From Vampirovibrionales bacterium (lineage in GTDB: Bacteria; Cyanobacteriota; Vampirovibrionia; Vampirovibrionales; Vampirovibrionaceae): 64,000 nucleotides of DNA. The position numbers and the translations under genes are program-made. The stretch is taken from NCBI GenBank assembly GCA_029262635.1, contig JAJCZA010000002.1:248001-312000 (forward strand), read 5' to 3'. Positions 1 to 64,000 of the stretch are shown here, piece after piece. The notes under the pieces were generated by a model, which was not told the origin of the DNA, did not search any database, and saw only the letters and a list, made by a program, of their open reading frames with translations. The stretch's first letter is position 1. Each line of letters opens with the position of its first letter.

Positions 1-2525
1 GGAATAGCGGTTGGGGCAAGACGTTCCTCGATGGTGGCGACGGACTTCAGTGGAATAGATGCGCCTTGAGCATTAACCAGATAGGTTTCCTGTAAATCGG
101 TTGAATTGTCCCGGCGCTGATGATCCGCATATCGAACCAGAATGGTGTTTTGGCGAATATTTGGCAAACGGAAATATTCATGGGTGTAGCCGCCTTGCAG
201 GGAGTAATAAAGTTGCTGGGCAATTTGCCGGGGAGTCAGGCCAAACTCGCGTGCTTTCTCCCGATTCACCTGAATTTGCTTTTCCGGCAAGCCAAGTGTC
301 CAATCCAGAGCTGGTTGGGCGAGGCCGGGAGTGTCTTTGGCCAGCTTGAGTAGTTGCTGTCCCATTTGATCGAGAACAGGGAGATCGGGACCGTGGATCA
401 TGACGGCAAGGGGTGCTTGAGAGGATGCCATGACGTCAGAGCCCATTTCTTTTATCTGAATACGGCGGATTTCATCGGGAAAACGCTGGAGGGCCCGGTC
501 ATGAATACCGTCGATCAGCTCGAAAACTGTTTTTTGTCGTTGGTCTTTATCTAGAAGTGTTATCATGAGTGTGGCGCTGTTAACACGGTCGGCGGAGTAG
601 CCGGTATAATAAACCCCGCCGGGTTCATAGCCGATTCGAGTTGAGACGGACTCCACTTCTGGAAGAGTGGCGATGTCTTCCTCAATGGTGCGGACAATTT
701 GCTGAGTTCGGGCAAAAGAAGTTCCGGGCCGGGTTTCAATGAGTCCATAGGCTTGTCCGACGTCGGCCAGCGGCATCATTTCACTGCCAATAAACGAATA
801 AAGCCCACCGCCCATTATTAATATCACCAAGCTGAGGGTGACAATCGCTAGTCGGTGGCGAAGTGCCCAATCAATACCCTGGCCGCACCGGATTTCAATT
901 CGTTGAAGGAAACCGTCGAACGGGCGAAACAGAAAACGCTGGAGGAGGGGCAAGGGGCGAGAATCGGTTTGATTCTTATCTGGAAGCCTTAGGATATAAA
1001 CCGAGAGAACCGGGGTCAGGGTGAGTTCTACCAGGAACGAACAGCCGATGCCGAGTAAGATGGGCGTGACGAGCCCACGGAACATTTCTTCTACCACGCC
1101 GCCAGTAAAAAGGAGAGGAGAAAGGGCAATGCAAAGCATGAGTGCTGAGGCAAACACGGCCAGCCGGACTTCGGTTACGCCTTCTATAATGGCTTGTTTG
1201 ATTGGTTTCCCCATTTTTAAATGGCGCAACATGGCGTGGAGATCCACCACCGTGTCATCCACGAGCAGGCCGATGGAAAGTAGAATACCAATGAGCGTAG
1301 AGCTGTTAAGTCCCATACCAAAAGGTATCAGCCCTAAAATAACCATGCTAATGGTGACGGGAATGGTTATAACGGAAATCATAGCGGCTCGCCAGTTCAG
1401 CAGAAAAAATAGAATGGTCATGCCGGTCAGTAAAATGGCCAGTCCCAGTTCCTCAAAGAGATTATGGAATAAAATATCCACAAAATGAGCATTGTTATAG
1501 GTTATTTCAAAATGAATGCCTGGATAATCTTTTTCTAGCAGGTCCAGCATGGCAACTGTATTTTTAATAACTTTAGGCGAGCTGGCGTTCGGGTTTTGCA
1601 GGACACTGACGCCGATGGCATCCTGAATCTTCCCGTTTTTAATAAAATGATAGGCGCTTCGCTGTTCCTCAAAGGTATCCAGCACCTGAGCCACATCTCG
1701 AATATAAACCTGTTTACCGCCCAGGAGCACTTTAACTGGGTAGTTTTCAATATCTGACGGTGTTCTGGCCAAGTTGTCCATCCGAAGTGAGGATTCATGC
1801 TCACCACTGGTCAGGGTTCCAGCGGTTTGTGAAATGTTGTATTGATCCAGGGTTTGTTTGATGTCCAGAATGGAAAGTCGGTAAGCGGATAATTTATGGC
1901 GGTCAACCAAGATTTGGAGCTGTCGCTTTTTACCGCCGTAGACGCTAGCAGTGTACACGTCAGGGACGCTTTTTAGGCGGTTAATAATCTGATTTTGTGC
2001 CAATTCTCGAAGCCGAACAGCATCCCACCGGTTGTCACCGGTGAGGGCCAGAGTTAGTACCGGCATGTTCATTGGGTCAATGGCCAGCACCCAGGAAGGT
2101 TTCATGTTGGCGCCTGTTACGGGTAAATCGGCTTGTACTCGTGTCATTAGTGCCTGGATGTCCGAAAATGCTTTTTTCATGTCGTTGCCGTAGGGAAACT
2201 CTAACGACACCATGGAAAACCCCGCCTGAGACGTGGAGCGAATGAAGCGCACATGAGGAATGGCCACCATACGCTCTTCAATCGGCTTGGAAATATAGGT
2301 TTCCATGTCGTTGGCAGAAAGCCCTGGCATGGTCGTCACAATACCCACCATGGGACTTTCAACATAGGGCATCATTCGCCGAGGAATATAAAACAGGGTG
2401 GCCATCACACACAGAATGACCATGCCCGTATAAAAAGCCCCGATCAGATAGGGGTGTTCTACGGCCCACTCGGAAATATTAAAAGAGAAAGCGGTAGGGT
2501 TCTTTTGAGTCGTTTTATCCGGCAT
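1..2525 (-). CDS. RND-family efflux pump, inner-membrane subunit (3' end cut by window edge)
   Basis: Proton-driven inner-membrane pump of a tripartite efflux system. I translated the minus strand from the ATG at 2525 and found it open for about 841 codons to base 1, so the last membrane bundle (roughly 190 residues for a 1030-residue family) lies outside. The order fits the family: a first membrane segment near residues 25-45, the porter domain, then the segment with GLLVDDTVVDLHAM, the TM4 motif carrying the two proton-relay aspartates. The motif resembles the HAE drug-efflux type (DD) more than the single-acid heavy-metal HME type. The ATG overlaps the stop of the upstream adaptor gene by one base (TAATG), indicating translational coupling. 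Substrate is unknown; the neighbours hint at metal. Confidence 0.93.
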   Translation of the reverse strand, partial: MPDKTTQKNPTAFSFNISEWAVEHPYLIGAFYTGMVILCVMATLFYIPRRMMPYVESPMVGIVTTMPGLSANDMETYISKPIEERMVAIPHVRFIRSTSQAGFSMVSLEFPYGNDMKKAFSDIQALMTRVQADLPVTGANMKPSWVLAIDPMNMPVLTLALTGDNRWDAVRLRELAQNQIINRLKSVPDVYTASVYGGKKRQLQILVDRHKLSAYRLSILDIKQTLDQYNISQTAGTLTSGEHESSLRMDNLARTPSDIENYPVKVLLGGKQVYIRDVAQVLDTFEEQRSAYHFIKNGKIQDAIGVSVLQNPNASSPKVIKNTVAMLDLLEKDYPGIHFEITYNNAHFVDILFHNLFEELGLAILLTGMTILFFLLNWRAAMISVITIPVTISMVILGLIPFGMGLNSSTLIGILLSIGLLVDDTVVDLHAMLRHLKMGKPIKQAIIEGVTEVRLAVFASALMLCIALSPLLFTGGVVEEMFRGLVTPILLGIGCSFLVELTLTPVLSVYILRLPDKNQTDSRPLPLLQRFLFRPFDGFLQRIEIRCGQGIDWALRHRLAIVTLSLVILIMGGGLYSFIGSEMMPLADVGQAYGLIETRPGTSFARTQQIVRTIEEDIATLPEVESVSTRIGYEPGGVYYTGYSADRVNSATLMITLLDKDQRQKTVFELIDGIHDRALQRFPDEIRRIQIKEMGSDVMASSQAPLAVMIHGPDLPVLDQMGQQLLKLAKDTPGLAQPALDWTLGLPEKQIQVNREKAREFGLTPRQIAQQLYYSLQGGYTHEYFRLPNIRQNTILVRYADHQRRDNSTDLQETYLVNAQGASIPLKSVATIEERLAPTAI

Positions 2526-4150
2526 TAACGAGGCACCTCCACCTCAAGGGTTGATTCGCCTAACCGTTTTTTTCCTTGCCAGATTGTAAGATGAATTTGC
2601 CAGAGTCCGGGCATGGTGAAATCGCTCTTGACGGTGTATACCCCTGTTTTCTCGGCGTAAATAGAGGGCTTGGGAACCCGCATTTTGGCCATGGCGGGCA
2701 TAACGGCCTGAGCTTCTATCGAGAGGTCTTTGTTAGGTTGACCGTGCAACGGGGTCAACTCGAGCTGGATTTTATTTTCTCCGACGGTGGCCGGTGGGTT
2801 CTGTAGACGGGCGGTTAAGAGCCAGTGGCCTAAGGGATTTAATGAGTCGGATGAATTTAACGAGCTTTTGATCTGATAATGATTTGCCTTAGAAAGGCGG
2901 GTTTTGGCATGCGTGTTTTTGGGTAAAAGAAGAGGCGTATTATTTTCTGTCGGCTGAACCGTAATGACGGACTGTCCTTCCATTAAATTTTGGTGTCCCC
3001 GGATGATCACGTGATCGCCTTTAGAAAGACCAGAGTATATTTCAACCCGTTGATAAGATTGGTTTCCCGTGGTGACGTAACGGAGGTGAGCTTTTCCTTC
3101 CTGAACCACCCAGACGGCAGTGTTCCGATCGGTTATTGTTATGGCGGACTGAGGTACGCTTAGCGTGTTGGGAAGCCTATTTGACTCAATGGTAAGCGTG
3201 ACGAAGTCACCGGGAACAAAATCATGGTTTGAGTTGGGTAGCAAAGCTTCAACGACAGCGGTTCGGGTGGCTAAGTCCTTATTGGGGAAAACAGAGGTGA
3301 TCGTGGTTTCAATACTTTGGTTGTCTGAACCCGTTGTTTTACCGATCCAGGCCCGTTGACCGACTTTAATTTTTGAAAAATCCGATTCCGCGATGTGAGC
3401 CTGGATACGAATGGGAGAGAGCTGAGCCAGACGTAGAATCTCCATGCCGGGACGAACCAAAACCCCTTTGTCCACGTTTCGCTTAGTAATGACACCTTCA
3501 AATGGAGCGACCAGACGGGTGTAGCCGAGTTGGATGGCTTGCGTGTTTTGGCGGGCTTGATTTGCCTGGTTTTGAGATTGCATTTGTTGATACTGGGCAC
3601 GTGCCGATTCAAACTGGGACTGTTCCCGTTCGTATTCCTCCCGAGTAATCACATCGTCCGCAACCAGTGCCTCGGCTCGTTTGATTTCACTGGCCCAGTA
3701 GTTTAGATTGGCTTTGGCTGCATTGATAGCGTCTTGCGAGTGTTGTTGAGTAAATAGGGCCGCCTGATAGCGAGATGTGAGTTCGTCGCTGTCCAGCTTG
3801 GCAAGGAGCTGCCCTTTTCTGACGGTGTCGCCAGGATAAACCGGTAGCGAGACAAGCCAGCCCTCCACTCGGGGATAAATGGGCGTGTCGTTATAGGCTT
3901 TAGCTTCGCCGGTGTACTGGGTTTTAGCCGAAAAGGCTTGTGGGGTTAGTATTTCGGTTTCGACGGGTGTTTCTCCGGGAGGAACCTGAATGGTCATGTC
4001 CATGACCATGGATTCGATAACCCCCATTTGGTTTGGGTTTTTAAATCGTTGAACGCCCCACTGAACGGCCAAAAAAACCAATGCCAGTAGAGCCAGAGAA
4101 AATAGTAGCTTCAGAAGCGTTAATGATGAAAAGGGAGACGAGGGAGTCAT
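2525..4150 (-). CDS. RND periplasmic adaptor (HlyD/MFP family) with C-terminal YtkA/FixH-like domain
   Basis: Membrane-fusion protein linking the RND pump to an outer-membrane channel. At 541 aa it is longer than the usual 350-420. Residues about 10-35 form an N-terminal membrane anchor. The barrel-sandwich (PVYPGDTVRKGQLLAKLDSDEL) split is visible, with the two lipoyl halves flanking an alpha-hairpin of Gln/Ala-rich coiled coil, then beta-barrel and membrane-proximal parts up to about 400. The last 110 residues form a separate beta-rich segment (GHWLLTARL...VMPAMAKM...MPGLWQIHLTI) that resembles YtkA/FixH-like domains, which are known fused to CusB-type metal adaptors. It has a 1-nt overlap with the pump gene downstream. 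The domain fusion, with the Cys-rich gene upstream, suggests copper/silver or related metal export; that is inference. Confidence 0.9.
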   Translation of the reverse strand: MTPSSPFSSLTLLKLLFSLALLALVFLAVQWGVQRFKNPNQMGVIESMVMDMTIQVPPGETPVETEILTPQAFSAKTQYTGEAKAYNDTPIYPRVEGWLVSLPVYPGDTVRKGQLLAKLDSDELTSRYQAALFTQQHSQDAINAAKANLNYWASEIKRAEALVADDVITREEYEREQSQFESARAQYQQMQSQNQANQARQNTQAIQLGYTRLVAPFEGVITKRNVDKGVLVRPGMEILRLAQLSPIRIQAHIAESDFSKIKVGQRAWIGKTTGSDNQSIETTITSVFPNKDLATRTAVVEALLPNSNHDFVPGDFVTLTIESNRLPNTLSVPQSAITITDRNTAVWVVQEGKAHLRYVTTGNQSYQRVEIYSGLSKGDHVIIRGHQNLMEGQSVITVQPTENNTPLLLPKNTHAKTRLSKANHYQIKSSLNSSDSLNPLGHWLLTARLQNPPATVGENKIQLELTPLHGQPNKDLSIEAQAVMPAMAKMRVPKPSIYAEKTGVYTVKSDFTMPGLWQIHLTIWQGKKRLGESTLEVEVPR

Positions 4151-4200
4151 GGTTCTAAAACCCGCTTTCTATCGTAAACATAACGAAAAAAGGCGGGGAA

Positions 4201-4662
4201 CTAGAGAAGCAGGTGTTGCTTGAGCAGGTAGCGTTTGTAGGGGATAAAAGGTAGGGTGACGATTCGAAAGGGAGGGTTTCTTTTCGCCATCCAACCCCAT
4301 GAGTGAATAAGTTGAGGTGCTTCAGGGGTAAGAATGGGGAAAACAGGTAGGTTGGATCGAAAGGGTAACCGTTTTTCCTCGATGGAGGGTAAATGAGGGG
4401 TCTGAAGTTCACAAGGGCACTGAGAGTCTGGCTGAATCGTTAAAACAACGGCTTTTAAAGTCGCTTGCTTTGATTCGGTTTTTGTAGCCACATTTGGGGT
4501 TTGGGCTTTTTTGCCACAGCAGCAACTACCGATACCGGCATACCCACTCCCTTGAACCAGTAAAAGAGTCAACAGGAGAAAAACCGGTAGGGTTATTTTT
4601 AATAGTTGTTGAATTAAAAGCCTCATAATTGTCATTATACGGACAATCCGCCTGAAACGCAT
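4201..4662 (-). CDS. Small secreted Cys-rich protein, first gene of the efflux operon
   Basis: Unrecognised 153-aa protein. It starts with basic residues and a strongly hydrophobic stretch (about residues 18-42) that looks like a signal peptide; in-frame ATGs at residues 1, 11 and 14 are all possible starts. Right after it comes GSCCCGKK, three consecutive cysteines, and later a CPC pair, five cysteines in all; the rest is Pro/Lys-rich with no predicted fold. It lies 50 bp upstream of the HlyD-type adaptor on the same strand, so it is probably co-transcribed. Thiol clusters in an exported protein next to an efflux pump suggest periplasmic metal binding or sensing, but no family is recognised. 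Confidence 0.6.
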   Translation of the reverse strand: MRFRRIVRIMTIMRLLIQQLLKITLPVFLLLTLLLVQGSGYAGIGSCCCGKKAQTPNVATKTESKQATLKAVVLTIQPDSQCPCELQTPHLPSIEEKRLPFRSNLPVFPILTPEAPQLIHSWGWMAKRNPPFRIVTLPFIPYKRYLLKQHLLL

Positions 4663-4745
4663 TGGACCATTTTGGAAAGCGCAATGATTATTGACAATCT
4701 TATGATTTCGTTACGATAGTTGATAACGGTTTCTCGCCCTGTGTT

Positions 4746-5366
4746 TTAGGGGAAGATAATTTTGCCAGTTCGTAGGACCCGAAGGGTTCCATCAGGTTCA
4801 ACCGCTACAACGGTTGAAGCAACTTGGTCCTTGAGGGCTAAATCGTCTTCTAGTAGGTTAATCTGCTTACCAAACGTATCACGTACAGCTTTTCCAGTTA
4901 AGCAGGGCGGGTTTTTAGAGTAATTAGCGCTGGTGGTCGCGAGAACACCGTCAGGAACTAAAGCGAGTAAATCTAGAAGTAGAGGGCAATCCGGGATGCG
5001 TAGCGCAACGGTCGGGAACCCTCGTGTGACGGTTTCAGAGACCCGATCTGTTTTGGGTAGAACCACTGTTAGGGGACCGGGCCAATAGGCTTCCATGAGT
5101 TGGGATGCTAGTGGAGGAAGGGTTTGAATAAACGGAGTGAATGATTCGATCCGGACACCCAGCAGAACCAGTGGTTTGGTTTCTGAACGGCCCTTGAGCT
5201 GATAGATTTTTTGGATGGCTTGAGGGTGATTAATTTTGCACCCCAAACCATAGACCGTATCCGTGGGAAAGGCGATGACCCCGTCGGGTTGTTCTAGTGC
5301 GGCAATGGCATTGAGTAAATCGGTTGAGGTCATGAGTTTAATTTTCTTTTCGTGTGTGTGTGGCAT
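4746..5366 (-). CDS. tsaC: Threonylcarbamoyl-AMP synthase (Sua5/YciO/YrdC family)
   Basis: Makes threonylcarbamoyl-adenylate from Thr, bicarbonate and ATP, the first step of the t6A37 tRNA modification, in the cytoplasm. The YrdC fold motifs are present: FPTDTVYGLGC near the start, LKGRSETKPLV (the KxR pair), WPGPLTVVLP, and TTSANYS for nucleotide binding. The size (about 206 aa) matches the short TsaC type without the extra Sua5 domain. The reading frame extends to a GTG at 5378, but the ATG at 5366 has AAGGTG at a good distance and is preferred. It stands alone, divergent from the hydrolase at 5457. Confidence 0.92.
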   Translation of the reverse strand: MPHTHEKKIKLMTSTDLLNAIAALEQPDGVIAFPTDTVYGLGCKINHPQAIQKIYQLKGRSETKPLVLLGVRIESFTPFIQTLPPLASQLMEAYWPGPLTVVLPKTDRVSETVTRGFPTVALRIPDCPLLLDLLALVPDGVLATTSANYSKNPPCLTGKAVRDTFGKQINLLEDDLALKDQVASTVVAVEPDGTLRVLRTGKIIFP

Positions 5367-5456
5367 AGGATGAAACACCTTATTTTACCGCACAATTTTG
5401 TCTTTATCCGGTTTATATCTGTATGGTGTCTCTAACCAAAAGGCTGTCTTTTATCT

Positions 5457-6533
5457 ATGGCTATGACCTTCACCTCTCAACTTCAAGGCTCTCGACCGCA
5501 AGAGGTCAGGGGTATTGGGGCTGTGGGCGCTAAAAATTTTCTTCCCGGCTTTGGCTCAAGTGCTTCCTCGAATGTTTTAGCGCTGGATTGCTTTATTGGA
5601 GAAAACGATGAACGAGACGTTAAAGATCTGAAGCGAGGCTTGTTTTCTTCGCTTAAGCATTTAGGGTCGGGGTTGTTGAGTGTTGGTTGGAACCTCATGA
5701 TGTTTGCCCTGACGTTTTCTGTGGGGCTTTTTATTCCCAGTCAGGCCATTGCTAACTTTATGGAATCTAAATTTTATTTTACCCACGGTAATCCTTCCGT
5801 AAAATCGATCCGGTCAGAGTCTTTGCGGAAACAGCTCAATCAGAGTGAAGTCTTTTTTAAAAACAAGGATGGCAATAAGCTCCATGGTTGGTTTTTAAAA
5901 GGAAAGCCCAATAAACCCACGGTGGTTATTTCGCCGGGGATGATGGCAACGATTCAGCGTTCGGAAGACTTAATTCAGACGCTGTCTGAACGAGGATATG
6001 GCGTGTTGTTCTATGAGTTTCGGGGTTATGGTAAGAGTGAGGGAAAGCCTTCGGAAGAAGGGCTGTATCGAGATTTAGAAGCCGCTAGCGATTATTTGGC
6101 TGATACGCATGGGGTTCCAGTCTCCGAGCAAGTCGCCATGGGGCAGTCTTTAGGCGGTGCGGTTACGGTTGAGGTGGCGACCCGGCGGAATTTTAAGGCA
6201 GTCTATGTGGTGTCGTCGTTTACGAATTTTGCGGATACGTTAACCGCCTGTAAGAAAAAGCATTTTAACCTGCCCAAGTGGTTTCTTCCTATGGAAAAAC
6301 ACTTGACTCACCGGTATCGATCCGAAGATAAAATTGCTAAGATTCAGTCACCGATTCTGATTGCTCATGGTGTCCGTGATCCGATTATACCGTTTGAAAT
6401 GGGGCAGTCGTTATACGAGCGGGTTAAAGACCGTCCTGACAGTCAATTTATCGAGATTAAAGACGGCCGGCATTTGGATATTAATACCGTGGGCTCTACG
6501 TTGATTGTTGATGCACTGGATTCGTTGGCTTGA
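5457..6533 (+). CDS. Alpha/beta hydrolase with N-terminal membrane segment
   Basis: Serine hydrolase-like protein of 358 aa. Residues 1-60 are low in structure, about 70-100 is a hydrophobic segment (probable membrane anchor), and the alpha/beta fold begins near 137. The oxyanion region ISPGMM and the nucleophile elbow GQSLGG (Ser231) are clear; Asp308 (HGVRDP) and His339 (DGRH) complete a plausible triad. It resembles the FrsA/BEM46-like peptidase S9-related hydrolases; substrate unknown. Its 3' end overlaps the end of the convergent hydrolase gene by 38 bp, which is tight for two independent genes. Confidence 0.88.
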   Translation: MAMTFTSQLQGSRPQEVRGIGAVGAKNFLPGFGSSASSNVLALDCFIGENDERDVKDLKRGLFSSLKHLGSGLLSVGWNLMMFALTFSVGLFIPSQAIANFMESKFYFTHGNPSVKSIRSESLRKQLNQSEVFFKNKDGNKLHGWFLKGKPNKPTVVISPGMMATIQRSEDLIQTLSERGYGVLFYEFRGYGKSEGKPSEEGLYRDLEAASDYLADTHGVPVSEQVAMGQSLGGAVTVEVATRRNFKAVYVVSSFTNFADTLTACKKKHFNLPKWFLPMEKHLTHRYRSEDKIAKIQSPILIAHGVRDPIIPFEMGQSLYERVKDRPDSQFIEIKDGRHLDINTVGSTLIVDALDSLA

Positions 6534-7650
6534 AAACCTGGTTTAAAAAACGGTCTAGCGAAGGTAAATACGATTTTTCCCGAATCAGGGTTCTGTACTC
6601 TTCACCCTTATGAAACGGTTGCCATTTCTTTCCCCAATGGTCAGCTCCCTTTAGTGCCACAAACTGAACCTGAGGGTTTTGTTGCTTGAGTTCCCGGTGA
6701 ATGGCTTCAGCCTGTTTAAAGGAGGTGGTGGCATCCTGGGTACCGTGATAATGAAGAATGGGCTTTTGGACCAAGGTGTGTTTTTTTAGGTACATGGCGG
6801 GCTGAAATTCTGATAAAGGAATCGCCAGTTTAAGGGCGCTTTGGGCATGAGCTTCCAAATGATTGACAATATTGCGGGTGAGCGACCGTAAGAGGCTGAC
6901 CAGAAGGGGGTGAGCTTGCCAGTTCATGAGTGCTTTGACTTCTTTTTGTTCCATAATCTTTATATGGGCATAGGGGCTATCTAAAATAAGTCCGTCAATA
7001 GCCTGATTCATTTTATTCAGTGTCGATGGATTATCCTCAAGGGTATGGGGGGTAAGCATCATAGCGGCTGCGCCAGCCGAATGACCATAATAAATGAGTT
7101 GCTTGGTCTGACTTTTGAAATGAGTCTTAACATAATCAATGGCAGCGGCCACATCCTTGCCTTCGTGGTAGCCGAAGGAGGACTGAATGCCATCACTATC
7201 GCCATGGGCTCGAAAATCAAAGAGGAACACGTTGGCGTTTTGTTGGGTCCGAATATGTTGAGCGACTTCTAAAAGCCCGCGCCAATCTCCTTTATAGCCA
7301 TGGCCCATGACCACAACCTTATCAGAATAGGTGGTTGAAGGAATCCAGTGACCTTTTAGCCTTAAACCATCCAGGCTATTAAAATCGACATGCTGAACCG
7401 GACAAAGCTGGGCAACTTTATCTGGTGGGATAAACCCTTCAAAGGGCTTTGAAAAGAAACGTTTCGCAAGCCGGGGCTCAATAAAAAATCGGCTGGCCAA
7501 ATACACCAAGGGGGTATAAAAGTTGATGGGCAGGCTGGATTCTCTCGATTGAGAGTGAGAGGCATTCTCACCAAAAAGAACTCGTTGGGGCGTTGTTAAA
7601 AAACGTTGATTGGCTTGGCCTTGTGCTTGAAAAGGCGTTGTGATGAGCAT
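6496..7650 (-). CDS. Alpha/beta hydrolase (BEM46/YqkD-like)
   Basis: 384-aa serine hydrolase-like protein. A hydrophobic stretch near residues 43-57 could be a membrane or signal-anchor segment. The fold core shows VVVMGHGYKGDW (oxyanion), FDFRAHGDSDG, the nucleophile elbow GHSAGA (Ser191), Asp306 in YHGTQDATT and His338 in GADHWG. The neighbour on the other strand is also an alpha/beta hydrolase, with low similarity apart from fold motifs, so they are at most distant paralogues. The tail-to-tail overlap means the two transcripts are complementary over 38 bp. Physiological substrate cannot be told. Confidence 0.87.
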   Translation of the reverse strand: MLITTPFQAQGQANQRFLTTPQRVLFGENASHSQSRESSLPINFYTPLVYLASRFFIEPRLAKRFFSKPFEGFIPPDKVAQLCPVQHVDFNSLDGLRLKGHWIPSTTYSDKVVVMGHGYKGDWRGLLEVAQHIRTQQNANVFLFDFRAHGDSDGIQSSFGYHEGKDVAAAIDYVKTHFKSQTKQLIYYGHSAGAAAMMLTPHTLEDNPSTLNKMNQAIDGLILDSPYAHIKIMEQKEVKALMNWQAHPLLVSLLRSLTRNIVNHLEAHAQSALKLAIPLSEFQPAMYLKKHTLVQKPILHYHGTQDATTSFKQAEAIHRELKQQNPQVQFVALKGADHWGKKWQPFHKGEEYRTLIREKSYLPSLDRFLNQVFKPTNPVHQQST

Positions 7651-7755
7651 TCGCCTTTTAACCCTCCATACTCTTCAGAGCTTTCATTTAAAATTCATTC
7701 GACCGTTCGTTTTTTATTATATATAAAAATCAGAACACAAAAAACAAGGCATGAA

Positions 7756-7785
7756 TTGAGGGATGTATGGGGTCTGTGATAGATT
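7756..7785 (+). promoter_or_regulatory. Candidate sigma70-type promoter of the rhamnose/pyruvyl transferase operon
   Basis: TTGAGG and TAGATT separated by 18 bp, ending 36 bp before the ATG of the first sugar gene. Only one strand and one pairing were judged; moderate fit. Confidence 0.4.
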
Positions 7786-7821
7786 AGGCTTGTTGATGCC
7801 TAATGAAAGGAAGCGTGCCCG

Positions 7822-8313
7822 ATGGAAAAGGTCGCCTTTAAACTCCCAACCAAGACCCGGATTGATGGGGTAGTTGTGAAACAACTGAAGCCCATTGTGG
7901 ATGAACGAGGCTTCCTGATGGAAATGATTCGATCTGATGAGCCGGATTTTAAAGGGTTTGGGCAAACGTATTTGACCGCGGTGAACGAAGGGGTGACTAA
8001 AGCTTGGCATTATCACGAGTTTCAGACGGATAATTTTATTTGTGTCCATGGCCTGATCAAGTTGGTACTTTACGATTGTCGGGAGGGGGCGTCGACCGAA
8101 GGGATGGTCAACGAGTTTTTCCTCGGGGAAAACAGCCCCATCATGGTTCAGATTCCGCCCGGTGTGCTTCATGGGTTTAAAGGGCTTTCGGCTCCTCATG
8201 CGCTGATTGTTAATGTGCCGGATCAGTTATACAGTTACGAAAAACCGGACGAATACCGGGTGGATCCCCATCAGAATGATGTCCCCTATGACTGGTCCCG
8301 AAAAGACGGATAA
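7822..8313 (+). CDS. rfbC: dTDP-4-dehydrorhamnose 3,5-epimerase-like cupin
   Basis: 163-aa cupin-like protein of the RmlC superfamily. Signature pieces: VVKQLKPIVDERGFLMEM near the start, AWHYHEFQTD with the metal-free active-site His region, LVLYDCREGASTEG, and IPPGVLHGF (residues about 111-119). The WHYH pattern departs from the standard RmlC RGLHFQ and is seen in epimerase-like relatives, so it may act on a different 4-keto sugar or be an isomerase. It is the first gene of a run with rmlB, rmlD and a pyruvyl transferase; the start of rmlB is 15 bp downstream. The nucleotidyltransferase RmlA is not in the window. Confidence 0.8.
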   Translation: MEKVAFKLPTKTRIDGVVVKQLKPIVDERGFLMEMIRSDEPDFKGFGQTYLTAVNEGVTKAWHYHEFQTDNFICVHGLIKLVLYDCREGASTEGMVNEFFLGENSPIMVQIPPGVLHGFKGLSAPHALIVNVPDQLYSYEKPDEYRVDPHQNDVPYDWSRKDG

Positions 8314-8328
8314 ACGAAAGGTGTAAGA

Positions 8329-9363
8329 TTGGACATGGCATCACTCGATAATAAACGGATTCTGGTGACTGGCGGGGCAGGCTTTATCGGTAGTTGGCTG
8401 GTTCGCCACCTGCTGGAGACGGTGCCTGATGTTCGGGTGATTAATCTGGATGTATTGACCTATGCGGGGAATCTGAAAAATCTGGAATCTATTGAATCCC
8501 ATCCCGGCTATCGATTCGTTCGAGGGGATATTGGTGATGCGGCGCTGGTGAGTGAGCTGATGGCCGATGTGGATGTTTGTGTGAACATGGCCGCCCAAAC
8601 CCATGTGGATAAAAGCATTGCGGATCCGACTGTGTTTGTAAAAACCAATGTGTTGGGAACGCAAGTCTTGCTGGATGCGGCCCGTCAGCATGGTATTGAA
8701 AAATTTGTTCAGGTGTCTACGGATGAGGTGTATGGCAGTTTGCCTCTGGAGGAAACGGCGTTAAAATTTACTGAAACGTCGCCTTTAGAGCCTAGCAGTC
8801 CTTATTCCGCCAGTAAAACAGCAGGCGATTTAATGGCGCTCAGTTATTACCGAACGTTTGGTCTGCCCGTGTGTGTTACCCGGTGTTCGAATAACTATGG
8901 GCCGAATCAGTATCCCGAAAAGTTAATTCCTCTGTTTATTTTGAATGCTTTGTCGGATCAGCCTTTGCCCGTTTATGGCGACGGGCTGAACATACGGGAC
9001 TGGATTCATGTGGAAGACCATAGTCAGGCGTTAGTTCGAGTGCTGGAAGCCGGAGAGGCTGGCCTGGTTTATAATATTGGTGCCAACAACGAGCGTAATA
9101 ATCTGGATATTACGCGTCAAATTCTGTCGCAACTCAATAAGCCGGAGTCGTTGATTCAGTTTGTCATGGATCGTCCGGGACACGATCGTCGCTACGCTAT
9201 TGATAACCAGCGTATTGAAACCATGCTTGGCTGGCACCCGAAAAAAGATTTTGCCCAAGGATTGGCTGAAACGATACAATGGTATCAGGATAATCCCCAA
9301 TGGGTGGCTCATGTTCGGCAACGAGAAAAAGAATTTGAAGCCATGTCCCTCTCGGTCGGATAG
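8329..9363 (+). CDS. rfbB: dTDP-glucose 4,6-dehydratase
   Basis: Second step of dTDP-rhamnose synthesis: NAD-dependent dehydration of dTDP-glucose to the 4-keto-6-deoxy sugar. Extended SDR of 344 aa with the NAD motif GGAGFIG (15-21), the active-site Thr131-Asp132-Glu133 (STDEVYG) and YSASK (Tyr159, Lys163), then SNNYGPNQYPEKLIP and GDGLNIRDWIHV, all typical of RmlB. AAGGTG sits 6 bp before a TTG (8329) and 12 bp before an in-frame ATG (8335); the TTG start is slightly better supported. Spacing to rmlC and rmlD is 15 and 12 bp. Confidence 0.93.
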   Translation: MDMASLDNKRILVTGGAGFIGSWLVRHLLETVPDVRVINLDVLTYAGNLKNLESIESHPGYRFVRGDIGDAALVSELMADVDVCVNMAAQTHVDKSIADPTVFVKTNVLGTQVLLDAARQHGIEKFVQVSTDEVYGSLPLEETALKFTETSPLEPSSPYSASKTAGDLMALSYYRTFGLPVCVTRCSNNYGPNQYPEKLIPLFILNALSDQPLPVYGDGLNIRDWIHVEDHSQALVRVLEAGEAGLVYNIGANNERNNLDITRQILSQLNKPESLIQFVMDRPGHDRRYAIDNQRIETMLGWHPKKDFAQGLAETIQWYQDNPQWVAHVRQREKEFEAMSLSVG

Positions 9364-9375
9364 GAATTTCATACA

Positions 9376-10230
9376 ATGGCTTTTCATAATTTTTTAGTTA
9401 CCGGCGCCAATGGCATGTTGGGTCAGGATTTGGTGACTTACCTGAAAGGAAAGGGTTATTCGGTGACGGGCCTAAGTCATCAGGAACTGGACTTGCTAAA
9501 GCCACTGGATGAGCTGAAACGAACCATTGCCCGTTATGAGCCGGAAATTATTATCCATTCCGCCGCTTATACGAACGTGGATGGTGCCGAACGGGACCCG
9601 GAACTGGCTATGACGATTAACAAGGACGGTAGTCGAAAAATTGCGGTGATTGCCCGAGACCTAGGGTGCATCTTAGGCTATGTCAGTACGGATTTTGTGT
9701 TTGACGGCGCCCAGAATATTCCGTACACACCGGAGGATCGACCCAATCCGGTGAATGCCTACGGTTTGTCCAAATACTATGGCGAATTGATGGTCAAAGA
9801 ATTGTTGGATAGTTATTATATTATGCGAACCAGTTGGCTTTATGGCGTGCATCGCCATAATTTTGTCCAATACATTCTGGAAGGGGCACGGCAGGGAAAT
9901 CCGCTGACCATTGTGAATGACTGGAGAGGTTCGCCAACGTGGACAGGCAGTTTGAGCCATATGATTGAGCAATTGGTTACATCAGGTGCCTTTGGTACTT
10001 ATCATATGGTGGATGAGGGGGCTGAGTCTAAATATACTCAGGCTTTGGCCATTTGTGAATCTGCCGGGTTATCGACGAATCATATTACACCGGCTTCATA
10101 TAAAGATTTTTCTTTTTCTGCCCGTCGACCGATCTATTCTGTTCTGGATAGTGGTACACTAGCGACACCTCATTGGAAGACCTCATTGCAGGCGTATCTT
10201 CAACAATATTTTCAACAAGTGTCCCGATAA
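9376..10230 (+). CDS. rfbD: dTDP-4-dehydrorhamnose reductase
   Basis: Last step of dTDP-L-rhamnose synthesis, NAD(P)H-dependent reduction of the 4-keto group. The 284-aa protein has VTGANGMLGQ (8-17), AAYTNVDGAE, STDFVFDG, and NAYGLSKYYGE (Tyr129, Lys133), the RmlD hallmarks. It begins 12 bp after rmlB and ends 15 bp before the pyruvyl transferase, so a single transcript is likely. The product would feed O-antigen or another cell-surface glycan. Confidence 0.92.
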   Translation: MAFHNFLVTGANGMLGQDLVTYLKGKGYSVTGLSHQELDLLKPLDELKRTIARYEPEIIIHSAAYTNVDGAERDPELAMTINKDGSRKIAVIARDLGCILGYVSTDFVFDGAQNIPYTPEDRPNPVNAYGLSKYYGELMVKELLDSYYIMRTSWLYGVHRHNFVQYILEGARQGNPLTIVNDWRGSPTWTGSLSHMIEQLVTSGAFGTYHMVDEGAESKYTQALAICESAGLSTNHITPASYKDFSFSARRPIYSVLDSGTLATPHWKTSLQAYLQQYFQQVSR

Positions 10231-10245
10231 CCTTCAGTTAAGATC

Positions 10246-11433
10246 ATGGTGCTAAATTCGCTTAAAAACTTAACCCGGACCCCCGGAAAAGATGTTTCGC
10301 CGGATTGTCGGTTTAAATACCGTGTGGTTATTTCTGGTTACTACGGGTTTGATAATATGGGCGACGAACTGATTCTGGAGACGCTTGTAGAGCCTCTGAA
10401 AGAGCGAGATTTTCAAATAACGGTTTTGTCTAACAACCCTCAAAAAACAAAAGAACAACTGGGGGTTAATGCTCTGCACCGACTCAATTACCCGGACATT
10501 ATCGACGAGATTGCCCGTTCTCATCTGTTTATTAGCGGCGGCGGCGGGTTGTTTCAGGATGCGACGGGTCCGGCCAGTGCGTTGTATTATGGCAGCCTGA
10601 TTCATATCGCCAAATTTTTTGAGGTGCCGATTTTCTTTTGGGGGCAAGGGATGGGGCCTTTGAAGTCCCCGGTGAGTCGCAAAATAACCGCGAGCGTACT
10701 GGAGTATTCCCGTGGTATGACGCTCCGGGATCAGGCTAGCGCGGATTTGGCCGAACAATTACTGGCCGAACGAGGTATCCGTTACCGGCCGGAAGTGACG
10801 GCAGATCCCGTGTGGGCCTTAAAAGTGCCGAATCGAACCAGTGCCCGAAAAAAATACAAAACGTGGAATGTGGGCATTTCGCTTCGTCCTTGGCAAACGC
10901 TAACAACAGCTCGCATTGAAGGGATGGCTCGCTTTTTTAAAGCGCTGACGGCAGAGTCGGAACGACCGGTTCGATTCTTTTTACTTCCTTTTCAGCCCAA
11001 GGCGGATCACGTGCCTCTGAAAAGATTTGAGGAAGCCCTTAGAGAAGAAGGTTTCGAGGAAGTTGAATGGGTGGAACCGGATAACCTGATCAAGGGAATC
11101 AATAAATGCCATTTGGTTTTTGGGATGCGTTACCATTGTCTTCTGGTTTCGATATTAGCCCGAGTGCCTGTGTACGGGCTTGTTTATGATCCAAAAGTAA
11201 AGCAAATTCTGGATGAACTTGGGCTGGAGGGAACCCCTATTGCTGAACTAGACCAACTCAATGAGGAGTCGGTACGGACCTACTTCAATGAGTACCCGGA
11301 TATTAGCTTGCGAGAAATTCGAAGGAAAGCACAGGCTAATGTGGAACGCTTATTGGAAGTGTTTCAGCATGAAGTTGAGGTGAACTTTGTAGGCTTTGAA
11401 GAAAATAGAGAAAATAGAAACACAGAGCATTAG
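10246..11433 (+). CDS. csaB: Polysaccharide pyruvyl transferase, CsaB family
   Basis: Transfers pyruvate from PEP onto a cell-wall polysaccharide as a ketal. The 395-aa sequence has the CsaB opening VVISGYYGFDNMGDELI, the glycine-rich FISGGGGLFQDATG, PIFFWGQGMGPL, and near the C terminus FGMRYHCLLVSILARVP and YDPKV. In bacteria that anchor S-layer proteins through SLH domains CsaB pyruvylates the wall polymer; cyanobacteria and relatives also have SLH-type outer-membrane attachment, so an envelope anchoring role is possible (inference). The last codons overlap the frame of the next small gene. Confidence 0.9.
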   Translation: MVLNSLKNLTRTPGKDVSPDCRFKYRVVISGYYGFDNMGDELILETLVEPLKERDFQITVLSNNPQKTKEQLGVNALHRLNYPDIIDEIARSHLFISGGGGLFQDATGPASALYYGSLIHIAKFFEVPIFFWGQGMGPLKSPVSRKITASVLEYSRGMTLRDQASADLAEQLLAERGIRYRPEVTADPVWALKVPNRTSARKKYKTWNVGISLRPWQTLTTARIEGMARFFKALTAESERPVRFFLLPFQPKADHVPLKRFEEALREEGFEEVEWVEPDNLIKGINKCHLVFGMRYHCLLVSILARVPVYGLVYDPKVKQILDELGLEGTPIAELDQLNEESVRTYFNEYPDISLREIRRKAQANVERLLEVFQHEVEVNFVGFEENRENRNTEH

Positions 11434-11455
11434 AAGAAACGAAGAGGTTGATGCC

Positions 11456-11713
11456 GTGGATTTATCTCACCCCCGCCGGGATGAATATGAAGAGAAGTTT
11501 GAAGCACTGGCCGAGCTGGCTGATGCTGTCGATCAGCCGGAGTGCCCGTTAGACGAGTGTCGGTATTACTTGTGTTTGAACGGTGAAAACGGGCTTTCGG
11601 TGGAAGAAGAGTTTTTGTTTCTTGAAAAAATGGACGACGAGGTTGGCGGTCAGCTTCGAAAAATTGTTGTAAAAACCTCCTTCTGGGAAGATACGGTTTT
11701 ATATATTCCTTAA
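11456..11713 (+). CDS. Small acidic hypothetical protein downstream of csaB
   Basis: Unrecognised. The open frame begins at 11396 inside csaB, but a GTG at 11456 lies 8 bp after GAAGAGG and 23 bp after the csaB stop and is the better start, giving 85 aa. Composition is acidic (Glu/Asp-rich), with a CPLDECRYYLC region near the middle and no membrane segment. It is probably the last gene of the sugar operon. A coupled small soluble partner of the pyruvyl transferase is possible but there is no motif to show it. Confidence 0.55.
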   Translation: MDLSHPRRDEYEEKFEALAELADAVDQPECPLDECRYYLCLNGENGLSVEEEFLFLEKMDDEVGGQLRKIVVKTSFWEDTVLYIP

Positions 11714-11738
11714 TGAGTGGGATAAGCCTATTGAAGGG

Positions 11739-12260
11739 CTAAGTTGTTGTTTGGGAGAGTTCTTGGAAGAGGTCTTCTCCAATATAGTCCTTTAGGCTGG
11801 TTTGAGAGGTTCTGATGCCTTCGTGCAGGCCAATTCGGATCATGTTTAAAATTTCTTGCGGCTGGGGAACGGTTTGCATTTGACGACACGACATGGAATA
11901 GGTCAGAAGCAGTTCAAAGGTGTCTGTTAGGTTAAAGCCGACTGCGGTGAGCCCTTGGGCAGGAATGCTGTACAAGGTATCATAAAAACGGCGTAAGTCT
12001 GGGTTGCTGTCTGTTTGTCGGCGGTTTTGATCGGGTGCCAGACGAGAACGTCCATCGGGCATGTCGATGGGCTGGCTGGCCACCATGGTTGTGATTTGCT
12101 GGTTAATATAGCGGCCGTTATTGAGCAGGAGACGGATACTGACCCGTCTCAATTTGTCTTGCTCCATTTTTTTCATGAGGAGGAGGAGCCTGGAAAATCC
12201 GGGATCTTGTTCGTACCAGCGACGCTGAGGCCCTGTTGATTGTATTTTATCGAGTAGCAT
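11739..12260 (-). CDS. Hypothetical cytoplasmic protein
   Basis: Unrecognised 173-aa soluble protein, without signal peptide or membrane helix. Features seen: a basic N-terminal region, INQQITTMVASQPIDMPDG with polar beta-like strands, and a C-terminal helical part. No close Shine-Dalgarno is seen before the ATG at 12260. It is convergent with the small gene ending at 11713 (25 bp apart) and divergent from bioB. Confidence 0.6.
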   Translation of the reverse strand: MLLDKIQSTGPQRRWYEQDPGFSRLLLLMKKMEQDKLRRVSIRLLLNNGRYINQQITTMVASQPIDMPDGRSRLAPDQNRRQTDSNPDLRRFYDTLYSIPAQGLTAVGFNLTDTFELLLTYSMSCRQMQTVPQPQEILNMIRIGLHEGIRTSQTSLKDYIGEDLFQELSQTTT

Positions 12261-12322
12261 AACATCTGCTATTCTAGCAAGATCGGTTGAGATTAGGTAG
12301 TGGGTCCATGTGTGAGTTCAGT

Positions 12323-12369
12323 CCTAAGTAAACACCATAACCCTTCTCATGAAGGGGTTTTACCTTAGG
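12323..12369. repeat. Imperfect inverted repeat upstream of bioB
   Basis: Outer arms CCTAAG (12323-12328) and CTTAGG (12364-12369), and an inner stem AACCCTTC/GAAGGGGTT with one bulge around a TCAT loop. It overlaps nothing coding and lies just upstream of the bioB -35 box, so it may be a terminator of read-through or a regulator site. No BirA-type operator could be assigned. Confidence 0.5.
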
Positions 12370-12371
12370 CA

Positions 12372-12400
12372 TTGAGTCCGCTTTTTTGTCTTGCTATGAT
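12372..12400 (+). promoter_or_regulatory. Candidate sigma70 promoter of bioB
   Basis: TTGAGT, 17 bp, TATGAT; the -10 ends 52 bp before the bioB ATG. Good match to consensus and spacing. Confidence 0.6.
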
Positions 12401-12452
12401 AAGGGTCTTGCATGTGTCGCATTAGAACCGAATATAAGAATAGGAGTCGACA

Positions 12453-13469
12453 ATGACCACCGAGCATTCACTTCGACAACGGATACGGGACTGTTATGAA
12501 CAGCCCTTTTTTGACCTGATTACCCAGGCGCATCAGCTTCATGTGGCACACCACCCTAAAAACGAGGTTCAATTGGCGACGTTGTCCAATATTAAGTCGG
12601 GCCTTTGTCCGGAAGATTGCTCTTACTGCCCCCAAAGTGCTCGTTATAATACGGGGATTGACACATGGCAGTTGCCCTCGGAAGATGAAATTCGTCAGCA
12701 GGTTCAGGAAGCTAAGGCCAATGGATCCAGCCGGTTTTGCATGGGAGCGGCATGGCGAACACCACCGAAGAAGGATTTTTCAAAAGTACTGGATTTGGTC
12801 CGTGTCGTGGTAAACGAAGGCATGGAAGCTTGCGTAACCTTGGGAATGATTGACGCGGAGCAGGCACACGGCTTAAAAGAGGCGGGGTTGACCGCATATA
12901 ACCACAATATTGATACGGCACCCAGCCACTATAAGGATGTTATTACGACCCGAACGATTGACGATCGGTTGGAAACACTGAACCATGTGGGCAGTGCAGG
13001 GCTTCAGATTTGTTGCGGCGGAATTTTAGGGTTGGGCGAAACCTTGGAACAGCGCATGGAATTTATTGAAACTCTTTGTCAAATGGAGCACCCACCGGCA
13101 TCCGTTCCGATTAACTGTTTGGTACCGGTGGAAGGTACTCCGTTGGCTGATACGAAGCCAGTGGATCCGTTTGAGCTGGTGCGCACCATAGCAACAGTTC
13201 GTCTCTTTTTACCTAAAGCTAGAGTCCGTCTTTCGGCTGGACGCTTGTCCCTTTCGGATGAAGCTCAGGCTTTGTGTTTTTACGCCGGAGCTAATTCCAT
13301 GTTTTCGGGTGAAAAACTGTTGACCACGGCTAATAATGAGTTGAGCGACGACATGGTGTTGATCGATAAACTGAATTTATCGATTCAACAACCCACCTGC
13401 CCCTTACCCCGTGAAATTTCTCTGGAACGTTTGTCCGAGCCTGTTGCAGGCTCGGTGGTTGCGGTTTAG
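12453..13469 (+). CDS. bioB: Biotin synthase
   Basis: Radical-SAM enzyme inserting sulfur into dethiobiotin, last step of biotin synthesis. The 338-aa length is standard. The SAM [4Fe-4S] motif is Cys52-x3-Cys56-x2-Cys59 (GLCPEDCSYCPQ). Also seen: the AAWRTPP region, NHNIDTAP, CCGGILGLGE, INCLVPVEGTPL, and RLSAGR (the [2Fe-2S] arginine). AGGAG precedes the ATG. No other bio genes are in the window, so it stands alone. Confidence 0.97.
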   Translation: MTTEHSLRQRIRDCYEQPFFDLITQAHQLHVAHHPKNEVQLATLSNIKSGLCPEDCSYCPQSARYNTGIDTWQLPSEDEIRQQVQEAKANGSSRFCMGAAWRTPPKKDFSKVLDLVRVVVNEGMEACVTLGMIDAEQAHGLKEAGLTAYNHNIDTAPSHYKDVITTRTIDDRLETLNHVGSAGLQICCGGILGLGETLEQRMEFIETLCQMEHPPASVPINCLVPVEGTPLADTKPVDPFELVRTIATVRLFLPKARVRLSAGRLSLSDEAQALCFYAGANSMFSGEKLLTTANNELSDDMVLIDKLNLSIQQPTCPLPREISLERLSEPVAGSVVAV

Positions 13470-13629
13470 TTTATTTTAAAACAGGGGTCTTGAGGAAAAG
13501 GGCAACTACTGTATTCGTATGATTTTTAAGGCACGGTTTATTGGGTTTATTGGACGTCAAGAACTTTAAAAAGCTTGAAGGGTAGGGGAAAGGGCTGGCG
13601 TTAAAATTTTTAGCTTAAAAAAAACGGCT

Positions 13630-13658
13630 CTGACAGGATGGGAAAGCTTCAGTACAAT
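13630..13658 (+). promoter_or_regulatory. Candidate sigma70 promoter of the small secreted protein gene
   Basis: CTGACA, 17 bp, TACAAT. It lies in the 270-bp gap after bioB, 84 bp before the ATG at 13742, leaving a long 5' leader. Confidence 0.6.
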
Positions 13659-13741
13659 AGAAACAATGCCCACTGGGCTTCTACTCATTTGTAGTTGCTG
13701 AGTAATTGGAAGCATAATTTGAAGAAAAGGAAGGAAGAGTT

Positions 13742-14200
13742 ATGAAACAGATCAGTGTGGCCGTCGCGGCGATATGTGCCCTTTCTCTTGGTATGGCGGG
13801 CTGGGCGCAAGAAGCGCAGTCACAATCCCAGCCTCAGCCTCAAACAATGGAAACCGCCAAGAAAGCATTGGATGGTTATAATTTGAAAGCGCAATTGGCT
13901 AGTTGTGAGGCATTTAAGCAAAAAGCGCAGGAATTCCGGCAGAAGGTGCTGGATGGCAAGGCAAAAATTGACAAGGAAAAAACGGCGTCGGTTCAGGATG
14001 TGGTCAATTTGCTGGATAATAAACTGTCCATGACTGATACCTCATCGGCCTATAACATTTGTCGTCAGGATCGTTTAGTGACTCATTTGATTTTGCGTAC
14101 CAACTACCAGGAATTTCGCATCCAGGCACTGGAAAAGCCGGGTGATAAAAAGGATTCTGATTCTAAAAAAAGTATTCGTTCACGGCGACGACGACGTTAA
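13742..14200 (+). CDS. Small secreted protein with Arg-rich tail
   Basis: Unrecognised 152-aa exported protein. The first 22 or so residues are a clear signal peptide (MKQISVAVAAICALSLGMAG, then WAQ before the mature part). The mature region is Gln/Lys-rich and helical, carries two cysteines (SCEAF and NICRQDR) that could form a disulfide, and ends in five arginines. AAGGAAGG precedes the ATG. It is a monocistronic unit with its own promoter and terminator. Confidence 0.72.
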   Translation: MKQISVAVAAICALSLGMAGWAQEAQSQSQPQPQTMETAKKALDGYNLKAQLASCEAFKQKAQEFRQKVLDGKAKIDKEKTASVQDVVNLLDNKLSMTDTSSAYNICRQDRLVTHLILRTNYQEFRIQALEKPGDKKDSDSKKSIRSRRRRR

Positions 14201-14228
14201 ACTGGTCAGCCGGCCTCAGAAATAATGC

Positions 14229-14259
14229 AAAACCCTCGGCTGGATAAGCCGAGGGTTTT
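14229..14259 (+). terminator. Rho-independent terminator after the small secreted protein gene
   Basis: Perfect 13-bp stem (AAAACCCTCGGCT / AGCCGAGGGTTTT) with a 5-nt loop. The T-run is short but follows directly; the A-run on the other side makes it usable in both directions. Confidence 0.8.
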
Positions 14260-14279
14260 GCTGAGAACCCAGAAGAAAG

Positions 14280-14316
14280 ATAAAAGGCGGGAGGGCCTGC
14301 GATAGGACTCCCGCCT
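14280..14316 (-). terminator. Rho-independent terminator of tRNA-Lys
   Basis: On the minus strand just after the tRNA 3' end: a 9-bp stem AGGCGGGAG/CTCCCGCCT followed by TTTTATC. Confidence 0.75.
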
Positions 14317-14317
14317 G

Positions 14318-14390
14318 TGCGTGTTCAGAGACTCGAACTCTGGACCGATCCCTTAAAAGGGGATTGCTCTACCAACTGAGCTAAACACGC
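14318..14390 (-). tRNA. tRNA-Lys(UUU)
   Basis: Reads GCGTGTT acceptor arm, TAGCTCAGTTGGTAGAGCA D arm, anticodon loop CTTTTAA (anticodon TTT), GTTCGAGTC T loop and AACACGC acceptor 3' strand, with A73. 73 nt; the 3' CCA is not encoded. All four arms pair. Confidence 0.96.
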
Positions 14391-14420
14391 TTATAGGGTT
14401 TCTGAAAAAGTACTCAAGAA

Positions 14421-14449
14421 AATTTAACAACTAAGATGGGTCGGGTCAA
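14421..14449 (-). promoter_or_regulatory. Candidate promoter of tRNA-Lys
   Basis: On the minus strand TTGACC, 17 bp, TAAATT, 30 bp upstream of the tRNA. Lies just past the purA stop on the same strand, so the tRNA has its own start. Confidence 0.6.
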
Positions 14450-14491
14450 GGGATTTTCCGCTAATATTCATTATGAATCCGATAAAATTGC

Positions 14492-15841
14492 CTAACATGC
14501 TGTCACAGCACTCGCTTTATCGTCTTTCCTTTCGTTTCGCATTGGATTACAAACCATCATGGTTTCCTGACGTTCCGGGCCAACGCTTACAATGGCGATT
14601 GGGGTGCCGATGAGTTCAGCAATGCGTGTCAGGTAGTTTTTTGCCTCAATGGGAAGTTTATCATAGGCTCGAATCCCATGAACCGAGCCCGTCCAGCCGG
14701 GGAATGTTTCGTAGACCGGTTCCAGTTGGGCTAAGTCGCTGAGTCGGGTTGGAAAATCCGATGTTTGTTCGCCGGTCTGGATATTTTTGTAGGCAACACA
14801 AAGATGAAGTTCCTTAAGACCATCCAACACGTCCAGCTTGGTGATGGCGACGCCATCTAATCCATTGACCTGAACACTGTACTTACCAATAACACCGTCA
14901 AACCAGCCGCATCGACGACGACGGCCTGTGGTGGTGCCGAACTCTTTTCCGACCTCTTGCAGGTGTTGGCCGACGCTGTCATTAAGTTCCGTTGGAAATG
15001 GGCCACTGCCAACACGAGTGGTGTAGGCTTTCATGACCCCAATGGATTGATCAATACGGGACGGGCCAATGCCGGATCCGGTGCAAGCGCCGCCTGCTGT
15101 GGCGTTAGAACTCGTAACGAACGGATAGGTGCCGTGGTCAATATCCAATAGGGTGCCTTGGGCTCCTTCAAATAAAATATGCTTACCCGCACCGATGGCT
15201 TCGTGGATCAAAGGGGTGGTATTGGTGACGTAGGGCCGAAGTTGTTCAGCATATTGCTTGCACAGGGTAAAAATTTCGTCCACTGTTTCTGTTTCGGCTT
15301 GATAAGCATGTTTTAAAAGTGGTGTTTTAATAGACAGGATATGAGCGATTTGTTTTTTCAGTAGTTCATCGGTTTCGTAGAGGTCGCCTAAACGTAAGCC
15401 AATGCGTGCGACTTTATCCATATACGTTGGGCCAATGCCTTTACCGGTGGTGCCAATTTTTTCGCCATTTTGATCTTTAGAGCGAGATTCTTCTTGAACC
15501 CGATCTAACGTGATGTGATACGGCAGGGTCAGGTGGGCGCGGTCGCTGATTTTAAGATTGGTTGTCGCATAGCCTTTGGCTTCAATTTCAGTAATCTCCC
15601 GAAGAATGACCTCGGGTGAAATAACGGTGCCTGACCCGATAATGCAAAGCTTGTCCGGGTAGAGTAGCCCTGAAGGGATCAGGTGAAATTTAAACACCTC
15701 GCCATGATGCACCACCGTGTGTCCCGCATTACAACCGCCCTGACACCGGATGACGACATCAGCCTGCTCGGCTAGCAGGTCCACGATTTTCGCTTTGCCT
15801 TCATCGCCCCACTGGGCGCCAACAATAATCACATTGGCCAT
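14492..15841 (-). CDS. purA: Adenylosuccinate synthase
   Basis: GTP-dependent first step from IMP to AMP. The 449-aa protein starts at the ATG at 15841 (MANVIIVGAQWGDEGK); the open frame continues to a TTG at 15865 without a better start. Motifs: the GTP P-loop QWGDEGKAK, GGCNAGHTVVHHG, GKGIGPTYMDK, FEGAQGTLLDIDHGTYPFVTSSN, the arginine switch TTGRRRRCGWFDG. The loop reads GKAKIVD where most family members have GKGKIVD; the change is conservative but in the nucleotide loop. It is a single-gene unit. Confidence 0.97.
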   Translation of the reverse strand: MANVIIVGAQWGDEGKAKIVDLLAEQADVVIRCQGGCNAGHTVVHHGEVFKFHLIPSGLLYPDKLCIIGSGTVISPEVILREITEIEAKGYATTNLKISDRAHLTLPYHITLDRVQEESRSKDQNGEKIGTTGKGIGPTYMDKVARIGLRLGDLYETDELLKKQIAHILSIKTPLLKHAYQAETETVDEIFTLCKQYAEQLRPYVTNTTPLIHEAIGAGKHILFEGAQGTLLDIDHGTYPFVTSSNATAGGACTGSGIGPSRIDQSIGVMKAYTTRVGSGPFPTELNDSVGQHLQEVGKEFGTTTGRRRRCGWFDGVIGKYSVQVNGLDGVAITKLDVLDGLKELHLCVAYKNIQTGEQTSDFPTRLSDLAQLEPVYETFPGWTGSVHGIRAYDKLPIEAKNYLTRIAELIGTPIAIVSVGPERQETMMVCNPMRNERKDDKASAVTAC

Positions 15842-15954
15842 AAACTGCAGAACTCCGCTATTCAAAATAAAGGGGTAGAAATACCCAAACCAAGGCAGTA
15901 TAGGCGAAAGGGTTAATCCGGGTCAAGACAAGAGAAAGCCGAGTTGTCGTTGCT

Positions 15955-15981
15955 GTCATTCCCGCGAAGGGGAGAATCCAG
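15955..15981 (+). repeat. Degenerate copy of a dispersed palindromic repeat
   Basis: GTCATTCCCGCGAAGG followed by GGAGAATCCAG. Matches, with a few changes, the common GTCATTCCCGCGAAxGCGGGAATCCAG-type intergenic repeat of many bacteria. A second decayed copy in inverse orientation is at 54155-54181. Confidence 0.6.
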
Positions 15982-16032
15982 TAGAGGGAGGCTAATGACA
16001 CGAAATTTTTAAAGATGGTGATGTTTACGAAT

Positions 16033-16091
16033 CCTCCCCTGAGCAACTTAAAAAGCGAGCTGTGCTGGCTTTTTAAGTTGCTCAGGGGAGG
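16033..16091. repeat. 24-bp perfect inverted repeat, 11-nt loop
   Basis: Arms 16033-16056 and 16068-16091 are exact reverse complements (24/24), beginning CCTCCCCTGAGC and ending with GCTTTTTAAG in the right arm. The 11-nt centre contains a further AGC-TGT-GCT mini-hairpin. There is no T-run right after the right arm, so it is not a simple terminator; it resembles a cruciform or a mobile palindromic element. Confidence 0.85.
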
Positions 16092-16197
16092 CCTAACCCG
16101 GCTTTGGGATTATAATGGTTGGGTAACGTTTTTTGATGGGCTGACGACAGACGGAAACAGATAAGCGTGTAACAGAAAAGGGTCAAGGCTTTTGAGC

Positions 16198-17835
16198 ATG
16201 TGGAGTGACCGATTTAATTGGAACCTTCTGGAAAAATACCAGAAAAAAGTGATAACGCTCTTAGGCATCCTGGTTTTAGTGGGTGCCGGGTTGCTTTATA
16301 TAAGCTGTATTACTCCTCACAGCCTGGGTGTTCTTTTTGACGACACAATTTATACGGTGTTGGCTAAGTCGTTAGCGAAAGGAGAGGGCTATAAGGCTTT
16401 ATACATGGTCACTCAGCCGACTCAAACGTTGTACCCCTTTTTATATCCTTTGATTCTTTCGGTTGGTTGGCTTGTTTTTCCTCATTTTCCTGAAAATATA
16501 GGTTTGTTTATGGGGATAACCGCTGCTTTTTCAGTGTTTTCACTGGCTTTGTTTTATGCTTACCTGCGGAAAAATAAACGATTTCCGATGGTGCTTTCTT
16601 TTTTCGTGATCACGTTCATTGCGGTGAACAGTTTTTATCTTCAATATTCGGTTTCCGTGATGACGGAGATACCATACCTTTTCTTTTCCCTGTTGTGCTT
16701 GTACTATGCGGAACGTCACCGGAAAGAAATGACCCTGAAAACTGTGATATTCTGTGTTTTACTTTCCGCGCTGGCGTTTCATGTGCGTATGGTTGGGGTG
16801 GCCTTGATTGGGGCGATCTTTCTATGGCTACTGGTGAGAAAGCAATGGAAATTTGCGTTGATTTATGTCGTTGGCACGGCGTGTTTAACGGTCATTCCAT
16901 GGGTCGGGTGGACGGTCCTGCACCGACCACCGGCGGTAACGGATTTAAATTATCCGCTGGTTTATGAGTATGGGAGTTATGGCAGCCATTTTTTGCTCAA
17001 CCTGTTTTCGGACAAGCTGTTTTTTCAGTCCCTCCTTGTGGATGGTGTTGGTGGGTTTTTCAGAGCTCTCAAACTCTATTTTTCCCCTTTTGGCGGTGGA
17101 TGGGCAACCTGGCTGGTGGCGGTTGTCTTCTGCCTGTCGCTTTTTTGGCAGGGCGTTCAGGGTGTTCGGAACAAAAACTACAGTCCGTCGGCCCTTTATC
17201 TTGTTTTGTATCTGATGGCTCTTATTTTGTGGCGTTACGATGATCAGATGCATCGGTTTATTGTTGTGATTCTGCCCTGGCTCTGGTATTACGCATTGAG
17301 GCCCTTTGCGTTTGTTCAGTGGGATTCTAAACTAAAAAAAGGGCTGTTAGCCTTGTGCTTGGTCTCTTTTATGGGTTTTGAAGTGGTGGTTGCCGCAGGG
17401 GGGTACTTGACGTTTAAATCCCTTCAGCAAGGTGCTATGGATCCGGTAGGGGTGCGAAAATGGTCCGAATACGAAGCCCTTTTCGAGTACCTGAAACGGG
17501 AAACACCTCAGGAGAGTGTCATTGGAACCCACTGGGGGCCGTTGTTTTATCTTCATACGGGCCGGTTGACGTTTAATACAACCTATTGGAGCTTGCAAAA
17601 GGAGCGAGGCGAATATGCCTCGACACCCGAATCCATTGCGAAGCTTTACAAAAGCGCTCGCCATTACGGAGTCGATTACTTTGTAGTGGAAGGCGATGCG
17701 GATACTCGGTATTCACAAGTTGACTTACCGGCAGCCCCGCATCAGATCGTAGAGACGTTTTCTGATGAGATGCAGCGGGTGTATAGTTCCCCTGAAGGGC
17801 AACTTCGATTGTATAAAGTGAAGAAACCAGAATGA
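16198..17835 (+). CDS. GT39-like membrane glycosyltransferase (first of tandem pair)
   Basis: Multi-spanning inner-membrane protein of 545 aa in the GT-C (ArnT/PMT-like, PMT_2) superfamily; such enzymes use polyprenyl-phosphate sugars and transfer them to lipid or protein on the periplasmic side. The first loop carries FDDTIYTVLAKSLAKGEGYK, with the acidic pair expected at the active site, followed by YPFLYPLILSV and at least eight hydrophobic segments. The C-terminal soluble part has GTHWGPLFYLHTGR. The ATG at 16198 has AAGG 9 bp before it; a TTG at 16192 is also open. The ATGA overlap with the next gene shows coupling. Acceptor is unknown. Confidence 0.85.
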   Translation: MWSDRFNWNLLEKYQKKVITLLGILVLVGAGLLYISCITPHSLGVLFDDTIYTVLAKSLAKGEGYKALYMVTQPTQTLYPFLYPLILSVGWLVFPHFPENIGLFMGITAAFSVFSLALFYAYLRKNKRFPMVLSFFVITFIAVNSFYLQYSVSVMTEIPYLFFSLLCLYYAERHRKEMTLKTVIFCVLLSALAFHVRMVGVALIGAIFLWLLVRKQWKFALIYVVGTACLTVIPWVGWTVLHRPPAVTDLNYPLVYEYGSYGSHFLLNLFSDKLFFQSLLVDGVGGFFRALKLYFSPFGGGWATWLVAVVFCLSLFWQGVQGVRNKNYSPSALYLVLYLMALILWRYDDQMHRFIVVILPWLWYYALRPFAFVQWDSKLKKGLLALCLVSFMGFEVVVAAGGYLTFKSLQQGAMDPVGVRKWSEYEALFEYLKRETPQESVIGTHWGPLFYLHTGRLTFNTTYWSLQKERGEYASTPESIAKLYKSARHYGVDYFVVEGDADTRYSQVDLPAAPHQIVETFSDEMQRVYSSPEGQLRLYKVKKPE

Positions 17836-19502
17836 GCAAGATGTTTTTGGGGCTTAAAAAAACACGAAACCGGCAATTCTTTATCGGTGGTGTCGGGATG
17901 ATTCTGCTGCTTGTGGCGGGCGGGGTTTATTGGTCTTTTGTTGACCCCTCTCGATTAGGTTTTTTCTACGATGATGCTATTTATATGGTTTTAGGAAAAT
18001 CAATTGCCGAAGGCCAAGGCTATAAAGCCCTTTATATTATGACAGAGCCTACAGAACTCCTTTATTTTCCGTTGCTTCCCCTCTTCTTATCGGCGGCTTG
18101 GAAAATCTGGCCTGCTTTTCCAGATAATATTCCTTACTTTACAGGCGTGATTGTTGCTTTTTCTTTAGCCTCGTTGGTGTGTTGTTATTATTATTTACGA
18201 CAATGTAAAAAGGTTCCCCTTTGGGGGGCTTCTTTAATCCTTGCGTTAACCGCCTTTAATTATTTTTATATGACCTATTCGTCTGCATTGATGTCAGAAA
18301 TGCCTTATCTTTTCTTTTCTCTGTTGGCACTTTACACGGCGGAACAGGCTTTAAAGAGAGAAGCCGGGGGGTCTCGGTTGTTTCTTTTAACGCTTCTGTT
18401 CTCTGTACTGGCTTTTTATACAAGAGCCGTGGGTGTTACTTTAATAGGCGCTATTTTTATGGGTTTTTTAGCGAGAAAACAATGGAAACAAGCTTTTCTT
18501 TATGGAGGCCTTTCATTCTGCTTATCGGTATTGCCGTGGCTTTTTTGGACAATGGCTCACACGCCCTCTTTGGTAGACGATTTAAACTATCCGCTGGTTC
18601 ATCAATATGCGAGTTATAGCGACTTTCTTGTTCGGGATTTGCTGACGGAAGGGTCCTTTTGGACGTCTTTACTCCAAGATGGGTTTGGCGGTTTTTTTAA
18701 TGCCCTTAAGCTTTATGTCTGGCCCTGGGGTGGATTATCAGCCGTTTGGTTCGTTGGGCTTGGCTTGGGGGGCCTCTTTTTTACGCAGGCGTTGCCGTCG
18801 TTTCGGGTCAATCGGGTTAATGGGGCAAAAGCGTGTAGTCCTTCTGTTTTTTATCTCTGTTTTTATGTGGGAGCGATTATTCTTTGGCGCTATGAGGCCC
18901 ATATGGTACGCTTCTTGGTGGTTATCCTTCCTTTGATTTGGTATTACGCCTTGAATCCTTTTATAGCGATTGTGGATAATGGCGATTTTAAGCGCTTAAA
19001 AACAAAAATAGTTGTGAGTGGTCTCGTCCTTTTTTGTTTGTTTCAAAGTTTCTTTATAACAGGCGGCTATTTAACGTTCAAATCGCGAGAAGGTAAGGAC
19101 CATAACCTTGAAGGGCAAGAGAAGCTTGCTGAACGGCAGGCTCTGCTTGATTATATTAAAACGAGTTTGCCTGAGGAGGAAGTCATTGGTACCCCCTGGA
19201 GCCCTTTGTTTTATCTTTACACAGGACACCCAACGTACAATACAGGTTATTGGAGCTTGAAGCGGGAAAAGGGTGAGTTTTCCTGTTCTCCAGAAGCTAT
19301 CGATGCTCTTTTCAGGAGTATGGAGCATTATGGGGTGCGTTATTTTGCTTTTGAGCCTTCCATGAGAACAGATCAGTCGCTCACGCTTCGGGAGAAAGTG
19401 CCTTTATTGCTTTTGGAAATGTTTCCCAGGCACTTCACACGGATTTACACTTCGCCTCAGGGTCAAAATGAGCTGTATCAGATTGACTATCGTATCGAGT
19501 AG
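17832..19502 (+). CDS. GT39-like membrane glycosyltransferase (second of tandem pair)
   Basis: 556-aa paralogue of the upstream gene: the same FYDDAIYMVLGKSIAEGQGYKALYI loop, the same order of membrane segments, and the same C-terminal SPLFYLYTGHPTYNTGYW block, about half identical by eye. Starts four bases inside the previous gene (ATGA). The pair looks like a recent-to-ancient tandem duplication kept for related but separate acceptors or donors. No nearby flippase or lipid-carrier gene is present. It ends 90 bp before tRNA-Ser. Confidence 0.85.
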   Translation: MSKMFLGLKKTRNRQFFIGGVGMILLLVAGGVYWSFVDPSRLGFFYDDAIYMVLGKSIAEGQGYKALYIMTEPTELLYFPLLPLFLSAAWKIWPAFPDNIPYFTGVIVAFSLASLVCCYYYLRQCKKVPLWGASLILALTAFNYFYMTYSSALMSEMPYLFFSLLALYTAEQALKREAGGSRLFLLTLLFSVLAFYTRAVGVTLIGAIFMGFLARKQWKQAFLYGGLSFCLSVLPWLFWTMAHTPSLVDDLNYPLVHQYASYSDFLVRDLLTEGSFWTSLLQDGFGGFFNALKLYVWPWGGLSAVWFVGLGLGGLFFTQALPSFRVNRVNGAKACSPSVFYLCFYVGAIILWRYEAHMVRFLVVILPLIWYYALNPFIAIVDNGDFKRLKTKIVVSGLVLFCLFQSFFITGGYLTFKSREGKDHNLEGQEKLAERQALLDYIKTSLPEEEVIGTPWSPLFYLYTGHPTYNTGYWSLKREKGEFSCSPEAIDALFRSMEHYGVRYFAFEPSMRTDQSLTLREKVPLLLLEMFPRHFTRIYTSPQGQNELYQIDYRIE

Positions 19503-19539
19503 CGATTATGAGGAAGCCATTCCGGTCGTGCTTTTTCCA

Positions 19540-19568
19540 TTGACTTCTCTTACCATACATTATTAAAT
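19540..19568 (+). promoter_or_regulatory. Promoter of tRNA-Ser
   Basis: TTGACT, 17 bp, TTAAAT; 24 bp before the first tRNA base. Close to consensus -35 with ideal spacing. Confidence 0.65.
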
Positions 19569-19592
19569 AGAAGCCACACGATAAACTCGTTT

Positions 19593-19681
19593 GGAGAGGT
19601 GGCCGAGTGGCTGAAGGCGGCTCCCTGCTAAGGAGTTATGGGGTTTACGCTCCATCGTGGGTTCGAATCCCACCCTCTCTG
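19593..19681 (+). tRNA. tRNA-Ser(GCU)
   Basis: Class II tRNA, 89 nt. GGAGAGG acceptor, TGGCCGAGTGG D arm, anticodon loop with GCT (CTCCC TGCTAAG GAG), a long variable arm, GTTCGAATC T loop, and CCTCTCT acceptor 3' strand. CCA not encoded. Its 3' end is repeated at 21213-21226. Confidence 0.96.
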
Positions 19682-19686
19682 AGTTT
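19673..19686 (+). repeat. Left direct repeat (candidate attL) at tRNA-Ser 3' end
   Basis: CCCTCTCTGAGTTT; the first 9 bases are the tRNA 3' end. An identical 14-mer occurs at 21213-21226. Confidence 0.6.
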
Positions 19687-19742
19687 CCGTGTGTTAATTG
19701 GTGAGGGGCTTTTTGTTGCCCTTAATTAAATTCTATGCAAAT

Positions 19743-19776
19743 ATAAAAAAGCGCCGGGAGGCTAGTCCCGACGCTT
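19743..19776 (-). terminator. Terminator of the 37-aa protein gene
   Basis: Minus-strand stem AAGCGTCGGGA/TCCCGGCGCTT, with one mismatch, followed by TTTTTATAT. It supports the short minus-strand gene at 19795-19908 as real. Confidence 0.75.
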
Positions 19777-19794
19777 CAAAAGGTTGTTACTTAA

Positions 19795-19908
19795 CTAGCA
19801 ACGTCCTTTTTTAGGTGTCGACCGTTTATGTGGTTTAACTGGGACGGTCTTAGGTCCCGGCTTTTTTTCAGTCGGGACTTTTCGTGTTTTACACGGTTTC
19901 TTTGCCAT
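19795..19908 (-). CDS. Very small, Lys/Pro-rich basic protein (37 aa)
   Basis: Unrecognised. About 17 of 37 residues are Lys or Arg, with six or so prolines (KKPGPKTVPVKPHKR), one Cys near the start and one at the end. The open frame is longer, but the ATG at 19908 follows GAGAGAGCAAT and gives MAKKPCKTRK. A strong terminator follows 20 bp after the stop. Highly basic Pro-rich micro-proteins may bind nucleic acid or be antimicrobial-like; nothing in the sequence decides. Confidence 0.55.
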   Translation of the reverse strand: MAKKPCKTRKVPTEKKPGPKTVPVKPHKRSTPKKGRC

Positions 19909-20293
19909 TATTGCTCTCTCTTTCTCCTTGAAATTAACAATACAGACTCTCGCATAGTTCAAAGTTGTATGCAGAGTTTTGAGAGTATATAGAGGGGTCG
20001 GCGGCGAGGAAAACCTCGCCACCCTTAAAGCTACCGTTTTTTAACGATTAACGGAAAAGCTTTCAACCCTTTTTGCCAAGCGTACAAGCGCTTACCATTT
20101 TTCAACGTTATAAACGCTGAAAAGATAAGCTTGTAGCCTGGCGGAACGACTTCATATTTTGACATGATTCGCCCCCTTTTATTCCGTCCAGTAGCAATAC
20201 CATTTCCCGTCTGCTAGAATATGAATGGCTATTCATTTTTCTTAAACGGAAAATGGTCTTCCAAGTGTGGACATACTTCACTTTGGAAGAAAT

Positions 20294-20326
20294 AAAGGCA
20301 GGACTAGCGCAAACTAGCCTGCCTTT
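20294..20326 (-). terminator. Terminator of the AbrB-like gene
   Basis: Minus-strand stem AAAGGCAGG-CTAG/CTAG-(A)-CCTGCCTTT with a 6-nt loop followed by ATTTCTT. It lies 22 bp past the stop of the AbrB-like gene and inside a spurious overlapping frame. Confidence 0.7.
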
Positions 20327-20348
20327 AAGCTTTTTAAAGTCTATTTTG

Positions 20349-20537
20349 CTATGTTGCTCCAAGATTACATCCTTTAAATATGATTCGTTCGATGGGTCTG
20401 ATTAAAATACTTCCATCATCATTTAGATCTGTAGCGACAAAGTCTCCATTTTTTAAGGCTAAGGCCTCTCTAATAAATTTGGGAAGCGTAACTTGACCAT
20501 GCTTGTTTATTTTTTGAAGTTCAGAAGTATTTGTCAT
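20349..20537 (-). CDS. AbrB/SpoVT (MazE-like) DNA-binding domain protein
   Basis: 62-aa protein. Residues about 8-50 form the swapped-hairpin AbrB fold: KINKHGQVTLPKFIREALALKNGDFVATDLNDD, the same pattern as MazE/VapB-type antitoxins and transition-state regulators. The C-terminal 12 residues are short, and there is no adjacent MazF or PIN toxin gene; the ATG at 20537 has AGGAGAAAC upstream. It may be an orphan antitoxin or an autonomous regulator of the neighbouring divergent nuclease gene, which starts 140 bp away. Confidence 0.8.
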   Translation of the reverse strand: MTNTSELQKINKHGQVTLPKFIREALALKNGDFVATDLNDDGSILIRPIERIIFKGCNLGAT

Positions 20538-20674
20538 ACATGTTTCTCCTGTCCGACTTTCTTAAAAAAATGGAGTGGATTTCCACCACAAATATGGTAT
20601 CAAAAGATCGTCCATCCGGAGTAGATAATAAGTAGATTAGCAAGATATTGTTACAATTAATAATCAAATGGATC

Positions 20675-21121
20675 ATGAAATATCTGATAATATTATTTTT
20701 TTTAATGTTAGCGACCTGTGCTTCTTTACTACTCCCCGCCCACCCCTCCGAGCGGGTCAAACGCATTATTGACGGCGACACCGTGGTAACGACCCGCTTT
20801 GGCAAGATTCGGCTTTACGGAATGGATGCCCCAGAGAAACGGCAACCCCTCGGCCCAGCGGCGACAGAACACCTGAGAAAGCTTATTGGCGACGAGCGGG
20901 TGGAGTGCATCCGCATCGGGAGCGCATTCACCTATAACTGCCGGGTTTGCATCCTCGTGATAGAAAGCGGCGTGTCGCTCAACCGGGAGATGGTGAAGGC
21001 CGGTTACGCATACGACGAGCCCCGATACTCGAAGGGATTCTATAAGCAAACGGAAACCGAGGCTCATGAAGCCAGTTTAGGCGTGTTGGCCAGCCCAGAC
21101 AGCGTTAAGCCGTGGGTTTGA
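20675..21121 (+). CDS. Secreted thermonuclease-like (SNase) protein
   Basis: 148-aa nuclease of the staphylococcal nuclease (OB-fold) superfamily: RIIDGDTVVTTRFGKIRLYGMDAPE holds the Ca-ligand Asp and the catalytic Arg/Glu pair (IRLYG.DAPE); later YNCRVCILV supplies the second Arg and NREMVKAGYAY the conserved helix. The N terminus (MKYLIILFFLMLATCASLL) is a signal peptide or lipoprotein-like anchor, so the enzyme probably acts outside the cytoplasm. The ATG at 20675 is chosen over a TTG at 20648. The N-terminal coding bases are AT-rich while the catalytic part is clearly GC-rich (near 60%), a sharp change within one gene. Confidence 0.85.
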   Translation: MKYLIILFFLMLATCASLLLPAHPSERVKRIIDGDTVVTTRFGKIRLYGMDAPEKRQPLGPAATEHLRKLIGDERVECIRIGSAFTYNCRVCILVIESGVSLNREMVKAGYAYDEPRYSKGFYKQTETEAHEASLGVLASPDSVKPWV

Positions 21122-21212
21122 CGGAAGCGTTAACTTAAAATCAAGCAATACCAATATAGAGAGTTTCAATTTCTTTTTGCCCATTCATTAGAAAAGTTCA
21201 AAGTGTGTCCCT

Positions 21213-21226
21213 CCCTCTCTGAGTTT
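21213..21226 (+). repeat. Right direct repeat (candidate attR)
   Basis: CCCTCTCTGAGTTT, identical to 19673-19686 at the tRNA-Ser 3' end, about 1.54 kb away. Confidence 0.6.
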
Positions 21227-21502
21227 TTACTTTTGGATCGGGGTTTTCCGTTGGGAGTTGGGATTTTTAAAAAAATATAAAGAAATTTATCGAAAAAGGG
21301 CAATTCTTCTCTTAAGATTGTTTTTATTATTATAGAGATAGCAACAACCCTCTCCCCCCAAAAAACGAAGAGAAGCAACAAGAGCATGAGCAGTCTTATT
21401 TATAACCTGGGAGACGGTTCCTTTTAAAAAGTGTTTGAAACTTGATTTCAACCCTTTGCATTTTATAGATTTTCAACCCCCCCCCTAAGTGACTTTTAAG
21501 AT

Positions 21503-21540
21503 AGTAGAGCTTTCCCCCGCTCTACTTTTTTCTTTTTCTT
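21503..21540 (+). terminator. Terminator-like hairpin on the plus strand
   Basis: AGTAGAGC / GCTCTACT (8-bp stem, 8-nt loop) followed by TTTTTTCTTTTTC. It is nearly 400 bp past the nuclease stop, so it may end an unannotated RNA. Confidence 0.6.
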
Positions 21541-21576
21541 CTTCTTTTTATTGTTTTTTGTTTGAAAAATAGGCAA

Positions 21577-21613
21577 ACAAAAAACCCGGTCGCCAATCTT
21601 GCCATGACCGAGT
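21577..21613 (-). terminator. Terminator of the 66-aa minus-strand gene
   Basis: Minus-strand stem ACTCGGTC/GACCGGGT with one mismatch and a TTTTTTG tail, about 70 bp past the stop at 21684. Confidence 0.5.
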
Positions 21614-21683
21614 CGTGCGTCGTCTATATAAAAATTAGCCCATTGCCGAGGGGCGGCTTGAGGAGCAAAAAACGTTTCCGTCG

Positions 21684-21884
21684 TTATCGAACAAACGGGT
21701 ACTGCTTGTTGAGGAACTGGCGGGTTTCTTTATTGTCTGTTTGCATAAGCCACTCAAAGAGTTCGGTTTGGTGTTTTTGCATTTGAGCATATTCTTCCAT
21801 ACCGGCTTGAAACGGATTGGATGTTGCCGCCTGCTTCAGTGTCTTTGTGCTTTTGTGCTTCTTTTGTGGATTGGCCATTGTCAT
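21684..21884 (-). CDS. Small basic hypothetical protein (64-66 aa)
   Basis: Unrecognised. ATGs at 21884 and 21878 are both possible; GAGAGAGCAAT lies just upstream. The N-terminal 20 residues are Lys-rich (NPQKKHKSTKTLK), and the rest is a helical, Gln/Glu-rich segment with FEWLMQ and FLNKQYPF. The upstream leader closely matches that of the 37-aa gene at 19795-19908 (same GAGAGAGCAAT then ATGGC). Confidence 0.5.
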   Translation of the reverse strand: MTMANPQKKHKSTKTLKQAATSNPFQAGMEEYAQMQKHQTELFEWLMQTDNKETRQFLNKQYPFVR

Positions 21885-22020
21885 TGCTCTCTCGTTGGGG
21901 GTTGAAAGGGGGATAAATATTATTTATATAGTAAATCTATTTAAATAAAAAACAACACAACCTGAAAATTGTCCCGAAGGGCCGGAAACATACGGGTTTA
22001 TTTACAATAAGATACAGCCT

Positions 22021-23121
22021 TTAAGCGGGCTGTTTCGGGGTCAGAAGAATCTTAATGGCTTGACCAGCTTCAACCGTTTCAAGGGCTTCAGGCACTTGAG
22101 ACAGGGGGAGTTGCTTGGAAATAAGTGGGCGCGGATCGATTTTTCCCTCGCAAATCAAGGTCAATGCTTTACGAAAATATTCCGGGGTGTGGTGAAATGG
22201 GCTAATGAGGGTAATTTCATCGTAATGAAGTCGCCGTGTGTCGATATTGATAGAACTGCCGGAAGGGCATCCGCCAAACAAGTTGACCAACCCACCTCGG
22301 CGAGCGAGTCCAATGGCTTTTTCCCAGACTTCAGGAAGACCAACCGCTTCAATAACAATGTCAAAGCCTTTGCCTTGGGGAGTGTAGCATGCTTTAATTT
22401 GCTCCACGTCAAAACAGTCACGTAGATTCACCAGTGAGTCGGCTTTGCCAAAGTCTTTTGCCATGGCCATTTTTAGTGGGTTCCGTGCCATGGCGGTAAC
22501 GTGTGCGCCTTTGAGTTTGGCAAGACGAACTAGAAGCTGACCAATCGAACCTAAGCCGATTATAGCAACGTGATCACCGGGTGAAACGCCTGAAAGATCA
22601 ATGCCCCGAAGAGAAACGGCCAGAGGCTCTGCAAAGGCGGCGGCTTCAAAAGAGACATCTTCGGGCAGTTTGTGGGTGTTGTGCGCTGTGATTTGAGCGG
22701 GGATTCTTAAATAATCAGCGTAAGAGCCATTCAGAAGGTCAAGGTGTTCGCAAAGGTTATGGTTTCCTTTATGGCAAAAGTCACAATCGTAACAAGGTGC
22801 TGAATTAGCGGCGACCACCCTGTTGCCGGGCTTGAATTGGGTGACGTTACTTCCGACACGAACCACAATGCCGGAAAATTCGTGGCCAAACGGGGAGGGG
22901 AAACTCTTAAGCAAAACCGGATGTCCTCGTCGATAGCATTTTAGGTCGGTTCCGCAGGTCAGGGTGCTTTCAATTTTAACGAGCAGTTCGTCAGATGTTA
23001 TTTTAGGAACCGGAACGGTTTCGTACCGGACATCACCCGGTTTATAAAAAAGGGCGGCCTCCATGGTCTCTGGAACATCAGAGATAGAAGTAGGGTGGGG
23101 TGTCAGAGAAGTAATGCTCAT
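22021..23121 (-). CDS. Zinc-dependent MDR dehydrogenase (threonine/sorbitol dehydrogenase-like)
   Basis: 366-aa medium-chain dehydrogenase/reductase. Catalytic zinc ligands appear in TLTCGTDLKCY and GHEFSG; the structural zinc cluster is CYDCDFCHKGNHNLC. The Rossmann motif GLGSIGQLLVRLAKLKG is present. A sugar-alcohol or threonine-type oxidoreductase is likely, substrate unknown. Starts four bases inside the preceding MDR gene (ATGA), so the pair is translationally coupled. The two proteins share the same domain order and are likely old paralogues. Confidence 0.88.
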   Translation of the reverse strand: MSITSLTPHPTSISDVPETMEAALFYKPGDVRYETVPVPKITSDELLVKIESTLTCGTDLKCYRRGHPVLLKSFPSPFGHEFSGIVVRVGSNVTQFKPGNRVVAANSAPCYDCDFCHKGNHNLCEHLDLLNGSYADYLRIPAQITAHNTHKLPEDVSFEAAAFAEPLAVSLRGIDLSGVSPGDHVAIIGLGSIGQLLVRLAKLKGAHVTAMARNPLKMAMAKDFGKADSLVNLRDCFDVEQIKACYTPQGKGFDIVIEAVGLPEVWEKAIGLARRGGLVNLFGGCPSGSSINIDTRRLHYDEITLISPFHHTPEYFRKALTLICEGKIDPRPLISKQLPLSQVPEALETVEAGQAIKILLTPKQPA

Positions 23122-24215
23122 GAGGATGACCTTGGGGTGATAATAACTTTAAGGGCTTGTCCGCCTTGATACAGCTCAACGGCTTCCATCGCCTTTTCTA
23201 AAGGACGATGATGCGTGCAAAGAGGACCAACCTGAAGGCTTTGATTGAAAATCAGGTCCGCCGCCGCTTTTAAATCTTGTAGATTGGGCGAATAGCTTGG
23301 GATTAACCGGATTTCTCGAAAGTATAGCACGCTTGGGTGGATCATGGTGTCGGGGGTCAGGGCACTGCTAAAGATGATCAGAGTGCCGCTGTCTCGAACC
23401 AGCTCAAGGGCCAGTTCAAGGGTTTTTGGAGTGACGACGGTTAGAAAGACCAAATCCACTTGGTCAAGCCGACCGGTTTGAGTTTGTGCCGCAAGTGCTT
23501 GCTGGAGCCCTTCTTTGTCTTCGAGAGGGTGAAATGCGGATTGGACAAAGCCCTGGGTTTCGGCAAAGGTAAGGCGTTCTCGATCTAAATCCATGCCATA
23601 GACGGAGTAGCCTTTGCTTTGATAGATTTGGCTGGCCATCATTCCGATAAACCCCATCCCAATAACGGCGACAGAACCGTTTTTAAATTCGCCTCCCCGA
23701 CGAACAGCCTTGAGAACACAGGCCAGCGGTTCGATGCAGGTTGCTTCATCGTCGCTAATATGACGAGGAACCTTAAATGTGGTGTGTTTTAAGTGATTGG
23801 CGGTTAAGGCGAACTGTTCTGAAAAGCCGCCCGGAGCCAGATTGGTGGTTTTAAAGGTCCGGCACATGGATTCGCTTTGGTTTATGCAGTAATGGCATGT
23901 GCCGCAAGGAACGTGATGAGACGATACAATACGGTCACCGACGGAAAAAGGGGTCTTGTGGGCGTCGTCGAGCTGCTGAATAACGCCGACGACCTCATGG
24001 CCGAGTACACTGCCCGTGGCGGCTTTTTGATTCATCAGCTTATCGAGATCCGAGCCACAGAGCCCGCAGGCGGTCATTTGAATCAAAGCACCGCCTTTCG
24101 GCAAATGGGGTTGTGGAACCTGACTCAAGCGAAGTGAATAATCCGCTTGTACTAGGGCGGCGAAAGTTGTGTCCTGAGGAGCAAGAATCGGCTGAGAGGC
24201 ATTGAGAACGGTCAT
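23118..24215 (-). CDS. Zinc-dependent MDR dehydrogenase, first of coupled pair
   Basis: 365-aa MDR enzyme: CGLCGSDLDKL and GHEVVG for the catalytic zinc, PCGTCHYCINQSESMC for the structural zinc, and IGMGFIGMMASQIYQSKG for the nucleotide fold. Order of genes is this one then the 22021 gene on the minus strand. Two adjacent dehydrogenases could act in sequence on one substrate, or form a heteromeric enzyme; no sugar kinase or transporter is next to them. It is divergent from the DUF177 gene. Confidence 0.88.
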   Translation of the reverse strand: MTVLNASQPILAPQDTTFAALVQADYSLRLSQVPQPHLPKGGALIQMTACGLCGSDLDKLMNQKAATGSVLGHEVVGVIQQLDDAHKTPFSVGDRIVSSHHVPCGTCHYCINQSESMCRTFKTTNLAPGGFSEQFALTANHLKHTTFKVPRHISDDEATCIEPLACVLKAVRRGGEFKNGSVAVIGMGFIGMMASQIYQSKGYSVYGMDLDRERLTFAETQGFVQSAFHPLEDKEGLQQALAAQTQTGRLDQVDLVFLTVVTPKTLELALELVRDSGTLIIFSSALTPDTMIHPSVLYFREIRLIPSYSPNLQDLKAAADLIFNQSLQVGPLCTHHRPLEKAMEAVELYQGGQALKVIITPRSSS

Positions 24216-24365
24216 GGGGTTTGTAAGGGACTCTTAACGTTTTCGCGCACGAGACGCATTAGGGTAGTACAATTGTGGTAGCGAGTAGATAATACATACC
24301 TTAAAGGGACTCAAAAGTCTTGAATTTGATCGATTAAATTAAAAAATATTGAGGTCATCATATAA

Positions 24366-24824
24366 ATGAAATCTTTGAAACTGCCTGAATTGCTTAAAAA
24401 ACGAGAAACCCCTTTGGCTATTGAAGGGACATACCAATACGACGAATTGCCCAGCCGAGAGGGGGTTCGTTCTGCGTTAACGGTGTATCTTTGTGATGTT
24501 AGCGGATTTCGTCTGAAGGGTACCATCCAGGCGGAGCTAGATTTAGAGTGCGACAGTTGCCTGGGAAAATTTCAGAAAAAAATTGCCATTGAACTGGATG
24601 AACAATATGTGTTTCAGGATAAAAGCCAGAGAGAATACCGGAGAAATGGCGGGCAGGAAATTCAGTTGAACGATTTTTATGAAGAAATTGATGCGGAAGG
24701 CGAGCTGGATCTTAAAGATCTGGTCCGGCAGATGCTTCTTTTGGAAACGTCGGCGAAACAAGTGTGCGGTATGGAAAAATGTGAGGCTGCGCCTTATGAA
24801 TATTGGGTTGAGCCGAAAAAATAG
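24366..24824 (+). CDS. yceD: YceD/DUF177 family protein
   Basis: 152 aa. The DUF177 pattern is recognisable: GTIQAELDLECDSCLGKFQKKI with the CxxC, a middle acidic region, DLKDLVRQMLLLETSAKQVC, and a second C-x4-C near the end. In many bacteria this gene precedes rpmF, and in E. coli it affects 23S rRNA accumulation; its exact biochemical role is unsettled. Here too rpmF follows 140 bp downstream. Two cysteine pairs could bind zinc. Confidence 0.88.
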   Translation: MKSLKLPELLKKRETPLAIEGTYQYDELPSREGVRSALTVYLCDVSGFRLKGTIQAELDLECDSCLGKFQKKIAIELDEQYVFQDKSQREYRRNGGQEIQLNDFYEEIDAEGELDLKDLVRQMLLLETSAKQVCGMEKCEAAPYEYWVEPKK

Positions 24825-24965
24825 AAGTACCTTCTTCGTTTTTGTAACATCTTATTTACAAAAACACCGGGTTTTTGGGGATTTTTTTAGGGGGTGGGGT
24901 TGTTGTTCGGATGTTTTTTTGTGAGAATAATGCGCTCAGACTTATGACAAAGGACACCCCTCATC

Positions 24966-25199
24966 ATGCCAGTACCTAAGAAACGAGTCGGCCACTCTTG
25001 CCAGGGACACCGTCGATCGAACTGGAAAGCGACGATTCCGGCTATTAACTTCTGCCCCAACTGTGGCGCTCCTAAGCACCTGCACACCCTGTGTGGTACC
25101 TGTGGCTTCTATAAAGATCGTATTGTGCTCGAGCGTTCGATTGCCGACGATCTTGATGAGCCCGAGACATCTTCGGAAGAGACAACACAAGCTGAATAA
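24966..25199 (+). CDS. rpmF: 50S ribosomal protein L32
   Basis: 77 aa. MPVPKKRVG is the invariant L32 start. The zinc ribbon has Cys30, Cys33, Cys43 and Cys46 (FCPNCGAPK...TLCGTCG), followed by an acidic tail of about 20 residues beyond the usual end (about 60), rich in Glu/Thr/Ser. It stands in the standard yceD-rpmF-plsX order. Confidence 0.97.
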   Translation: MPVPKKRVGHSCQGHRRSNWKATIPAINFCPNCGAPKHLHTLCGTCGFYKDRIVLERSIADDLDEPETSSEETTQAE

Positions 25200-25270
25200 T
25201 AATACGACTTGACTCTGGTCAAATAACGGCTTTTGTCTGTTGAAACAAACAGATTCTACTGTTTAGTGTG

Positions 25271-26341
25271 ATGGAACTCAATGGCTTAATGGCTCAACAT
25301 ACGGATGCAACGAATCATACCGAGGTAAAAATTGCTCTTGACGCGATGGGTGGAGACCATGCACCCCATGAGATTGTTAAGGGCGCTGTTTTGGGCTCCA
25401 TTACCCACCAAGTGACCATTCTTTTGGTCGGGCAACCGGATATTATTGAAAAAGAACTGGCGGCTTTAGATACTGAAGGCGCTCGGATTCAGGTAATTCC
25501 CGCCGCGGATGTGATTGAAATGGACGATGATCCGTTGAGTAATTTGCGTAAAAAACGGAATTCATCGATTGCGGTGACAGCGCAGATGATTAAAAAAGGC
25601 GAGGCGCAGGGCATGATTGCTGCGGGGAGTACTGGAGCGGCAGTGGCCGCCGGTGTTCTGTATGTTGGCCGTATCAAGGGAGTCCCTCGTCCAGCGATTG
25701 CTGTTGTTTTGCCTTCTGTGGGCAAGCCCAGCCTCCTGCTTGACGCAGGCGCTAATTATGATTGCACGCCGGAGACGTTAGTGCACTTTGCCCGAATGGG
25801 TAACGCGTTTATGACCAACTTTTACGCAATGGAACATCCGCGAGTGGGTATTCTGAATATTGGCGAGGAAATGGGTAAGGGGAACGCACAGGTTAATGAG
25901 GCCTATGGACTTCTTGAAGCGGATCCTTCGCTTAATTTTATAGGCAATGTGGAAGCCAACGATCCGTTTCTAGGGCGGGTAGATGTGGCCGTCTGTGATG
26001 GCTTTGTTGGCAACGTGGCCTTGAAAAGCGCTGAAGGCATTTGCAAGATGCTGTTAAGCGAGATGAAAGATAAACTTAGTGACGATTTTCGTTCAAAATT
26101 AGGCGCTTTATTGGCCAAGCCAGCTTTACAAAAAACGAAAAAGCGAGTGGATCCTGATGAGTATGGCGGTGCTTTGCTTCTAGGCATAAACGGTATTTGT
26201 GTGATCGCTCATGGTTCGAGCAATGCCCATTCCATTTGTAATGCCATACGGGTTGCTAAAACAGCGATTCAGCGTGATGTTTTGGGTAAAATGACTGGAA
26301 GCGTTTTGAAAGGAACACGAGAAGGAACCCCGTCGGTATGA
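25271..26341 (+). CDS. plsX: Phosphate acyltransferase PlsX
   Basis: Makes acyl-phosphate from acyl-ACP for phospholipid synthesis. IALDAMGGDHAPHEIVKGA, SNLRKKRNSSI and AAGSTGAAVAAG are family motifs; LLDAGANYDCTPETL and VCDGFVGNV close the core. The frame is open from a GTG at 25268; the ATG at 25271 is used here and another ATG at 25289 is possible because no Shine-Dalgarno is clear. It overlaps fabH by four bases (ATGA). Confidence 0.96.
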   Translation: MELNGLMAQHTDATNHTEVKIALDAMGGDHAPHEIVKGAVLGSITHQVTILLVGQPDIIEKELAALDTEGARIQVIPAADVIEMDDDPLSNLRKKRNSSIAVTAQMIKKGEAQGMIAAGSTGAAVAAGVLYVGRIKGVPRPAIAVVLPSVGKPSLLLDAGANYDCTPETLVHFARMGNAFMTNFYAMEHPRVGILNIGEEMGKGNAQVNEAYGLLEADPSLNFIGNVEANDPFLGRVDVAVCDGFVGNVALKSAEGICKMLLSEMKDKLSDDFRSKLGALLAKPALQKTKKRVDPDEYGGALLLGINGICVIAHGSSNAHSICNAIRVAKTAIQRDVLGKMTGSVLKGTREGTPSV

Positions 26342-27411
26342 CACACTCTCAACAGAATAAAACCTATGGAATCAGCATGATTGGGATTGGAGCCTGTGTT
26401 CCAGAGTCCGTGGTGACCAATGATGATCTGACGAAGCTGGTGGATACGTCTGATGAATGGGTTCGAACCCGAACAGGAATTCGTCAGCGACAAGTGGTTT
26501 CGGGTGATGAAACCGTTGCGGATTTGGCCATTGCCGCCGCAAAGGACGCATTGGCGAGTGCGGGCATCAGCGGCGAAGAAATTGAGCTGATTATCGTGGG
26601 AACATCAACCCCGGACACGATTTACCCGGCCGTTTCATGTCAGGTTCAACATGCCATTGGCGCCAAAAACGCGGCTGGATTTGATATGGCGCTGGCGTGT
26701 AGTGGTTTTGTTTATGGCACGGTTACAGCCCAGCAATTTTTGAAAAACGGGATGTATAAAAAAGCGTTGGTCATTGGTGCGGATATTCACTCTCGTTTTG
26801 TGGACTGGTATGACCGGAATACCTGCGTTCTTTTCGCTGATGGCGCTGGGGCGGCTGTCTTGGTCGCCGAAGAGGGTGCTGAGGATAACTTTCTGGCGAG
26901 CGATCTGCATATTGATGGTTCTAAAGGTGGTGAATTAACCCTGTATAACGAAACCGAGAATTGTCCTCTGGTAGCCCCTAGAAGTTCGGCCAGCCCGCAT
27001 GTGAGTATGAATGGACGGGAAATGTTTAAGTTTGCCGTGGGTGTCGTGCCTAAATCCATTAAAGCCACGTTAGAACGGGCTGGAATTGAACTGGAAGATG
27101 TTGATCACCTGGTATTACACCAGGCCAATATCCGTATTATGCAGGCCATGTCGGAAAAACTGAATATTCCGCCGGAAAAAATGATTACGAATTTGGAGCA
27201 TATTGGCAACACGTCGGCGGCTTCGATTCCGATTGCCTTGAACGAAGCCGTGCTGAAAGGCGAAGTCAAGCCGGGGGAATTGTTGGTGTTTTGTGGATTT
27301 GGTGCGGGCGTTGCCTGGGGAACCACTATTTTACGCTGGACCTGCGTGGATCACCGTACGGAGAAAATGGCGACGTTCCAAAAGTCGTTAGCCAACGCTC
27401 ATAATAGTTAA
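26338..27411 (+). CDS. fabH: Beta-ketoacyl-ACP synthase III
   Basis: Starts fatty-acid synthesis by condensing acetyl-CoA with malonyl-ACP. The 357-aa protein has the Cys-His-Asn triad: Cys121 (LACSGF), His261 (LHQANIRI) and Asn291 (HIGNTS). It also has WVRTRTGIRQR at the N terminus and the GFGAGVAWGT C-terminal loop. It is about 20-30 aa longer than the usual 320-330, with a C-terminal extension of about 25 residues. Overlaps plsX and lies 22 bp from fabD. Confidence 0.96.
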   Translation: MTHSQQNKTYGISMIGIGACVPESVVTNDDLTKLVDTSDEWVRTRTGIRQRQVVSGDETVADLAIAAAKDALASAGISGEEIELIIVGTSTPDTIYPAVSCQVQHAIGAKNAAGFDMALACSGFVYGTVTAQQFLKNGMYKKALVIGADIHSRFVDWYDRNTCVLFADGAGAAVLVAEEGAEDNFLASDLHIDGSKGGELTLYNETENCPLVAPRSSASPHVSMNGREMFKFAVGVVPKSIKATLERAGIELEDVDHLVLHQANIRIMQAMSEKLNIPPEKMITNLEHIGNTSAASIPIALNEAVLKGEVKPGELLVFCGFGAGVAWGTTILRWTCVDHRTEKMATFQKSLANAHNS

Positions 27412-27433
27412 AAATAGAATAAGTGAGAGCATT

Positions 27434-28423
27434 ATGACCCAATCAACCCCTCGAAAAATAGCCTTTTTGTTCCCTGGCCAGGGAGCGCAGTCGGTGGGTA
27501 TGGGAAAATCTTTTTATGACGTGTCGGAAAAAGCCCGGTGTGTTTACGATACATTTGATGAGCTGGTTGCTCCAAACCTAAGCACTGTTTGTTTTGAGGG
27601 GCCGGAAGATGAACTTAAGCGAACGCTATACACCCAACCCGCCATTCTCGCCACTTCTCTGGCCGCTTTGCAGGTGTTCTGTGAGAAAAATCTGGAAAAA
27701 GGGAGGGGTGTGATTAAACCGGACGCGGCGGCCGGTCATAGTTTGGGTGAGTATGGCGCTTTGTATGCCAGTGGTGCGATTGATCTGCCGATGGCGGCTC
27801 GGTTGATTCAAAAACGGGCAGAATTGATGGAAAACGCATCGAAAGGCGCTATGAGCGCCGTGTTAGGACTGGATGAAGCGGTTGTGGAAGAAGTGGTACA
27901 GGCTTACGATGAACAGGGGCGTTCCCGTGTGACCATCGCCAATTACAATACCGACGGACAACAGGTGATTTCGGGTGAGCCAGAGGCTGTTGCCGATGCG
28001 GGCGAAAAACTGAAAGCAAAAGGCGCAAAGCGGGTGATTCCTTTGGTTGTCGGCGGCGCATTTCATTCGTCGCTGATGGATGATGCGGCTCAGGCATTTC
28101 GTTCGTTTTTAACCGGGTTTGATTTTCAGGACGCCCAATTGCCTGTGATTACCAATGTAGATGCCCAAGCGACCACAGCCGGTTTGACGCTTCGGGAGAA
28201 GCTGGGCCAGCAGATTAATCATTCGGTTTATTGGAGACAAACCATGCGAGCTTTGTTCAATGAACGAGGTATCAACACGGTAATCGAATTCGGTCCGGGT
28301 AAAGTGTTGACGGGTATGATCCGAAAAGCTTACCGGGATGTGGCGGCATTTAACGTGTACGATATGGACTCACTGAACACCACGTTAGAACAGTTAAACG
28401 GCACGGGGGCCGCCGTGGTTTAG
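27434..28423 (+). CDS. fabD: Malonyl-CoA:ACP transacylase
   Basis: Loads malonate on ACP. 329 aa, with FLFPGQGAQSVGMGK, the nucleophile GHSLGEYGAL (Ser103), and the His211 of VGGAFHSSLM; the QQVISGE region and the C-terminal GPGKVLTGM are as expected. It is followed by fabG after 79 bp. Confidence 0.95.
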   Translation: MTQSTPRKIAFLFPGQGAQSVGMGKSFYDVSEKARCVYDTFDELVAPNLSTVCFEGPEDELKRTLYTQPAILATSLAALQVFCEKNLEKGRGVIKPDAAAGHSLGEYGALYASGAIDLPMAARLIQKRAELMENASKGAMSAVLGLDEAVVEEVVQAYDEQGRSRVTIANYNTDGQQVISGEPEAVADAGEKLKAKGAKRVIPLVVGGAFHSSLMDDAAQAFRSFLTGFDFQDAQLPVITNVDAQATTAGLTLREKLGQQINHSVYWRQTMRALFNERGINTVIEFGPGKVLTGMIRKAYRDVAAFNVYDMDSLNTTLEQLNGTGAAVV

Positions 28424-28502
28424 TGTGAGTGAAGTGTCGCTTGGATAAGCTTGTTGTGGCGTTTCGCAGATTAAAAATATTGAGTATAAAGGCAGGATAA
28501 AC

Positions 28503-29255
28503 ATGGCAGAAGGAAATGGAAATAGCGCACCGCAAAAAAAAGTCGCGGTAGTCACGGGCGGCTCTCGAGGCATTGGCCGAGGGTGTGTTGTGGCTTTGGC
28601 CGAGGCCGGGTTTGACATTGCGTTTAGTTACGCATCGAATAAATCAGCGGCGGATGAGGTTGAAAAAACGGTAAAAGTTTTTGGGCAGGACGTTTTACCG
28701 GTGCAAGCCGATGCGAGTAATCCGTTGGAAGCCCAAATGTTGATTGATAAGGCGTTTGAAAAATACGGTCGGATTGATGTTCTGGTTAATAATGCCGGGA
28801 TTACTCGGGATACGCTTCTGGTTCGAATGAAAGATGATGACTGGGAAAGTGTGATTGATACGAATCTGGGCGGCATGTTTTACGGCACCCGAGGGGTGGC
28901 CAAAATTATGATGAAGCAGCGGTCGGGTAGTATCGTTAATATTTCAAGTATTAGTGGTATCTACGGCAACGCGGGTCAGGCTAACTATGCGGCTAGTAAG
29001 GCTGGAATGATTGGCTTTACTAAAGCGGTAGCTAAAGAGCTGGCCGCACGGGGCGTTCGGGTGAATGCTATTGCTCCCGGCTTTATTACCACGGATATGA
29101 CCGACGATTTGCCCATGGAAAAACTGCTGGAACACATTCCCCTCAAACGACTTGGAACCCCTGAAGATATTGCCAAAACCGTTCTGTTTCTGGTAACCTG
29201 TGGGGATTACATTACAGGGCAGGTCATCCAAGTGGATGGTGGTCTTGTTGTTTAG
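28503..29255 (+). CDS. fabG: 3-oxoacyl-ACP reductase
   Basis: NADPH-dependent ketoreductase of fatty-acid synthesis, 250 aa. Classical SDR: GGSRGIG (19-25), NNAG (96-99), Ser149 (NISSISG), YAASK (Tyr162, Lys166), then the IAPGFI and GQVIQVDGG elements. Its N-terminal eight residues are an extra Gly/Asn-rich tail. Next to acpP, 102 bp away. Confidence 0.95.
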   Translation: MAEGNGNSAPQKKVAVVTGGSRGIGRGCVVALAEAGFDIAFSYASNKSAADEVEKTVKVFGQDVLPVQADASNPLEAQMLIDKAFEKYGRIDVLVNNAGITRDTLLVRMKDDDWESVIDTNLGGMFYGTRGVAKIMMKQRSGSIVNISSISGIYGNAGQANYAASKAGMIGFTKAVAKELAARGVRVNAIAPGFITTDMTDDLPMEKLLEHIPLKRLGTPEDIAKTVLFLVTCGDYITGQVIQVDGGLVV

Positions 29256-29357
29256 CCCCGTTTTGAAGGGTTTAATCAAAATTTCATACAGGTAAAATTG
29301 AGAAATAGTAATAAAAATAGATAATAGTTTGTATAATTTGGAGGCTAAAAGCGAATT

Positions 29358-29612
29358 ATGAGTAGTACAACCGCATCTTATTTTGAGCAAGTCAAAAAAG
29401 TTGTCGTGGAACAATTAAATTGTTCTGAAGACGAAGTAAAAATGGAAGCCAGTTTCACACAGGATCTGGGTGCTGATTCCTTGGATACCGTTGAATTGGT
29501 CATGGCGTTTGAAGAAGAGTTCGGTGTTGAGATTCCGGATGAAGAAGCCGAAAAAATTCAAACGGTGGGTGCGGCTGTTTCTTACATTGAAGCGCAGGCG
29601 CCTAAAAAGTAA
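29358..29612 (+). CDS. acpP: Acyl carrier protein
   Basis: 84-aa acidic carrier. [13 protein letters not shown] has the phosphopantetheine serine Ser41. The gene follows a TATAAT at 29332-29337 and a GGAGG 14 bp before the ATG, so it may have its own transcription start as highly expressed acpP often does. It is between fabG and fabF as in E. coli. Confidence 0.97.
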
Positions 29613-29650
29613 CCCTTTAAATGCAATAAGCAATAGCTAGAGAGATTCTC

Positions 29651-30910
29651 ATGACGAACCCTTCAAAAAGACGTGTTGTCGTCACCGGCATGGGTGCCAT
29701 TAGTCCCATTGGCAAGACACTGGATGATATTTGGAAGAACATCGAAGCGTGCCACAGTGGTGTCACTTACGTGACACGTATTGATGAAGAAGAACGAACG
29801 TGCGCCATTGGCGGCGAAATTTCCGACTTCAAGCCAGAAGACTATATGGATAAAAAAGAATCTCGTCGAATGGATCGCTATATGCAGTTTGGCATGGCGG
29901 CTTCCAAGCTGGCTTATGAAGATTCCAAGCTAAACGGTAACACTGACCCGGAGCGTTTGGGCGTGATTCTGGGCAGTGGTGCCGGTGGCATGGAAACTAT
30001 GGAAACCCAACTCAAACGGGCCATGAAGCTGGGCTTCAAAAAAATTAGCCCGTTCTTTGTTCCCATGATGTTGCCTGATTCCGGTGCGGGTCGGGTTTCT
30101 ATTGAGTTTAATGCAAAAGGCCCGAATAAGGCGATTGTTACCGCCTGTTCAACCGGGTCGGACTCTATTGGTGAAGCGGTTCGTTCGATTCAAACCAATG
30201 AAGCCGATATTATGATCGCTGGTGGGGCGGAAGCGCCTATTTGCGCTTTGGCTGTGGGCGGTTTTGCGGCGGCTCGGGCCATTTCTCAATATGAGGGTGA
30301 GCCGGCTAAAGCGTCACGTCCCTTTGATAAAGCACGTGATGGGTTTGTGATTGCCGAAGGAGCGGGCGTTTTAATTCTGGAAGAATTAGAGCATGCTAAA
30401 GCTCGTGGTGCTAAAATTTATGCGGAGATTGTTGGTTACGGCTGCTCTTCGGATGCCAATGACATTGTGGCACCTTGCCCGGATGGGGATGGGGCCGCAC
30501 GGGCCATGTTGCATGCTTTGGAAGACGCCGAGTTAAAGTCCGAGGATATTCAATATATTAATGCTCACGGAACCAGCACGCCGTTGGGCGATGTGGCCGA
30601 AACCCTGGCGATTAAACGAGTGTTTGGCGATTATGCGAAAAATGGCCTGCTGGTTAGCTCGACCAAAAGTCTGCATGGTCATTTGTTGGGTGGAGCCGGG
30701 GCGTTGGAAGCGATTATTTGTATTCTCGGCATGCAAAATAATGTGGTCCCGCCGACCATTAACCTGGACTCTCCGGACGATCAGTGTGACTTGGACTATG
30801 TGCCCAATCAGCCTCGACCCGTAGCCGATCTGAACGTAGTGATGTCCAATTCTTTCGGTTTTGGCGGTCACAACGCCTCCTTGATTTTCAAAAAATATCA
30901 CACCAATTAA
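29651..30910 (+). CDS. fabF: Beta-ketoacyl-ACP synthase II
   Basis: Elongating condensing enzyme, 419 aa. Active site Cys166 (VTACSTGSD), His306 (NAHGTSTPLGD), Lys339 and His344 (STKSLHGHLLGG). The usual motif is STKSxTGHxLGA; here the Thr is His (residue 342). SNSFGFGGHNAS is the C-terminal loop. Last gene of the lipid cluster; no fabZ, fabI/fabK or acc genes are in the window. Confidence 0.95.
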   Translation: MTNPSKRRVVVTGMGAISPIGKTLDDIWKNIEACHSGVTYVTRIDEEERTCAIGGEISDFKPEDYMDKKESRRMDRYMQFGMAASKLAYEDSKLNGNTDPERLGVILGSGAGGMETMETQLKRAMKLGFKKISPFFVPMMLPDSGAGRVSIEFNAKGPNKAIVTACSTGSDSIGEAVRSIQTNEADIMIAGGAEAPICALAVGGFAAARAISQYEGEPAKASRPFDKARDGFVIAEGAGVLILEELEHAKARGAKIYAEIVGYGCSSDANDIVAPCPDGDGAARAMLHALEDAELKSEDIQYINAHGTSTPLGDVAETLAIKRVFGDYAKNGLLVSSTKSLHGHLLGGAGALEAIICILGMQNNVVPPTINLDSPDDQCDLDYVPNQPRPVADLNVVMSNSFGFGGHNASLIFKKYHTN

Positions 30911-31121
30911 TTAAAACTTTTTAGGACTGGATTTCCTTTTAAAGTATGGGTTTTAGTGTGTTTGTATATTTTAAGTAGGAAACAATTTAACAATTTACCG
31001 GTGTTTATTGTTTTTATTAACATACTTGCTGTGTTTGTCGTGAGTAAGTATGTTTGAGAAGTGAGTAGAGATAATTGATAGCTCCAGGAGTTTGCCTGGA
31101 GGAAAAAGGAGAGCAGAATTT

Positions 31122-31889
31122 ATGGAGATGCCTTTTAAGCCGTCATTACAGAGAAATGTTTCGACAGGGGCCACTGGGTCAACTAATGATGCCGCTTTAA
31201 ATTTGAGTAATGACGATCTTTCGCCGAGTAATTCTAATAACCCGATTGGTACGGCTGTCTCTCCCCCCTCGCAAGCCCTTAGTCGTGATCCCAATGAGGG
31301 CTATTATCATGATTTTTTAAGGTTTTCAGAGGGAAACATTGCGAGAAGAGATTTGGATGGATCGGGAACATATAACGCCACCGAAGAAATTCAGCATATT
31401 CAACGTGTTTTTCAAGAGGCTGGAGAAATTAATCCTTATAGTGATGAGGACATAACGAAAGCCTTTACCACTTTAGATCGGAATCAGGATGGAGAAGTTG
31501 ATCGTTTAGAGTTAGCGGCAGAAACTATTCTAGCTGATTCACCCGATGCCTGGGCTTTATTGGATGCTTATGGCGGCGATGCCCGTTTTGTTCCACCCGA
31601 GATGTTTGCCAGACTGGACGGTGTGGTGACTCCAGATGATAGTATTGCAATGCTTGGATTACAGGAAAATACTCATGGACAGCTGTTGGATCATATTTTA
31701 GATGAGCAAAATCCGGGCACGGGTTTAAGAGCGGCAGAGGGAACCTATCAATCTCCTGTTCCTGTTGCAAACAGTTTATTTGGAATGCCTCAGCTTCAAC
31801 AAGTCACTCAACCTCAAACGACTCAAAGGAACTTAGTTGAGCAGGTGTTTGGACTAATGCAAGAGATGTTTAAGCTGTTGAGTCCCTGA
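31122..31889 (+). CDS. EF-hand protein
   Basis: 255-aa protein with two EF-hand loops: DLDGSGTYNATEE and DRNQDGEVDRLEL (the second canonical, with D/N/D/G/D/E spacing). A possible third, more degenerate segment follows (LDGVVTPDD). The N-terminal 45 residues are Ser/Asn-rich and disordered; the C-terminal 60 are Gln-rich with a final helix. ATG at 31122 is preceded by AAAGGAGAG; the open frame starts earlier at 31092. No signal peptide is visible, so it may be cytoplasmic or released by another route. Calcium binding is likely, role unknown. Confidence 0.78.
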   Translation: MEMPFKPSLQRNVSTGATGSTNDAALNLSNDDLSPSNSNNPIGTAVSPPSQALSRDPNEGYYHDFLRFSEGNIARRDLDGSGTYNATEEIQHIQRVFQEAGEINPYSDEDITKAFTTLDRNQDGEVDRLELAAETILADSPDAWALLDAYGGDARFVPPEMFARLDGVVTPDDSIAMLGLQENTHGQLLDHILDEQNPGTGLRAAEGTYQSPVPVANSLFGMPQLQQVTQPQTTQRNLVEQVFGLMQEMFKLLSP

Positions 31890-31895
31890 TAAAAC

Positions 31896-33443
31896 TCAAA
31901 CCTTTGCTTTATGCCGAATTAGCATGGATGAAGCGGTCATGTCGTCAGGGATGGGGATGCCCATCAAATCGAGAATGGTTGGCGCAATGTTGCTCAAGCC
32001 GTAAGTTTGGGATGTGTCCAGCTTCAGTGAGTCATCCGGCGCCATGAGAATAAAGGGCACCCGATTGGTAGTGTGGGCCGTGTGCGGGCTGCCATCCTTG
32101 GCCTGCATGGTTTCAATGTTGCCATGGTCTGCCGTGAGTAATAGAGTGCCATCGACTTTCTTTAAGGCGTCGATAACGCGGCCCAGTGCTTCGTCCACGG
32201 CCTGAACCGCTTGAATGGCGGCAGGCTCTATCCCGGTGTGGCCCACCATGTCCGGGTTAGCGAAATTAACAACCAAGAGGTCATACTGTTGGCTTTCAAT
32301 GGCTTCGATGACCTTATCAGCCACTGGTTTTAGGCTCATTTCGGGCTGTAAGTCGTAGGTGGCTACTTTGGGCGAGGGAATTAACTGGCGATCCTCACCA
32401 TCAAAAGGTGTTTCTACTCCACCGTTAAAGAAATAGGTGACATGGGCGTATTTTTCCGTCTCAGCACATCGGAACTGCTTTAGACCCCGCTCGCTCAAGA
32501 CTTGGGCCAAGGTGTTTTTCGGTGACTCTTTGGGAAAGGCGACCGGTAGATCCAGCGCTTTGTCATAGGAACTCATGCATCCAAAATAGAAGTTGTTTAG
32601 TATTTTATTGCGTTTAAAGGCGGAAAAATCCGGTTGGGTCAGGGCGTGGGTGAGTTGTCGGGCCCGATCAGGCCGGAAATTGAAAAACAGTACCGCGTCC
32701 CCGTCAGTCATGCCCTGAAATGTTAAGTCCGTGACAGAGGGCTTAACAAACTCATCGGTTATGTCGTCGTTATAGCTTGATTTTAAGGCGTCAAGACTCA
32801 GAAAATGCTTGGCTCCATTGGCTTCGGTTAAATTGTTATACGTTTCTTCCGTTCGTTCCCAGCGCTGGTCTCGATCCATGGCGTAGTACCGACCGCTGAT
32901 GGTTTGTATCTGTGGGTAGTCATGGGCGAGCAGGGCTTCCTCGATTTCTTTTAAAGGTCCTTCGGCGCTTTGCGGCGGTACGTCTCGTCCGTCGAGAAAG
33001 GCGTGGATATTGAGTTTGCCCACTTGTTCTTTTCTTGCCAAATCGATTAGAGCCAGCAGATGGCTTTGATGACTATGCACGCCACCGGGACCAATCAGAC
33101 CCATCAGGTGCAGGGTACTGTTATGTGTTTTTACATGCGCTATGGCGGCTTTAAATACCGGGTTTTCCTGAAATTCTCCGGTTTCAATGGCTCGGTTCAC
33201 CCGGAGTAGATCCATATAGAGAATCCGCCCGGCCCCCATAGTGGTGTGCCCTACTTCAGAGTTCCCCATCTGGCCTGGCGGTAGGCCAACGGATTCGCTG
33301 GACGCATCAATGGCAATCCAGGGGTGGTGGCTTATTAAGTCCTGATACCGTAATGGAGCGGCTTCATGAATAGCATTTCCCGGACCATCGTCGCGCAGAC
33401 CCCAACCGTCAAAAATTAGAAGCATCATTGGCTTTTTAGTCAT
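31896..33443 (-). CDS. gpmI: 2,3-bisphosphoglycerate-independent phosphoglycerate mutase
   Basis: Interconverts 3- and 2-phosphoglycerate in glycolysis. The 515-aa protein is read from the ATG at 33443 (MTKKPMMLLIFDGWG); an upstream extension of 15 residues is open but unlike the family. Mn-binding and phospho-Ser motifs: LIFDGWG, GNSEVGH (catalytic Ser), and the metal ligands in NFANPDMVGHTG and LLTADHGNIE. It is divergent from the aminotransferase gene. Confidence 0.96.
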   Translation of the reverse strand: MTKKPMMLLIFDGWGLRDDGPGNAIHEAAPLRYQDLISHHPWIAIDASSESVGLPPGQMGNSEVGHTTMGAGRILYMDLLRVNRAIETGEFQENPVFKAAIAHVKTHNSTLHLMGLIGPGGVHSHQSHLLALIDLARKEQVGKLNIHAFLDGRDVPPQSAEGPLKEIEEALLAHDYPQIQTISGRYYAMDRDQRWERTEETYNNLTEANGAKHFLSLDALKSSYNDDITDEFVKPSVTDLTFQGMTDGDAVLFFNFRPDRARQLTHALTQPDFSAFKRNKILNNFYFGCMSSYDKALDLPVAFPKESPKNTLAQVLSERGLKQFRCAETEKYAHVTYFFNGGVETPFDGEDRQLIPSPKVATYDLQPEMSLKPVADKVIEAIESQQYDLLVVNFANPDMVGHTGIEPAAIQAVQAVDEALGRVIDALKKVDGTLLLTADHGNIETMQAKDGSPHTAHTTNRVPFILMAPDDSLKLDTSQTYGLSNIAPTILDLMGIPIPDDMTASSMLIRHKAKV

Positions 33444-33558
33444 ATAATAGAAACCTGCCCGTCCGTTAATCGTAAACAAAAACAACAATCGTTCTTTCCC
33501 GATTTTAATACAAAGACACGGCCAGAATCATTTAAATTCACGAGGTTTTAACACGCGT

Positions 33559-34530
33559 ATGGAAAAATCGTCCCCCTCCTCCCAAGAGTCAGCACAAAAG
33601 GAATTTGCTTATTTTGAAGGCCAATTTGTCCCGATGGCGGAGGCTAATATCAGTATTAAAACCCATGCTTTCCTTTATGGAACCGCTATTTTTGAGGGGA
33701 TTCGGGGGTATTGGGTTCCTGAGGAGAAGAGCATTTGTATCTTTCGGATGAAAGAACATTACGAGCGTATGATTCAGAACAGTAATATCTTTTTCCTTAC
33801 CCCGGAACAATCCCTTGACGAGTTGATGGCGATTACCGTGGAGCTGGTTAAACGCAACGCCCCTCAAACGGATACCTATATCCGTCCGACCCTGTTTAAG
33901 ACTGGGGAGAATATTACACCCAAGCTGGATAACACGGTGACGGATTTTTGCCTCTGGACTGCGCCATTGGGGCAGTACGTCGATACCAGCAAAGGGCTTC
34001 AGGTTTGCACTTCAAGCTGGCGTCGGGTGGATGATAACGCCATTCCGCCACGAGCCAAGGCGGCGGGCTCCTACATGAATTCGGCGTTGATTGTGACCGA
34101 CGCTCGCCGAATGGGTTTTGATGATGCCATTGTTCTTAACGCTGATGGTACGGTTTCCGAAGGAAGTGCCATGAATCTGTTTCTCGTGCGTAATGGACGT
34201 CTCATCACGCCGGGTAAAACAGAAAATATTCTGGAAGGCATTACTCGGGACTCGGTTATTACCATTGCGAAGCAAGAGTTTGGGATTGAGACCGACGAAC
34301 GGGTTGTGGATCGAACGGAACTCTACATGGCCGACGAAGCTTTTTTCTGTGGCACGGGTGCCCAGGTGGCTCCCGTGACCTGTATTGATAACCGGGATGT
34401 GGGCGATGGCACCGTGGGTGAAATCACCCGGAAAATCCAGCAATTCTATTTCGAGGTCGTGAAGAACAAACATGCCCAGTATCAAGATTGGTGTGTCATG
34501 GTTCCCATCGACAGTAAAGTGTCGGTCTAG
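33559..34530 (+). CDS. ilvE: Branched-chain amino acid aminotransferase (class IV)
   Basis: PLP enzyme of branched-chain amino acid metabolism, 323 aa. PRAKAAGSYMNS holds the PLP-lysine Lys167; HAFLYGTAIFEGIRGY near the N terminus and FDDAIVLNADGTVSEGSAMNLF in the middle are BCAT/DAAT motifs. Close in layout to IlvE; a D-amino acid transaminase cannot be ruled out by motif alone. ATG start has weak ribosome-binding sequence. Confidence 0.88.
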   Translation: MEKSSPSSQESAQKEFAYFEGQFVPMAEANISIKTHAFLYGTAIFEGIRGYWVPEEKSICIFRMKEHYERMIQNSNIFFLTPEQSLDELMAITVELVKRNAPQTDTYIRPTLFKTGENITPKLDNTVTDFCLWTAPLGQYVDTSKGLQVCTSSWRRVDDNAIPPRAKAAGSYMNSALIVTDARRMGFDDAIVLNADGTVSEGSAMNLFLVRNGRLITPGKTENILEGITRDSVITIAKQEFGIETDERVVDRTELYMADEAFFCGTGAQVAPVTCIDNRDVGDGTVGEITRKIQQFYFEVVKNKHAQYQDWCVMVPIDSKVSV

Positions 34531-34589
34531 TATCCGCCCGTTTCTATTGACTGCATCTTGTTTTATTCATCACGGAGAACCTATATCAC

Positions 34590-35381
34590 GTGCTTGCCGC
34601 CTTGCTGTATCCCATTCAAAAAAGTGTACAGGATGCGCTGGATCGGGTTGGTTATCTGTTTACTTTTCTTTGGGAGTCTATTCTGTTTATCGGTCAGGGA
34701 AGGGTTAATTGGCGCCATACTCTGAGTCAGACGGCCGCTATTGGGTTTGATTCTGCCCCCATGGCCATTATTATTTGTGTTATTTCCGGGTCGGTTTTGG
34801 CGTTGCAAACGGCGGCTAAATTTGCTCAAACTGGGGCTGATAGCTATGTCGGCGGGTTGGTGGCGCTGGCGGTGGTTCGAGAAATTGGCCCGATTTTCAC
34901 CTGTCTTGCTGTCGGGGCTCGCTCCGGCACAGCCATTGCGGCTGAAATTGCCAACATGAAAGTGACCGAGCAAGTGGATGCCCTGAGCGTAATGCATGTG
35001 AGCCCTGTTCGTTACCTGTTTGTCCCTCGGCTCATTGCCTGTATTATTAGTCTGCCCTTGCTTACGGTGATTGGCTCTACCATTTCTATTTTGAGTGGGA
35101 TGATTGTCGCCAAAAGTGTGACCAATCTGCATTCGAGTAAATATTTGGAATCCATCTGGCTCAATTTAAAACCGTACGATATTCGCGTGAGCCTGACCAA
35201 ATCTGTTATTTTCGCTGTTATTTTAGCGACTGTCTGTTGTAGCATTGGCTTGCTTACCAAGGGGGGCGCCCGTGAGGTGGGTCAGTCCACGACCAAGGCC
35301 GCTGTTTGGACGGCTGTCACGATTCTTGTGACCGATTTTTTCCTGACTTGGATCTTCTTCGGCACCTCGTTTGAGCGGTAG
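34590..35381 (+). CDS. mlaE: MlaE/YrbE family ABC transporter permease
   Basis: 263-aa membrane permease of the phospholipid-trafficking Mla-type ABC systems. It has the family's first helix and interface segment, LGQ..-like surroundings seen as SVLALQTAAKFAQ, then LAVVREIGPIFTCLAVGARSGTAIAAEIANMKVTEQVDAL, a highly conserved stretch, then five hydrophobic segments. Start is GTG at 34590 with a GGAG 12 bp upstream. The ATPase (MlaF) and substrate-binding MCE partner are not adjacent, so they must lie elsewhere. Supports a diderm envelope. Confidence 0.88.
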   Translation: MLAALLYPIQKSVQDALDRVGYLFTFLWESILFIGQGRVNWRHTLSQTAAIGFDSAPMAIIICVISGSVLALQTAAKFAQTGADSYVGGLVALAVVREIGPIFTCLAVGARSGTAIAAEIANMKVTEQVDALSVMHVSPVRYLFVPRLIACIISLPLLTVIGSTISILSGMIVAKSVTNLHSSKYLESIWLNLKPYDIRVSLTKSVIFAVILATVCCSIGLLTKGGAREVGQSTTKAAVWTAVTILVTDFFLTWIFFGTSFER

Positions 35382-35411
35382 AGAGCTTATTATGAAGCGA
35401 CATTTGAGGGC

Positions 35412-35909
35412 TTAAAGGAAAACACCTTCTGCAAGCTGTTCTTCAGCCTCTTCGAGGGACAAAGTCGTGTAGGAGTCTTCCTTTTGTTTTTCAGAGGAAT
35501 TAAGTCGATTTGCATAGCCGAGTACAGCAAAGCCTCTTTTCTCTTGATCTGGGGTCCTTTTAGGAGGGAAAGCCTCGATAGCTTGAGGCGGAGCAGGGTT
35601 TGAAGGTTGAGAGTTTTTTCTGGAAGGGGTGAGAAACGATCGTACAGCCTGCCCCCATTGGGTTACTTTTTCTTGTGGCGAGGTTAATAATTTTTTTGCG
35701 ACCTTAAATTCATCGCCGGTTAAGATATAGAGCCAAGTTTCCGGTCCAAAAGGGTTTCCAGAGGGTACAAAAACCATATCCTGAGGCGGATTGGCTTTTA
35801 TTTTCTCCTTGAACGCCCTTAAACGCTGGTGTGAATCCCCTTCGCCATCAACGGTGACACTGATGAGGTTTCCAAAGGTGGGCGCAGCAGAGGAATGATT
35901 GATTTGCAT
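35412..35909 (-). CDS. Hypothetical protein, Pro-rich middle
   Basis: Unrecognised 165-aa protein. AAGGAG is 9 bp before the ATG at 35909, so expression is credible. A possible alpha/beta N-terminal half (residues 1-95) is followed by a Pro/Ser/Asn-rich linker and an acidic C-terminal tail (EEAEEQLAEG). No signal peptide or membrane segment. It is in the opposite direction to mlaE, with 30 bp between the stops. Confidence 0.62.
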   Translation of the reverse strand: MQINHSSAAPTFGNLISVTVDGEGDSHQRLRAFKEKIKANPPQDMVFVPSGNPFGPETWLYILTGDEFKVAKKLLTSPQEKVTQWGQAVRSFLTPSRKNSQPSNPAPPQAIEAFPPKRTPDQEKRGFAVLGYANRLNSSEKQKEDSYTTLSLEEAEEQLAEGVFL

Positions 35910-36004
35910 GAGAGAACTCCTTAAGTTGAAGTGGTTTAACCTTAGTGTTAATTATAATTCAAATTAATCCAACAATAAGAAACAGTCAAGTCAAAAGGAT
36001 CTTT

Positions 36005-36032
36005 TTTAACCCCTCAAATTTAACCCCTCAAA
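36005..36032 (+). repeat. Exact 14-bp tandem duplication
   Basis: TTTAACCCCTCAAA twice, head to tail, in the 170-bp gap between a hypothetical gene and the gyrA 3' end. The sequence following (AAAAAACGACGGGCGTGTTTTTT) may be the gyrA terminator on the minus strand. Confidence 0.75.
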
Positions 36033-36078
36033 AAACGACGGGCGTGTTTTTTTAGAGCTGGAAAGAGGAAGCCTATGT

Positions 36079-38652
36079 CTAATTAGAATCCGGGTCCGAT
36101 TCATCGGCGCTTGCCGTTGGAGGAGCGGCGGCTTTTAATTGTTCTTGCACCATTTGGCCTTCTTCTTTGGCGAGTTCTTCCTGCTTCTCAATGGGAACAA
36201 TCTTGGTGACCGAGGCGACGCAATCGTCGGCATCCATGTTCTGGAGCCGGACACCGGTCGCGGTTCGGCTTTGGCGAGAAATATCTTTCGCCTGCAAACG
36301 AACCACCACACCGTTGGCGCTTACGATCATCAGTTCATCTTCTTCCGTGACGACGCAGATATTGGTAACTCGGCTTTTTTGATTCTTAAACTTCGTCGAA
36401 ATCAGGCCAATTCCGCCCCGGTTCTGGGTTCGGAATTCGGTAATATTGGTTCGTTTCCCAAATCCGTCGTTGGTAATAATCAACAGATCCACAATGGCTT
36501 CATTGGGAGTAATGCTGAAATCAACAATGTGGTCGCCGGGCCGAAATTTCATGGCCGTTACGCCCCGTGCGGTTCGGCCCAAAGGACGTAGAGCTTCCAC
36601 GGGGAAGCGAATAGCCATACCTAAGCTGGTTCCAATAATGAGCTGATCCGAATTTTCAGCGGGCAGAACCCAACGTAGTTCATCGTCATCACTCAGTCCA
36701 ATAGCAATCAGGCCATTGCGTCGGATGTTGGCAAAGTGATCCAGTGCAATCTTTTTAACCCAGCCGTTGGAAGTCAGCATGAGCAGGAACTCGGACTTTG
36801 TGAAACCTTTTACGGGGACCACAGCGGTAATTTGTTCCCCTTGCTCCAAAGGCAACAGGTTAATCAGCGCCAGCCCTTTTGAGTTTCGGCTACCTTCCGG
36901 TAAATCATAGACCTTCAGGCTATGGGCAACCCCCCGGCTCGTAAAGAACAATACGGAGTCGTGCATACCCGCCATAAAGAACTGGGCCACATCGTCTTCA
37001 TCACGGGTTTTAATGCCGCCCTTACCTCGGGTTGCTCGATTCTGACGCTCAAACGTATCCAGTGGAATGCGTTTAATATATCCTTGTCCGGTAATGAAAA
37101 CAGCCATGGCTTCGTTGGGTGTTAAATCCTCCATCGAGAAGCCGTCATCTTCGCCTAAGACAATTTGGGTTTTTCGTACGTCGGCGTACTTGTCTTTCAA
37201 TTCCAGCAGTTCGTCTTTAATAATGGTTAACACCCGGTGCCGATTGGCTAAAATATCCTGATACTCAGCGATTTTTATCTGAAGATCGGCGTGTTCGTTG
37301 CTGATTTTTTCCTGTTCCAAGCCGGTTAACCGTCGCAACTGCATTTCCAGAATGGCGTTGGCCTGATCCAGATCCAAATCGTATTTTGAGGTGAGTGCCT
37401 CACGAGCTTCCTCAACGTTTTTCGCCCGTCGAATGACCTCTACAATGTTATCCAGATCCCCAAGGGCAATGAGTAAACCGGCAAGAATATGCGCCCGAGC
37501 GGCGGCCTTATTCAGTTCAAACTGGGTTCGTCGTTCAACAACTTCGACCCGGTGGGCGATGAACTCACTGAGAATATCCGTAATGCTTAGCAGGCGAGGC
37601 TGATTATTTACCAGTGCCAGCGTGTTAACACCAAAACTGGTTTGCAGTTGGGTTTGCTTATAAAGGTTTCGCAGAACCACATCCGGCTTGCCATCTCGCT
37701 TTAACTCAATCACGAGGCGCATTCCATCTCGATCCGATTCATTCCGTAGATCGCTAATGCCTTCGATTTTCTTGTCTCGAACCAGCTCGGCGATTTTCTC
37801 GGTCAGGGTGGTCAGGTTAACCTGGTAGGGAATTTCCGTTACAATGATGGCGGTTCGTTCTTGTCGTCCGGCGCTTCCAGGAATTTGCTCAATGGACGTA
37901 ACGGCCCGCATTCGAACACTGCCGCGCCCGGTTCGAAAGGCTTCTTTGATGCCTTTCATCCCAATAATTTCACCGCCGGTCGGAAAGTCGGGTCCTTTGA
38001 TATAGGTTAACATCTCGTCGGGTGTGAGCTCTGGGTTGTCCACCAATGCGCAAGTCCCGTCAATGACTTCACCCATGTTATGGGGCGGGATATTGGTTGC
38101 CATGCCCACGGCAATTCCGCTGGAACCATTAAGAAGCAGAACGGGCAGTCGGGTGGGCAAAACAGCTGGTTCTTGCTCAGAGCCATCATAGTTGGGTTGA
38201 AACTCAACTGTGTCCTGCTCAATATCTTGTAACATGGTGGTTGCCACCGGGGTGAGCTTACATTCGGTATATCGCATGGCGGCGGCGTTATCGCCTTCAA
38301 TGCTTCCAAAGTTGCCGTGGCCGTTAACCAGCGTGTATCGGCTTGAAAAATCTTGAGCCAGACGAACCAAGGCGTCATAAACGGCTGTGTCACCGTGCGG
38401 GTGGTATTTACCCAAAACTTCCCCAACGACTTTAGCGCATTTTTTGAACGATTTTTCCGGTGATAAGCCGATTTCGTGCATAGCGTAAAGAATCCGGCGG
38501 TGAACCGGCTTTAGCCCGTCTCGAACGTCGGGTAAGGCTCGCCCGACAATGACGCTCATGGCGTAGTCAATATACGAACGGCGCATTTCGTCCCGAATGC
38601 TGATGGGAACAATGTTTCCGTCTCCGAATACGTTGGTTTGTTTACTGCTCAA
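36079..38652 (-). CDS. gyrA: DNA gyrase subunit A
   Basis: 857-aa type II topoisomerase subunit. [38 protein letters not shown] is the classic N-terminus. Active-site Tyr128 (AAMRYTE). At the quinolone pocket the E. coli Ser83/Asp87 positions are Thr89 and Asp93 ([10 protein letters not shown]). The C-terminal domain shows a GyrA-box-like [12 protein letters not shown]; the final 40 residues are an acidic, Ala/Gln-rich tail. The frame starts at TTG (38652). gyrB is not in the window; gyrA is a single-gene unit. Confidence 0.97.
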
Positions 38653-38846
38653 GACTGTCTCTACCCTGTGCTTAACATAACAAGATTAATAGAAGTGCAT
38701 TATAGCCAAAACACGCTCGTTAGAGTGCAATTGTTACTGAATGAAAACGACGGGCGACGGTATTTGTGTAAAAACCCACTCTAAAATCGTGTTAGGATCA
38801 TTTTTCAGGGCGTCTCACAAAGAGACCCGAAAAAGGAGGATCCGGT

Positions 38847-40433
38847 ATGGATAATAGATGCTGGCTTTTGAGTATCCTGATAGTGGCTTTCCTGCTTCAA
38901 GTTGGGGGAGGGTGGTCTTTAAAAAGCGCCGCTGAGTCTGGGTTTAAAAGTGATATAGCCTTGTTTCTCGCTGTGGATCCACCACCGGGTTGGGAACCAC
39001 CAGTGGATGACACAGACGATGAATCGGACGATGATGACGATGAGCCGATGGAAGAAACGAAACTGGACTTCACAGGCGAAGATCTGAAAAGCTGTAATCA
39101 GCCTTGCGTTAATACGTTCTCCAAGGGAAAAGGGTTTAAAATTCTTTCTAAAAAAGTGATGGATTTGGATGTTCCCTCGGATCCCAGTACAGATCCTCAA
39201 AAAGACGACATTCATCTGCCGACGGATGAGGCGTTAGAAGACGCCTCTCAGGATTTGGAATCCTTTGAACCGGTTCCTGGTACGGAAAAGCCTGCCCGTT
39301 CGGTGCCTCGGGATGTCCGAAAAGCGTTGCGGGATTTTAAAAAAGCCTTTTTTGGTCTTGAAGAACGAACCGAAGGGACGTGTACCATTGCCAAAGAAGA
39401 TGAAAATAAGACGGTTACCCGTCAGATGAGCTGGTTTGATGAGACGAAAAAATCGGAAGTTACGTATAAAAAGCTGTGCCGGTGCGATGACGTGGCAGGC
39501 GCCCAACGAACCCCCCTTGGAGAAAAGAAGGAAACCGTTCCTCTTTCCATGGACTTTTGGGCTGAGGAAGGGGTTGCTTATGTTAAGCCTGGCACGACTT
39601 CTGAAGAGCCTTCCCTCAATGATTTGGAGACCCCTGGTGGCCGACCCGTAACATTGGGTACCAATGAAAAGTTGGGAGAGAAGGGCATGGCCATGGGCAA
39701 ACGTTTTGTTACCATCATGCGTCGAAAACGAGTGACCTACACTGTGGAACTCACCTCGGAAGAGAGTCAGGAAACGGGCATTTGCACGACCCACTATGAA
39801 GAGCCAACCATTTGGTTAGATCCCTCACAGTCTGAAACGGATAAAAAAGATACCGATAGCTTTGAGAAAGGTGTTACCGGGAATGATGGTTTTGTTAGCA
39901 CGAGTACTCCCTGGTCTTCAGACGAGTGGACCGCTGTTGCCAAGCAGGGTATTCAGGATCAGGAAACCGGCTTGCCTCTTGAAGGGACGCTGATTGTTAT
40001 ACCCAAGGAGTCAGACAAGGGGCAAACCCCATATCATTTTGATGCCACTGCTTCTCAACCGTTTCAAGCGGGTGATACACTTGTAATCAAAGCCCCCTGC
40101 CACGAACGAAAAACCTATGTGATTGGTCAGGATTCCATGCCTTCGTCGTTAACACTGGGTTTACAGCCTCTTGTTTTCGTTGTGAATCGAACCGACCAAA
40201 CTGCTGTTGAAAACATTATAACGGACCTTGCGAAAGCCGGGATTACGGTAGACGATGAGTCTATTGAGGTGTCTCATCAAGGGCTTTACGACCAAATTAT
40301 CATCCGACGCTACGAGCAAGATAAAGCCACACCGGCCAACATCTGTCCTAAACTTCCCCGATGCACCTTGTCGAAAGATAGTCAGGGTTGGTATGAGCCC
40401 CGAGAGTCTCGCCATGGTGAAGGCAACCGTTAA
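38847..40433 (+). CDS. Large acidic secreted protein, unknown function
   Basis: Unrecognised 528-aa protein with a good ribosome site (AAAGGAGG, 7 bp before ATG) and a signal peptide of about 25 residues. Residues about 45-75 are Pro/Asp/Glu-rich (PPPGWEPPVDDTDDE...) and likely disordered; the rest has eleven or so cysteines (SCNQPCVNTF, KLCRCDD, ETGICTT, APCHE, NICPKLPRC), consistent with a disulfide-rich exported protein. A YEQDKA-type region precedes the end. No membrane anchor is seen. It is divergent from gyrA and convergent with pepA. It is specific-looking: no close family recognised. Confidence 0.72.
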   Translation: MDNRCWLLSILIVAFLLQVGGGWSLKSAAESGFKSDIALFLAVDPPPGWEPPVDDTDDESDDDDDEPMEETKLDFTGEDLKSCNQPCVNTFSKGKGFKILSKKVMDLDVPSDPSTDPQKDDIHLPTDEALEDASQDLESFEPVPGTEKPARSVPRDVRKALRDFKKAFFGLEERTEGTCTIAKEDENKTVTRQMSWFDETKKSEVTYKKLCRCDDVAGAQRTPLGEKKETVPLSMDFWAEEGVAYVKPGTTSEEPSLNDLETPGGRPVTLGTNEKLGEKGMAMGKRFVTIMRRKRVTYTVELTSEESQETGICTTHYEEPTIWLDPSQSETDKKDTDSFEKGVTGNDGFVSTSTPWSSDEWTAVAKQGIQDQETGLPLEGTLIVIPKESDKGQTPYHFDATASQPFQAGDTLVIKAPCHERKTYVIGQDSMPSSLTLGLQPLVFVVNRTDQTAVENIITDLAKAGITVDDESIEVSHQGLYDQIIIRRYEQDKATPANICPKLPRCTLSKDSQGWYEPRESRHGEGNR

Positions 40434-40453
40434 TAAAAAGGTAAAAAACCGGA

Positions 40454-41992
40454 TTATTCGGTTAATCCGTACAGGTAATACAGTAAGGTTCGAACCGCAA
40501 AGCCGGTAGCTCCCTTGGGGACTTCCGGGAAATCCCGGCTCGTGTAAGCGGGACCGGCAATATCTAGGTGCGCCCAGGCTCGTCCTTCGTCTACAAATTC
40601 TTTGAGAAACATGCCAGCGCTACAGGTCCCTGCCTGTCCTTTGGAACCGGCGTTAATGAGATCTGCCACATCGCTTTTTAGTGTCGCTTTGTATTCGTCG
40701 TACAAGGGCATCTGCCAAAACTTTTCTCCGGCCGATTTACCTGCGGTTTTAATGCTTTCAATCAACGAGTCACGGGTGCCCATGGCCGCCGCCGCAATTT
40801 CGCCCAATGCCACCACTTGCGCGCCGGTGAGGGTTGCCAGATCAATCATTTCATCGGGATCTACGATTTCCTGTGCGTAGGTCAGGGTATCAATCAGTAT
40901 CAGTCGTCCTTCGGCGTCGGTGTTATTAATCTCGACGGTGGTTCCTTTTCGAGTGGTTACGATATCGCCAGGCTTGCTAGCTCGGGCGCTTGGCATATTC
41001 TCGCAGGTCGCAATAAAGCCATCCACCTGAACGTTTAGATCGCCCAGCTCGCTAATGGCTTTCATGACACCCAACACGGCACCCGCGCCAGCCATATCCA
41101 TCTTCATCAGTTCCTGGTTTTTGGAAGGCTTTAGAGAGAGCCCGCCGCTGTCAAACGTGATGCCCTTGCCCACCAAGGTTATTTTTTTTGCTTTGGTCGT
41201 TTTCGTCTTTCCTTTGGCCGGTGCCTTGGGTCGGTAGCTTAGGTGAATCAGGTAAGGCGGCTCATCGCTTCCCTTGGCTACCGATAAAAATGCGCCCATT
41301 TTTAACTTTGCCAAATCTTTCTGGCCCAGTACCTTGAGGGTTAGTCCGCTTAAGCTTTCGGCTGTTTTTTTGAGGTAGGTTGGGGTGACGTGGTTGGGGC
41401 TGTCAAAAACAAGATCCCGTGCCGTGTTTACGCCCAATGCAATGGCTTCGCCCTGTTTAACCCCTTCTTTAATGGCAGGCTGTTTCTTGGCATCTGACTC
41501 AACCACCACAAATTTTTGAATGCGCTGAGGGGCTTTCTTAAGCTGTTCCTTACTCTTTCCGAGTGTAAATTGATAGGACCCCAGTAACGTTCCTTCGGTT
41601 AATAAACGAGCGGACGTTTTTGGATCGTACCCGTCGGTGCCCATACCGTGAATGACAGAGGCGACAGATTTTACTTGAAGTTTGAGGCAGGCTCGAATGG
41701 CGGCAGCACTGGCTCGACGGATTTTAGCCTCATCCAGTTCATCAACTTTGCCTAAACCCACGATAATTACATAGCGGGCTGGCATGTGGTTGTAAATATT
41801 CAGGACATAAGTTTCGCCCAGCTTTCCTGTCAATGCTGGAGAGAGGCGAATCTCATCCTGAAGGGCTCCTTTGAGTGCCTTATCAACCGCGCCTGTTTCG
41901 CCACCAGGCTTTTTTATCCCCTCAAACAGATTCACAATAATTGCATCCACTTGAATTTGGGTAATATCCCCTTTTTGAACCGAGATTTTCAT
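40454..41992 (-). CDS. pepA: Leucyl aminopeptidase (M17)
   Basis: Cytosolic two-metal exopeptidase, 512 aa. VGKGITFDSGG (Lys276, Asp281), KMDMAGA (Asp299), NTDAEGRL (Asp359, Glu361, Arg363) are the metal and catalytic set of M17. The N-terminal 180 residues are the non-catalytic domain, and the linker holds a Lys-rich insertion near 260-270. The C-terminal region (MPLYDEY, GSKGQAGTCSAGMFLKEFV, WAHLDIAG) is standard. Confidence 0.96.
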   Translation of the reverse strand: MKISVQKGDITQIQVDAIIVNLFEGIKKPGGETGAVDKALKGALQDEIRLSPALTGKLGETYVLNIYNHMPARYVIIVGLGKVDELDEAKIRRASAAAIRACLKLQVKSVASVIHGMGTDGYDPKTSARLLTEGTLLGSYQFTLGKSKEQLKKAPQRIQKFVVVESDAKKQPAIKEGVKQGEAIALGVNTARDLVFDSPNHVTPTYLKKTAESLSGLTLKVLGQKDLAKLKMGAFLSVAKGSDEPPYLIHLSYRPKAPAKGKTKTTKAKKITLVGKGITFDSGGLSLKPSKNQELMKMDMAGAGAVLGVMKAISELGDLNVQVDGFIATCENMPSARASKPGDIVTTRKGTTVEINNTDAEGRLILIDTLTYAQEIVDPDEMIDLATLTGAQVVALGEIAAAAMGTRDSLIESIKTAGKSAGEKFWQMPLYDEYKATLKSDVADLINAGSKGQAGTCSAGMFLKEFVDEGRAWAHLDIAGPAYTSRDFPEVPKGATGFAVRTLLYYLYGLTE

Positions 41993-42163
41993 AACTGGGC
42001 GCCTCTTACACTCTACTCCAACATAATATTAGCTTCTTCTCAAAAAATTATACTACTGATTATCCCATCAAGGTCGTTTGATTTTGGACCGCTCCCTCCC
42101 CAACCCCCTTGTTTTATGGGCGGTCTTGAGGGGTAAAATTAGCTATTAGTTAAAGAAGAAGTA

Positions 42164-42193
42164 AAAATAGTCCGGTTTAAATCGGACTATTTT
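42164..42193. terminator. Bidirectional terminator
   Basis: 11-bp perfect stem AAAATAGTCCG/CGGACTATTTT around an 8-nt loop that itself contains TTTAAA. On the minus strand it follows the repeat-protein stop by 32 bp. Confidence 0.85.
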
Positions 42194-42224
42194 AGTTGAC
42201 TATAAATTTATTTAATAGCGTTTA

Positions 42225-43436
42225 TTAATAGGCGCCGCCTGTCGCTTTTCCGGCATTACCGGCGTTGCCCGCGTTTCCGGCATTACCTGCGTTGCCCGCG
42301 TTTCCGGCATTACCTGCGTTACCCGCATTTCCGGCATTACCCGCATTTCCTGCGTTACCGGCATTACCGTAATCTCCGCCGTTATCTGCATCACCGGCAT
42401 CACCTGCGTTACCGGCATTACCCGCGTTTCCGCCGTTATCTGCATCACCGGCATCATCATAGTCTCCGGCATTACCCGCGTTACCGGCATTACCTGCGTT
42501 ACCCGCATTTCCTGCGTTTCCGGCATTACCTGCGTTTCCGGCATTACCTGCGTTACCAGCGTTTCCGGCATTACCCGCGTTTCCAGCATTGCCTGCGTTT
42601 CCGGCATTACCCGCGTTTCCAGCATTGCCTGCGTTTCCGGCATTACCCGCATTTCCAGCATTACCTGCATTGCCCGCGTTTCCAGCATTACCTGCATTAC
42701 CCGCATTACCCGCATTACCGGCATTACCTGCGTTTCCGGCATTACCTGCGTTACCGGCATTACCTGCGTTTCCGGCATTACCTGCGTTACCGGCATTACC
42801 TGCGTTTCCGGCATTACCCGCGTTTCCGGCATTGCCCGCAACACCTCCTAATGCTGGCTGAACGCCTAATGGAGGTTGAGCCGCCGCTCCGCCCAGAACG
42901 GTGGAGAGCATTTCCATTAACATTTGCATCATTTGAGTAACCATTTGCAACATACCTTGATCACCGCCGGGTACTTGCCCTGGTAACTGGCCGGGCTGAC
43001 CTGGAAGTGGTGCCTGTCCATATGGAGATGCTCCTGGGTAGAGTCCTCCTTGAGGTGGAATACCGAATCCTGCTCCGAGTCCTGGTTGAACACCAAATCC
43101 TTGAGGAGCGCCGAATCCTTGAGGAACACCAAATCCTTGAGGAGCGCCGAATCCTTGAGGAACACCAAATCCTTGAGGAGCGCCGAATCCTTGAGGAACA
43201 CCAAATCCTTGAGGAGCGCCGAATCCTTGAGGAGCGCCAAATCCTTGAGGAGCGCCAAATCCTTGAGGAGCGCCAAATCCTGGTTGAACACCAAATCCTG
43301 GTTGAACACCAAATCCTTGTGAAAAGCCCGTTGAAGCAAAGACGCTACCGTCGATTTGCTGATTGTCCAACATATCGGCCTGAACCATTTGTATGTATTG
43401 CTGCTGAATTCCTTGTGGGGCACCAATTGCTGCCAT
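42225..43436 (-). CDS. Low-complexity repeat protein: GFG(A/V)PQ hexapeptides plus Gly-Asn-Ala triplets
   Basis: 403-aa protein unlike any family I recognise. Residues 1-40 are polar, no signal peptide. About 41-135 repeat GFGAPQ/GFGVPQ/GFGVQP in 6-residue steps. 136-211 is a Pro/Gly-rich bridge with an amphipathic Met-rich helix (GMLQMVTQMMQMLMEML). From about 212 to 396 the chain is almost purely Gly-Asn-Ala triplets with a few Asp variants (AGDYDD, DADNGG), then KATGGAY. Gly at every third residue fits collagen-like or polyglycine-II-type helices. AAAAAGAGGAG precedes the ATG and a strong terminator follows, so it is expressed as a single-gene unit. Confidence 0.8.
   Translation of the reverse strand: MAAIGAPQGIQQQYIQMVQADMLDNQQIDGSVFASTGFSQGFGVQPGFGVQPGFGAPQGFGAPQGFGAPQGFGAPQGFGVPQGFGAPQGFGVPQGFGAPQGFGVPQGFGAPQGFGVQPGLGAGFGIPPQGGLYPGASPYGQAPLPGQPGQLPGQVPGGDQGMLQMVTQMMQMLMEMLSTVLGGAAAQPPLGVQPALGGVAGNAGNAGNAGNAGNAGNAGNAGNAGNAGNAGNAGNAGNAGNAGNAGNAGNAGNAGNAGNAGNAGNAGNAGNAGNAGNAGNAGNAGNAGNAGNAGNAGNAGNAGNAGNAGNAGNAGNAGNAGNAGDYDDAGDADNGGNAGNAGNAGDAGDADNGGDYGNAGNAGNAGNAGNAGNAGNAGNAGNAGNAGNAGNAGNAGKATGGAY
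42240..42840 (-). repeat. 9-bp minisatellite encoding Gly-Asn-Ala
   Basis: Tandem 9-bp units of the type GGN-AAY-GCN on the coding strand, with synonymous third-position changes and a 27-36 bp higher-order rhythm, interrupted around 42365-42475 by Asp-bearing variants. Multiple false open frames arise here in all frames. Confidence 0.9.
43085..43320 (-). repeat. 18-bp tandem repeat encoding GFG(A/V)PQ
   Basis: 18-bp units, in the middle alternating A and V versions to make a 36-bp unit (GGAGCGCCGAAT / GGAACACCAAAT). Unit number may vary between strains. Confidence 0.85.
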
Positions 43437-43667
43437 CCTGTTACTCTCCTCTTTTTTTCTGTTTTTTCTATAACTCTTTAACGCTTTAAAATTTTTATAA
43501 ATCTTTTTGGCTTGCTTTTAATAAAAAGGGTATTTTTTAACCACAACGCTTATGACTCCATATAAAAGTCTATAAAAAAATAAAAACAATATTAATGGGT
43601 AAATTGCTTAGCTTTTCACCAACAATCCACGCTTTACTTTCATAGTAAGCGTTTATCCAATTGAAAA
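43437..43667. other. 231-bp AT-rich intergenic gap
   Basis: No gene seen. Includes the Shine-Dalgarno of the repeat protein and a weak hairpin at 43630-43651 (CGCTT...AAGCG). Confidence 0.5.
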
Positions 43668-45476
43668 TTAAGATGAAGCTGGCAGGGTTTCGTTGAGAAA
43701 ACGAGCAATGAGGGCAGGGTCGGGTGTAATGAAAACCGTCTTTTCTTCTCGGTAATTGACATGACCGGGGTAGGAATCGGGGATCTTTTTTATATAGCGG
43801 ACTGGCGTGTAAATCACTGGTACGTTTTTATCAAGACGCGCTGAGCTGAAGTAAACGGCCAGAGATGCGGCTTCGAGCAGGGTCTGATCTGAGACGGGCT
43901 GTTTTTCGGTTTGAACCAATACGTGGGATCCGGGTCTTTCGTGGACGTGTAACCAGAGGTCTTCCGGCTTAGAGAGTCGCCCCACCAATTCTGCGTTGGC
44001 TTGGCCGCTTTTTCCCACACGGATTTTCATTCCGTCGGAAGACATCCGTTCTAATATGCCGGAAAGGGCGGGTTTTTTAGGTTTTTTATCCTTTGATTTT
44101 CTTGAGAGGGTCCGTTTTTCTTTTAAGACCTTGGCGAGTAAGAGATCGTCTCTTAACGTTAGCAGGTCGGCCAGTGTTTCCGCCTGATCTACATGACACA
44201 GCAGAGAATCGAGATAGTCGTTTTCTTGTGTTATTTTCGTTTCGACGGCCTGATATCGCTGTTGTCGTATTCGCTCTTTTTTGGCCTGCTTAAAATAGAG
44301 TTGGGCATTATCCACCCAGGACAGGCGGGGTTTTACTGAAATCTGGATAGGCATCTGTGTTAGGTAGTCTGTCATTGTTATAGATTCTTCTGTGGCCGTG
44401 CCTGAAAGCGCTTTTGAGCTGACGCCGCTTAAAATTAAATTGCCATAATGATTTAGTCGATCGATTTCGGATGACGCCACCGGCTTTTGGTCCGCTTGCC
44501 GTTTTGCCAGTCGTTTTTTTTGTCGGTTAAGGGCTTGCTTAAACCGCTGTTTTCGTTCGGTAACACGCTTTTGGGTCAGGTGGTGCGTTACATAGTGAAC
44601 CATCATCGTCTGTACCGAAGGGTATTCCAACCGGTTATCCGTCTCCGCCTCTACATCCGGAAACAAACCAAACTGTTGGTGATCATATGAAATATAAGGG
44701 TGTAGATCCTGACCGGCCTCCGCCTGATCAATCAACCGGTACAAGTCGTCGTAAAAGTAGTCTTTTTCTTTGTCAAGACAAGCGGTCTGAGCCTGTTTTA
44801 ACAAGCTTAGGAGCATCGATGGAGCCATTCCCCAATACGTGGCTTGCAACGTTTTCAGCAAAAATTCCACATGATTTATATCCAGATTGGCGAGCGTTCG
44901 TTTCAGATCATCCACCGTTGCCAAAAATAGTAGCTGTTTGCCTTCAGGAACCGGTGGTGCGACATAGGGCAAGCCAAACGCAATCTCTCGTTTGCGGCTC
45001 ATGGCCTCACTAACCGAATGGGCGGCTCCTAAAATCACGTTAGGTAAATCATCAATCAAAAGCATGTTGCTGTATTTCCCAATTAATTCCAGCGACAGAA
45101 TTAATCGAATCCGATTCCCCAGCTCATTAAAATTTTCCAGGGTGATGTTCAGTACGCGTTCACCGGGCAAGGTTTTTACCGAGATGACTTGGGCGCTGTT
45201 TAAATGCTTGCGAAGGAGCATACAAAGTCCGGTGGGTTTTTCCAGCGTTGGCACCACAAACGTTTCAACCTCTTCTGCCGAAGACAGAAAGCAACAGGGT
45301 ATTTCTGGGCCTACATTAATATAAAGCCGTTGGCGGCGATCCATTCGGGCACCCCAAAACCCCAATAAAAATTCTGGGCCCGTTAAATGCTGAATTTTAT
45401 TGATTTTGCTTCCGGCCAGCATCTCGTTTAATTCTGCCGCCAGATGCTTTAATGTGAGTGAGTCAAGCTGTTGCAT
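43668..45476 (-). CDS. Rqc2/NFACT (FbpA/RqcH-like) ribosome quality control protein
   Basis: 602 aa from the ATG at 45476 (MQQLDSLTLKHLAAELNEML); a longer open frame only overlaps the upstream gene. NFACT-N (1-about 200) has LIGKYSNMLLID and the G..R motif; a coiled coil spans about 280-420; the C-terminal NFACT-R has LWLHVHERPGSHVLVQ. The family binds stalled 50S subunits and directs C-terminal Ala tailing. The residue pair equivalent to Asp-Arg in RqcH seems to read Glu-Arg (PGERVLN), so activity is uncertain. Overlaps rfaE2 by 14 bp. Confidence 0.88.
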   Translation of the reverse strand: MQQLDSLTLKHLAAELNEMLAGSKINKIQHLTGPEFLLGFWGARMDRRQRLYINVGPEIPCCFLSSAEEVETFVVPTLEKPTGLCMLLRKHLNSAQVISVKTLPGERVLNITLENFNELGNRIRLILSLELIGKYSNMLLIDDLPNVILGAAHSVSEAMSRKREIAFGLPYVAPPVPEGKQLLFLATVDDLKRTLANLDINHVEFLLKTLQATYWGMAPSMLLSLLKQAQTACLDKEKDYFYDDLYRLIDQAEAGQDLHPYISYDHQQFGLFPDVEAETDNRLEYPSVQTMMVHYVTHHLTQKRVTERKQRFKQALNRQKKRLAKRQADQKPVASSEIDRLNHYGNLILSGVSSKALSGTATEESITMTDYLTQMPIQISVKPRLSWVDNAQLYFKQAKKERIRQQRYQAVETKITQENDYLDSLLCHVDQAETLADLLTLRDDLLLAKVLKEKRTLSRKSKDKKPKKPALSGILERMSSDGMKIRVGKSGQANAELVGRLSKPEDLWLHVHERPGSHVLVQTEKQPVSDQTLLEAASLAVYFSSARLDKNVPVIYTPVRYIKKIPDSYPGHVNYREEKTVFITPDPALIARFLNETLPASS

Positions 45477-45942
45477 GGCCTTCAAGCTGTTTGATCCTGT
45501 CGATGACCTGAGTGCTGGAGCGCCCTTCCACCATCGGGATAAACTCGATTTTTGTTCCCATGGCCTGTAACATTTCTGCTTCCGGTAGGGAGTCAACGTT
45601 GTACTGGGCGCCTTTGACATGCACATGGGGTCGGATTTGTTGAAGCAGTGAGGCTGGTGTAGGCTCGTCAAACAAGACGACATAATCCACGCAGGACAGG
45701 CCGGCTAAAAGCTCCGCTCGATCTGCTTCCGGGACAACCGGCCGTTTGGGACCTTTAAGCCCTTGAACCGACTGATCTGAGTTCATGGCCACCACCAGTA
45801 GGTCACCTAGTGCCTTGGCTGATTGTAAATAGCGTAAATGTCCCACGTGCAAAATGTCAAAACAGCCGTTGGTGGTCACAATAGTCTTCTCTAAAGGTGC
45901 TAGAGCGGATAAGAGTTTATCAACGGATACAAATTGTCCCAT
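45463..45942 (-). CDS. rfaE2: D-glycero-beta-D-manno-heptose 1-phosphate adenylyltransferase (RfaE2-like)
   Basis: 159-aa nucleotidyltransferase: TTNGCFDILHVGHLRYLQ is the HxGH nucleotidyl-transfer motif, and VKGAQYNVDSLPE, EGRSSTQVIDRI are typical of the heptose-1-phosphate branch. It activates the heptose made by GmhB (59336) for LPS core. The kinase domain is not fused. Starts 10 bp after the PPIase gene stop and overlaps the Rqc2-like gene, so all three form a minus-strand operon. Confidence 0.88.
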   Translation of the reverse strand: MGQFVSVDKLLSALAPLEKTIVTTNGCFDILHVGHLRYLQSAKALGDLLVVAMNSDQSVQGLKGPKRPVVPEADRAELLAGLSCVDYVVLFDEPTPASLLQQIRPHVHVKGAQYNVDSLPEAEMLQAMGTKIEFIPMVEGRSSTQVIDRIKQLEGHATA

Positions 45943-45952
45943 GATCGCCAGC

Positions 45953-47320
45953 TTATCCCTTGCTTTTTGCGGTGTTCTGATAAGGTTTTTCCTCTGGTGT
46001 CACGGCACCGGCAGGCTGGCCAATGACACCCACATGCTCTGGTGAGAGTGCAGCCTTGCTTTTATTACCAAAGGCGTCCTTAAACAGGTCTTTTTTCTCG
46101 TAAGCGTCTTCAAACTCAATGCTTACGGCTTTTCGTTTGTTATTGACCCAGTCGAGCAACAGTTGTTGCTTTCGTTGTTGTTCTAACAGTTGGGTAATAT
46201 CCTCTTTCGCTTCGGCGAAGGATTGGACGCCTGCCTTTTTGTAATCTTCTACTCGGATAATATGATACCCAAAGACGGATTTAACCGGTTCGGCGATTAA
46301 AAAGGGAAACGGCTTCTTTCCGGCTTTATTGTCTTTTACCACGGTCATGGCCGCGTTCCAGAAGCTGGGCGCTGTCGTCGCCTGGTATAAATAGTCAAGC
46401 TTTCCACCAAAAACACCAGAGGCATAGTCTTCCGAGTTTTTTCGGGCGGCGTCCTCAAAGGAGAGGGTTCCTTTTTTTAATTGGGCGAGTAACTGTTGTG
46501 TTTTTTCCAGTACCTGTTTCCGCTCGGACTCGACCTGGGCGCTCACTTCATCGGCATTGACCTTCGGCTCCTGTCCAAACGTCCGAAAGGCATTGGCCAC
46601 CGGGTTGTCTCGTGCGGACTTTTCTTTTTCCTGTTGTACGTTGGACTCAATAAATTTGAGCAAAATATGCGATGCCTTAATGCGTTCTTTTAAATCGAAA
46701 AATTGTGGGTTTGTGTTATACCACTGTCGTGCTTCGGCTTCTCTTACCGGTTGAAAGGTTGATCGGGACTCAACAAACTTTTTAATTAACAGTTCGTCTT
46801 TCAGGTTTTGATCAAATTCGTTTTCGGTGATGTGCTCACTTTCCAGTATTTTTTTGAAGGACATGGTGCCACCGATACTTTTTAGGTGTTCGGATTTGAA
46901 TTTTTTAATCTCCTCATCGGAAACCGTAATGTTTTCCTTTTTGGCGTCGTGCTTTACCAGTGTTAAAAAAATGAGTTTATTTAGGGTCATTTGTTCAACT
47001 TGAGCACTAATCATGGGGTTTTTCAGTGCTTCTTTTTTCTGATCTTCGTTCTCAAACCGCAATTTGCTCGTAAATTCGTTTCGCACCGTGTCATAGTCGC
47101 CCCGGAAAATCTTAGCGGACTCCAGAACCGGCTTCTCCGATTTTTCCGTACTGGATGCTGGCCATTGAATGGTCATGAGCAGTTCTCCGGACTGGGCGCT
47201 CCCTCCGTTTTTTGAGCAACCGGCGAAAACCAGCAAGCCCCCCATGCTTAGGGCAATCGCCCCCATGAGGAAAACACGAGAACAGCGAGACCAGAATGAA
47301 TGGATGTTGATTGAGACCAT
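45953..47320 (-). CDS. Peptidyl-prolyl isomerase / SurA-PrsA-like lipoprotein
   Basis: 455-aa exported foldase. The N terminus MVSINIHSFWSRCSRVFLMGAIALSMGGLLVFAGC ends in a lipobox-like LVFAGC, so it is probably a lipoprotein. The central rotamase (parvulin) region has IKASHILLKF and GYHIIRVEDYK, with KKGTLSFEDAARKNSEDYASGVFGG between. The flanking helices are Lys/Glu-rich as in SurA. The ATG at 47320 is supported by AGAGGTG 10 bp upstream; the open frame goes to 47374. First gene of the minus operon with rfaE2. Confidence 0.85.
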   Translation of the reverse strand: MVSINIHSFWSRCSRVFLMGAIALSMGGLLVFAGCSKNGGSAQSGELLMTIQWPASSTEKSEKPVLESAKIFRGDYDTVRNEFTSKLRFENEDQKKEALKNPMISAQVEQMTLNKLIFLTLVKHDAKKENITVSDEEIKKFKSEHLKSIGGTMSFKKILESEHITENEFDQNLKDELLIKKFVESRSTFQPVREAEARQWYNTNPQFFDLKERIKASHILLKFIESNVQQEKEKSARDNPVANAFRTFGQEPKVNADEVSAQVESERKQVLEKTQQLLAQLKKGTLSFEDAARKNSEDYASGVFGGKLDYLYQATTAPSFWNAAMTVVKDNKAGKKPFPFLIAEPVKSVFGYHIIRVEDYKKAGVQSFAEAKEDITQLLEQQRKQQLLLDWVNNKRKAVSIEFEDAYEKKDLFKDAFGNKSKAALSPEHVGVIGQPAGAVTPEEKPYQNTAKSKG

Positions 47321-47395
47321 AACGGGATAGCACCTCTTTGATTTTACGGGATCTTCTTTTTGGCGTTGAGACATATTATAACGTCAATTGTCCTC

Positions 47396-47401
47396 TATAA
47401 T
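47396..47401 (+). promoter_or_regulatory. -10 box of xerC/D
   Basis: TATAAT, no convincing -35. Transcription would start close to 47408, so the ATG at 47409 would be at or near the mRNA 5' end (leaderless). Confidence 0.45.
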
Positions 47402-47408
47402 AAAGGTT

Positions 47409-48482
47409 ATGGATAGAGAATGGAATTTTGACGCCCATTTGGCTTCATTCCATGAAGGCGCCGAGGCCTTTGTGGATTATATTACCCTGACCCGAAATTT
47501 GTCTATCCATACGATTCGGGCTTATGGTCGGGATCTGGCCGAATTCCTCGAATGGCTGAGTGAATGGGTGACCCTTCAATCGTACGAAGAAGAGGGAACA
47601 ATGACAAATGGCTTTTTATCAGGGCGAGAAGCCGAAATGTTTCGGGACATTCCCGGTCAATTTATGGTTTATCTTACCACCCGAAAGGTTGCTAAAAGTA
47701 CTGTGGCCCGAAAAACATCGATGTTGCGAACCTTTTTTAAATTTCTGATTAAAGAGCGTTATTTTAAGAGTGAACAGCTCCCCATTCGTTTTCAAGGGCC
47801 TCGCCTCCAAAAGAATTTGCCTTACTTTCTTTCGGAAGATGAAGTGACCCAATTGCTTAGCACCCTTGAGCATATGCCGGACTCTCCTTTAAATCGACGT
47901 AATCAAGCCATTATTGAGCTTCTTTTTTCCTCTGGTGTTCGGGTGAGTGAACTGACGAACCTGAACTTTGAGGATATTCAGTGGGAAGAGGGAGAACTGC
48001 ATGTTCGGGGCAAAGGGGGCCGTGAGCGTGTTAGTTTTATGAGCCCGAAAGCCCTTGTCTTTCTGAAAAATTACAAGAACCAATGGCCTGAGCTTCATTG
48101 GCAAGAGAGGAAACAAGAAAAGCCGAAGCCGACGGCCAAAAGTCCGGTGTTTTTAAACTATAAAGGGGAACGGATAACCCCTCGTAGTGTTGCCCGTATG
48201 CTTCTTGATGTTGCGGAAGAAGCCGGACTGGAAAAGAAGTTATACCCTCACCTGTTTCGTCATACCTTCGCTACTCACCTTCTGAACCATGGCATTGACC
48301 TTCGGGTTGTTCAGGAACTGTTAGGCCACGTGAGTATTCGAAGCACACAGATATACACCCATGTCACCACGGAGCGTTTAAGGAAAGCCTACCTGGCCGC
48401 TCATCCACGTGCTATCCCTTCCCGGCGAATTTCTGAAACTCTTTCTGAAGCCCTTCAAGAACAAAAGGATAACTCTGCATAA
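47409..48482 (+). CDS. xerC: Tyrosine recombinase XerC/XerD
   Basis: 357 aa from the ATG at 47409 (open frame from 47388 TTG). The N-terminal SAM-like core domain has a ~60-aa insertion-like stretch (residues 50-70, with SYEEEGTMTNGFLSGREAEMF). C-terminal catalytic residues: Arg in SSGVRVSELTNL, the Lys of GKGGRERV, HLFRHTFATHLL (His/Arg), GHVSIRSTQIYTHV (His/Tyr). XerC/D act at dif to resolve chromosome dimers; which of the two this is cannot be told. The long N-terminal insert is unusual. Coupled to the next gene (TAATG). Confidence 0.92.
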   Translation: MDREWNFDAHLASFHEGAEAFVDYITLTRNLSIHTIRAYGRDLAEFLEWLSEWVTLQSYEEEGTMTNGFLSGREAEMFRDIPGQFMVYLTTRKVAKSTVARKTSMLRTFFKFLIKERYFKSEQLPIRFQGPRLQKNLPYFLSEDEVTQLLSTLEHMPDSPLNRRNQAIIELLFSSGVRVSELTNLNFEDIQWEEGELHVRGKGGRERVSFMSPKALVFLKNYKNQWPELHWQERKQEKPKPTAKSPVFLNYKGERITPRSVARMLLDVAEEAGLEKKLYPHLFRHTFATHLLNHGIDLRVVQELLGHVSIRSTQIYTHVTTERLRKAYLAAHPRAIPSRRISETLSEALQEQKDNSA

Positions 48483-50329
48483 TGGGCATTCTTCTTCGAT
48501 TACTCACCGCCTTTGCCCCTGAAATACTGCTATTAGCCTTGGTTACAATGGCCTACTTAGTGAATATAGGCCAGTTCAGTATTTTTGACTCGTCTCAGGA
48601 AGTTTATTTTATTCAGGCCGCCAAGGAAATGGCGCATGCGGGCCAGTGGGGGCTTCCTCTGTTTAATCATCAGGAGGTTTTGGATCAGCCGCCGTTTTTT
48701 ATCTGGAACATTCTCTTTGTTTTTAAGCTGTTGGGTGTCAGCCTGCTTGCGGCTAAAATTCCTGGCCTGCTTTGGGCTTTGTCGGGCATCATCTTGATCT
48801 ATGTCTTTGCTAAAATGTTATTCAGCGATCGGCTAACCAGTATTCTATCAGCGGCCATGCTGGCCACGAGTTGGGGATACTTTAAAATGGTTCATGTGGC
48901 TGTGCCGGATCTGGCCTTTGTGTCGCTTATGCTACTTAGCGCCGGGCTTTTTTGGGCATGGTATACCCGAATTGATCGACCTCAGGCATACCAAAGTATT
49001 TTAAAGAGTATTAATTTGTTATTAGGTATTGTTTTTGGGTGCCTTTTATTACTGGTTGGCCCTATGGGGGTTCTTTTTCCCGCAAGTTTCTTTTTTGTTT
49101 TTCTGGTGTTCTCTAAAAAAACAAACCGGCTTAATCGCTTTAATTGGCGACTATTTATTTTATCTTTTGTTTTGATGACGGCACCCTGGATGATTTGGGT
49201 TACCTATCAGGACGGTCACGAGAGTTTTTTAGCCCGGTTTTTAGTCCAACTTCCCTTGGCACGGCTTGGGTCTTCATTGGAGATCCGTTGGGGGATTCGG
49301 GAATGCTTTTTTATGATTTTGAAATTCAGTGCCGTTTTCTTGCCTTGGACTCTTTATACGGTGGGCCCTTTTGCCAGTTATTTAGCCCGACGAGGACAGC
49401 GTAAGGTGATCGACTTTCGGGAAGCGCCTCTCTTGTTCCTTCTGATTTGGACGGTTTTATCTCTGGCCCTTTTTACTCAGTATCCGCCTCTTCTGCTTCC
49501 GCCACTCTGTTTAATCACCACGTTTTTTCTTGGGAAGGCGATTCGAGAAGCCGTTGTTCCTCGGTCGTTTGTGTTGGCGACAGAGGGGACTATCCTAATT
49601 ATGATGGCCATGGCGCTGGCTTTAACCGTTTCTCTTTTTCAGCTTTTGCCGGATAGCTATCCGCAGGAAATATGGCAGCTTTCGGGTCAATCTCAGTGGC
49701 TTTTACCCTATAAAAATATTTTATTCCCGGCTTGGAAGCTTTGGCTTTTGCCCTTTCCCATTCTTCTTATTGTGACCGGACTGGTCCTCTTTTTCTTTCT
49801 TTCGATTAAGCAGTATCGACGTATTATTGAAACCTTGGCCATCAGTGCTTTATTGTTTTGCTTTTTTATCAACGGAATGATTACGCCCATTTTTAGTCTT
49901 CCTGCCGGAGAGGTCCTAGCCCATACACTCAATTCGCGGAAAACACCAGAAAGTCGGGTCTTTGTTTATGAACCCCAAAAAACGCTTCGCTCCCAGTATG
50001 CCCGGTTTCTATTTACCCTTGATAAGCTCGCCGCCCATCCGGTACGGTTTATCAAAAACATTGAAACGTTGAACGGTGAAATTGAATCCCAAAAAGCCGG
50101 TGATCTTCGGTATGGACTGATAGATGAAACCAACTATTATCAAATGGATCCGCTAACCCGAAGTCGGCTCCGGGTTATTAAAAATGAAATCGTTTGGTAT
50201 ACCAGTCCGTTTCAGCTACTCGTTCCTAGTTTTATTGTTCCTCGAAACGCATCGTTAAAAGTATGGGATAATCTTTTGCTGGTTGAGGTCTTGCCGCCGA
50301 GCCAAGAGGGTCCCTTGGGTATTAGGTGA
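48482..50329 (+). CDS. ArnT/GT39-like membrane glycosyltransferase
   Basis: 615-aa polytopic membrane protein, ArnT-like. Motif of the first loop: FDSSQEVYFIQAAKEMAHAGQWGLPLFNHQ, LDQPPFFIW, with the catalytic acidic residue, followed by about 12 hydrophobic segments and a periplasmic C-terminal domain (from about 470). It differs from the tandem pair at 16198-19502. Its start overlaps xerC/D (TAATG), an unusual pairing. Ends overlapping the convergent DUF420-like gene by 8 bp. Confidence 0.82.
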   Translation: MGILLRLLTAFAPEILLLALVTMAYLVNIGQFSIFDSSQEVYFIQAAKEMAHAGQWGLPLFNHQEVLDQPPFFIWNILFVFKLLGVSLLAAKIPGLLWALSGIILIYVFAKMLFSDRLTSILSAAMLATSWGYFKMVHVAVPDLAFVSLMLLSAGLFWAWYTRIDRPQAYQSILKSINLLLGIVFGCLLLLVGPMGVLFPASFFFVFLVFSKKTNRLNRFNWRLFILSFVLMTAPWMIWVTYQDGHESFLARFLVQLPLARLGSSLEIRWGIRECFFMILKFSAVFLPWTLYTVGPFASYLARRGQRKVIDFREAPLLFLLIWTVLSLALFTQYPPLLLPPLCLITTFFLGKAIREAVVPRSFVLATEGTILIMMAMALALTVSLFQLLPDSYPQEIWQLSGQSQWLLPYKNILFPAWKLWLLPFPILLIVTGLVLFFFLSIKQYRRIIETLAISALLFCFFINGMITPIFSLPAGEVLAHTLNSRKTPESRVFVYEPQKTLRSQYARFLFTLDKLAAHPVRFIKNIETLNGEIESQKAGDLRYGLIDETNYYQMDPLTRSRLRVIKNEIVWYTSPFQLLVPSFIVPRNASLKVWDNLLLVEVLPPSQEGPLGIR

Positions 50330-50681
50330 TATAAAAGCTGGTAACGTAGTTGGTCAGGCGTCCGATAACAAAAAAATAAGCCAGTCGACGATGCCAGAGT
50401 CCGACGTTGGGAACCTTTTTAACCCATTGAAGTCCCAGAACAATTAGCGCGATATAGAGGGCGAGAACAAGGACAGAGACGATAATATGGAAAAGTAGCA
50501 GTCCCTCAACACCGGCAATGGTCTGTTCGACCGCTCCCCGATTGAGTTCAATGTAGAGGACCAATCCTAAATCCGTTAAAAAAGCGAGTCCCATAATCGG
50601 GATATGTACCTTGCGGTTTCGGTGGTTTTTTACCCCAAAGAAAATCAGGACCAGGACCAAGGTAGAAATGATGGCTAACAT
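50322..50681 (-). CDS. DUF420-like four-helix membrane protein
   Basis: 119 aa with four hydrophobic segments. NRKVHIPIMGLAF, LLLFHIIVSVLVLAL and LWHRRLAYFFVIGRLTNYVTSFYI mirror the DUF420 pattern with its conserved His residues, which I know as a putative haem-binding/oxidase-assembly family. No cytochrome oxidase genes are nearby. Ends within the last 8 bases of the neighbouring gene, tail to tail. Confidence 0.6.
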   Translation of the reverse strand: MLAIISTLVLVLIFFGVKNHRNRKVHIPIMGLAFLTDLGLVLYIELNRGAVEQTIAGVEGLLLFHIIVSVLVLALYIALIVLGLQWVKKVPNVGLWHRRLAYFFVIGRLTNYVTSFYIT

Positions 50682-50730
50682 TGTTATTGAACCCTTTCAT
50701 TTATTTTCGCCTCGAATGACGCTAATCAGT

Positions 50731-51414
50731 CTACACTAGATGAGCTTGAATACCAATTCGGGCGGCTTCAGTTCGGGAGGAGGTATGAAGTTTTTTAAAG
50801 ATATTACTGATGTGATTTTTAATGGTAAAAGGGCTAACGCTGAGGAGGCTGGCAATTTCCTTATTGGTAGACCCATGGCAAATTTCCCGCAGAACCTGAA
50901 TTTCTTTTTGGGTTAGATTGGAAAGGGCACTGCAAGGGGTTAAGTGAGATGTGGAAAGGTTTTCTTTTTTCGGTGATTTCAGAGTGGTTGTGCGTAAAAC
51001 GGCCTTTACACGAGCCCGAAGTTCTCGGAGATCAAACGGTTTGCTAATGTAATCGCAGGCGCCCGCATCCAATCCCTTTAAGACGTGTTCCATTCGATCC
51101 ATGGCGGTTAAAAAAATAATAGGGATGTGCTGGGTTCGGCGATCTTCTCTTAATTTGGCACAAACCTGATAGCCGTTCATTCCAGGCATCATGACATCCA
51201 GTAAAATTAAATCGGGCTTTTCCTTAATAGCCCGTTCTAGCCCGCCGGTGGGGGTTAAATCCGAAATGAGCTGAAACGGCTCTCCGACGAACGCTTGATA
51301 AACAATATCGGTTAAATCCGGTTGATCTTCGATGAGTAGTATTTTGAACCGTGCCGATGTTTCCAAAGGGCTCATGCTTTTAAATGGATAGGAATGCCCT
51401 TGCTCATCTGACAA
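50731..51414 (-). CDS. NarL/LuxR-family response regulator
   Basis: 227 aa. Receiver domain (about 23-135) with Asp73 (LLDVMMPGMNG), Thr in FLTAMD and Lys125 (YISKPFDL), an intact phosphorylation set. C-terminal LuxR HTH (about 160-225): LTQKEIQVLREICHGSTNKEIASLLSVSPFTIKNHISNIFKKL. No histidine kinase is adjacent. It is divergent from the HPt/triple-receiver pair, with a 485-bp gap between, so all could be one phosphorelay. Start could also be ATG at 51375. Confidence 0.92.
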   Translation of the reverse strand: MSDEQGHSYPFKSMSPLETSARFKILLIEDQPDLTDIVYQAFVGEPFQLISDLTPTGGLERAIKEKPDLILLDVMMPGMNGYQVCAKLREDRRTQHIPIIFLTAMDRMEHVLKGLDAGACDYISKPFDLRELRARVKAVLRTTTLKSPKKENLSTSHLTPCSALSNLTQKEIQVLREICHGSTNKEIASLLSVSPFTIKNHISNIFKKLHTSSRTEAARIGIQAHLV

Positions 51415-51899
51415 AGCCCCAAACCTCCAACCTTTTCCTTGTTTATACTGACTTTAACCGTTGCTCATGATTCATTCACCAACGGCTAACAGCGTTAGTG
51501 ACTCATTGGTTTAGCCGTCTTGCTATTTTGATTATGATCGAAGGGCTTTAGAATCACAAAAGTACTTTTGGACTAAATCGTCATCTTTTTAGCCCCTTTT
51601 CTCTTTCATTTTTCTCTTATCCGCCTGATGTTCTAGTCTGAAAACATCATAATAAACAGAAGCGGATTTCTTTAAGCTTTTTGGGGCGATCCTCTTTTAA
51701 TAATTTTTATGCGTTTAAATCTTTATACTGATTTTGGTTTGTTAAGGGCTTAAAGTCGAAGAAAAATACGCAACGTTTATCCTGTAAAAATGGTTATTTT
51801 TTCCTATGGTTAGGCGTCTTTTATTTATCGAAAAATACAATAAGCCGGTAAATCAAACCGCCTTTATTAATAAGTTAAGAAGACAGGATAACGAATCTA
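51415..51899. other. 485-bp AT-rich regulatory gap between divergent signalling genes
   Basis: No gene supported. Rich in T/A tracts; TTTATACTGA(C/T)TTT occurs twice in the same direction, at 51442-51455 and 51722-51735, and could be a regulator site or promoter (TATACT as -10). Confidence 0.5.
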
Positions 51900-52268
51900 A
51901 TGAAAGCCTCGATGAATACCTCTAGAGAAGAAAAAATACTGGATCTCCCCGCATTATTAGAGCGGCTTGATGGGGACATGGAGTTGGTCCACGAATTGTT
52001 AGCACTCTACCTTGAAGATTGTCCGCGATTAATTAGTGGTATTAAGGCGGCGATTACCGTCAAAGACTCAAGAAGTTTGGATGGTTATGCTCATAGTATG
52101 AAAGGCGCATCGGCTAACTTGGGTGCCCTTCGCCTGCAAAGCCTTTCTTATGAGCTGGAGCAGATGGGAAAAAATAGCCAGTTAGACCAGGCTCCGGCGG
52201 TTTTTCAGGCGCTGGAAGGGCAGTTTCAAATATTTGAAGACTATGTTCGGGAAGGTTTTCTTTCCTGA
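51900..52268 (+). CDS. Histidine phosphotransfer (HPt) protein
   Basis: 122-aa helical phosphotransfer domain. LLALYLEDCPRLISGIKAAI is helix B; AHSMKGASANLG holds the phospho-acceptor His65; LSYELEQMGK and the C-terminal helix complete it. A stand-alone HPt shuttles phosphate between receivers. Its TGA overlaps the ATG of the triple-receiver gene (TGATG). Confidence 0.92.
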   Translation: MKASMNTSREEKILDLPALLERLDGDMELVHELLALYLEDCPRLISGIKAAITVKDSRSLDGYAHSMKGASANLGALRLQSLSYELEQMGKNSQLDQAPAVFQALEGQFQIFEDYVREGFLS

Positions 52269-53557
52269 TGAAGATTCTTGTTGTCGATGATGTTGCCTTT
52301 AACCGAAGCTTTTTAAAAAAAGCATTAGCTAAAGCCGGGTACGATATTTATCTGGCAGAAGACGGCATTGCCGCTTTAGCGTTGATTCGCCAACATGATT
52401 TTCCGTTAATTATAACGGATTACATGATGCCGAGTATGGACGGGGTGGGGCTTTATGAACAATGCCAGAACTTGCCTAAGTATAAAAACATGGGGGTTTT
52501 GCTCCTTCCGCTTTTTATCTTGATGACGGCTACAAAAGATGCGAAAGAGCTGAAGGCTATGAAACAAACGAGTGGATTTTTTGACGTGTTTGATGCGCCT
52601 TTGGATATGCCTGAACTCCTTAAAAAAATTAAACAGGTCGAAACCGGCGAGTACTTACGGGAGGAGGAAGTCACAACCCTTAATATTCTTGTGGTCGATC
52701 CTTTTGAAGAGACTTATAAGCTGACCCAGAGCTTAGTCAGCTCAGGGAAGCATCAAATTAAGCGGGCTAAAACCGCGGAAGAGGCTCAGGACATATTTTT
52801 AGCGGATTCACAAATTTCTCTGATTATTTGTGAGTTTGGTTTGGCTGACACAAATGGAATGGAACTGTTTGAGCGTTTTAAAGCCATTGAACGGTTTAAT
52901 GATGAAGGGTTTGTTTCCAAGCCTGATTTTGTTCTGATTACAGAGCCGCTGGATGAGGGAAAAGTTAAAGTTAAAGATATTCAAGATAGCGGTTTAAAAG
53001 ACATTTTAATTAAGCCTTTCCCGGTAGAGTGGCTCGAGGAAAAAATTGTGACTGTTTATAAAAGGCTTTCAAGGGCGCCTAAAGCGGAAAGGCCGGAGAG
53101 CCCTAAGGTTTTAGTCGTTGATGATTTGGGGTTTAACCGGGCGTTTCTGGAGAAAATGGTGAAGAGAAATGGCCGGGAAACAGAAGTGGTTACTTCAGGA
53201 GCAGAGGCACTGACGTCCATTCGAAACGACCCGACGATTCGCCTGGTTATTGTTGATTTAATGATGCCTGAAATGGATGGGATGGAGCTGTTTAAAGCCG
53301 CAACGGCTGATGATTTTAAGTTGAGTCACCCGCTTCCCTCCTTTGTTCTGGTGACGGCATCCAACGATTTTCAGAAACTGGAACAAGCGGAATCCCTTGG
53401 GTTTAAGGAGGTTTTTAGAAAGCCTGTGAATTCAGAAAAATTTAAACGCTGTTTAAACCGCTTGATGCCTTTATCAGTCCCTGAGGCTGAAGTGGTTAAG
53501 ATTGATCCTGCTGAACTTGATAAGCCCGGCGAACCTAGGACTTCGATTGGCTCTTGA
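52268..53557 (+). CDS. Triple receiver-domain protein
   Basis: 429 aa made of three receivers with no output domain. REC1 (1-about 128): Asp51 (ITDYMMP), Thr88, but the usual Lys-Pro reads Ala110-Pro. REC2 (about 138-268): phospho-site is Glu189 (IICEFG), with Thr225 and Lys249 present. REC3 (about 280-402): canonical Asp330 (IVDLMMP), Thr/Ser, Lys385 (FRKPV). Thus one intact, one without Lys, one Glu-bearing. Coupled to HPt; partner kinase not in the window. Overlaps the convergent gene by 23 bp. Confidence 0.9.
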   Translation: MKILVVDDVAFNRSFLKKALAKAGYDIYLAEDGIAALALIRQHDFPLIITDYMMPSMDGVGLYEQCQNLPKYKNMGVLLLPLFILMTATKDAKELKAMKQTSGFFDVFDAPLDMPELLKKIKQVETGEYLREEEVTTLNILVVDPFEETYKLTQSLVSSGKHQIKRAKTAEEAQDIFLADSQISLIICEFGLADTNGMELFERFKAIERFNDEGFVSKPDFVLITEPLDEGKVKVKDIQDSGLKDILIKPFPVEWLEEKIVTVYKRLSRAPKAERPESPKVLVVDDLGFNRAFLEKMVKRNGRETEVVTSGAEALTSIRNDPTIRLVIVDLMMPEMDGMELFKAATADDFKLSHPLPSFVLVTASNDFQKLEQAESLGFKEVFRKPVNSEKFKRCLNRLMPLSVPEAEVVKIDPAELDKPGEPRTSIGS

Positions 53558-54017
53558 CCTGCTTTAACAATTCAGCCTCACTGGCAGGAGGAACCTGTAA
53601 CGCATCGCCTCGGATGGGAAGCTCTAACGCCTTAAGTTGTGTTGTTTGAGGTAGCGGAAAGTGTTTGATTTGCGCGGACATTCGACACATCGGCAGGTTG
53701 CTTTGCGCTTTAATTTTCCCATTTTTATAAAACCGGATGATCGTCCCCTTGGGGCACTGAAATCCACCGGTCATCATTAAATACTCTCGGCAGGCCATGT
53801 ACCAGCCATACCAGTCCACAATGCCTGATTCGGCTTCGATGGCTAAATCCAGGGTTTGGATACGACCTTTTAATACGGCGGGTTGTTTTTTACTGGATTG
53901 AGGAGCGACTTGGGAGGGTTCAACTGTTGGATCAATTTGCAGTTCCTGCGCTTGGATTCCATGGCCGAGCAAAAAGCAAGTGAGTGCTAGTAAAATGTAG
54001 AGGTGTCGAAATTTCAC
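53535..54017 (-). CDS. Hypothetical secreted protein
   Basis: Unrecognised, 160 aa. GTG start at 54017 with AGGAG 6 bp before it. Signal peptide about 1-23 (LLALTCFLLGHGIQAQ). The mature part is Gln/Pro-rich and holds three cysteines (ACREYLM, FQCPKG, PMCRMS) and a WYGWYMACREYL aromatic segment. The convergent overlap with the receiver gene is 23 bp. Confidence 0.66.
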   Translation of the reverse strand: MKFRHLYILLALTCFLLGHGIQAQELQIDPTVEPSQVAPQSSKKQPAVLKGRIQTLDLAIEAESGIVDWYGWYMACREYLMMTGGFQCPKGTIIRFYKNGKIKAQSNLPMCRMSAQIKHFPLPQTTQLKALELPIRGDALQVPPASEAELLKQVKSQSKS

Positions 54018-54334
54018 GAAAACTCCTGTTTATCTCAATTTATTCTAAGTTTATCATTTGAGCCGTCAAAGGACTTCCTTCAAATGGTCGTGGGTCAATT
54101 TGAGCGAGAAAAAACAAGGATGACATGGACTAAACCTTTTTATTGGTGCTAGTTCTGGATTCCCGTCTTCGTAAGAGTGACAAATAATAAGGGAACACGA
54201 AAATCTTAAACTGACTCAGGACCCCTTAAAAATGTTAATTTTTATAAACTTTGCTAAATTTTTACTCAAAATTATCGATAAGAACGAGTAAGAGATGAAG
54301 GAATTCGGGTGTAATCGTCGAAGAAGGTATGTGT
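54018..54334. other. 317-bp gap upstream of the Flp-like protein gene
   Basis: No gene supported. Contains a degenerate dispersed repeat at 54155-54181 and AT-rich sequence; a TCGAAGAAGG ribosome site precedes the ATG at 54335. Confidence 0.5.
54155..54181 (-). repeat. Degenerate copy of dispersed palindromic repeat
   Basis: Reverse complement of CTGGATTCCCGTCTTCG... aligns to the copy at 15955-15981 with about 20 of 27 matches. Confidence 0.55.
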
Positions 54335-55204
54335 ATGTGTCAGGGTGCATTTAAAGGAAAAAGTCTTACAGAGTATATTTTAGTCGCTTTTCTTGTGGGC
54401 CTCGTGGCCATTCCGACTCTTAGTTTTCTGGGAAAAAACCTCGTGGCCGGTTTTGATAACATATCAGCCAGAAATAAAGCCGGTACTGGCGATTTAATGA
54501 CGCTACTCAGCCCTTCTCGTTGGGATGATAGCAGTACAAATATCAACAGCTCTTCAACTATTGGTAACTCTTCAGGCACGAGTAACCCTTATGGCCCAAC
54601 CCAACCGACTGAAACTCTTGCGTTTGATTATGATCCTTCAACGGGTCTTGTGGCGTTGATTGATGTGGGCAGCGGAGCCACGACGACCAGTGGTCAAGGC
54701 ACCGCTTTACTGGTTCAGGGTTTGCAGGATTTGTTAATTGATTACCCGGACGTTTTGACGTCGGAGCAGGAAAATCTGCTTAATCAGCTTATCACTCAGG
54801 GGCTTGCCATGGCCGCTGAGGAAGATCGGTTGGTTAGTACGTATCCTGGGCTTGTTAAAGGCGATGCCCCTAACCTGGCTGTGTTTAGTGGTGGCGGGCT
54901 TGACTCGAGCATTTATCACGATTTCATGGATTTTTCGACGACCTACCAGGCGTTAAACGATTCCATAACAGGTACGGATCCGGTTTCTTTGCAAATACAA
55001 GATGTTATTGAAACCAATTCCACTCTGATTAGTCAGCTTGCCCGTCAAAATTTTATTAAAGCCCAGCTTGATCATGATGGGTATCCTAGCGAAATTGCCG
55101 CTGCAGATTCTAGTACGATTAACGAGAGGGACATCGATGTGACCAGCATTAATATTGATGAGACCGCTCGGGCGACCATAGAAGCCGCGAACGGGATGCC
55201 TTAA
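54335..55204 (+). CDS. Protein with Flp-pilin-like N terminus and large C-terminal part
   Basis: 289 aa. Residues about 6-35, GKSLTEYILVAFLVGLVAIPTL, fit a class III/Flp prepilin: Gly at the cleavage site, Glu at +5 after it, then a 20-residue hydrophobic helix. Behind it are Ser/Thr/Asn-rich segments and about 230 residues of unrecognised sequence, far longer than the 50-80 of Flp pilins. ATG at 54335 is placed 7 bp after AGAAGG (ATG at 54329 is too close). No tad genes are in the window. It may be a minor pilin or adhesin. Confidence 0.7.
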   Translation: MCQGAFKGKSLTEYILVAFLVGLVAIPTLSFLGKNLVAGFDNISARNKAGTGDLMTLLSPSRWDDSSTNINSSSTIGNSSGTSNPYGPTQPTETLAFDYDPSTGLVALIDVGSGATTTSGQGTALLVQGLQDLLIDYPDVLTSEQENLLNQLITQGLAMAAEEDRLVSTYPGLVKGDAPNLAVFSGGGLDSSIYHDFMDFSTTYQALNDSITGTDPVSLQIQDVIETNSTLISQLARQNFIKAQLDHDGYPSEIAAADSSTINERDIDVTSINIDETARATIEAANGMP

Positions 55205-55238
55205 GGCCGGTAATCTCTTATTAACTAAATAAGGGGGG

Positions 55239-56528
55239 TTATGCCGGAATACGAAACATGGCGTAACCAATGTGCCACAGGCTTCGGTAAAAATTACGAG
55301 CTAGGCCGGTGATCACTTCAGGCTCACCGGTGAGTCCCGTTTTTTCAATAACTTTTTTAATGGTTCGTTGGCCATCGGTATTGGCGAACAGGGCCAATTG
55401 CACGCCGGTTAAGGGAACCGCTTTATAAGGCATTCGCTGAATCATGGCTGGCTTTTGAGCCGCTTCATCGGCCTTTTCAAATTTGTTAATCCGTCGAAGG
55501 GGAACATAGTTTAAAAAATCGTCACCCTCAAAATTTAGTTGATACGAGGCTTTATCCCGATCCTTCAGGCACATGTAAAAGGTATGCTTTTTGATGGTGC
55601 CGTTAAATAGTTCCATCATTTTCCACTGCTCTTCCTGAGGCATGGCCTTAATTTTTTCGTACAGGGGGCTTTCCGGTGGAATCTGACCTTCCAGATGGTA
55701 ATTAAAATTATCCAGCCAGCCCATAAACGTCATGTCCACATCACCCACAAAGTTCAGGCAGCCTTCCACGTCGTAAGATAAATCCACGCCTCGAAGAAAA
55801 GCGTCTACCAAACCTGCGTCGAAGTGGAGATCAAAGGCGGTTTGGTTAAACCCATGAACTGGGTGGTTTGGATCCAGCAGGCCCAAGGTTTCACGGACGG
55901 TTTGAACGGCTTCAGGAGAATGGCCCAGATCGGTTGTCTGGAATAGTTTTTGTAATAGGCTGGCACCGGTTCGGCCATAGGTGCCGTACAGCATAATAGC
56001 CATGACTCCTGTTGGCTTCAGGCGGTTCTTTAAACCTTTGACTAATGCTACGGGGTCGCTTAAGTGATTCAGCAAGCCTATAATCTCAATTAAGTCGAAT
56101 GATTGTTCCAATTCGGCGGCTTGTTCTGCCGTTAGGGCCATCAGGGTTAAATTGTCCAGTCCGTGTTTCTCTTTTAGATGCTTTTCATGGGCGAGTGCCG
56201 CTTCGCTAATATCGATGCCGGTGATCTGCGCGTCAGGATGTTCAAAGGCATAACGGGCCGCCGCGTTGGGGCCGCATCCGACAATCAGGATATCGATCTT
56301 TTTGCCGAACGTTTTTTCGTATGCCCCATCCGGCCAATACAAGGGGTGTACTATTTTTGGCGCCGCCGCATCAATTCGTCCGGACTCTTGGTAGGCTTTT
56401 AAGTCTTCAATTGGCTGAGGATACAGCCATTGCTCATAAATCGATGGTTCATCTGTTCTTATTTCAGTTTGACTGCTTGTTTGGTTGCTCATGGCTAAAT
56501 GGTCCTGTGCTAAATTATTCTGCCCCAT
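55239..56528 (-). CDS. Class I SAM-dependent methyltransferase-like protein
   Basis: 429 aa. The N-terminal two-thirds has the Rossmann SAM-binding order: ILIVGCGPNAAARYAFEHPDAQITGIDISE (GxGxN variant), FDLIEIIGLLNHLSD and LKPTGVMAIMLYG. The C-terminal third is a helical region (NTDGQRTIKKVIEKTGL) like winged-helix tails found in methyltransferase-fusion proteins. Substrate unknown. Last gene of the nadA-folP operon, 22 bp after folP; a start at 56492 is an alternative. Confidence 0.8.
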   Translation of the reverse strand: MGQNNLAQDHLAMSNQTSSQTEIRTDEPSIYEQWLYPQPIEDLKAYQESGRIDAAAPKIVHPLYWPDGAYEKTFGKKIDILIVGCGPNAAARYAFEHPDAQITGIDISEAALAHEKHLKEKHGLDNLTLMALTAEQAAELEQSFDLIEIIGLLNHLSDPVALVKGLKNRLKPTGVMAIMLYGTYGRTGASLLQKLFQTTDLGHSPEAVQTVRETLGLLDPNHPVHGFNQTAFDLHFDAGLVDAFLRGVDLSYDVEGCLNFVGDVDMTFMGWLDNFNYHLEGQIPPESPLYEKIKAMPQEEQWKMMELFNGTIKKHTFYMCLKDRDKASYQLNFEGDDFLNYVPLRRINKFEKADEAAQKPAMIQRMPYKAVPLTGVQLALFANTDGQRTIKKVIEKTGLTGEPEVITGLARNFYRSLWHIGYAMFRIPA

Positions 56529-56550
56529 TCGTTATGCTTACGATCTTCTC

Positions 56551-57417
56551 TTAGTGTCGCACAATTTGATCCACAAGGCGAACCACCGGAAGAAGGGCTT
56601 CCACGTTGTGAATTCTCACGAGATCGGCACCTGCTTGAATGGCCAATGTAATGGACGCGGCTGTTAGGGTGTCCCGTTCGTGGGGTGGTGTGTCATGGCC
56701 CAATGTCATAAAAGATTTTCGTGAAAGTCCTACCGCTATTGGGAGTCCCAGGCTTTTTAAGGCCGAAAGCTGTTGCATGAGTATTAAATTATGCGTCTGA
56801 TTTTTACCAAACCCAAACCCAGGATCAACCAGTAACAACTCCCGAGGCACTCTGGCTTGAATGGCTTTATTGGCCTGCTGGCTTAAAAAATGCATCACGT
56901 CATGGGTGACATGGGTATATTGGGGTGAAACCTGCATGGTTTCTGGTGTGCCTTGGCTGTGCATAATAATGAGTCCGGCTTGAAACTGGGCCGCCACAGT
57001 TGCCATGGTGTCGTGGAACTGGAGCCCGGAGACATCATTAATAATACAGGCACCTGCGGATAGCGCTGAAGCCGCCACCTGGGCTTTTCGAGTGTCCACA
57101 CTGATTAACAGGCCGGGGTGTCGTTTCCGGATCAGTCGGATAATGGGCACTACCCGAGTCTGCTCGGTTTCGATTGGGACGGCCTCCGCTCCGGGGCGTG
57201 TGGACTCACCGCCCACATCCACCACGTCTACCCCTAAGGCCACCCATTCGTCGACCATTTCCAGCACAGCTTCCGGATCCGATTCGTACAGCCCCCCATC
57301 GGAAAACGAGTCTGGGGTCAGGTTTAAAATTGCCATGACCAGAGTTCGTTTGTCCCGGCGGGCTTCTGCGAGCTTTAGGGCGAGAGGGTGGACCGCTGAC
57401 GACACGAGGATCTCCAT
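56551..57417 (-). CDS. folP: Dihydropteroate synthase
   Basis: Folate pathway, joins pABA to the pterin diphosphate. 288 aa, TIM barrel: MAILNLTPDSFSDGG, DVGGESTRPGAE, SVDTRKA, INDVSG, and DPGFGFGK, GLSRKSF, all canonical. Five bases after nadA stop, so co-transcribed with nadA and the methyltransferase. Confidence 0.96.
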   Translation of the reverse strand: MEILVSSAVHPLALKLAEARRDKRTLVMAILNLTPDSFSDGGLYESDPEAVLEMVDEWVALGVDVVDVGGESTRPGAEAVPIETEQTRVVPIIRLIRKRHPGLLISVDTRKAQVAASALSAGACIINDVSGLQFHDTMATVAAQFQAGLIIMHSQGTPETMQVSPQYTHVTHDVMHFLSQQANKAIQARVPRELLLVDPGFGFGKNQTHNLILMQQLSALKSLGLPIAVGLSRKSFMTLGHDTPPHERDTLTAASITLAIQAGADLVRIHNVEALLPVVRLVDQIVRH

Positions 57418-57422
57418 TTAGC

Positions 57423-58433
57423 TTAAGCCGTTACAGGGTGATGTTCGGGGGTCAACGATTGTTTTTCGCCACGAGGAACGCGCATCATAGAATCGATGCA
57501 GGCCTTGGCTTTGTCAAAAATTTCTTCAGGAATCTCAATAGGCGTATTATCCCCCATCAGCGATCGTTTAATGTTCTCCAGACGGGTGAGCTTCATGTTG
57601 GGGCAAATGGCGGAAGCTCGGGTGGGCGTGATAAACAATCGATCCGGACAATCCTGAGAGAGCCGCTGACTCACCCCGTCTTCGGTGCAGATGATAAATA
57701 CCCGCTTATCACTGGCCTTGGCTGCTTTAACAATGGCAGTGGTACTGCCGATGAAATCTGCCATTTCTTTAATGGGGTCATCGCATTCCGGGTGCGCCAG
57801 AATAGCCGCATCCGGGTACTCTTTTTTTAGTTTGACCACGTCGCCCACTTCCATTCGCATGTGGGTGGGGCAAAAACCGTCGAAATAAGTGATTTTTATC
57901 TCGGGCACCTGGGTTTGCACATAGCGGGCAAGATTGCGATCGGGCAGGAAGAGAATTTCGTTGGAGCTGGTCTCTTTCGCCGCAAACCGGGCCACATCCG
58001 ACGCGTTGGCACTGGTGCAGCAGTAATCCGACATGGCCTTAATTTCTGCCGAGGTGTTGACGTAAGCCAATACAGGCAAACCCGGATGTTCAGCTTTGAA
58101 TTTCGCCAGATCAGTCGGCGTAATCATATCCGCCATGGGGCATCCAGCGTTAGGATTAGCCAGGTACACGGTTTTATCTGGCGACAGGAGCTTAGCGGTT
58201 TCCGCCATAAAGTGAACGCCGCAAAAGATGATGGTATGGGCATCGGTTTCCGCCGCCTGTTGAGACAGCCCAAGGGAATCGCCATACACATCCGCGACAT
58301 CTTGAACGTCAACCCGTTCGTAGAGGTGTGCCAGAATAAGGGCGCTTTTTTCTTTTTTCAGGGCCTTGATTTCTTTAATGAGCGCCTGTTTCCGTTCCGC
58401 CGGATTCACCATTGCCATATCTCCGAGTCCCAT
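57423..58433 (-). CDS. nadA: Quinolinate synthase A
   Basis: Makes quinolinate from iminoaspartate and DHAP in NAD synthesis. 336 aa with the three-fold domain: LILAHLYERVDVQDVADVYGDSLGLSQ, FCGVHFMAETAKLL, the [4Fe-4S] cysteines in the CTSAN and CPTH/HPECD and ICPNMK segments, and HPECDDP. Start is 58433 or the ATGs at 58418/58412, the latter with a better Shine-Dalgarno. First gene of the operon; nadB/nadC are not in the window. Confidence 0.95.
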   Translation of the reverse strand: MGLGDMAMVNPAERKQALIKEIKALKKEKSALILAHLYERVDVQDVADVYGDSLGLSQQAAETDAHTIIFCGVHFMAETAKLLSPDKTVYLANPNAGCPMADMITPTDLAKFKAEHPGLPVLAYVNTSAEIKAMSDYCCTSANASDVARFAAKETSSNEILFLPDRNLARYVQTQVPEIKITYFDGFCPTHMRMEVGDVVKLKKEYPDAAILAHPECDDPIKEMADFIGSTTAIVKAAKASDKRVFIICTEDGVSQRLSQDCPDRLFITPTRASAICPNMKLTRLENIKRSLMGDNTPIEIPEEIFDKAKACIDSMMRVPRGEKQSLTPEHHPVTA

Positions 58434-58876
58434 CTTTCTTTCTATCTAAAAAATACCGTAAAGAGGCCCCAAAGTAAAAACGATGGAGAGACGGGCGGTG
58501 GGCCCGTTTGAGTTTTTGTTCCCCTGTCACTCTCGCGGAGGTAGGAATAATAGTCGGCGTCAATCGGGAGGTGTTCATGATTTTTCAATTTAAACTAACC
58601 GACTATTAGGAAAGACCGAGGGTCCGTTTGTAAAAGCAAACTGGTCAGGGAGTGATATAGATTGTTATAGCAAAAACCTATACTATTACACTCGTCCCGA
58701 TTTTAGATTTGCTGAAACCCTGACTGTAGTAGAAATTTGTTTGTTTTCGTATTAATGAATTATCTAATCCCTTGAAATACCCTTGAACAGGGGGTTCTGT
58801 TTTTTGAACATCAACAGCTTGTGGAGCAAGTCAGGAAAAATTTTGACCAAAATAGGGGTAGGTCTGTAATTACTCC
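58434..58876. other. 443-bp gap with inverted repeats upstream of HU
   Basis: No gene. Inverted repeat GTCAGGG (58644-58650) and CCCTGAC (58718-58724) enclose a second, weaker pairing of GGGAGTG with CACTCGTCCC; alternative structures are possible. Could be a small RNA or leader; low confidence. Confidence 0.45.
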
Positions 58877-58904
58877 TTGCAATTCATTGAACACACTGTA
58901 TAAT
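58877..58904 (+). promoter_or_regulatory. Promoter of HU gene
   Basis: TTGCAA, 16 bp, TATAAT. Transcription start near 58911 gives a 28-nt leader containing the ribosome-binding site. Confidence 0.65.
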
Positions 58905-58938
58905 CAAGGTTAATTCAATATGAAAGGAGGTGATACAG

Positions 58939-59217
58939 ATGAACAAAGAAGAACTCGTACAAGAGGTAGCTAAGAAAACCAAGTACCCTCAAAAGCAAGT
59001 TGCTGAAATCATTACGCAAACCGTAACCAGCATCCAGAAAACCGTTTCCAAAGGCAAAAAAGTAACTTTGGTTGGTTTTGGTACTTTCGAGCCTCGCAAA
59101 CGTGCTGCTCGTATTGGCCGTAACCCTCAAACCGGTAAAGAACTGAAAATCCCGGCGAAAACCGTTCCGGCTTTCTCCGCAGGTAAGAAGTTCAAAGAAC
59201 TCGTCGCTAAAAAGTAG
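58939..59217 (+). CDS. hup: HU family DNA-binding protein
   Basis: 92 aa. Starts MNKEELVQEVAKKTKYPQKQVAEI; GRNPQTGKELKIPAKTVPAFSAGKKFKELV is the DNA-binding arm with the conserved Arg-Asn-Pro. The ribosome site is AAAGGAGGTGAT, a perfect match to the 16S anti-SD. A longer frame from a GTG at 58930 is inside the ribosome site. Own promoter and terminator: a strongly expressed single gene for nucleoid architecture. Confidence 0.97.
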   Translation: MNKEELVQEVAKKTKYPQKQVAEIITQTVTSIQKTVSKGKKVTLVGFGTFEPRKRAARIGRNPQTGKELKIPAKTVPAFSAGKKFKELVAKK

Positions 59218-59242
59218 TCACGAGCTTTTTTTATACCTTTTT

Positions 59243-59284
59243 AAAACCCATCATGTGATAGCAATGCCGATCATGATGGGTTTT
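59243..59284 (+). terminator. Terminator of HU
   Basis: 13-bp stem AAAACCCATCATG/CATGATGGGTTTT with a 16-nt loop, T-run directly after. Confidence 0.85.
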
Positions 59285-59335
59285 TGATGTATTCTGTCTT
59301 AATATGAGTAACCGCAATAGAGAGAATGTCCATTC

Positions 59336-59905
59336 ATGACCCGTGCTATTTTCCTTGATCGAGACGGGACCCTGAACGTCGAATCTGGCTACATCCGGGA
59401 AGTGGACAAGCTGGTTCTTATTTCTGGCGCAGCTCAGGCGGTTAAACAGCTAAATGATGCCGGCATTTTAACGGTTTTAACGACGAATCAGTCGGGTGTG
59501 GCTCGGGGTTTTTATGATGAGGCCCATATTCATGCTCTTCACCATCGGCTGAGCCATCTATTGAAAGCCGAGGCTGGCGCTCATCTGGATTTGGTTTTGT
59601 ACTGCCCACATCACCCTCGGGGGACTGTGGACGCTTATCGACAAGATTGCCACTGCCGAAAGCCGGAAATTGGTATGATTGAAGAAGCTTGCGAGCGGTT
59701 TCCGGAGATTGACCGGAGCGAGTCCTATGTGTTTGGCGATAAGGCCACGGATGTGGAACTGGCTGTTAACGCCGGATGTAAAAGCGTCCTGCTAAAAACC
59801 GGTTATGGCCAGAAAGTCATTGACGGCAAGTATCAAGTGCTCAACCACCAACCGGACTACGTGTTTGATGATATTCGCCAAGCCGTTACTTATCTTTTTA
59901 AATAG
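59336..59905 (+). CDS. gmhB: D-glycero-D-manno-heptose 1,7-bisphosphate 7-phosphatase (GmhB-like)
   Basis: 189-aa HAD-IIIA phosphatase. Motif I is FLDRDGTLNVESGYI (nucleophile Asp and DxD), motif II TTNQSG, a Cys-rich zinc loop CPHHP...CHCRKP, and motif IV FGDKATDVELAVNAGC. With rfaE2 (45463) this indicates LPS inner-core heptose synthesis, although histidinol phosphatase is a relative. Convergent with the ADA-like gene, 16-bp overlap. Confidence 0.9.
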   Translation: MTRAIFLDRDGTLNVESGYIREVDKLVLISGAAQAVKQLNDAGILTVLTTNQSGVARGFYDEAHIHALHHRLSHLLKAEAGAHLDLVLYCPHHPRGTVDAYRQDCHCRKPEIGMIEEACERFPEIDRSESYVFGDKATDVELAVNAGCKSVLLKTGYGQKVIDGKYQVLNHQPDYVFDDIRQAVTYLFK

Positions 59906-61758
59906 TCTTTAAACGATTGTTGAATGATATGCCATGCGGAAGATAATTCCATTCTTAGTATTTGCCCTTTTGAAGGGGCTTTCTCGTTATGAGACTCTTT
60001 ATGCATGGCCAGTCGCATGGTTGAATTACGCTCAATGTAATGAAACAGGTGGCGCATGTCGTTTAAAATACTCATTCGCTTTTCTGGATCCATGATAAAC
60101 GCGGTTTCTAATGCGTTAAAGGCCACGCGTCTTCGGTCTGCATGGTTCATGTTCTGGTATTTATAGAGTTTTACCAGTTCATTGGTCGGGTCTGTATTAT
60201 CGACCACCATATTATCTGTATTAATACTGACCTTGGCGCCGAGCCGGGAAAGGAAGAGGGCCGGATGCTCAGTATGGAACGGAATGATTCCCGTATGACG
60301 ATTGCTTTTAATGCACATTTCCAGCCCAATATTTTTGTCGATAATCTCCTTTAGCAATGGGGCTTTGTCCAAAATATGTTCTATGGGATACTTCTCCATC
60401 CACCCGTCGGGGTTGGTTTTGAATTCCTCAAAGGCCTCCTCTAAAATTGGGGCGCTCTTCATAAGTTCTACCCCGTGACCCATCCGGACTGGTGTATAAG
60501 GTCGCCAGCCTAGTTTGATAGCTTCTGCAACCGATTGCCAGCCGGATAGCTCACCGGAAGTCTTTGTTTCACCCGCGTGAATGGTTATACCGAGGCGCTT
60601 ATCTGGATCGGCTGTCCGGTTGTATTCATGGATTAGTTCAAAAAAGGGCGCGTAATCGGTTACGGGAAATGGGACTTCGGCCCCGGCCAAGTCAACCCCG
60701 GCAATCGGATACCCTTTTTTCTTCAGCTCAATTGCAATCCGGGCCACATCCATGGCTTTATCTACCCGGTACATGCGGCCCGTTTTTGGGTTAATTTCAC
60801 TACTGCCATGACGATAGGCTAACAAAAGCAAGCCATAATCCAGGTGTTTTCTGGATTTTTTATATTCTTCCTTCCCATCTTCAATGCCCATCTGGATAGC
60901 CTTAACCAGTTGCTCAGGTGTTGCGGTTAAGTGATGCTTAATGGCCTGAATTAAATCAGGAAATGTTTCGTCCTGCCCTTTTTCAGCCCACAATTTGCTT
61001 TGAATCTGGTTAATGACCGGTGTGGAAATTTCGGTAAATTCTTTTTTTAGGGCACTGATTAAATAATCGGGAATAACGCCGTTATTTTTCTTAACTAAAT
61101 GCATCATATCTTGATGCGATTCAATGCCGGTTTTTTCCTCTAGTGCCAGAAGGAGCTCAGAGACGCTTTTCGTCACTTCCTGTTCAGGCAAGGGGTTGGT
61201 CCGTAGTTCAAAATAGCGTACGTTATGCAATGCCATCTTGTTCGCATATTCCAGTGCCCCTAAATAAGCGTAGTGGACTGACTTCACCATTTTAGGGATT
61301 CTCTCATAGGCGGTAATATATTGCCCTAATTTCGATGTGTCTTTTCCATTGACCTTCTCTGCTTTATCGGCCTGATCTTCAGCCTCGTATTGATCTGGGT
61401 TTAGTACTTTTCCATACTCTTCAGCTCGGGTAATCCGGTATTGTTCCCGTAATTGAGAAATTGAGAGATCATCAATGCTTCCCAACCGTTTTCCCTTTAC
61501 CAGATCCCGAAAAAACGACCATTTAATTAGAGGAAGCGGCATAGAGCCGTTGTAATGGTCATGATGAATCACTTTGGGTGTGCTTCGAATGAGGTGATAA
61601 ACATCGTCATCAATGGGCTTGTTGGTTAATGGGTAGGGGGGCAAATCCTGTCCAAATCTTACGAGGAAGGGCTGGTGCACGGAAGAATCCGCGCTTTGTT
61701 TTTGTCGCGTTAAAGGCAAAGAAACGCGAGATGTCGGGGGCAATGAACCTGAAATCAA
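59890..61758 (-). CDS. Adenosine/AMP deaminase-like metal hydrolase, extended form
   Basis: 622 aa, almost twice the usual adenosine deaminase (330-360). Family residues are visible: the HDH metal pair of KVIHHDHYNGSMPL, HAGETKTSGE (His, Glu), RMGHGVEL (His), and SINTDNM (Asp). Extra parts: an N-terminal tail of about 60 residues, a long insert rich in charged residues about 85-140 and 230-300, and a C-terminal helical extension. TTG start at 61758 has AAAGGA 7-8 bp before it. Could be AMP or adenosine deaminase or a related aminohydrolase; not decided. Confidence 0.8.
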   Translation of the reverse strand: MISGSLPPTSRVSLPLTRQKQSADSSVHQPFLVRFGQDLPPYPLTNKPIDDDVYHLIRSTPKVIHHDHYNGSMPLPLIKWSFFRDLVKGKRLGSIDDLSISQLREQYRITRAEEYGKVLNPDQYEAEDQADKAEKVNGKDTSKLGQYITAYERIPKMVKSVHYAYLGALEYANKMALHNVRYFELRTNPLPEQEVTKSVSELLLALEEKTGIESHQDMMHLVKKNNGVIPDYLISALKKEFTEISTPVINQIQSKLWAEKGQDETFPDLIQAIKHHLTATPEQLVKAIQMGIEDGKEEYKKSRKHLDYGLLLLAYRHGSSEINPKTGRMYRVDKAMDVARIAIELKKKGYPIAGVDLAGAEVPFPVTDYAPFFELIHEYNRTADPDKRLGITIHAGETKTSGELSGWQSVAEAIKLGWRPYTPVRMGHGVELMKSAPILEEAFEEFKTNPDGWMEKYPIEHILDKAPLLKEIIDKNIGLEMCIKSNRHTGIIPFHTEHPALFLSRLGAKVSINTDNMVVDNTDPTNELVKLYKYQNMNHADRRRVAFNALETAFIMDPEKRMSILNDMRHLFHYIERNSTMRLAMHKESHNEKAPSKGQILRMELSSAWHIIQQSFKDYLKR

Positions 61759-61934
61759 AACAAAGTCCTTTTGAGACAGTAAACCACGTGATAATAAACG
61801 ACCCTGCCATAGAAAAATTGCGTTTTGATGACGATTTGCCCTTTTCCCCTGTTCTTTTACATAACTTATTTTTCAAGAGGGTTTTTGGGTTTGTTCTTCC
61901 GGCTTTGGCTTTTTTTTTATGGTATGATTCCCGG

Positions 61935-62636
61935 ATGAAATCACGGACAGCCGCACGAGAACTTGCTATACTCATCCTGTTTCAATTGGGCAAACAGGGA
62001 AAATCCGCTTTGGACGCCAATCGAGGCATGAACGGGCTGATTATTGACGCCGTTCGCTCACTCGTGGAGCAAGCCTCCGAGCAAATCCAGAGCACGGCGC
62101 AAGATTTCGCTAATATCAGTCAGCACATTCTGGAGCTGGAAGCGGAACACCCTGCCAATCTGGAAAGTGATCTGGAAGCCGAATCGGTGCCCGTTCAAAT
62201 TCCCACCACCCGCCAAATGGTGGAAAAAATCGAAATCCTGCTTCAGGGCGCGGAAAATCTGGCGGAATCCCTCCGTATCCCGGAATTTTCCGTTTTGGCA
62301 CGGGCGGATATCACCCAACGCTACACCCATCAACTGGTGAATCTGGTGTTGGCGCATCGAGACGAGCTGGACACGCTCATCGACCAACATAGCGAGGACT
62401 GGAAGGTCAACCGGATGATTCAAATGGATCGGCTTATTTTGCACATCGCCCTGGCCGAAATAGTTTACGTAGACGAGGTGGACACCGCTACAGTCATTAA
62501 CGAAGCCGTTGAGTTGGCCAAAAAATTCTCGTCGGATGAGAGTTTTCGTTTCATCAATGGTATTCTCGGTAAGATCGCTCTGAAATATCCGGACACGGAA
62601 AAGAAGGACACCTCCTCGGAGGTTCCTTATGTTTAA
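61935..62636 (+). CDS. nusB: Transcription antitermination protein NusB, long form
   Basis: 233 aa from the ATG at 61935 (MKSRTAARELAILILFQLG). Earlier codons of the open frame do not fit the family. The conserved C-terminal core is TLIDQHSEDWKVNRMIQMDRLILHIALAEI and AVELAKKFSSDESFRFINGILGKI. It has an insert of about 80 residues in the middle (residues 40-120) compared with the ~140-aa E. coli type; the long form is what I recall from Cyanobacteria. Overlaps ftsY by 8 bases. Confidence 0.9.
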   Translation: MKSRTAARELAILILFQLGKQGKSALDANRGMNGLIIDAVRSLVEQASEQIQSTAQDFANISQHILELEAEHPANLESDLEAESVPVQIPTTRQMVEKIEILLQGAENLAESLRIPEFSVLARADITQRYTHQLVNLVLAHRDELDTLIDQHSEDWKVNRMIQMDRLILHIALAEIVYVDEVDTATVINEAVELAKKFSSDESFRFINGILGKIALKYPDTEKKDTSSEVPYV

Positions 62637-63660
62637 GTGGCTCACCGGAAAACCTAAAAAAGAATCTTCTTCTGTCATTGGCACGGCTGGAACAACACCG
62701 CTAAAACACCCGGAACCGTCCCAATCCAAATCAACGTCTGAAAAAAAAGGCGGCTTGTCTTCGCTTAAATCCGCCTTGTCCTTGACCGGAAAATCGCTGG
62801 TGGGAAGTTTACGGGGTGTTTTTGGCGATTCCGGTACGGCGCTCAGCGATGAAAAAATTGACGAAATCGAGGAGACCTTGCTCCGGGCGGATGTTGGCTT
62901 AGATACCGCCGTTCAAATTACTGACACCCTACGCAAAAATAAAAACAGGATTCAGTCGCCTGAAGCCCTGATGGACTTTATGCAAGAGGAATTTAGCCAG
63001 ATTCTTCGCCCCTACGAATCCGCCAACACCCTAAAGTACGATCCGCAAGCTCTGAACATTTATATTGTAGTGGGTGTTAACGGCGCCGGAAAAACCACGT
63101 TCATTGGTAAGTTGGCTCACCGGTTTATTCAGGAAGGCAAAAAAGTGGTTGTTGGCGCGGGCGATACCTTCCGGGCCGCCGCTGAGGATCAACTGGCAAT
63201 TTGGGCCGAGCGGGCCGGTGCTGAGCTGATTCGAAAGGACGGCGCGGATCCATCCTCCGTGATTTTTGAGGCCATCGAGTCCGGTAAAAACAGTCAGGCC
63301 AATGTGGTGATTCTTGATACCGCTGGACGGCTTCAGAACAAATACAACCTGATGGAAGAACTCCAAAAGATTCGTCACGTTATTGATAAAGCGAAGCCTG
63401 AACACGCTAACGTGGAATCCTTACTGGTTCTTGATGCCACCACCGGCCAAAATGCCCTTAAACAGGCCGAGGTGTTTAAAGAGATCATGGCGCTGTCGGG
63501 TGTGATTCTCACCAAGTTGGACGGGTCGGCCAAAGGCGGCATGATTCTCAGCATCGCACGGGAATATCAGCTTCCCGTTAAAATGGTAGGTGTTGGCGAG
63601 GGTATTGGAGATTTAAGGGATTTTAATCCCAATGAATTTATTGACGCGTTATTTAAATAG
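62629..63660 (+). CDS. ftsY: Signal recognition particle receptor FtsY
   Basis: 343-aa SRP receptor GTPase. N domain helical; G domain: VGVNGAGKTTFIGKLA (P-loop), GDTFRAAAEDQL, LDTAGR, TKLDGSAKGG and VGVGEGIGDLRDF, all standard. The acidic A domain is short. Overlaps nusB, followed 12 bp on by ffh. Confidence 0.96.
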   Translation: MFKWLTGKPKKESSSVIGTAGTTPLKHPEPSQSKSTSEKKGGLSSLKSALSLTGKSLVGSLRGVFGDSGTALSDEKIDEIEETLLRADVGLDTAVQITDTLRKNKNRIQSPEALMDFMQEEFSQILRPYESANTLKYDPQALNIYIVVGVNGAGKTTFIGKLAHRFIQEGKKVVVGAGDTFRAAAEDQLAIWAERAGAELIRKDGADPSSVIFEAIESGKNSQANVVILDTAGRLQNKYNLMEELQKIRHVIDKAKPEHANVESLLVLDATTGQNALKQAEVFKEIMALSGVILTKLDGSAKGGMILSIAREYQLPVKMVGVGEGIGDLRDFNPNEFIDALFK

Positions 63661-63671
63661 GATAAAACCCC

Positions 63672-64000
63672 ATGTTTGACCAACTTTCCGAAAGACTTCA
63701 GGGCGCCTTCGCTAAAATAGGCGGTAAAACTCTGACGGCTGAAAACATGGACGAAGCCCTGCGGGAAGTTCGCCGGGCTTTGCTGGAAGCCGACGTGAAC
63801 CTTCGGGCCATCAAAGCGTTTATTTCCCGCATCAAAGATCGAGCCGACGGCGAAGCGGTTTTAAAAAATGTGGATCCGGGGCAACAACTGGTCAAGCTGG
63901 TTCACGATGAACTGGTGGTTTTGCTGGGCAAGGAAAACAGTCCGCTTAATCTGGATGGAAACCCCAATATTCTGATGCTTTTTGGCTTGCAGGGTTCCGG
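63672..64000 (+). CDS. ffh: SRP protein Ffh (5' part, cut by window edge)
   Basis: First 109 codons only: MFDQLSERLQGAFAKIGG, LTAENMDEALREVRRALLEADVNL, and LMLFGLQGSG, the beginning of the P-loop. Most of the G domain and the M domain lie outside the window. Operon partner of ftsY. Confidence 0.95.
   Translation, partial: MFDQLSERLQGAFAKIGGKTLTAENMDEALREVRRALLEADVNLRAIKAFISRIKDRADGEAVLKNVDPGQQLVKLVHDELVVLLGKENSPLNLDGNPNILMLFGLQGS

Follow-up and report, generated by a model that had tools for sequence, protein, structure and literature searches.

The window, the whole stretch of 64,000 nucleotides analysed here, carries a tRNA-Ser(GCU) gene whose 3' end recurs downstream as a direct repeat (Table 1). 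The exact 14-bp repeat, CCCTCTCTGAGTTT, lies at positions 19673-19686 and 21213-21226, as an earlier sequence-only reading of this DNA had described, and is longer than claimed there, extending to 19 nt with one mismatch (TCCC[A/T]CCCTCTCTGAGTTT, 18/19 identical). The left copy takes in a portion of the T arm together with the 3' acceptor strand and runs 5 nt past the tRNA gene; the single mismatch falls in the T arm, where the tRNA copy reads A and the right copy T. Across all 2.99 Mb of the genome the 19-nt pattern occurs in these two copies only, with 0 matches to its reversed control. Under an order-1 Markov model, and counting both strands of the 2.33-kb gap, the chance expectation is 1.7e-5 for the exact 14-mer and 8e-7 for the 19-mer with at most one mismatch. 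The tRNA 3' end is thus repeated directly at the segment's far border and nowhere else in the genome, the mark of integration at a tRNA gene.

Table 1. Features of the tRNA-Ser(GCU) locus (positions in the window) and of the related prophage elsewhere in the genome
Feature	Position	Strand	Basis or remark
tRNA-Ser(GCU), insertion target	19593..19681	+	ARAGORN; Rfam RF00005, 57.6 bits
Left att-like repeat (attL) TCCCACCCTCTCTGAGTTT, overlapping the tRNA 3' end	19668..19686	+	Repeat search, Markov expectation
Rho-independent terminator-like hairpin 3' of the 37-aa ORF	19748..19777	-	12-bp stem and T run
37-aa Lys/Pro-rich basic ORF, no family	19795..19908	-	ORF list, family search
44-aa ORF, homolog of the 54-aa protein of the tRNA-Pro prophage	20031..20165	-	tblastn E 7e-4; Smith-Waterman
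AbrB/MazE-type DNA-binding protein, 62 aa	20349..20537	-	PF04014, E 4e-8
SNase-type (thermonuclease) protein, N-terminal signal-like segment	20675..21121	+	PF00565
Right att-like repeat (attR) TCCCTCCCTCTCTGAGTTT	21208..21226	+	Repeat search, Markov expectation
66-aa ORF, chromosomal backbone	21684..21884	-	Similar 60-77-aa ORFs next to the alcohol dehydrogenase gene in relatives
Alcohol dehydrogenase, right flanking backbone gene	22021..23121	-	Conserved in relatives
tRNA-Pro(TGG) prophage, Mu-type baseplate genes, 45-nt att repeat	L076:3426-16001, L098, L099, L166:1-3404		Contigs C7 and C23 (split)

Between the repeats lie (i) the 37-aa basic ORF, (ii) the 44-aa ORF, (iii) the MazE/AbrB-type protein, and (iv) the divergently oriented SNase-type nuclease. 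The first, third and fourth had been named in the sequence-only reading and are all present, the nuclease and the AbrB-type protein with their Pfam families and the 37-aa ORF with none, and the 44-aa ORF was missing from that list. The C-terminal part of a 54-aa protein from a prophage at tRNA-Pro in the same genome aligns with the 44-aa ORF (Smith-Waterman score 60, shuffled maximum 44; 42% over 31 residues by tblastn), and the N-terminus of the same protein is weakly resembled by the 37-aa ORF, at a shuffling p of ~0.001 that falls short of proof. Among the 38 and 57 relatives searched, the 37-aa and 44-aa ORFs had only weak matches at chance level. The description of the enclosed genes as AT-rich holds in part: the island, at 43% GC, lies below the window (47%), but the nuclease gene reaches 54% and the flanking intergenic backbone, at 39%, is more AT-rich than the island itself.

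Clear PHROGs matches in the segment are confined to the nuclease and the AbrB-like protein, and the same search finds no phage structural or replication gene there. The segment likewise contains no conjugation gene and, in the family and PHROGs searches, none of the core genes of phage satellites. The earlier statement that no integrase is present is correct, in that no such ORF and no PF00589 match occurs between the repeats, all 13 matches to this family in the genome lying elsewhere; the unit therefore lacks the integrase of its own by which an autonomous integrative element would be recognized. The tyrosine recombinase gene at 47382-48479 was considered as the island integrase and rejected, being XerC/XerD-like and 26 kb away past conserved backbone genes. 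Further tyrosine recombinase genes (L067, L069, L071, L072) stand beside two tRNA-Glu copies and a tmRNA gene, and several integration targets are in use in this genome. The suggestion of a defence or colicin-like cargo finds no footing: neither a known defence protein nor a toxin paired with an immunity gene was found in the segment, no immunity or colicin-type gene was seen in it, and the one PADLOC candidate (E 5e-7) is matched solely through the common nuclease domain, the candidate protein having two domains.

The gene order around the locus was compared with that of six relatives (G004-G009) of the same family and of genera other than that of the window, as far as the stretches fetched for each relative reach. 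The order bioB, tRNA-Lys, purA, tRNA-Ser, two alcohol dehydrogenase genes, plsX and fabH is common to the window and all six, in which the gap from the tRNA to the alcohol dehydrogenase gene measures 0.80-1.36 kb, contains neither SNase nor AbrB genes and shows the tRNA 3' end just once. Five of the six (G004, G006-G009) carry a gene for a membrane protein of 119-120 aa inside this gap; G005 is without it. Subtraction of the 1,540-bp repeat-to-repeat unit from the ~2.34-kb gap of the window leaves 0.80 kb, the length of the G005 gap, and the flanks joined after removal of the unit align with G005, including a common backbone hairpin block (GTGACTTT..TAGAGC..GCTCTAC) found to the right of attR at ~21.46-21.55 kb. 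Because the repeat is unique, the relatives preserve the same order without the segment or a second repeat, and the 0.80-kb gaps match, the repeat-bounded unit is an insertion into an otherwise conserved backbone at tRNA-Ser(GCU). The comparison with related genomes that had been proposed as a check of the att-like repeats therefore comes out in favour of that reading, since the relatives share the flanks, lack the insert and have the tRNA 3' end only once. Those extra matches to the tRNA-Ser 3' end in relatives that were retrieved and inspected proved to lie in other serine tRNA genes, and a 5'-end match in the relative G003 lies in a tRNA cluster; neither was retained as an att-like copy. 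The 66-aa ORF was also rejected as cargo, since counterparts of 60-77 aa precede the alcohol dehydrogenase gene in G004-G009 and assign it to the backbone; these small proteins end in Arg in every family member looked at. Between purA and tRNA-Ser, positions 16192-19502 hold a tandem pair of related membrane proteins with weak matches to the LIC_10190 family. With purA only ~0.3 kb from tRNA-Ser in the relatives, this region amounts to a second lineage-specific insertion, on the opposite side of the tRNA from the first.

The closest counterpart of the island content resides in the same genome, in the prophage inserted at tRNA-Pro(TGG), the last 45 nt of whose tRNA region recur on contig C23, where no tRNA stands; this prophage is an internal example of att duplication of a tRNA 3' end. 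Its block on contig C7, with SNase (-), AbrB (+) and small gene (+), is collinear with that of the island, the small gene encoding the 54-aa protein in the prophage and the 44-aa ORF in the island, with 83% DNA identity over 762 bp and 97% identical AbrB proteins. The DNA similarity stops inside the segment, not at the repeats. The two settings differ in target tRNA and att core, and the tRNA-Pro element is a full phage, with Mu gp45-like and baseplate J proteins, a terminase, and its own integrase and a ParE/HTH-like pair adjoining the block; a third AbrB homolog is located near the terminase gene. A serine recombinase gene abuts the right att copy of this prophage. No other genome in a sample of 289 from the class has the island or the SNase-AbrB block, AbrB homologs were found neither in viral contigs nor in phages, and SNase homologs are lacking in phage records and reach only 27-37% identity in viral contigs, many distant relatives occurring on plasmids. 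Five SNase homologs of G007 and G009 (L120, L121, L122, L124, L125) share their fetched stretch with a tyrosine recombinase gene at a distance of about 3-8 kb, a hint that mobile elements of this family often carry SNase genes.

The two copies of the block also disclose how the cargo has changed. In an alignment of 31 homologs and the S. aureus nuclease, the island nuclease retains the equivalents of D21, R35, D40 and E43 and displays (i) Cys at the position of R87, the catalytic Arg of staphylococcal nuclease, where 31 of the 32 other sequences that cover this position have Arg, (ii) Leu at a near-invariant Trp (Trp in 30/31), and (iii) no C-terminal tail, all three changes being confined to the island copy. 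The set of catalytic residues of an active staphylococcal-type nuclease (Asp, Arg, Asp, Glu and a second Arg) is thus incomplete. The prophage nuclease keeps the Arg, the Trp and the tail, and matches solved thermonucleases by sequence, a similarity that the island copy no longer shows at the same threshold. Given these losses, set against a prophage copy that has kept all three features, the island nuclease is, judging from its sequence, probably inactive. The AbrB gene has stayed conserved while the nuclease decayed. Comparison of island and prophage copies yields a dN/dS of 0.04 for AbrB and 0.14 for SNase (core 0.06) at a synonymous divergence of 0.5-1.0; the low ratios indicate that selection acted on both genes during most of the time since the copies separated, and at such divergence there is room only for a recent decay or for one limited to the nuclease.

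Taken together, the unit is likely an integrase-less, att-flanked prophage remnant at tRNA-Ser(GCU) that functions like a CIME. Of the three readings offered from the sequence alone, the remnant is the best supported, by the prophage-collinear block, the missing integrase and the nuclease without its catalytic Arg. A temperate relative of the tRNA-Pro prophage, or another integrative element with the same accessory block, would have recombined into the 3' end of tRNA-Ser(GCU) through a tyrosine recombinase, an event that restored the tRNA; an internal deletion would then have taken out the integrase and almost every phage gene, so that attL, the accessory block (SNase, the divergent AbrB-like gene and the small basic proteins) and attR stayed behind. 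Such a remnant would be immobile by itself and movable only by a recombinase of the same att specificity, and the AbrB-like protein it encodes may continue to bind the promoter region of its own gene as well as the near-identical one in the resident prophage. Genes homologous to those of a phage are present in the same order (SNase, AbrB, small gene) and, since no phage structural or replication gene is left, the argument for a phage origin is carried by the collinear block only.

The nearly intact att copies and the compactness of the 1.54-kb unit, together with a genome in which several of the PF00589 matches lie beside tRNA or tmRNA genes, would also suit a functional helper-dependent mini-element, moved in trans by a tRNA-Ser-specific integrase of a co-resident phage or ICE. 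We regard this as unlikely: the unit is a single copy with no other host in the class sample, its att core has no further copy in the genome, the only other copy of the block sits inside a full prophage with a different target, the cargo nuclease is decayed, and no replication, packaging, excisionase or phage-hijacking gene is present, so that the helper-dependent satellite once proposed gains no positive support.

Accessory cassettes such as the SNase-AbrB block can move between types of element, and conjugative plasmids commonly carry genes of the SNase family (thousands of records); with no phage gene in the island beyond the accessory block, the unit could instead descend from a non-phage integrative element (ICE, IME or genomic island) that acquired the same cassette. 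This origin appears quite improbable, given that by far the closest copy, with 83% DNA identity and the same order including the small gene, belongs to a prophage, in which AbrB homologs occur twice. Very unlikely, in our estimate, is a minimal, trans-mobilised element of 1.5 kb at tRNA-Ser that owes its retention to a regulatory role towards a related phage, its conserved AbrB-like protein acting on the matching operator in the resident tRNA-Pro prophage. Finally, a chance repeat, with the block arriving by recombination with the prophage region or as an ancestral gene lost in relatives, would accommodate the end of the DNA similarity within the segment, but it is scarcely credible at a probability of ~1e-6 and when removal of the exact repeat-bounded unit restores both the G005 gap length and the register of the backbone block.

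Compared with known systems, the remnant belongs to a familiar kind that bacteria commonly carry, and the general understanding is unchanged by this island. Phage-inducible satellites (PICI, PLE and similar) are small, att-flanked and devoid of structural genes, as the island is, but they carry integrase, replication and helper-interference genes that the island lacks. In cryptic prophage remnants at tRNA genes, the tRNA 3' end is duplicated as attL/attR and phage accessory genes are left; the island is alike in both respects, differing in its very short length (1.5 kb) and in retaining nothing structural. CIMEs, classically of 1.2-13 kb and described in Streptococcus, are decayed elements that keep their att sites and not their recombination genes; by definition they descend from ICEs or IMEs, and a survey found them in tandem with such elements (PMC7563491). 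The island resembles them as an att-flanked deletion remnant with a small cargo that kept its att sites and lost the integrase, and departs from them in that its nearest relative is a prophage and no element stands in tandem. The mobile elements of this lineage seem to have received little study, and the island offers a clean example of the way a tRNA-integrated phage may be reduced to its att sites and accessory genes, with an intact sister block in the same genome that allows decay, in the nuclease, and retention, in AbrB, to be compared side by side.
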